Source of the DNA: a virus | Reading direction: 5' to 3' (one strand) | DNA length: 22,459 bases | IMG/VR virus record: IMGVR_UViG_3300043427_000948 | Location: 1-22,459 of that record | Part shown: piece after piece, positions 1 to 22,459 of the stretch | Layout: each line of letters starts with the position of its first letter | Position numbering within the stretch: position 1 is the first letter of the stretch | Made by a program: the position numbers and the translations under genes | Notes under the pieces: generated by a model | Database searches by the model: none | What the model was told of the DNA's origin: nothing | The model's input: only the letters and a program-made list of their open reading frames with translations

Positions 1-153
1 GGGCTGGATTCTACTTAGCTTGGTGTCCACTGTCCATTTTAACATCTGACTGCATAAGTAAATGCCCACTACTGCTAGTGCAGTTGCAGTTATTGCTCTT
101 AATAATTTTGGCCACAGTGTTGATGACTGAGCCTCCATTGGTAAGTTTTGCAT
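1..153 (-). CDS. Small membrane protein, 3' part beyond window
   Basis: This frame is open from an ATG at 153 to the window edge and gives 51 residues, beginning MQNLPMEAQ. The start is supported by a strong ribosome binding site, GAAAGGAG followed by AAAAGTT and then ATG. Residues of about 17-36 (LLRAITATALAVVGIYLC) form one hydrophobic segment, so the product is probably a small inner-membrane protein with a short N-terminal tail. A sigma70-like promoter lies about 46 bases upstream of the start. A 61-codon GTG frame at 11-196 overlaps it in another frame but has no comparable binding site, so I treat that one as spurious. The function is unknown. A holin, spanin or host-modifying protein are all possible, and nothing here separates them. 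Confidence 0.72.
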   Translation of the reverse strand, partial: MQNLPMEAQSSTLWPKLLRAITATALAVVGIYLCSQMLKWTVDTKLSRIQP

Positions 154-198
154 AACTTTTCTCCTTTCGGTGTATATAACGCCATAGTGGATTCACCT

Positions 199-227
199 AC
201 TATAGCTTATTTCTTGGAAAATATCAA
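199..227 (-). promoter_or_regulatory. Sigma70-type promoter for the gene at 1-153
   Basis: On the minus strand a TTGATA box (222-227) is separated by exactly 17 bases from a TATAGT box (199-204). Each box matches five of six positions of the bacterial sigma70 consensus. Transcription would start near 192, giving a leader of about 40 bases that contains the strong ribosome binding site of the membrane-protein gene. This marks a new transcription unit after the 576-residue gene. Confidence 0.6.
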
Positions 228-244
228 CGATTATGGCTTAATCG
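228..244 (-). other. Short hairpin after the 576-residue gene
   Basis: The minus strand reads CGATTA, five loop bases, then TAATCG. This is a perfect 6-bp stem directly after the TGA stop of the upstream gene and directly before the TTGATA box. It could be a weak terminator, but the bases that follow are not a clean U tract, or it could be a regulator site beside the promoter. Confidence 0.4.
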
Positions 245-1975
245 TCAGGTTGATGATAATCTAGATTTACTGAGTTCAACTGGATCAGACCTGGTGTCTA
301 GATACAGTCCTTTGGCTTGAAGAATGGCTAGGTTACGACCTTCGATGATGCCAGCCCTGATAGCTTCTCCTGTGACGTCTGAGGTGGTGGCTTGATTGAT
401 GATCTTGGCTATGCCCAGGTTGCTGTCATCATTGTGTACCTGATGCAGCCCAGTGGCAAAACTGATTACGCTACTAACTGATCCCTTGAGTTCAATGTTG
501 CCAGTGGTGGGATCGGCGATTTCAGCTAATTTTAAATTTAACTTTTCTTCTCGCAGCTTGCTGTACATATTGTTGAAAGCATTATTGCCACTGGCAATAT
601 CTGCTGCTAGTTGACTGTTGGTGGGATTGATAAATGGTGCTGCTGCTGCGTCAATGGCAGCGGCTGCTGATGCTTCTTGAGCAGGATCACCTACTGCACT
701 CTGTGCTGCTTGTATGGCATTGATTAATGCTTGTCCTTGTGCAGTGCCGGCTATGGTATTGTTCAAGGTCTGTATGGTAGCCATTCTGGTCAGGTACCCA
801 TCACCTGTTAGTGCACCCACCATGTTGGTCATCTGTGGATTACCAAATGTACCACTACCAGATCCCACATTGGTCAGTGCTGCCGCTGCAAAGGCAGTAA
901 ACGCAGCTGGCGTTAGTGCTTGTATAGCAGTGGTAGGACTATTACGTAATTGTTCCAGTGTTGACCCTACGTCATGAAAACTGGTAAAGTTATGATTGTA
1001 ACCAGTTAGATTGAATAGCTTGCCACCTAGATCTGACATTAATGGAATACCAATGGCTGCTGCCGCAGTGGCGCCTAACACATTGCGACTGGCCAGTGCG
1101 TCGCTGAATTTGCTGATAGCGAAACCTGTGGCTGCTGTTAACCCGGTAGCAGCCACAATGTCAGCAAACTTCTTGCTCGGCAATTCGTCCATGGCCTTGG
1201 TTAGACGTGCAGGATCTACTGCACCTGTCATTAGAGTTTCGTAACTGATGTCGTACTTTTCAAGATGGCCTAGCACATCAGTGCCTAGTCCTTGATTTAC
1301 CAAATTTGAAACTATACTGGTTGGATTAAACGCAGTTAATGTGTCTGTGACAGATCCATAAAAGGTTCCTAGATTGTTTTTCAATCCTGACACTACGTCG
1401 TTAAATCCTGCTCCAGCACTGCCCGATCCTTGTACTTGTGCCCATTGTTCAGGAGTCCAGCCTTCACTGGGCATGCCAGGAAACTGACTGGTCACACCTC
1501 CAGTTAATGCATCGCCCCAGGTTTTAACTGTGAACCCTAATTCACCTTCATTGATGTTGTAGCCTTTAAGTGCTTCTATGCTGCCCGATAAATTAAAAGC
1601 ATTGTCTATATAACCAGCGGCCGCACTGAATGTTTCAGTAAGACCTCGAGCACCATTGGCCATGAGATTGGTACCCTGCTGCACAATGCTACCGAAGAAG
1701 TTATTATTGTTGATGTTAACGCCCGGTGGCAGTGGTCCTACAAAATCGGGATTGGCCATGCCAGTCAGAAAGTTAGGAATTTGTGCTATGCTTTGACCAA
1801 TGGCTGTGGTAGCTACTCCTATGCCAGCACCTAGCACACCTTGAGCAGCACCGGCTACACCACCGGTTAATAGTCCGGTCACAGCACCGGCTACAAAAGG
1901 ATTAGCTTGTAGGCCAAATCCTTGTATGAGTCCACCGGCTGCAATGGCCAATAAAGGCGTACATAATTTACACAT
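245..1975 (-). CDS. Large Gly/Ala-rich protein with hydrophobic glycine-patterned segments
   Basis: This 576-residue protein opens with MCKLCTPLLAIAAGG and has a long hydrophobic, glycine-zipper-like N-terminal region (about residues 7-65, rich in GG, GAV and GLL patterns). A second Ala-rich hydrophobic stretch lies around residues 275-315 and another around 350-370. The Cys-Lys-Leu-Cys start is unusual, and I see no clear lipobox. The rest is low-complexity, Asn/Gly/Ala-rich and soluble-looking, with no enzyme motif I recognise. It directly follows the PAAR-peptidase tail-tip gene, eight bases from stop to start. A virion or tail-associated protein that inserts into the host envelope is the best inference, though it is unproven. 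The ribosome binding site is weak (AAGG about 14 bases from ATG). Confidence 0.72.
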   Translation of the reverse strand: MCKLCTPLLAIAAGGLIQGFGLQANPFVAGAVTGLLTGGVAGAAQGVLGAGIGVATTAIGQSIAQIPNFLTGMANPDFVGPLPPGVNINNNNFFGSIVQQGTNLMANGARGLTETFSAAAGYIDNAFNLSGSIEALKGYNINEGELGFTVKTWGDALTGGVTSQFPGMPSEGWTPEQWAQVQGSGSAGAGFNDVVSGLKNNLGTFYGSVTDTLTAFNPTSIVSNLVNQGLGTDVLGHLEKYDISYETLMTGAVDPARLTKAMDELPSKKFADIVAATGLTAATGFAISKFSDALASRNVLGATAAAAIGIPLMSDLGGKLFNLTGYNHNFTSFHDVGSTLEQLRNSPTTAIQALTPAAFTAFAAAALTNVGSGSGTFGNPQMTNMVGALTGDGYLTRMATIQTLNNTIAGTAQGQALINAIQAAQSAVGDPAQEASAAAAIDAAAAPFINPTNSQLAADIASGNNAFNNMYSKLREEKLNLKLAEIADPTTGNIELKGSVSSVISFATGLHQVHNDDSNLGIAKIINQATTSDVTGEAIRAGIIEGRNLAILQAKGLYLDTRSDPVELSKSRLSST

Positions 1976-1983
1976 TTAAATAT

Positions 1984-2943
1984 TTATGCCCTTAAATCAG
2001 CGGGTAGATTCTCTCCGCGAGCTCCTGCTACCTGTAGATTAGAGCCAGTATAAGAGTACATCACACGAGCAGCACCTTTTGGACCACGACCATTATAAGC
2101 TATGTGTACCCAGTTTCCTTCATAGATCAGCTGACTGTAGGCATAATTATTCAACATGTGTTTGAATATGGCCTTGTTGGCTTCTGCACTGCCAGCGGAA
2201 ATATCCACAGCACAACCTAGTCTGTGATCGCTGGCATTGCTGCTGCCTAAGGTTAGGTCATAGGCCACAGTTCTAAACCCACTGTTGATTTTGAACTTGT
2301 ACCCGTCGTCGGTTAATCTGTCTAAAATGTTCAAGCACAAAGCTATCCAGTTACACTCTATTTGTTCCTTGGTCAAGCCATCTTGTGCTACAATAGCCAT
2401 CTTGCTGTCTGCTAGTTTAAAATACTTGCTGACTTTGCAGCCTTCAGGTGGCACTGCCACTGGTGTAGGCGCAGATTGTCCCGGCACAGATCCTGGTGGT
2501 TCTTCATGATAGCCTGGCAAGCTAGCACTAACACTGCGCTCTTGTGATGCCAGTGATTCAATACCTTGTGTGGTGTTTTCAAATACCACACGCCCTTCAA
2601 CATTGATTGCACCCGGCGGTAATACCATGGATGGTATTTGATTCTGTGGTTGTATGTTAGGCAGTTGATTGCCAACTTGGACATCACAACTGCCAGATAC
2701 TGCTGGATCAAGACAGGCAGCTACATCACCTTGTCTGACCATTTTGCGTCCATTGACCAAGACCTGACAAGCACCGGTGGTCACAGGATTTGGAATTTTA
2801 TGACGTTTGCCTGCCAAGTGTGGTACAACAATATCGCCCACACGTACTGCCTGAGCGCCGTTGACTTGTACGTCACAACTGCCTATGCAGCAGGTGCCGC
2901 CTAGCCCAAATATATCACGTTTGGCTCTAACGGCACCGGGCAT
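1984..2943 (-). CDS. PAAR tail-spike tip fused to M15-type peptidase
   Basis: The protein has 319 residues in two parts. Residues 1-95 are a PAAR-like domain with paired repeats (GSCDVQVNG, VRVGDIV, then QVLVNG, VRQGDV, GSCDVQVG), as found in the sharp tip that caps the phage central spike. A Pro/Gln-rich linker of about 96-170 follows. Residues of about 171-300 match the M15 D-Ala-D-Ala peptidase or L-Ala-D-Glu endopeptidase family: SGFR at 221-224, probable zinc ligands His240 and Asp247 (SDHRLGCAVDI) and His280 (WVHI), with Glu275 as the likely catalytic acid. The expected role is to pierce the outer membrane and cut peptidoglycan stem peptides during injection. It ends eight bases before the hydrophobic 576-residue gene, so the two are probably made and used together. 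The fold assignment is strong, and placement at the tail tip is inferred from the PAAR family. Confidence 0.87.
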   Translation of the reverse strand: MPGAVRAKRDIFGLGGTCCIGSCDVQVNGAQAVRVGDIVVPHLAGKRHKIPNPVTTGACQVLVNGRKMVRQGDVAACLDPAVSGSCDVQVGNQLPNIQPQNQIPSMVLPPGAINVEGRVVFENTTQGIESLASQERSVSASLPGYHEEPPGSVPGQSAPTPVAVPPEGCKVSKYFKLADSKMAIVAQDGLTKEQIECNWIALCLNILDRLTDDGYKFKINSGFRTVAYDLTLGSSNASDHRLGCAVDISAGSAEANKAIFKHMLNNYAYSQLIYEGNWVHIAYNGRGPKGAARVMYSYTGSNLQVAGARGENLPADLRA

Positions 2944-2945
2944 GT

Positions 2946-3233
2946 TTACTCAGCATTAACCACTGTAACATAGTGCTCGCGCATTTTTTCATGAGTGCGA
3001 CACACTGTGATCACGTGTTGATCTCTGTACAGTAAATTTTCTAGGTCAGCATCCAGACCAAACATGGCCTGTAATAAACCAATACCGTCAGGACTGGTTA
3101 CCACAATACATGGGCGACGCAGTTCATAGTGACCTCCCTCGGCGTTGACTAATTCACCAACAACCTCGTCGCCACTGATTAATTTTAGATTGATAATATC
3201 GCCTGGGGCATATTTGAGTTTTTCTACTAGCAT
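2946..3233 (-). CDS. Small Sm-like phage protein, function unknown
   Basis: This 95-residue protein is tightly coupled to glutaredoxin upstream (start one base after that gene's stop) and to the PAAR gene downstream. Residues 11-31 (GDIINLKLISGDEVVGELV) look like the first strands of an Sm or Hfq-like barrel, where a hydrophobic beta strand is followed by SGDEVVGEL. The remainder predicts more strands (IVVTSPDG, DQHVITVCRT). Proteins of this type are common small genes in T4-like phages and have no established role. RNA binding is only a possibility suggested by the fold resemblance. It is certain as a gene and tentative as a family. Confidence 0.72.
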   Translation of the reverse strand: MLVEKLKYAPGDIINLKLISGDEVVGELVNAEGGHYELRRPCIVVTSPDGIGLLQAMFGLDADLENLLYRDQHVITVCRTHEKMREHYVTVVNAE

Positions 3234-3234
3234 G

Positions 3235-3480
3235 TTATACCTTGAATTTCGCTAATTCTACATCGCTGAGTTGACTGAGTCCATGATACCCATTTTCAAC
3301 TAACAGCTTGCCATCTCGATAGATTTGTGGCACAGTTCTATGGCCTTGGCTCATGATGAATTCACGAGCAGCAGGGTCTAGGTCTACACGCACTTCTTCA
3401 TAGGCAATATTTTTCAATTTCAGTAAATTTTTCGCACGATCGCAAAATGGGCAATCTGCTTTGCTGTACACTGTTAACAT
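3235..3480 (-). CDS. Glutaredoxin
   Basis: This is an 81-residue single-domain glutaredoxin. The redox motif CPFC sits at residues 10-13 in the usual place after the first strand (LTVYSKADCPFC). The cis-proline signature TVP is at about 49-51 and the NGYHGLSQL segment lies where the family binds glutathione. It would pass electrons to the C-terminal cysteine pair of the phage ribonucleotide reductase large subunit and so keep dNTP synthesis running. The ATG overlaps the TAA of the 54-residue gene (TAATG), and the reductase genes lie just upstream, so this is one co-transcribed nucleotide-supply operon. The length is normal for phage glutaredoxins. Confidence 0.95.
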   Translation of the reverse strand: MLTVYSKADCPFCDRAKNLLKLKNIAYEEVRVDLDPAAREFIMSQGHRTVPQIYRDGKLLVENGYHGLSQLSDVELAKFKV

Positions 3481-3644
3481 TAGGCTTTCTCCACTTCTAC
3501 AACTATTCCAGACCCTACTAACTCATCAGCTACACCGCTCAAGGCTTCTAGCAATTCAGCTGTGGCAAGTTGCGGGTCTTTGGCACCATCTTTGATCAAG
3601 GTGCTTAATTTGATTACTATAATTTCTTCATATATCTTGGCCAT
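3480..3644 (-). CDS. 54-residue protein between nrdB and glutaredoxin
   Basis: This small gene fills the gap between nrdB and glutaredoxin. It starts at an ATG at 3644 with AAGGAA six bases upstream (the site overlaps the nrdB stop) and ends in a TAA that shares bases with the glutaredoxin ATG. The product begins MAKIYEEIIVIKLSTLIKDG, then runs DPQLATAELLEALSGVADELVG and ends VVEVEKA. It is acidic, with two probable helices and a C-terminal strand, and no motif I recognise. Tight coupling on both sides is the main evidence that it is translated. Its place within the reductase operon suggests an accessory role in nucleotide metabolism, but that is only context. Confidence 0.8.
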   Translation of the reverse strand: MAKIYEEIIVIKLSTLIKDGAKDPQLATAELLEALSGVADELVGSGIVVEVEKA

Positions 3645-3653
3645 ATCAGTTCC

Positions 3654-4757
3654 TTAAATATCAGGTAGTAACTCACGTTCTACCGTGTCTGACATCACCC
3701 CAATAACATAATTTGTTGACTCTGATTCCTGTAAAGCAGTTTGCTTTTTGTTGATGTTAACATGTTTGTTAAACCAGGGAATCGGCGTAGTTTTAGGATG
3801 GTCTTCAGTATATTTAATGCCAATTTCCTTGAGTCTTGTAAAAGCTGTGTAGTCAACAAAGTCTTTGAGTATTTGACTGTTCAGACCAATTACTACACCT
3901 CGCTTGAACAAATAGTCAGCCCAGGCCTTTTCTTCTGCTATGACTTCCATGTACATGGCATAAACCTCGGCGCGACAGTCTTGTGCGGCTTGAGCAAAAC
4001 GTGGATCATCACGCACTACTTGGTTGATAATATAAGCAGTCCATTCAGCATGTAAGATTTCATCTTGCAGAATTAGTGCAATGATATTACCATTACCAAT
4101 GAATATACGATTCTCTACCATGGCCAAACTGGTAGCAAACGACACCATAAAACGAAAAGCCTCTAGTGCGTAACTGGCATTTAGTGCCATCCAAATGGCT
4201 CGAACATGGTCTTTTTCGTTGACTAATTCTGGACTAATTTCTTTTAAACTATTTAGACGATGCAGTTCATCATAGTATCTACCCACACTGGCCGCCATGT
4301 CCACTATTTCTTGAGTGTCATGGATTTTGTTAAATTCTTCTTTAGGCACACCATAGATGTTTCTAATGATGTGGCTATAGCTTTTGCTGTGAATGGCTGT
4401 TTCGAAAAAGCTCCAGTTACTGACCAAGGCTTCAACTTCGGGAACTGAAATCACAGGTCCAAATACCTGTGCTGGTGCTCGGCCTTGAATACTGTCCAAG
4501 GCAGTTTGACGCAGTAAGTTGCTGGTAAAGATGTGCTTGACTGCGTCAGTGGCCTCTTTGAAATCAATCTTGTCTTTGGTTAATGTAATTTCTTCTGGAA
4601 CCCAGAAAAAGCCACGAGCAGTTTCTTCATACCGGGCAATTTTAGGATATTTTACTTCCTCAAACCGCTGCACTGTAACTGGACCTTCTGGGTCCAGAAA
4701 CATATGACGTTGCAGATAATTGGTACGTTTACTTAGGTTATATTGTGCTATACTCAT
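3654..4757 (-). CDS. nrdB: Class I ribonucleotide reductase small subunit
   Basis: This 367-residue beta subunit builds the radical used by NrdA to reduce ribonucleotides. Visible metal ligands are Asp88 (ALDSIQGR), Glu119, His123, Glu199 (ALEAFRF), Glu233 and His236 (DEILH). The radical tyrosine is Tyr127 in HSKSYSHIIRN. The C-terminal tail ends with the NYVIGV...LLPDI segment that docks onto NrdA. One oddity is that the first ligand pair reads E-T-A-I-H, one residue longer than the E-x-x-H of the E. coli and T4 enzymes, although the flanking distances (Asp88 to Glu119, His123 to Tyr127) are normal. The start overlaps the nrdA stop (ATGA), so the subunits are translationally coupled. The family is certain. 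Confidence 0.97.
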   Translation of the reverse strand: MSIAQYNLSKRTNYLQRHMFLDPEGPVTVQRFEEVKYPKIARYEETARGFFWVPEEITLTKDKIDFKEATDAVKHIFTSNLLRQTALDSIQGRAPAQVFGPVISVPEVEALVSNWSFFETAIHSKSYSHIIRNIYGVPKEEFNKIHDTQEIVDMAASVGRYYDELHRLNSLKEISPELVNEKDHVRAIWMALNASYALEAFRFMVSFATSLAMVENRIFIGNGNIIALILQDEILHAEWTAYIINQVVRDDPRFAQAAQDCRAEVYAMYMEVIAEEKAWADYLFKRGVVIGLNSQILKDFVDYTAFTRLKEIGIKYTEDHPKTTPIPWFNKHVNINKKQTALQESESTNYVIGVMSDTVERELLPDI

Positions 4758-7090
4758 AAAACACAGGCCTCGCAGGCCTCCTCCTCTGTAGGTGTGTCCA
4801 TGGTTACCAATTGATGAACTGGTGCCATGGTAGTAGTGGTCAGTGCACTCTTGGCACCCACTTTATTAATCAAGCTATAATAGATTGTTTTCAAACCCCA
4901 ACGATGTGCTCGCATGAGATTGCCTGCAATCACAGTGGCTGGTACTTTGTTATTTGCGTAATAGGCCGGATTGTAAAAGGTATTAGTACTCAAACTTTGA
5001 TCCACATAGGCTGCAATCACTGCTGCTGTTTTAAGATAGTCCACGCAGTCGGCTTGGTCCCACATAAGTTGATAACGTGTTTTCAATCTACGATACTCAG
5101 GTACTACTTGTACAAATGATCCTGCCTTTGATTCTTTCACTGAAATCAACTCCATGGGCATTTCAATGCCATTGGTAGAGTTTAACACAACTGAACTAGA
5201 TTCAACAGGGGCAACGGCCATCAAAGTTGCATTGCGTATGCCCGATCGTTTCATTCTAGTTCTCAATGGTTCCCAGTCAAGACTTGGACCGAAGTCTGTG
5301 AGCTCATTAACTGCCCGGGCGCGACGTTCCCAAGGGAATATGCCCCTACCGTAATAGGTCTGCGCCGACTTACTGCAAGCACCGCGCTCTTCAGCCAATT
5401 CTACACTCGTTTCGGTTAGGTAATAGGCCTGATGCTCCATCCAACGCTTTACTTCTGCTAAAGCTGTTGGTTCGCCGTACTTGAGGCTCCGACGAGCATG
5501 CCAATATGCTAGGTTAGTGATGCCCACCCCAAGCGGTTCAAAGTCCTGATTAGCCAGTTCGCTTTGAATGCTTAGGAAGTCTTGATAGTTTAATAAATTG
5601 CTTAGGCTGCGTACTAGCACTCGGCAAGCACGACGCATGTCTTGTGGATTTCTAAACGCTCCCCAGTTTATACTGCCAAGAGTACAAAGAGCGATTCTTC
5701 CCTCAGCATCTTCAATCCTCTGGAAAGGTCGCGTGGGTAATAATATCTCTTGGCAAAGATTTGATTGATATACTGGATCAAGCTCTGTGTCAAACGGACC
5801 TTGACGCTGAACGTTGTCAATGAACACAAGGTAGATGCGACCAGTGTCAGTGCGTTCCTTAAGTATGCCATTCTTAAAGATCTCGTCCGCTGGTAGTACC
5901 TTTTTCTTTTTTGTCGCATCGTGCTCATATTTTGCATATAACCTTTCGAATTCCTCAGTGTTTCTATAAAAGGCTTCGTATAGGTCAGGCACTTCATGTG
6001 GATCAAATAAGGTAATGTTTTCACCATTCTTAAATCTACGCCAAAACATGGCATTGATCACCACTGAGTAATCCATTTGTCTAACACGAGTTTCTTCTGT
6101 GCCTTGATTGTTTTTCAACACAATAAGGTCTTCAAACTGTGCATGCCAGATAGGAAATGTTACTGTACACGATGCATTACGTATGCCACCTTGACTGCAA
6201 CTGCGTAGATCCGAGAACCATTTCTTCATAAATGGTACCAGACCTGTGTGCTTGATTTCACCATTGCGAATAGGAGCACCGAGTGGTCTAATACGACCAA
6301 TCTCCAGGCCAATGCCAGCACGTTTACTGGCATACTTGGCCATCATTTCACCAGCAGCGAATATGCTATCAAGGGTATCATCACTACTGATAAGAACGCA
6401 ACTACTGAACTGTTTAGTAGTAGTGCCAAGCCCAGCAAGCACAGGGGTGGCAAGAGTGAAATGACCATCTGAAGCGCACTCATAGTAGTCCTTTACATAC
6501 TTTAATCTCCGATCTCGTGGTTCAGCATGAAATGCTGTAGCGGCTGCAACAGCATAGCGAACTTGTGGTGTTTCGTATACTTGCCCAGTGGCACGATTTT
6601 GTACTAGATATTTCTCACATAACTGTGCAATAGCAGCGAATGTATAATTTTCATCTTTGGCATGATCAATAAACAGATCAATGATATTCCATTCATCCTG
6701 GGTATACCACTCTAGCAATTCCGGGGTATACATTCCGGCATCTACGTTCTTCTTTACAATTTCGTAAAGTCGTGGTGGATCATAGTCGCCATATACTTCC
6801 TTACGCAACATGCTCAAACGTTGACGACCAGCCACCAGTTGATAATTAACATTGTTTATTTCTGGATTTTCAGTTTCATCAATTAGGCCAACCATGGCCT
6901 GCAACAACAGTGCATCTATGGTACTAGTGGTCATGCCGTCATGAAATTCCAGCTGCGCTTTGATTTCAATCATGCTTGGGCTAACACCGTCGATTCCCTT
7001 GCAGGCATTGCTTACCTGTCTTTGTATTTTGCTAATGTCTAGAGGTACACGTACCCCATTGCGTTTAATCACATAAATTTCATGAGTCAC
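4754..7090 (-). CDS. nrdA: Class I ribonucleotide reductase large subunit
   Basis: This 778-residue alpha subunit reduces nucleoside diphosphates. An intact ATP-cone regulatory domain fills about residues 1-95 (VIKRNGVRVPLD), so allosteric activity control is probably retained. The catalytic set is present: Cys231 (SSCVLISS), Asn444, Cys446 and Glu448 (SNLCQEI), Cys469 (ALCTLGS), and the radical-relay pair Tyr737-Tyr738 (TIYYSL). The flexible C-terminal cysteine pair Cys773 and Cys776 (ACEACVL) takes electrons from the glutaredoxin encoded three genes later. The start is GTG with AAGGAA five bases upstream. The stop overlaps nrdB. The length is typical of complete class Ia proteins, with no intein or intron. 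Confidence 0.97.
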   Translation of the reverse strand: MTHEIYVIKRNGVRVPLDISKIQRQVSNACKGIDGVSPSMIEIKAQLEFHDGMTTSTIDALLLQAMVGLIDETENPEINNVNYQLVAGRQRLSMLRKEVYGDYDPPRLYEIVKKNVDAGMYTPELLEWYTQDEWNIIDLFIDHAKDENYTFAAIAQLCEKYLVQNRATGQVYETPQVRYAVAAATAFHAEPRDRRLKYVKDYYECASDGHFTLATPVLAGLGTTTKQFSSCVLISSDDTLDSIFAAGEMMAKYASKRAGIGLEIGRIRPLGAPIRNGEIKHTGLVPFMKKWFSDLRSCSQGGIRNASCTVTFPIWHAQFEDLIVLKNNQGTEETRVRQMDYSVVINAMFWRRFKNGENITLFDPHEVPDLYEAFYRNTEEFERLYAKYEHDATKKKKVLPADEIFKNGILKERTDTGRIYLVFIDNVQRQGPFDTELDPVYQSNLCQEILLPTRPFQRIEDAEGRIALCTLGSINWGAFRNPQDMRRACRVLVRSLSNLLNYQDFLSIQSELANQDFEPLGVGITNLAYWHARRSLKYGEPTALAEVKRWMEHQAYYLTETSVELAEERGACSKSAQTYYGRGIFPWERRARAVNELTDFGPSLDWEPLRTRMKRSGIRNATLMAVAPVESSSVVLNSTNGIEMPMELISVKESKAGSFVQVVPEYRRLKTRYQLMWDQADCVDYLKTAAVIAAYVDQSLSTNTFYNPAYYANNKVPATVIAGNLMRAHRWGLKTIYYSLINKVGAKSALTTTTMAPVHQLVTMDTPTEEEACEACVL

Positions 7091-7105
7091 TTCGATTCCT
7101 TAGGT

Positions 7106-7561
7106 TCAATAAAGGTCAAGCTTCAAATCCTTGACGGTATATCTGTGCTTTAGTTTATATTTTTCGTCGACGAGAATTTTATTTACGACAGCATTGAACT
7201 GGAAATTAAGTATATATTTTCCCTGGTTTACCCAAACGGTGTTTAGGATATCATGCTGATCAGTGTCTTTATATATTCTGATTTCTAAATTATCTATACT
7301 GTTATTCCAATGGTCGCAGAGATACAGAGTATACAGCATTCCTAGAGCTTTTGCAAGATCACAATAGTAGTTTTCATGCACCAAAGTCCAGGGTTCTGGC
7401 CAATCTTCTACCAGGTCTGCACACAAATAATGCGTTACATATGGAGCATAACTCCATAACTGTACAGTTTGTTGAATAGCTGACTCCACGGGTAGTTGGC
7501 CGATTTCGCGGCGGAAGCTACGCCACTCGCGAAGTCTTTCTTCGGGTCTAAGATTCCACAT
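7106..7561 (-). CDS. Conserved-type phage protein upstream of nrdA, function unknown
   Basis: This 151-residue protein starts MWNLRPEERLREWRSFR and is rich in aromatic residues (Trp, Tyr). Residues of about 30-80 look helical (QQTVQLWSYAPYVTHYLC, then DWPEPWTLVHENYYCDLAKALGMLY). The C-terminal third is strand-like and basic (YILNFQF, YKLKHRYTVKDLKL). I recognise no catalytic motif. It lies between the tailspike satellite gene and nrdA, with 15 bases to the nrdA GTG, so it may be expressed with the reductase operon. No clear ribosome binding site precedes its ATG. It is likely a real gene of unknown role. Confidence 0.75.
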   Translation of the reverse strand: MWNLRPEERLREWRSFRREIGQLPVESAIQQTVQLWSYAPYVTHYLCADLVEDWPEPWTLVHENYYCDLAKALGMLYTLYLCDHWNNSIDNLEIRIYKDTDQHDILNTVWVNQGKYILNFQFNAVVNKILVDEKYKLKHRYTVKDLKLDLY

Positions 7562-7572
7562 ATGGTTGAGTT

Positions 7573-7728
7573 TTAAGTTGCTGGATTAGTAGTGGTAGTT
7601 GTAGTTATGACGTCATGTCCCACAATAACATTACCAGTTAATGGGTAACAATCGTTGCTGAAAAATACCTGCATGTTGCCGGTAAATGGAGTGCCATTGG
7701 CATAGAAAAATGTAGGTCCTGTTATCAT
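7573..7728 (-). CDS. 51-residue tailspike-satellite protein
   Basis: This frame starts at an ATG that overlaps the tailspike stop (TAATG at 7728). It has GGAGG nine bases upstream inside the last tailspike codons, and it ends with TAA at 7573. The product begins MITGPTFFYANGTPF and ends VITTTTTTNPAT. The FYANGTP stretch resembles LFAANGTP in the tailspike (residues 581-588), and the terminal run of six threonines resembles the tailspike Thr tract. It may be a small structural partner of the spike or the remnant of a longer, recombined fibre end. Coupling and the strong binding site argue that it is translated. Confidence 0.72.
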   Translation of the reverse strand: MITGPTFFYANGTPFTGNMQVFFSNDCYPLTGNVIVGHDVITTTTTTNPAT

Positions 7729-10463
7729 TATGATCCGCCTCCAAACGTTCCACCAAGTCTAATGTAATCAGTGGGACTACTAGTCGCCGATGAAGTCCAT
7801 GTGGGATTAGTGGTATGGTAAACAGTTATCCTGTATCCCACTTTGCCAGTACCACCTGTGAAAAACGCTTCACCAGAGTGTGCACCTGAAAAAGTTCTAA
7901 TCTGTCCACTGGCTGGTAACGGAGCATCTACGTTTGAGTCGTAGATGGTTTCTATTGTGGATGACCAAGTATCGTAAGGATCATTGGTTAAGCTAGGCTC
8001 CGATTTGCTATTAATTACTACTCTGGTAACATTGCTGATATCAACAAATTTATATCCTTGAGCATAAATTTGAGCACCACCGCCATCTACTGTGCCTGTG
8101 TCAATTTGACCAAAACTTAGATTACTAGCATACGGATTCGCGCTGAGGGTTGTAGTTGTGGTAGTAGTTCCAGGAGCTGCTGTAGTTGTGGTAGATGTAG
8201 TGGTGGTAGTAGTTCCAGGAGCTGCTGTAGTTGTGGTAGTAGTTCCAGGAGCTGCTGTAGTGGTAGTAGTAGTTCCAGGAGCTGCTGTAGTTGTGGTAGA
8301 TGTAGTGGTAGTAGTAGTTCCAGGAGCTGCTGTAGTTGTGGTAGATGTAGTGGTGGTAGTAGTTCCAGGAGCTGCTGTAGTGGTAGTAGTAGTTCCAGGA
8401 GCTGCTGTAGTTGTGGTAGATGTAGTGGTGGGCCCAGGAGCTGCCGTAGTTGTGGTAGTAGTTGTACTAGCAATTCTATTTTGTGTATAGGTAAATGTAG
8501 CTTTCTCTGTGCCACTGACAGCATCTATGGTATATACAAATTCTGTACTGGTTGTGTCATTGGCCGGCGACTCAAATCTAATTGGGAAAAATACCTCACG
8601 TTGTTCGCCACTCATAATATTAAACGACACAGGACTAATAAAGACATTACTGCTCGCTGGCGCTGTGTTCACTGACATGATCACAGGGTAAAATGCCATT
8701 GGAGTACCATTGGCAGCAAACAAATAAGTATTACCTAGTGTGCTTATACTATTAGTACTAAATGCAATATTAACATTGACATTGGCAGGACTAAAATATA
8801 AATCAATATTGGCCAATGGTGGAGGTGCAGTAGTAGGTGGAGGATATGTAGCCTCAGGCAAAGCGTTGAGATAAGCTGGATTGAAATCACTTTTAACATC
8901 ATAAGTTATTACACTGGCTGTACCCCGATCGTCGGCTCTGAATTCTACAACCGGTCTGGTTAATCCATCAACTACTTCATAGCGCATGTTGGTAATAATT
9001 CCAACATCGTCTTTTTCGGTATAGCTTTCACGCCATTCGCAACTATTGCTACCTGGATCAACCGCAAATTTAATTTGCCCAACACGAAATTTATTATTAC
9101 GCTGTACACTGTAAAATACACGACCCTGCTTAAATCTTGGACTTAGTGCAACATTGGCACTGGTATTGTTGGTTACTGTAATACTGCGTCCAATGGTTTG
9201 ATGCGAATTACCAAATTTGATCTGACTGTTTGGGTCGGTACTGATAATTTCAGTGGCACCATGAAACACTGTGGGGAAGTAATAATCATCCTTGTCATTT
9301 CTGAAAAATACATCGGCAATGCTGTGACTAGCATTGCCACTAAAGGTAATTACCGAACTTATGGGATTAGCAGTGGCTAATTGTCCACGACCAACATTTA
9401 AAAATGTATTGGTGCTGGTCAGCACACCTTTGAGATGAGGTTCAACTCTGATGCCTTCCTTGGCTATTCTATCAAATACACTGTCAGTGATTCGGGTACT
9501 AGCATGCGGAGGAGCGGCTGTAAACGTGGTGAAAAATACACCATAATAACTATTACTAAAGGTACAGCGTGTAACACTTACATCACTAAGTCCAATATTA
9601 CTGCTTAATAATAAATTGGTGCTAGATCCTGAAAAATCACATTCAACTACTCTAATAGATTTAGCGGCCAAGTATGTACTTTTGAACGCTACACCATTGC
9701 TGATAGAACTAGTGGTTGGTGTGGTTAAGTTACCAATGAATCGACACCTAAACAAACTTACATCACTGGCACTTTCAAACAGTGCAATGTCTCGATCAAA
9801 GGTGTTTTCAAACGTAATATTATTAATGGCAATAGGACCAGGTGCCATGCCGTTGCTGTTAATACGCTCATCAAAGATACCGGTACTGGTTGTGCTTTTA
9901 ATCAAGCAAGTAGAGGCTGGGCTCATTTGCCTGATAATAACAGCACCTTCACCGATACCATTCAAATAAGTAAATGGCGGTAAACGCAGTTCTCCATAGA
10001 CCACGTAAACACCAGGATAAAAATTTACATGTCGTCTGGTAGGATAATTAGTGAAAGCACCCAATTTATTATAAACTTCGTCAATAGCACGTTGTATGGC
10101 ATCTAGATCGTCAGTGAAGCCGTCACCTACAGCACCAAAGTCTTTTACATTGATAAAGTCGTCTAGCTTGTCCTGTAGACTGCGTAAAGTAGGACTTAGT
10201 ATAGTAGGTCCGCTTTGTGCATCATAACCACCTAACAGGCCGCGAAATCTATAGGTAAATGTGGCTAAACCATTGGTACGGAGGCTGTGTTCTGTGAGTA
10301 TTTCAGTGTTACCAATATAGGGACTGCCTTCATCTAAATTACCATTACCAATGAATAATCTTAGTTTGTCAACAGCCCATCCAAATTCGCCGCCGGCTAG
10401 CTGACCTAGGTCCTGTAATAGGCCTTTGCGTACTTGAATTTGACTTATCTGTAATACAGCCAT
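7728..10463 (-). CDS. Beta-helix tailspike / receptor-binding protein with Thr-rich repeats
   Basis: This is a 911-residue adhesin. Residues 1-60 (ISQIQVRKG, QLAGGEFGW, LRLFIGNG, TEILTEH) are the N-terminal module seen on many phage fibre proteins that attach to the virion. Residues of about 102-130 carry the pectate-lyase-like start INVKDFGAVGDGFTDDLDAI, followed by a right-handed beta-helix to about 430. The helix is rich in N, S and T turns and short strands, as in tailspikes that bind or cut polysaccharide. Beta-rich segments follow, with a PPPTTAPPP hinge at 541-549. Residues 667-772 are a Thr-rich tract with eight AAPG units, and 773-911 form a C-terminal tip domain. Whether the spike is an active depolymerase cannot be seen. 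A ribosome binding site (AGGA) precedes the ATG. Confidence 0.9.
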   Translation of the reverse strand: MAVLQISQIQVRKGLLQDLGQLAGGEFGWAVDKLRLFIGNGNLDEGSPYIGNTEILTEHSLRTNGLATFTYRFRGLLGGYDAQSGPTILSPTLRSLQDKLDDFINVKDFGAVGDGFTDDLDAIQRAIDEVYNKLGAFTNYPTRRHVNFYPGVYVVYGELRLPPFTYLNGIGEGAVIIRQMSPASTCLIKSTTSTGIFDERINSNGMAPGPIAINNITFENTFDRDIALFESASDVSLFRCRFIGNLTTPTTSSISNGVAFKSTYLAAKSIRVVECDFSGSSTNLLLSSNIGLSDVSVTRCTFSNSYYGVFFTTFTAAPPHASTRITDSVFDRIAKEGIRVEPHLKGVLTSTNTFLNVGRGQLATANPISSVITFSGNASHSIADVFFRNDKDDYYFPTVFHGATEIISTDPNSQIKFGNSHQTIGRSITVTNNTSANVALSPRFKQGRVFYSVQRNNKFRVGQIKFAVDPGSNSCEWRESYTEKDDVGIITNMRYEVVDGLTRPVVEFRADDRGTASVITYDVKSDFNPAYLNALPEATYPPPTTAPPPLANIDLYFSPANVNVNIAFSTNSISTLGNTYLFAANGTPMAFYPVIMSVNTAPASSNVFISPVSFNIMSGEQREVFFPIRFESPANDTTSTEFVYTIDAVSGTEKATFTYTQNRIASTTTTTTTAAPGPTTTSTTTTAAPGTTTTTTAAPGTTTTTTSTTTTAAPGTTTTTTSTTTTAAPGTTTTTTAAPGTTTTTTAAPGTTTTTTSTTTTAAPGTTTTTTTLSANPYASNLSFGQIDTGTVDGGGAQIYAQGYKFVDISNVTRVVINSKSEPSLTNDPYDTWSSTIETIYDSNVDAPLPASGQIRTFSGAHSGEAFFTGGTGKVGYRITVYHTTNPTWTSSATSSPTDYIRLGGTFGGGS
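8148..8465 (-). repeat. Tandem Thr-Ala-Pro-Gly coding repeat in the tailspike
   Basis: Eight copies of an AAPG unit are joined by runs of 6 to 11 residues, nearly all threonine. They fall into two module lengths: 30 bp (TTTTTTAAPG) and 45 bp (TTTTTTSTTTTAAPG). The order from the N-terminal side is an irregular first pair, then 30, 45, 45, 30, 30, 45. The near-identical DNA repeats (core CCAGGAGCTGC on the plus strand) make copy number prone to slippage. The tract keeps frame throughout and acts as a mucin-like spacer between the beta-helix part and the C-terminal tip. Confidence 0.95.
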
Positions 10464-10487
10464 GTGATCCTGTCCCCTATTGAGTAT

Positions 10488-11183
10488 TTACCGTAGGCGA
10501 TAGTACTCGCTGACTCGATCACACCAACGCTGAGTCCAATGGTCAAAGTCTTGGGGTTCTAAGACAAATTCTTGGTACTCTGGTTCAGCATTGTCAGCAG
10601 GTTTTACACACATCATGATCACACCTTTGCGTATGTTAGTGCCATAAACTTCATTGTGTGCCAGCGCATAAGCTGTGATTTGTAGAAAATAATCATCGAC
10701 CCACTCTCTGCGCTTGGGCTTGTTGCTTTGTTTAAAATCCAGAATAGCTTGTTCACCATTGTGCACACCTACACAGTCTGTGGTACCGGCATACAGTTCT
10801 GGAAAGTACAGTGGAACTTCATTGCCCCATACTTCAGACACGTTGCAAAGACCAGATTCAATGATCTTCATGGCCATTCGATGACTGCGTTGGCTTTCTG
10901 GATGTGAACCTGGTGTGCCTGCTAGGCCAGTTTGCACATAAGTTTCCAGCCATTTGTGCATTCTTGTGCCACGACCGGCTGCTTCTGTGGTAATGGCCTG
11001 TGCTTGCTGCTCGCCTACTCTACGACGCCATTCGGCTAGAGCTTGACGTGCTTCTGCAGGTTTGGTACGATCAAGTATGGTGGTAACCGAAGGAACTCGA
11101 TCACCATTTGGAGTAACATAATAGCGTACTCCATCTATACTTTGTCGGTTTATTGAATGATAGTTAAATTTATTGTTTAGCAT
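10488..11183 (-). CDS. PD-(D/E)XK exonuclease, RecB/MGME1-like
   Basis: This is a 231-residue single-domain nuclease. Motifs appear in the order expected for the RecB-type PD-(D/E)XK family: a helical H76-K-W-L-E80 segment (GTRMHKWLE), then N-E122-VPL, the acidic Asp136 in TTDCVG, the metal-binding core ILD149-F-K151-Q, and the Q168-ITAY172 motif that is typical of RecB-like and MGME1-like nucleases. It probably degrades or trims single-stranded or duplex DNA ends during replication, recombination or host DNA turnover. It has no visible Shine-Dalgarno site, but a sigma70-like promoter predicts a transcript starting about at the ATG. This promoter separates it from the unknown genes upstream. 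Confidence 0.87.
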   Translation of the reverse strand: MLNNKFNYHSINRQSIDGVRYYVTPNGDRVPSVTTILDRTKPAEARQALAEWRRRVGEQQAQAITTEAAGRGTRMHKWLETYVQTGLAGTPGSHPESQRSHRMAMKIIESGLCNVSEVWGNEVPLYFPELYAGTTDCVGVHNGEQAILDFKQSNKPKRREWVDDYFLQITAYALAHNEVYGTNIRKGVIMMCVKPADNAEPEYQEFVLEPQDFDHWTQRWCDRVSEYYRLR

Positions 11184-11207
11184 ACTATTGACTATAATAG
11201 CATACTA
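11178..11207. repeat. Direct repeat around the exonuclease start
   Basis: The plus-strand 10-mer TAGCATACTA occurs at 11178-11187 and again at 11198-11207, a 20-bp period of about two helical turns. One copy contains the exonuclease ATG. The other lies just upstream of the -10 box and, on the minus strand, contains a second ATG that opens a three-codon frame (ATG CTA TTA TAG). The pair looks like an operator flanking the start site. Confidence 0.55.
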
Positions 11208-11222
11208 GGACCTAAGTTGCAA
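11194..11222 (-). promoter_or_regulatory. Sigma70-like promoter of the exonuclease gene
   Basis: On the minus strand TTGCAA (11217-11222, four of six consensus bases) and TATTAT (11194-11199, five of six) are 17 bases apart. The start site would fall within a few bases of the exonuclease ATG at 11183, giving a nearly leaderless message. This fits the absence of a ribosome binding site there. Confidence 0.42.
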
Positions 11223-11225
11223 CAG

Positions 11226-11609
11226 TTATGTACGCTTTTTCGCAGCTCTTTTGGCCATAGATGCTACTGTGGCTTGTGGATTGGCGCTAGGCTCATCACG
11301 ATCACGGTCGGGACTAGTTATGTCAATGGGCTCTTCATCGTCAGGGTCCATTGGATGCAAGTGCACATAACGCACGCCGAAATCATCTGTGCTGATGCTC
11401 TTAATCAAATTCTGCACAGCTGGATTATCCTTTTGAGCGTCCAACAACAGATCCACGTTAAACATCTCACTACCTGGCTTCTTTCTAACCAAGTTGACCA
11501 GACTGTCTACACGAATTTGATCAGTTTCGCCTCTTAGTGTTTCCAGCGTGTTGATTAAGTTATTGGTTGAGGGTGTGATATCCTCAACCATAAACTCATG
11601 TGCTCTCAT
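11226..11609 (-). CDS. Conserved-type phage protein with MRAHEF N-terminus
   Basis: This 127-residue protein starts with MRAHEFMVED, a short amphipathic N-terminus with a Glu at position 9 that resembles phage propeptides, though less exactly than the genes at 14135-16571. Residues of about 17-75 are helical (LINTLETLRG, SLVNLVRKKPG, NLIKSI). Residues of about 78-115 are very acidic and Pro-rich (MDPDDEEP, SPDRDRDEP), and the end is basic (KRAAKKRT). No enzyme motif is visible. The ATG overlaps the stop of the preceding gene (TAATG), so the two are coupled. A structural, scaffold-like or head-internal protein is possible, but the role is unknown. Confidence 0.75.
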   Translation of the reverse strand: MRAHEFMVEDITPSTNNLINTLETLRGETDQIRVDSLVNLVRKKPGSEMFNVDLLLDAQKDNPAVQNLIKSISTDDFGVRYVHLHPMDPDDEEPIDITSPDRDRDEPSANPQATVASMAKRAAKKRT

Positions 11610-12304
11610 TAACGCTTTTCTCTGCCAATGGGTTCTGTGCCGCCAGCAGCAGCGTCGGTACCAGCAAACTCGTCGGGTGCCATATCAGTGTCTAGGTCAC
11701 TGGGTTCACCTAGTGTAGGAGCAGCAGAAGGCATATCTAAACCACTGCCGGGCATGCCCGCACCGCCCATCATACCTGCACCTTCTTCGCCGGCTAGTTG
11801 ACGAGCTGAAGAATCAGCAGTTTCACGAGCAGTGGCTAGCTCTTGACTGATACTTTGTAGTAGGTCGCCCATGGCTGACTTGAACTGATCGGCTTCTTGC
11901 ATGCCAATTTGGTCACGGATGGTATCAATGAGAGCTGGTAGTTGTTCTACCTGCATCTTGCTAACTTTTTCAACCATGTCCTGGATGCTGTCCACCATGT
12001 CTTTGGCTGCGAGTATCGCTTCGCTCTTGCCCATCTCGCTTTCCATAAGATGCTGGTTTTCACGCATCCATTTACCTAGGCTTTCACGCACCATGAGTAA
12101 CTCCATGTACTTGGGATTACGTTCAGCAGTGTGTACGCCATAGCTACGACGGATACGAGCAATGTTTTCTGAAACTAGATTGTTAAGCTGTTGAGCTTTA
12201 GAGAATGTTAGACGATTGTAGTCTAAGCTAAATCCGAAACGGCTTTGCATAAGTGAATTCATCCTTTTAGAAGAAGCTGCGGGATTAATATCAGATAGGT
12301 TCAT
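11609..12304 (-). CDS. Helical, acidic-tailed phage protein of unknown function
   Basis: This 231-residue protein starts MNLSDINPAASSKRMN, with a ribosome binding site (AGGA) nine bases before the ATG. Residues of about 85-165 are strongly helical with heptad-like hydrophobics (MVDSIQDMVEKVSKM, LPALIDTIRDQIG, MGDLLQSISQELATA), suggesting a coiled coil. From about 172 to the end it is Gly/Met/Pro/Asp-rich and disordered-looking (GAGMMGGAGMPG, DLDTDMAPDEF). Helical, acidic proteins like this in T4-like phages include prohead core proteins, but I cannot match it to a specific one. It is coupled to the 127-residue gene downstream. Confidence 0.75.
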   Translation of the reverse strand: MNLSDINPAASSKRMNSLMQSRFGFSLDYNRLTFSKAQQLNNLVSENIARIRRSYGVHTAERNPKYMELLMVRESLGKWMRENQHLMESEMGKSEAILAAKDMVDSIQDMVEKVSKMQVEQLPALIDTIRDQIGMQEADQFKSAMGDLLQSISQELATARETADSSARQLAGEEGAGMMGGAGMPGSGLDMPSAAPTLGEPSDLDTDMAPDEFAGTDAAAGGTEPIGREKR

Positions 12305-12314
12305 AATGGTATTC

Positions 12315-12833
12315 CTAAAGGTTATAGTATTTAGCCATCTTCAAAGTTTTCGCCAATAACTGCTTGTGATGTTGGAGCTGCATTTGAGTATGATTATACC
12401 TACACAAATAGAGATCTTGCTGATGTGTATTACGACGTTGAGAGGCCTGCTGATATCTAAGTTTAAATCTTTGGGTTTCTTGGGTTAATCGTGTGATGTT
12501 TTGATCATGTGTCAACAGCTGATCGGCCACTTCACTGCGTCCTATTTGCTGTAGTACAGCATACAACAATGCAGATTCCTGATCGGTGAATTCTAGTTCA
12601 CGATCATTGTAGCGATAGATCATGCTCCATGAGTCATGATTGCGCCTTACTGCATAATTGCCAATTAAAAATCCAGCATTACCCAGTGGAACAATTATGG
12701 GCTTTTGACGATCGGCGTTGGTTTTGTCTAATAGAGCTTGCAGTTCTTTGCGTGTCCAGGTACGCACTCGGCGTACCTCTGCACGCACTGCTTGTTCAAT
12801 GGTTGACTTGTTTGCGATAATGGATTTGTCCAT
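12315..12833 (-). CDS. Conserved-type phage protein with helical basic C-terminus
   Basis: This 172-residue protein has an N-terminal helix (IEQAVRAEVRRVRTWTRKEL). A compact beta part follows around residues 47-80 (IIVPLGNAGFLIGNYAVRR, WSMIYRYNDRELEF), then a long Gln/Arg-rich helical tail from about 110 (ITRLTQETQRFKLRYQQA). The domain order resembles small unknown proteins in T4-like aquatic phages. No catalytic residues stand out. Its first 38 bases overlap the end of the 71-residue gene in another frame, a compact arrangement typical of coupled phage genes. The function is unknown. Confidence 0.72.
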   Translation of the reverse strand: MDKSIIANKSTIEQAVRAEVRRVRTWTRKELQALLDKTNADRQKPIIVPLGNAGFLIGNYAVRRNHDSWSMIYRYNDRELEFTDQESALLYAVLQQIGRSEVADQLLTHDQNITRLTQETQRFKLRYQQASQRRNTHQQDLYLCRYNHTQMQLQHHKQLLAKTLKMAKYYNL

Positions 12834-13011
12834 CTGTGTTTTTTCTTACTAAGACACCTTTGTTAACTAGTTGATTTGCTAGAACCTGTTCACGTTCGGT
12901 CAGGTCCTGTTTATTGATTGTGTGTTCAGCATTGTCAAAACGGGACAAAACATCCGACTCTTCATTAGTTATGGGCATTCTGAGCCCATTGATAAATTCT
13001 ACTATTTTCAT
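12796..13011 (-). CDS. 71-residue protein, possible winged-helix fold
   Basis: The start ATG overlaps the stop of the membrane-anchored coiled-coil gene (ATGA). The product begins MKIVEFINGLRMPITNEE. Residues of about 33-66 (NKQDLTEREQVLANQLVNKGVLVRK, then GQIHY) have the helix then strand-turn-strand pattern of a small winged helix, which suggests nucleic-acid or protein binding without proving it. It overlaps the following gene by 38 bases. It is likely real because of the coupling and the protein-like composition. The function is unknown. Confidence 0.72.
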   Translation of the reverse strand: MKIVEFINGLRMPITNEESDVLSRFDNAEHTINKQDLTEREQVLANQLVNKGVLVRKNTDGQIHYRKQVNH

Positions 13012-13265
13012 CGATTAAGTGCTACTACCAGTGTAACAATAGCTCCGATCAATACCACAATTAGGCTGGTACCAATGGTAATCAATTGTTTATTGTGTTT
13101 ATCGGTAGCGTCCGACAAACTGTTCTTGATTTCTGAGATCATTCCTTCCATTGATGTAACTTTGCTATCTAGAGTATCTAATTTCATGTTCAATTGACGG
13201 TAACGCTCTGCACACAACTCCACATGGGCCTCCAGATTTTCTTTTTCTATACTGCTCGTAGTCAT
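13008..13265 (-). CDS. Coiled-coil protein with C-terminal membrane anchor
   Basis: I start this 85-residue protein at the ATG at 13265, with GGAAA about eight bases upstream, rather than at a TTG 18 bases earlier that has no binding site. The N-terminal two thirds are hydrophilic and helical with heptads (EKENLEAHVELCAERYRQL, LDTLDSKVTSMEGMISEI). Residues of about 61-82 (LITIGTSLIVVLIGAIVTLVVAL) form one membrane span, and the chain ends in NR. This layout resembles XhlA-type membrane-associated proteins found near lysis genes, but no lysin or holin gene is adjacent. A membrane-anchored spacer or lysis accessory is possible. The stop overlaps the start of the 71-residue gene. Confidence 0.77.
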   Translation of the reverse strand: MTTSSIEKENLEAHVELCAERYRQLNMKLDTLDSKVTSMEGMISEIKNSLSDATDKHNKQLITIGTSLIVVLIGAIVTLVVALNR

Positions 13266-13320
13266 ATTTAGGTTTCCAGGCAATAGGTAAGGCTAGACTT
13301 AAGCCGGCCATTGTTACTAT

Positions 13321-13722
13321 TTAATCCATTTGCCTAATATATAGGTTCTTTAAGATACCATCACTACAAAACACCGAATAAGGCAAACTCACAGTTTCAT
13401 TTAATCCTGTGATAACAGGTACATTATCAAAGTCTCGATATAATTGTGCCACTGAATCGGCGACATGATAATCAGCTTGAAACATAAATTTCCAACATTG
13501 TTGCTGCCCACGATAGTAACTACCAAAATCATGAGCAGACATTTGTACTAATTTTGGATCTCCGGGCATTGCTATGATCTGCACCTGTTGGCGTAGGCTA
13601 ACTATCTGGTGAGCTGTTTCCCAATTACGTTGTTGATTTCTAGCAGGTTGATTTTCTGTGTTATTGTTTATTTCCCCGGTAGCAGTAATATCTATCAGAG
13701 TGTATACAGCATAGGTCTTCAT
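13321..13722 (-). CDS. Conserved-type small phage protein, function unknown
   Basis: This 133-residue protein opens with MKTYAVYTLIDITATGE, a strand that probably forms part of an alpha-beta fold. RNQQRNWETAHQIVSL (helix) and QVQIIAMPGD (strand) follow. The C-terminal half has aromatic strands (WKFMFQADYH, LPYSVFCSDG) and ends LYIRQMD. The MKTY start here continues as a strand and lacks the cleavage-like Glu motif, so I do not group it with the capsid-targeted candidates. It is the first gene after the terminator at 13754-13780. No ribosome binding site or convincing promoter is visible ahead of its ATG. The role is unknown. Confidence 0.75.
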   Translation of the reverse strand: MKTYAVYTLIDITATGEINNNTENQPARNQQRNWETAHQIVSLRQQVQIIAMPGDPKLVQMSAHDFGSYYRGQQQCWKFMFQADYHVADSVAQLYRDFDNVPVITGLNETVSLPYSVFCSDGILKNLYIRQMD

Positions 13723-13753
13723 ATACGATATTTACTAGCAGAAAACACAGCCA

Positions 13754-13780
13754 ATAAAAAAGCCCTACTAGGTAGGGCTT
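13754..13780 (-). terminator. Rho-independent terminator after the 91-residue gene
   Basis: On the minus strand AAGCCCTAC pairs perfectly with GTAGGGCTT across a three-base loop, and the stem runs into six Ts. This is a textbook intrinsic terminator for transcripts going left. It lies about 20 bases past the stop of the 91-residue gene. The plus strand has no T tract after the stem, so it works in one direction. Confidence 0.93.
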
Positions 13781-13801
13781 AGGGTTGCAACTGATTCTAA
13801 A

Positions 13802-14077
13802 TTAGAATGTTAAGTTGCTGGTTGTGATGCCAGTCATTGGTGTGTTAGCAGCATTGCTGATGTCTGCACCTTCAATAACCATGTTTACTGCTGTGCTGCT
13901 GGCTGCTGTAAATGCACCAATAGCTGTGATTGTGCTAGTAGACTGAATAGCTTGAACTAGAGCTTCTAGGTCTGCCTGGCTCATTGCTGTACCTTTTGTA
14001 AAGGTCTTGAAATATAGATCACGACCTACTTGCTCCATCGGAGCTGCTGCACCATTAACTCTTGCGAATACGGCCAT
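13802..14077 (-). CDS. Small single-gene late protein, probable virion component
   Basis: This 91-residue protein starts MAVFARVNGAAAPMEQVG. It has a short central helix (SQADLEALVQAIQS) and Ala/Thr/Ser-rich strands to the C-terminus (GAFTAASSTAVNMVIEG, GITTSNLTF). The gene stands alone between a probable T4-type late promoter and a strong intrinsic terminator, and it has a good ribosome binding site (GAAAGGAA). This is the pattern of an abundant late product. The Ala/Thr-rich beta composition would suit a small capsid or tail surface protein. That is an inference from context, since I recognise no family. Confidence 0.82.
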   Translation of the reverse strand: MAVFARVNGAAAPMEQVGRDLYFKTFTKGTAMSQADLEALVQAIQSTSTITAIGAFTAASSTAVNMVIEGADISNAANTPMTGITTSNLTF

Positions 14078-14119
14078 TTTAATTTCCTTTCTAAATGTTT
14101 ACGCTTTCACGTATGTATT

Positions 14120-14127
14120 TATTTATC
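14120..14127 (-). promoter_or_regulatory. Probable T4-type late promoter
   Basis: The minus strand reads GATAAATA, one base from the T4 late box TATAAATA. It lies about 43 bases before the ATG of the 91-residue gene, and no -35 box is needed for late promoters. The single-gene unit it would drive ends in a strong terminator. Confidence 0.48.
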
Positions 14128-14134
14128 AAACTGG

Positions 14135-15205
14135 CTACTTTTTAGCAGCGAAACCACCAAAGTGAGCAGCACCAAAACCGCCTCGCTGTACCAACTTGAC
14201 CAATCCAGCACGACTCGGTATCACAAAACCTTCGCCTTGCGGTTGTCCTGAGACATACTGCTGCATGCCTTGAACCTGTGATTCTAGCTGTTGAGCAAGA
14301 TTTTCCTTAAGTGCACTAATCGCATTCCAAATCTTAAACACAGCATCAAGTCCACGACGATTTGTCACCAAATATCCATCACCTTCACCAACTAGAAACT
14401 TGTACTGTTTGGCACTGACATTAGAGCGTAGCCAGTCGGCCAACGGTAAATTAGTTCTTTGTGTTTTAAATTGTCCTAGATACTTTTTCAGTGCATCGCG
14501 AACTACATTTGGTGTGCCAGCTAGAAACTGATCAGCCAGTGGTCCTAGTTTACTCACTGCCACTGTGGCTGCTTGTACCAGTTGCACAGGATTTTTCAAA
14601 GCAAATTTCAAACCCATGTTAGGAGGTATCACAGTTACTTGTGCATTAGGTGTAAGCCCACGCCCATCCCAAGGCGCACCCTCGTATTGATGTACCACAA
14701 TCAGTGCTCGGCGCCCGGCAATTAACTTGCCTAGGTCGCTGTTGACTGGTACATGGTACTCTACTGTAACTGGTTTAAACACAAATTCATTGTTAACAGG
14801 TTGTAGTGGTCCTACAAACATGAGATCACCTTTAAACACGCCAGGTGTGGTGCCTACTGCCGCTTCAAGTCCAGGCCAGATTAGGTTAATTTTTCTGTAT
14901 AAATCACTGCGATTGGCTCCACGATCTTGGTCGTATTTGATCCAATCGGCAGGAGTTTTAGGATAGAAATTCTTGGCCGGCATATACTTGTCGGCGATGA
15001 AAAACTCTCCGCGCTGATCTCGGCCAAAATACAGAGCGATTTCGCCATCCCATTTAATAGTAGCAGATCCTGGATTGCCAATGATTTCTCGTAGTGCTTC
15101 TACATACCGAGCAGCACTGGCACTGCTGTCAAAGATGCTGTCCTCTGGGTGCGGAATCCTAGGACCTTCGGCAGCTTCTACTAGGTATTCGGTATAGGTT
15201 TTCAT
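14135..15205 (-). CDS. Ligase-like KxDG nucleotidyltransferase-fold protein with capsid-targeting-type N-terminus
   Basis: This is a 356-residue protein. Residues 1-13 (MKTYTEYLVEAAE) closely match the T4 internal-protein capsid-targeting peptide, with a probable gp21-type cleavage after LVE at Glu10. Lys51-Trp-Asp-Gly54 in ATIKWDGEIALYF has the form of motif I of the covalent nucleotidyltransferase (DNA/RNA ligase) superfamily. GVFKGDLMF (122-130) is a candidate motif III, EGFVI (325-329) a motif IV, and LVKLV (335-339) a motif V. The overall pattern recalls the uncharacterised T4-like phage family I remember as DUF6267, which is a recollection and not a search result. Activity is unproven and the spacing between motifs III and IV is wide. 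Its ATG overlaps the nucleotidyltransferase stop, so the two are coupled. Confidence 0.77.
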   Translation of the reverse strand: MKTYTEYLVEAAEGPRIPHPEDSIFDSSASAARYVEALREIIGNPGSATIKWDGEIALYFGRDQRGEFFIADKYMPAKNFYPKTPADWIKYDQDRGANRSDLYRKINLIWPGLEAAVGTTPGVFKGDLMFVGPLQPVNNEFVFKPVTVEYHVPVNSDLGKLIAGRRALIVVHQYEGAPWDGRGLTPNAQVTVIPPNMGLKFALKNPVQLVQAATVAVSKLGPLADQFLAGTPNVVRDALKKYLGQFKTQRTNLPLADWLRSNVSAKQYKFLVGEGDGYLVTNRRGLDAVFKIWNAISALKENLAQQLESQVQGMQQYVSGQPQGEGFVIPSRAGLVKLVQRGGFGAAHFGGFAAKK

Positions 15206-15984
15206 GCTAATCGATCACTGATTTGTCTAAACCAAGCGGCTGTGCCTGGTTGTGCTGTTTCTGGTAAACGCAGTATGCCTTTGGCTACATCCTGACGTGC
15301 TTGAGCTAGTTTGCCTTCTCGATCTGGGTCTGTGGCCAAGGCTGACATTATGCTTTTAACCGAATCTAAATCTTTTTCTTTGGCTTTAGGGTTCAACAAT
15401 ATTTTGGCCACTTCTTTTCTAGTTCTACCAACTACTTCATTGGTATCACGTGTTAGCAACTTGGCACCAAACGCATCAAACTTTAGATTTTTAAATTTAG
15501 CCAAACTGTTAAGTAGTATGAATACTTCACTGCCACGGAATTCAGGATCACCATAAGCACCACGCGGTCCATGTTGATGCCAAGGCGCTACCACAGCAGC
15601 ATCAGGAATAACCATGACATCTACTTGTGCTAGCCCAGGTTCACCAGTGTGCGTTTTATAAGGAATACCTATGTGTACGTTACGTCCACTAACCACACTT
15701 TGAATATTTTGTTTTTCAAAATGTTTACGTAATAGTTGTTTAGCATCTTTAACTGGATCTTGACTTTGACCTGTGCTGAAATATTCAACCACTGCATCAG
15801 CATCTACCATGAGATCGATATCACCAGACTGTACTTTATAACCAGCACTGCCGATATCGGTTTGCAATCCACGAACAAGTTCATTGGGCAATAGATTTTT
15901 AGCCTGTGCAACCACAGTGGCCACATCTTGTTTGGCCACTGGGCGACTGTTGGGGATTGCGTTTCCGCCTTCAGTTAAATTCAT
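15202..15984 (-). CDS. Pol-beta superfamily nucleotidyltransferase
   Basis: This 260-residue protein carries the pol-beta-type signature: Gly45-Ser46 (DIGSAGYKVQSG), then Asp55 and Asp57 (GDIDLMVD) as metal ligands, and Asp122 (QVDVMVI) as the likely third. These are the residues that transfer a nucleotide to an acceptor in tRNA-nucleotidyltransferases, poly(A) polymerases and MNT-type enzymes. The N-terminus MNLTEGGN has an L-T-E followed by Gly, the form of a prohead-protease site. Residues of about 165-215 are basic and helical. It is coupled on both sides, overlapping the 196-residue gene before it and the ligase-like gene after it, which suggests a joint job. The substrate (RNA end, protein or small molecule) cannot be read from the sequence. 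Confidence 0.85.
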   Translation of the reverse strand: MNLTEGGNAIPNSRPVAKQDVATVVAQAKNLLPNELVRGLQTDIGSAGYKVQSGDIDLMVDADAVVEYFSTGQSQDPVKDAKQLLRKHFEKQNIQSVVSGRNVHIGIPYKTHTGEPGLAQVDVMVIPDAAVVAPWHQHGPRGAYGDPEFRGSEVFILLNSLAKFKNLKFDAFGAKLLTRDTNEVVGRTRKEVAKILLNPKAKEKDLDSVKSIMSALATDPDREGKLAQARQDVAKGILRLPETAQPGTAAWFRQISDRLA

Positions 15985-16571
15985 TTTGGTTTAGCCTGCA
16001 CTCGTTGCTGGCTCAATAACTTAGCTGTTATTGCTGGTAGCCAATCAGCAGGCATTGTTTTCACTAGTGCATTCACTACTTCATCGGGCGACCTGTATTG
16101 GGTTTTTGGTGCAGTAGGTGCAGCTGGTTTTTCAGCAGGTGGTGCAGTATCCTGCGGAATACTAGGTTCAATAGGTCCTCTGATTCCTGTTCTGTCAATG
16201 GTTTCAGGTCCTTGACCTGCACGAGCACGCCAATATTCTTCGCTGCGAGCCCGAATGTAGTTATACATGTTTCTAGTGTCTTTGGCTGTTTGCAACTGTG
16301 GAGGAGCAATTGTGCTAGGACCAGGTACTTTGTCTTTGAATTTTGTATTGCTCCAGTTTATTAATTGCTGTTCGATTTGATCCGGTGTTGCTCTAGGACT
16401 AATAGTACTCAACACACCGGCCCAATCAGCATAAGCATCTTTGGCCACTGAGTCAACTTCCTTTTGAAATTTACTAGCAGCTCGACCGGCGGTCCAGCCA
16501 GTGGTAGCTCCTTGCCATGCACCTTTAATACTGTCAAATGAACCTTCAGTGATAACTTCATTGGTTTTCAT
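15981..16571 (-). CDS. Unknown protein with prohead-protease-type N-terminus
   Basis: This 196-residue protein begins MKTNEVITEGSFDSIKG. The I-T-E before Gly10 fits the (I/L)-x-E cleavage rule of T4-type prohead proteases. A Gly/Ala-rich segment (about 17-35, GAWQGATTGWTAGRAASK) is followed by a helical region with many basic residues. A Pro/Ala-rich linker (about 128-155, PSIPQDTAPPAEKPAAPTAP) leads to a C-terminal helix (DEVVNALVKTMP, ITAKLLSQQR). No enzyme motif is recognised. Its ATG lies inside the end of the 83-residue gene and its stop overlaps the nucleotidyltransferase start, so it belongs to the same late unit. A packaged internal protein is the leading idea. Confidence 0.77.
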   Translation of the reverse strand: MKTNEVITEGSFDSIKGAWQGATTGWTAGRAASKFQKEVDSVAKDAYADWAGVLSTISPRATPDQIEQQLINWSNTKFKDKVPGPSTIAPPQLQTAKDTRNMYNYIRARSEEYWRARAGQGPETIDRTGIRGPIEPSIPQDTAPPAEKPAAPTAPKTQYRSPDEVVNALVKTMPADWLPAITAKLLSQQRVQAKPK

Positions 16572-16809
16572 CTTTTATGCGCCTTATGCCACGTGCGAAT
16601 TTAGTTGAGTCGCCGCTGCGTATACTATTAATTAATCTACGCTCAAGCTCACCAGCAGTTTCCATATCATAGTTTTCTTTGATAAACTGCAACAGATGAA
16701 TAGCACTTTGTATAACATTACTGGCGCGAGATTCCACAAAGTTCTCTTTGTCTCTGCTCAAGCCCATGGTGTCTAATTCTGTTAGTATGCTTCTGGTACG
16801 CCTCTGCAC
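16558..16809 (-). CDS. 83-residue helical phage protein, first gene of late unit
   Basis: The start is GTG at 16809, preceded by GGGGGA. The product is MQRRTRSILTELDTMG, then RASNVIQSAIHLLQFIKENYD and a C-terminal ELERRLINSIRSG. It is basic, all-helical and has no membrane span. Small proteins of this type are frequent in T4-like phages without an assigned role. It directly follows a perfect late promoter box, and its final 14 bases overlap the next gene, so it is the promoter-proximal gene of the cluster that encodes the nucleotidyltransferase and ligase-like proteins. The function is unknown. Confidence 0.8.
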   Translation of the reverse strand: MQRRTRSILTELDTMGLSRDKENFVESRASNVIQSAIHLLQFIKENYDMETAGELERRLINSIRSGDSTKFARGIRRIKDENQ

Positions 16810-16828
16810 TAAAATTCCCCCAGTAGTA

Positions 16829-16836
16829 TATTTATA
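16829..16836 (-). promoter_or_regulatory. T4-type late promoter, perfect TATAAATA box
   Basis: The minus strand reads TATAAATA with no mismatch to the T4 late -10 element. It lies 20 bases before the GTG of the 83-residue gene and 13 bases after the helicase stop. The leader would be only about a dozen bases, with the GGGGGA binding site near its 5' end. It would switch the 16809-14135 gene cluster to late expression, separate from the primase-helicase unit. Confidence 0.65.
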
Positions 16837-16848
16837 ATGATACCAAAG

Positions 16849-18246
16849 TTATACCTGCTGAGATTTCAACCCGGACAACATGGTACGCAATTTAGAGGAT
16901 TCAACTTCTACACCACGCACAGGTGCTGCATCTGTTTTCTCTGCCACAGTGCTGGCACTTTTAATACGATCCATTACTGCACTGGCTGTGCTCTTATACC
17001 CTGAATCGCCAGAATCTGAAATGCCAGGGTCAGTGATACGCATGGTTTCTATGCTGTAGTCTAGATCAATCTTCATACCTACACCAGTACTGCTACGTGA
17101 CTTCATGCACTGTATTTGATACTTGCCACGTTCACGCATGGCTCTACTGGTAAAAATACCAAACACATTATCTGCTGTGTTAATTTTACTGATACCACCC
17201 GAAATATGACTATGATCAAACTCTACTTCTTCCACAGCACTTCGATTCAACTGCGATGCAGTGATCATGAGCATGCCTAATTCTTTGCTGAGGTTACGCA
17301 GTTCTTCTGATACATACTTGTCTTTGACAAATAAATCGTTAGGTGATACTTTAGCCGATACTGGCATCAACAAGTCTAAGTAATCAATCATCACAAAGTC
17401 TACACGAGTATTGGTTTGAATTTGATATTCTTTCAAATAACTGCGTATGTCATTGATCGTACTTTGTGCCGGCAAATACTTGATACGATAACTACCGGCC
17501 CGTTTACTAGCCATTCTTACTTTTAAGGCTGTGTCATCAATGCTTTTGCGAATTTCCTTGGTGCTCATGTCGTTTAACATGGCGTCTGTACGCAAGCTGG
17601 TTAGTTCTTCACTGAGTTCTAAGGTAATATACACACCATGTAAGCCTTGCTGTAACCAGTTTAATGCAATGTTCATCATAACCAAGCTCTTACCAGATCC
17701 AGAACCACCAGCAAAGATATTGAGTTCCCCACGACTGAAACCACCATACATGATCTTGTCTAGTTGTGGCCAACCTGTGCTGACTTGTCCACCGGAATTA
17801 AAGTATCGGTTAATACGAGCAGCAGGATCGCCCCAGTAATCAGTGCCTAGGTCTTTGGTCAAACTGATTTGCACTGCATCCTTGATCATCTTTTCTACAG
17901 GATTGAAGTCACCTTTTTCAATTAGGTCTGCAGATTTTAAGATAGCACGCTCTAGCTCTTGTCTACGAGTAAAGTTTTCAAACTCCTCCATGAACCAGTC
18001 TAGGTGACCAGAATTTAATTCAGGAACTCGATGCAGCTCAACACCAGTTACTGCTCTGATTTGTTCTATGTTAGGCAATATACTGTGTTTGACAGCATGG
18101 TCAATGATAAACTTAGCAGCTTCACGTATGCTGCGATCAAAGTTTTCTGCGTTGTAGATGTTTTGTACACGCACAAAACTCTGTGCATCTGTGAGCATGA
18201 TTTCCAGAAACAGTTTCTGAATTTCTAGGTTATATTCTTTTTTCAT
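16849..18246 (-). CDS. 41: Replicative DnaB-type helicase, T4 gp41-like
   Basis: This is a 465-residue hexameric 5'-3' replicative helicase. Counting from the ATG at 18246, Walker A GGSGSGKS lies at 180-187 and Walker B FVMIDYLDL around 283-291. TLELSEE follows the Walker A region and MLMITASQLNRSA matches the sensor region of RecA-like DnaB helicases. The N-terminal 130 residues are helical, as expected for the ring-forming domain. I use the ATG that follows the primase stop by one base. A TTG 33 bases upstream also keeps the frame open but lacks a binding site and overlaps the primase. It should work with the adjacent primase as the phage primosome. Confidence 0.94.
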   Translation of the reverse strand: MKKEYNLEIQKLFLEIMLTDAQSFVRVQNIYNAENFDRSIREAAKFIIDHAVKHSILPNIEQIRAVTGVELHRVPELNSGHLDWFMEEFENFTRRQELERAILKSADLIEKGDFNPVEKMIKDAVQISLTKDLGTDYWGDPAARINRYFNSGGQVSTGWPQLDKIMYGGFSRGELNIFAGGSGSGKSLVMMNIALNWLQQGLHGVYITLELSEELTSLRTDAMLNDMSTKEIRKSIDDTALKVRMASKRAGSYRIKYLPAQSTINDIRSYLKEYQIQTNTRVDFVMIDYLDLLMPVSAKVSPNDLFVKDKYVSEELRNLSKELGMLMITASQLNRSAVEEVEFDHSHISGGISKINTADNVFGIFTSRAMRERGKYQIQCMKSRSSTGVGMKIDLDYSIETMRITDPGISDSGDSGYKSTASAVMDRIKSASTVAEKTDAAPVRGVEVESSKLRTMLSGLKSQQV

Positions 18247-18247
18247 A

Positions 18248-19225
18248 CTAACTATATAGCTTTCTGCGTTTAAGTTCAATTTTAAGACGACTGGTTTCTC
18301 GACCTTCTAGAACAGCTTTGAGCACAAACAATTTTCCATAGCGTACTACTGCTTCGTTGATGTCTTTGCAGGTTTCATGCCACACAGGAAAACTCACTGT
18401 CCATGCGTACTCTTGTGCTCGTGTAATTAACTGTGCACCTGCGCGGTCACGGTCTGGTACCAGAATGATTTCTCTATTCAATGATTCTATTAGGTCTGCT
18501 TGTATAGAACTACAGTCATTGCTGAGCACTGCTACACCATCTATGCTCATGGCATCAAAAGGTCCTTCGGTTACTATGACAAATTGACTGTCGGCAGCTT
18601 GTTGATCCAGGTTATACACATAGTTGGCACTGTACTGGCTATAGTATTTGGGTTTGATTGTGGGTTCCCAGGTTCTGGCTGTGTAGCCAATGACATCATT
18701 GTTCCAGGTAAATGGTATGATCACACGTCTATTAAGGTTATGTTCGGTGCGAGCACTGACCAACAGTGGATAACGATCCAAGTCAATGGCACGATCCTGG
18801 CAGTAAGCTAGTGCAGTTGCATCTGTTTGCACTAGATCAATGTCTGGAGGCAATGCTCTACTTTGAAATTCAACTTCAACAACTTCGGGTTCTGGTGCAG
18901 CAGCGCCTACCAAATCTCTAACACGCACTGATTCAATGGTTAGACGCCGTATTAAATTTTCATCAGCACCTAACCACGTTAGTAATCTTATGAACCTGTA
19001 TCCTAGATAGTTACCAGGTCTATAACCAGTTTTATATTGACAGTTGAAACAGTGGTAGGTTACAGATCCGTCTGGTGCAGTAATTATACCACCACGACTT
19101 CGGGTATCAGCAGATTCGCCGCGATGTTGACAGCAAGGAGCATTAAAAGATATCCAGCCACTGGGACTACGCCTACGTCGTGCAGGCAGTAATTGTAGAG
19201 TGGCATCTTGAACGGCAGTCAACAT
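18248..19225 (-). CDS. 61: DNA primase, T4 gp61-like
   Basis: This 325-residue primase makes RNA primers for lagging-strand synthesis. An N-terminal zinc ribbon is visible: Cys31 or Cys32 with His34, then Cys59 and Cys62 (HCFNCQY). The TOPRIM catalytic core follows with Glu220 (VIVTEGPFDAM) and the metal-binding pair Asp258 and Asp260 (LVPDRDRAG). The length and order fit phage gp61-type primases. The start codon has no Shine-Dalgarno site. Instead a sigma70-type promoter places the predicted transcript start within a few bases of the ATG, and an 11-bp palindrome covers that promoter. It is followed one base later by the helicase start. Confidence 0.93.
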   Translation of the reverse strand: MLTAVQDATLQLLPARRRRSPSGWISFNAPCCQHRGESADTRSRGGIITAPDGSVTYHCFNCQYKTGYRPGNYLGYRFIRLLTWLGADENLIRRLTIESVRVRDLVGAAAPEPEVVEVEFQSRALPPDIDLVQTDATALAYCQDRAIDLDRYPLLVSARTEHNLNRRVIIPFTWNNDVIGYTARTWEPTIKPKYYSQYSANYVYNLDQQAADSQFVIVTEGPFDAMSIDGVAVLSNDCSSIQADLIESLNREIILVPDRDRAGAQLITRAQEYAWTVSFPVWHETCKDINEAVVRYGKLFVLKAVLEGRETSRLKIELKRRKLYS

Positions 19226-19226
19226 C

Positions 19227-19254
19227 TTTAGCAGTATATATGAATACTGCTAAA
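19227..19254. repeat. 11-bp perfect palindrome at the primase promoter
   Basis: TTTAGCAGTAT (19227-19237) and ATACTGCTAAA (19244-19254) are exact reverse complements around six bases. One arm covers the -10 box and start site, and the other lies in the promoter spacer. As DNA it is well placed as an operator. As RNA it would only form in transcripts that enter from the fibre genes upstream, where it would end one base before the primase ATG. Confidence 0.88.
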
Positions 19255-19261
19255 CAGTCAA
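19233..19261 (-). promoter_or_regulatory. Sigma70-type promoter of the primase-helicase unit
   Basis: On the minus strand TTGACT (19256-19261) and TATACT (19233-19238) are separated by exactly 17 bases, each matching five of six consensus positions. The predicted start lies 1-3 bases before the primase ATG, giving a leaderless or near-leaderless message. It uses the host polymerase, as expected of an early replication unit, and separates these genes from the fibre genes upstream. Confidence 0.62.
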
Positions 19262-19270
19262 TGAATTAGG

Positions 19271-20158
19271 CTAAACAGGTGGTCTCATGGCTCCTAATGC
19301 TCTGGGCGCACTGGCTGGCGGAGCAGTAGTAGTAGGAGCCACCGCAGGCCATATTTCAAATGAAATGTTAAGCATGGTATTAGAACTAGCAGCATACCAA
19401 CCATTATGCCAAACCTGATATGTAGTTTGACTATTATTGTTAGTCAATGCTAATCTAAATCGCGTAGCATCATAGGGCAATACCATGATCTGGTTAGTCC
19501 AATGTCCAGGCATAGCCATACCACCAGTAGCCGGAATAAAATAAATGGCCATATTTTGCACATCACCAGTCCATAAGTTATCTGTAAAAACAGGATGATA
19601 TGTGGTATTAAAAGCCATGCCTGCGGGTAATGTCAGTAAGTATCCGCCGGTGCCTGCTTGCCCACCAGCAAAACCAAATTTATAAGTTATTCTGGCTTTG
19701 TCGCCTATGCGCTGTGTTTCTATACGTTGCACAGTCCTAGTCCCAGTAACTGGTTGATTATGTGTGGATCCAAAAATAATAGTATTTTCAACTACTGTGT
19801 TAGCGATACCAGAGCCAGCTGGTCCAGTGGCACCTGCAGGTCCTTGAACGCCAGCTGGTCCTTGCAATCCAGTTGCGCCGGGTTCGCCGTTGACTCCAGC
19901 TGGTCCTTGCAATCCAGTTGCTCCAGTAGCACCTGGTGCACCATTCTCTCCGGCTGGACCCGGAACACCTTGTGGCCCAGTGTCTCCTTTATCACCCTGT
20001 GGCCCTTGAGCCCCGGGCTCCCCATGGACAGCAGTTACTTGCGGTGTAGGTTGAGCAATAGTGCCTTTCCATTTAGTTCCATCAAATGTATACTTCACAC
20101 CATTTGGTGTAGTGTGTGTATCACCGGATTGAGGGTTCAGTGGTAAGTTGTTAATCAT
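19271..20158 (-). CDS. Collagen-like tail fibre protein
   Basis: The protein has 295 residues. Residues 1-45 include the short [25 protein letters not shown] module, common at the start of phage fibre proteins. Residues 46-114 are 23 uninterrupted Gly-X-Y triplets (such as GPQGDKGDT and [10 protein letters not shown]) that would form a trimeric collagen-like stalk. Residues of about 117-270 form a beta-rich globular head ([31 protein letters not shown]). The last 24 residues contain the linker [12 protein letters not shown] and a basic end. A good ribosome binding site (AGGAA) precedes the ATG. It is probably an adhesin or a fibre decoration. The Thr/Pro tail echoes the Thr-rich linkers of the tailspike at 7728-10463. 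Confidence 0.88.
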
Positions 20159-20176
20159 GCGATTTCCTAAACATTG

Positions 20177-20863
20177 TTAAACTAGTGTAAATGTGATACC
20201 AAATGCTGGATTGTAATCGGCTCGTGTTGTATATCCAGCATCGGTTCCGCCTAATTGAGTAGGCAAGTTGGTGACTTGGTTAGTTACACTAGTGGAACTT
20301 CCAACTATGCTGTAACTTAATGTGGTAAAGGCAGGTAATCCGCCTACAGTGGCAGTTCTATTTGTGCCTCCATTGCCCGGCGATGCTGTACTGGCTGTGT
20401 ACAATGGACCTGGGCTACGAATTACCAAGAAATACCGATAAGCTGGAACAACAAATTCAACGTCAGTGACTCCAGTATAAGTTTGGCCGCCAACCACTGA
20501 ACTTTGTCCGATTAGTTGTGAGCCGAATATCGGTGCACTAAAACTACCAATGGTGTTTTCCAATGAACTAACTGAAAATTGCCAACGCCATGTACCACCA
20601 GTTTGCGAAGTTGAAATCCCTAGACTGGTTGTGGCTCCACTGGCGATTTTTATTGCGCGATGTGCGTACATGACTTGTATTATAGGACGAACTGATGCTG
20701 TAAAATTACCGCCAGGATTACTGGTTCCTGCTGTATACCATATGGTATTATCACTCCAAGCTACCTGTGTGCCCAACGATAATGCCGGATCACTGACACC
20801 TGCAGATATCAAAATTCTGCGTCGTCGTCCAAAATTACTTACAGCAGTAAATGAACTAAACAC
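20177..20863 (-). CDS. Beta-rich virion protein of the fibre cluster
   Basis: This 228-residue protein starts at GTG with AGGA eight bases upstream, which overlaps the end of the larger fibre gene. After MFSSFTAVSNFGRRRRIL the sequence is almost entirely Ser/Thr/Gly-rich beta strand (TIWYTAGTSN, WRWQFSVSS, VEFVVPAYRYFLVIRS, FGITFTLV). It has no signal peptide and no catalytic motif, which suits a jelly-roll-like fibre head or adhesin. It sits between two collagen-containing genes and is probably expressed with them. I do not recognise the family. Confidence 0.82.
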   Translation of the reverse strand: MFSSFTAVSNFGRRRRILISAGVSDPALSLGTQVAWSDNTIWYTAGTSNPGGNFTASVRPIIQVMYAHRAIKIASGATTSLGISTSQTGGTWRWQFSVSSLENTIGSFSAPIFGSQLIGQSSVVGGQTYTGVTDVEFVVPAYRYFLVIRSPGPLYTASTASPGNGGTNRTATVGGLPAFTTLSYSIVGSSTSVTNQVTNLPTQLGGTDAGYTTRADYNPAFGITFTLV

Positions 20864-20864
20864 T

Positions 20865-22459
20865 TTAGAATCCTGACAACTGGCCTAGTACCGTATAGGT
20901 CCCAGATGCATTAAGCACACTAAAAGTTAATGTATCAATTCTGTTAGCATTGGCTGTAGGCAAGGTATTGCCGGCCCAGTTTATGGTTTGTGCCACACCT
21001 CCAATCTGTACAGCATTGGCATAATAAGCAGTGGCACCTTGAACAATAACTAAGGTAATTGCAGTGGCATATCCGCTTGCTAAACTAAGATTGGCAAAGT
21101 TAGCTGTCCAATTAGCACTAGGCGTAGTGTGCCTAAAGATTTGGTTATTGGTACAATCATGTGTAACAACACCAGTGGCATTGGATAAACTAGTAAACGA
21201 TTCATGAACACCGCTCATTTTACTAGTGCCGGTGAACGTAGGATTAGCAATAGTAGGGGAAGGTCCTACCGCTGGATTACTATCTACCCAAGCCGAACCA
21301 GTCCAAATGTATGTGTTACCATCATCAGTGTCATAGTAAAGTTGACCAGTTACTGGACTGGCGGGCGGTACGCTTTGAACTGCGGCTGCTGCTCGTGTCC
21401 ATGCGGTTTTCTGAAATGTACCATCACTGAATGTTATGCCGGGCCAACTAACAGGTGCTGGACTCACATCCATAGCAGTTTGTGGTAGTGTTAGATTACC
21501 ATCTGTACTAAATTTCCAAGCAGTATCATTGACATCAATAGATGTACCACCTAAACTGTAATCAGAAGTTTGTAAGGTTATCGGAAAGCTATGTCCTGCA
21601 GTGGAGTCATCGTATCCAAATTGTATAACACTGCCAAGTAAACTGGTGCATCTAGCTGTTGTAAAAGTTTGTGTAGTAAGATCTGAGTATGTTATTGTTA
21701 TTGGATGGTATAAATTATATTGGGCATTGCCGAACCCACTAGTTGGGTCAATTAATGCTAGTAATTGAGCGTTTGACCCTAGATCAATAACAGTCAGTCC
21801 TGAAACAGCACCAGTATTTGTATTACCATAAAGATCTTGTGTAAAAGTTTGTCTATATCCAGTGGGTGCTAGCGTCGCTATCTTTGTGTTATTTGGTAGT
21901 GCTAAATTACCGCTGGTGTCAAAAGTCCAAACCTTATTACCACCAGCATAACTAAGCGCGGAAATCTTAACATTGCCACTGTTCATCATAATGTTAAAGG
22001 CATCATTGAAGTCAGTGGCATTAGTGTCGGTACCTTGAATATAGATAAATCCAGAATTACCGCTTGTATGTGGGAACCCCAATGTAACTGCTTTATCTAC
22101 TTCTGCTGAGGGCATTTCCATGCCAGATCTAACATAGTTACCGGTAATAGTATCTACTTTGAATAAAAATCTCTTGTCAATGTCTATGTCGGGTCTGAGC
22201 TGAATGGCATCACTTATGCCACCAATGCTTGATCCGTATATATTTCTACCAACTTGGATGTTGCCCGACTTCAACAAATTAGTATCGGAACGATAAGTCA
22301 AATCAACATCGGCTCTGGGATACTGAGCATTGGTTCTGTTTTCTACAAACACTGGGTAATAGGTAGTAGTTAAGCCATTGGTATCAACTATGTCAATTCT
22401 GTCTGTGGGCCCAGTTGCACCTACATTGCCAGTGATCCCAGTGGCACCTGTTAGGCCAG
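20865..22459 (-). CDS. Large tail fibre protein, 5' end beyond window
   Basis: The reading frame stays open to the window edge, giving at least 531 residues. A GTG at 22352 is therefore internal and not the true start. The first visible residues (GLTGATGITGNVGATGP) are collagen-like triplets, followed by DIVDTNGLTTTYYPVFVENRT, a segment typical of T4-like phage fibre proteins. The rest carries repeated beta modules with paired phrases (KVWTFDTSGNLALPNNTK, then WKFSTDGNLTLPQTAM). A short SPVTGQLYYDTDDGNTYIWTGSAW module follows, and a C-terminal beta domain ends LGQLSGF. A structural or receptor-binding role in the tail or baseplate is likely. It is coupled to the 228-residue gene by a one-base gap. 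Confidence 0.87.
   Translation of the reverse strand, partial: GLTGATGITGNVGATGPTDRIDIVDTNGLTTTYYPVFVENRTNAQYPRADVDLTYRSDTNLLKSGNIQVGRNIYGSSIGGISDAIQLRPDIDIDKRFLFKVDTITGNYVRSGMEMPSAEVDKAVTLGFPHTSGNSGFIYIQGTDTNATDFNDAFNIMMNSGNVKISALSYAGGNKVWTFDTSGNLALPNNTKIATLAPTGYRQTFTQDLYGNTNTGAVSGLTVIDLGSNAQLLALIDPTSGFGNAQYNLYHPITITYSDLTTQTFTTARCTSLLGSVIQFGYDDSTAGHSFPITLQTSDYSLGGTSIDVNDTAWKFSTDGNLTLPQTAMDVSPAPVSWPGITFSDGTFQKTAWTRAAAAVQSVPPASPVTGQLYYDTDDGNTYIWTGSAWVDSNPAVGPSPTIANPTFTGTSKMSGVHESFTSLSNATGVVTHDCTNNQIFRHTTPSANWTANFANLSLASGYATAITLVIVQGATAYYANAVQIGGVAQTINWAGNTLPTANANRIDTLTFSVLNASGTYTVLGQLSGF

Follow-up and report, generated by a model that had tools for sequence, protein, structure and literature searches.

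Putative capsid-targeting leaders on a Pol X-type nucleotidyltransferase and a DUF6267 ligase-like protein encoded in one late-type phage gene block

The window analysed here is a 22,459-base stretch of viral DNA and probably a fragment of a larger genome. On its minus strand it carries a late-type gene block preceded by a promoter-like box (positions are those of the window; a slash marks a predicted cleavage point):

16829-16836, minus strand: TATAAATA, box of the late-promoter type, beginning some 25 nt ahead of gA
16809-16558, minus strand: gA, 83 aa, opening the late-type block, without a leader; PHROG match
16571-15981, minus strand: g1, 196 aa, N-terminus MKTNEVITE/GSF
15984-15202, minus strand: g2, 260 aa, N-terminus MNLTE/GGN; predicted Pol X-type nucleotidyltransferase
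15205-14135, minus strand: g3, 356 aa, N-terminus MKTYTEYLVE/AAE; DUF6267 (PF19782), divergent ligase-like

The initial annotation had described three coupled genes with the leaders MKTNEVITE/G, MNLTE/G and MKTYTEYLVE/A, and all three were found, with the start and stop codons of successive genes on the minus strand overlapping by a few nucleotides. In a PHROG profile search, gA was similar to phrog_11854, annotated as a virion structural protein (E = 1.9e-15), and the (I/L)xE motif was absent from gA in 12 relatives. Searches of g1 against Pfam and PHROG returned nothing better than E = 0.05, and neither g1 nor g2 matched cultured phages by tblastn.

A late box in front of the cluster had also been proposed, and this claim stood in part. 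The TATAAATA box is real, but it occurs once in the window against 1.5 matches expected by chance, and as evidence on its own it was dropped. Its credibility comes instead from the TAAATA core, which recurs upstream of gA at a near-constant offset in all 12 sequences read.

The three leaders, and a fourth candidate elsewhere in the window, are as follows:

16545-16571, minus strand: g1 leader MKTNEVITE, predicted cleavage before Gly10; motif in 5/6 relatives
15970-15984, minus strand: g2 leader MNLTE, predicted cleavage before Gly6; 63 contexts compared
15176-15205, minus strand: g3 leader MKTYTEYLVE, predicted cleavage before Ala11
11226-11609, minus strand: fourth candidate, 127 aa, starting MRAHEFMVE; relatives begin MRAxEFxxE, with the strict motif in 4/8

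The N-terminal (I/L)xE was kept in 14/14 homologues of g3, 16/16 of g2 and 5/6 of g1, whereas in no other window family did most relatives keep it, among the 16 for which more than one relative could be compared; the 127-aa protein came nearest. It is this conservation in the relatives of g1, g2 and g3, and not in neighbouring families, that sets the leader motif above chance. Bare occurrence of (I/L)xE within the first 25 residues was dropped as a marker of virion proteins, as it was not enriched in phage PA5oct (19 of 86 virion-detected proteins, 22%, versus 45 of 173 others, 26%).

The form of the site was read from 63 distinct g2 contexts. Position P3 was Leu or Ile in 61 and P1 was Glu in 61, while P2 took 12 residue types; in the remaining two contexts a Met immediately precedes GG, as expected of leaderless genes. 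The T4 prohead protease gp21 cleaves by the rule L/I-x-E (PMC9026906), and at the sequence level the fixed P3 and P1 with a free P2 are this same rule. For g3, the likeness to the T4 IPIII leader MKTYQEFIAE put forward in the initial annotation was borne out by the T4 record, where these letters begin IPII/IPIII and 6 of 10 positions are identical to the g3 leader. The best match to the T4 leader among open reading frame starts in PA5oct (406) and a 76-kb relative, G001 (89), reached at most 5 positions. Mutagenesis of the T4 leader has linked positions 4 and 7 to targeting and positions 8 and 10 to processing; in T4 IPIII, replacing the last Glu by Asp blocked the cut while targeting was retained. 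In the g3 leader the positions without variation (7, 8 and 10) all belong to these four, position 4 is Tyr or Phe in 10 of 11 distinct leaders, and positions 3, 5 and 9 are variable; the position-by-position comparison applies to the g3 leader, that of g2 being shorter. Across 28 distinct leaders of standalone DUF6267 proteins, [IL]xE lies just before the core in 26 (shuffle mean 6.2, maximum 14). Residues 1-3 and 6-15 of the g3 AlphaFold2 model are of low confidence.

Conservation across homologues, together with the pattern of fixed P3 and P1 and free P2, thus strongly supports the earlier reading of the g1, g2 and g3 N-termini as propeptides or capsid-targeting leaders. The predicted mature N-terminal peptides are GSFDSIK (g1), GGNAIPNSR (g2) and AAEGPR (g3).

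The site also persists where the genes are fused. In four relatives (L017, L019, L020 and L021) g1 and g2 form a single open frame, with [IL]KE/GGN kept at the junction in all four. Many other relatives have g2 and g3 in a single frame, and all 45 distinct fusions of this kind have at least one [IL]xE within 40 residues before the g3 core, where shuffling gave 23.4 on average and random windows gave 11.4. Such retention at a fusion junction is not expected of a feature needed just at an N-terminus. The initial annotation had held that homologues without the leader would count against its reading, and here the outcome was mixed: nearly all homologues counted above keep the motif, but the distant g2 homologues of PA5oct, Atu_ph07 and Phosso are leaderless, as is DUF6267 in several cyanophages. 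Among cultured phages, Methylophilales phage Melnitz and Stenotrophomonas phage DLP_6 encode DUF6267 proteins with a leader. The three leaderless g2 homologues begin M-SG or M-GG and have no upstream start able to yield a leader. They start where the mature protein is predicted to begin, as would suit a leader that is a removable module.

The catalytic residues expected of a nucleotidyltransferase are present in g2:

15814-15852, minus strand: g2 catalytic motif GSAGYKVQSGDID, residues 45-57; G45, S53, G54, D55 and D57 invariant (alignment A1)
15613-15627, minus strand: third acidic residue D122 of g2, in QVDVM, residues 120-124; Q120, D122 and M124 invariant (A1)

The signature GS...GDxD...D was invariant or nearly so in alignments A1 and A6, and both catalytic motifs were found in 43 of the 46 g2 proteins surveyed. 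The AlphaFold2 model of g2 (pLDDT 80.9) had DNA polymerase lambda as its best Foldseek match (E = 1.8e-7, probability 1.00, TM about 0.46), with a structural alignment of about 205 columns that exceeds the bare palm domain. By sequence profile g2 was unmatched among known Pol X families, apart from one homologue that matched DNA_pol_B_thumb at E = 0.19, and we therefore term it Pol X-like by fold and not by sequence. The Pfam RlaP model matched none of the g2 proteins tested by hmmscan, Pfam gave nothing significant for further g2 homologues or for a 778-aa protein beside g2 in one relative (L022), and a PDB sequence-profile search with g2 gave nothing useful. As modelled, g2 has the fold of a Pol X-type nucleotidyltransferase.

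The third gene was assigned to DUF6267 (PF19782) by Pfam with E = 3.8e-25 and 89.5 bits against a curated cut-off of 27. Two stretches correspond to motifs of covalent ligases:

15044-15055, minus strand: g3 KWDG, residues 51-54, ligase motif I; invariant in alignment A2, with K, D and G invariant in A5
14195-14233, minus strand: g3 EGFV...K, residues 325-337, ligase motif IV/V region; E, G, V and K invariant in A2 and A5

In a Foldseek search of a predicted viral library, the g3 model (pLDDT 87.8) matched a 446-aa PA5oct protein (E = 6e-5) and an Atu_ph07 protein named RNA ligase (E = 2e-3). The PA5oct match is of the same size as gp256, which is a KxDG protein encoded close to that phage's g2 homologue. 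Against solved structures the best match, a tRNA-ligase adenylyltransferase, was not significant (E = 0.43). The KxDG neighbours of g2 homologues weakly matched Pfam RNA_ligase in Atu_ph07 (E = 0.002) and Phosso (E = 0.085). Comparison of DUF6267 with the PA5oct-type KxDG proteins (alignment A3) by hhalign was weak (probability 14%), and PDB sequence-profile searches with g3 and A3 returned nothing useful. DUF6267 gave hundreds of hits in one viral-contig scan, and no description of it was found in the literature searched. Judged by its motifs, the g3 family is a divergent KxDG ligase-like family. As to the proposal that the cluster encodes head-packaged enzymes, the products of g2 (fold) and g3 (family, motifs and fold) resemble enzymes, but g1 gave no sign of being one.

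The surroundings of the block resemble those in PA5oct. The window order of primase, DnaB, gA, and then exonuclease, RNR and PAAR is the order of PA5oct gp261-gp239. Many products of the PA5oct stretch from DnaB to the exonuclease were detected in virions by ESI-MS/MS, including the g2 homologue gp253, which was detected though leaderless; the ligase-like neighbour gp256 was not flagged by this method. Metabolic enzymes are also on the PA5oct virion list, which may therefore contain contaminants. Virion association of the g1, g2 and g3 products is thus indirectly supported, by synteny with PA5oct virion proteins. An S77 protease was found in all nine cultured-phage records searched, and it shares a contig with a g2 relative (G025) and with a g3 relative (G026). 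The S77 protease and gp23 were not found in the other IMG/VR contigs searched that carry g2 or g3, including one of 261 kb; the contigs with g2 or g3 and without the protease are probably fragments.

Taken together, we consider it fairly probable that these are gp21-trimmed, head-packaged internal proteins, and that injected g2 and g3 act as a fill-and-seal repair pair. The gene layout, the conservation of the cleavage rule, the g2 fold, the g3 family and motifs and the synteny are observed, and from them we infer the targeting, cleavage, packaging, ejection and substrate. In this model a T4-like jumbo phage would make g1, g2 and g3 late, as internal proteins of its head, and the short leader of each would direct it to the prohead core. 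A gp21-type (S77) protease would then cut after (I/L)-x-E, leaving mature ends of Gly-Gly- (g2), Gly- (g1) and Ala- (g3), and the mature proteins would be carried in the head and ejected with the DNA. In the cell, g2 may add or fill in nucleotides before g3 seals the break. The phage would thus probably bring a nucleic-acid repair kit of its own together with its DNA. As for the substrate, gaps or nicks in the incoming DNA are slightly favoured, with RNA repair a close second: the best alignment of the g2 model, that to Pol lambda, extends over about 205 columns and so beyond a bare palm domain.

The same packaging might instead serve RNA repair, with g2 putting nucleotides back on the ends of tRNAs that host anticodon nucleases have cleaved and g3 acting as an RNA ligase, which would give protection from the onset of infection. 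Jumbo phages pair RlaP nucleotidyltransferases of the Pol-beta type with ATP-dependent RNA ligases for tRNA repair (PMC7824862), and the weak RNA_ligase matches of the Atu_ph07 and Phosso neighbours, as well as the Atu_ph07 fold match named RNA ligase, point the same way. However, no g2 tested matched RlaP, the best model match was a DNA polymerase, and no gene of the cluster was recognised as a polynucleotide kinase; we regard an RNA repair role as less likely, though a close rival. It is improbable that the products are virion head or core components whose leader and cleavage serve assembly, with enzyme folds that are remnants or are active in the producing cell. T4 IPIII does influence head assembly, and the PA5oct g2 homologue and many of its neighbours are annotated as structural, but even divergent relatives show little or no change in the g2 catalytic residues and in g3 motifs I, IV and V, which fits retained catalysis.

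The N-terminal peptides may also be no propeptides at all, being conserved because they couple translation or form a docking helix, with the T4 likeness a convergence on a low-information motif. The start/stop overlaps between g1, g2 and g3 would suit such an explanation, as would the commonness of [IL]xE near N-termini, seen above in about a quarter of the PA5oct proteins that were not virion-detected. Yet P3 and P1 are fixed while P2 is free in the g2 contexts, the sites persist at internal fusion junctions where a start codon is unneeded, leaderless homologues begin at the mature end, and a gene overlap of a few nucleotides imposes no overlapping-frame constraint. We consider this explanation very unlikely.

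The closest likeness of the proposed packaged repair pair is to T4 IPI, IPII, IPIII and Alt, whose capsid-targeting sequences are trimmed by gp21. A short (I/L)-x-E leader is common to these and to g1, g2 and g3, the conserved g3 leader positions are the ones mapped in T4, and the putative late-type promoter box is also alike. In contrast to the T4 internal proteins and Alt, the cargo here comprises a nucleotidyltransferase of Pol X type and a ligase-like DUF6267 protein, is predicted to be packaged, and is sometimes fused, with cleavage sites between domains. The RlaP and RNA ligase pairs of jumbo phages likewise join a nucleotidyltransferase of the Pol-beta superfamily to a covalent-nucleotidyltransferase ligase, but as described in the available text (PMC7824862) they act in RNA repair without head-targeting leaders, and g2 has no RlaP match in Pfam. 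A pairing of Pol X with a ligase has precedent in Phaeocystis globosa virus, where a Pol-beta-like core is followed by a ligase in one chain, much as in the g2-g3 fusions; this is an algal virus with an NAD+-dependent ligase, and the available part of the report (PMC5537341) mentions neither protease sites nor virion packaging. In phiKZ and SPN3US many head proteins are cut by a gp21-related protease and then ejected, but the phiKZ motif is S/A-x-E and several SPN3US propeptides exceed 100 residues, whereas the sites here follow the T4 rule with mostly short leaders. The delivery route is thus already known and the cargo is new; what looks new is the pairing of Pol X and ligase with head-targeting leaders and protease sites.

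Extending the proposal more widely, we put forward tentatively, and at somewhat less than even confidence, that T4-like phages, many of which are jumbo phages, carry a head-packaged, protease-released machine of a Pol X-type nucleotidyltransferase and a DUF6267 ligase, made singly or as a polyprotein that the prohead protease cuts, which enters with the genome and mends DNA or RNA before phage genes are expressed. If this is true, T4-type head targeting would serve generally to load nucleic-acid repair enzymes, beyond the internal proteins and Alt, and virions would bring in a functional polymerase and ligase together at the very start of infection. DUF6267 would gain a likely function, and an (I/L)-x-E that precedes a conserved core and persists at fusion junctions would provide a simple sequence rule for predicting injected cargo.

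A further window gene encodes a protein whose start resembles the T4 internal-protein (IP) leaders.

11226-11609, minus strand: 127-aa protein, N-terminus MRAHEFMVE

By sequence comparison, MRAxEFxxE is kept at the start of its relatives, and the protein may be a fourth head-targeted candidate. Contig G015 (IMGVR_UViG_3300042890_002891, 261673 bases) carries a fusion of g2 (Pol X-type nucleotidyltransferase) and g3 (DUF6267, ligase-like); neither an S77 protease nor gp23 was found on it at the sensitivities used, and it may be a fragment or have a divergent head module.

Three other loci also stand out.

L022 9465-10004: HAD-type protein (Pfam NT5C, E=2.6e-5)
L033 5766-6020: 85-aa S-WAM2 gene, annotated NrdB
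L016 about 1-2160: DnaB helicase gene with an apparent intein

The HAD-type protein, whose NT5C match falls slightly below the family cut-off, immediately precedes a leader-bearing g2 and occupies the g1 position. The NrdB annotation in L033 looks doubtful, as does the NrdB-derived name of BFVD entry H8ZNG8, matched to the g3 fold in the fold search. In the second part of the L016 DnaB gene, the insert of the apparent intein ends in NGILTHN, immediately followed by SAVEEVEFDHSH.

In cyanophages and a Methylophilales phage, a cytidylyltransferase-like domain, fused or nearby, replaces g2 as the DUF6267 partner.

L035 3998-5773: DUF6267 with cytidylyltransferase-like domain
L041 4210-5307: the same
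L032 7625-9577: the same

The L041 neighbour has a further leader-like start, MITFHVFITE, with A following the predicted cleavage point.
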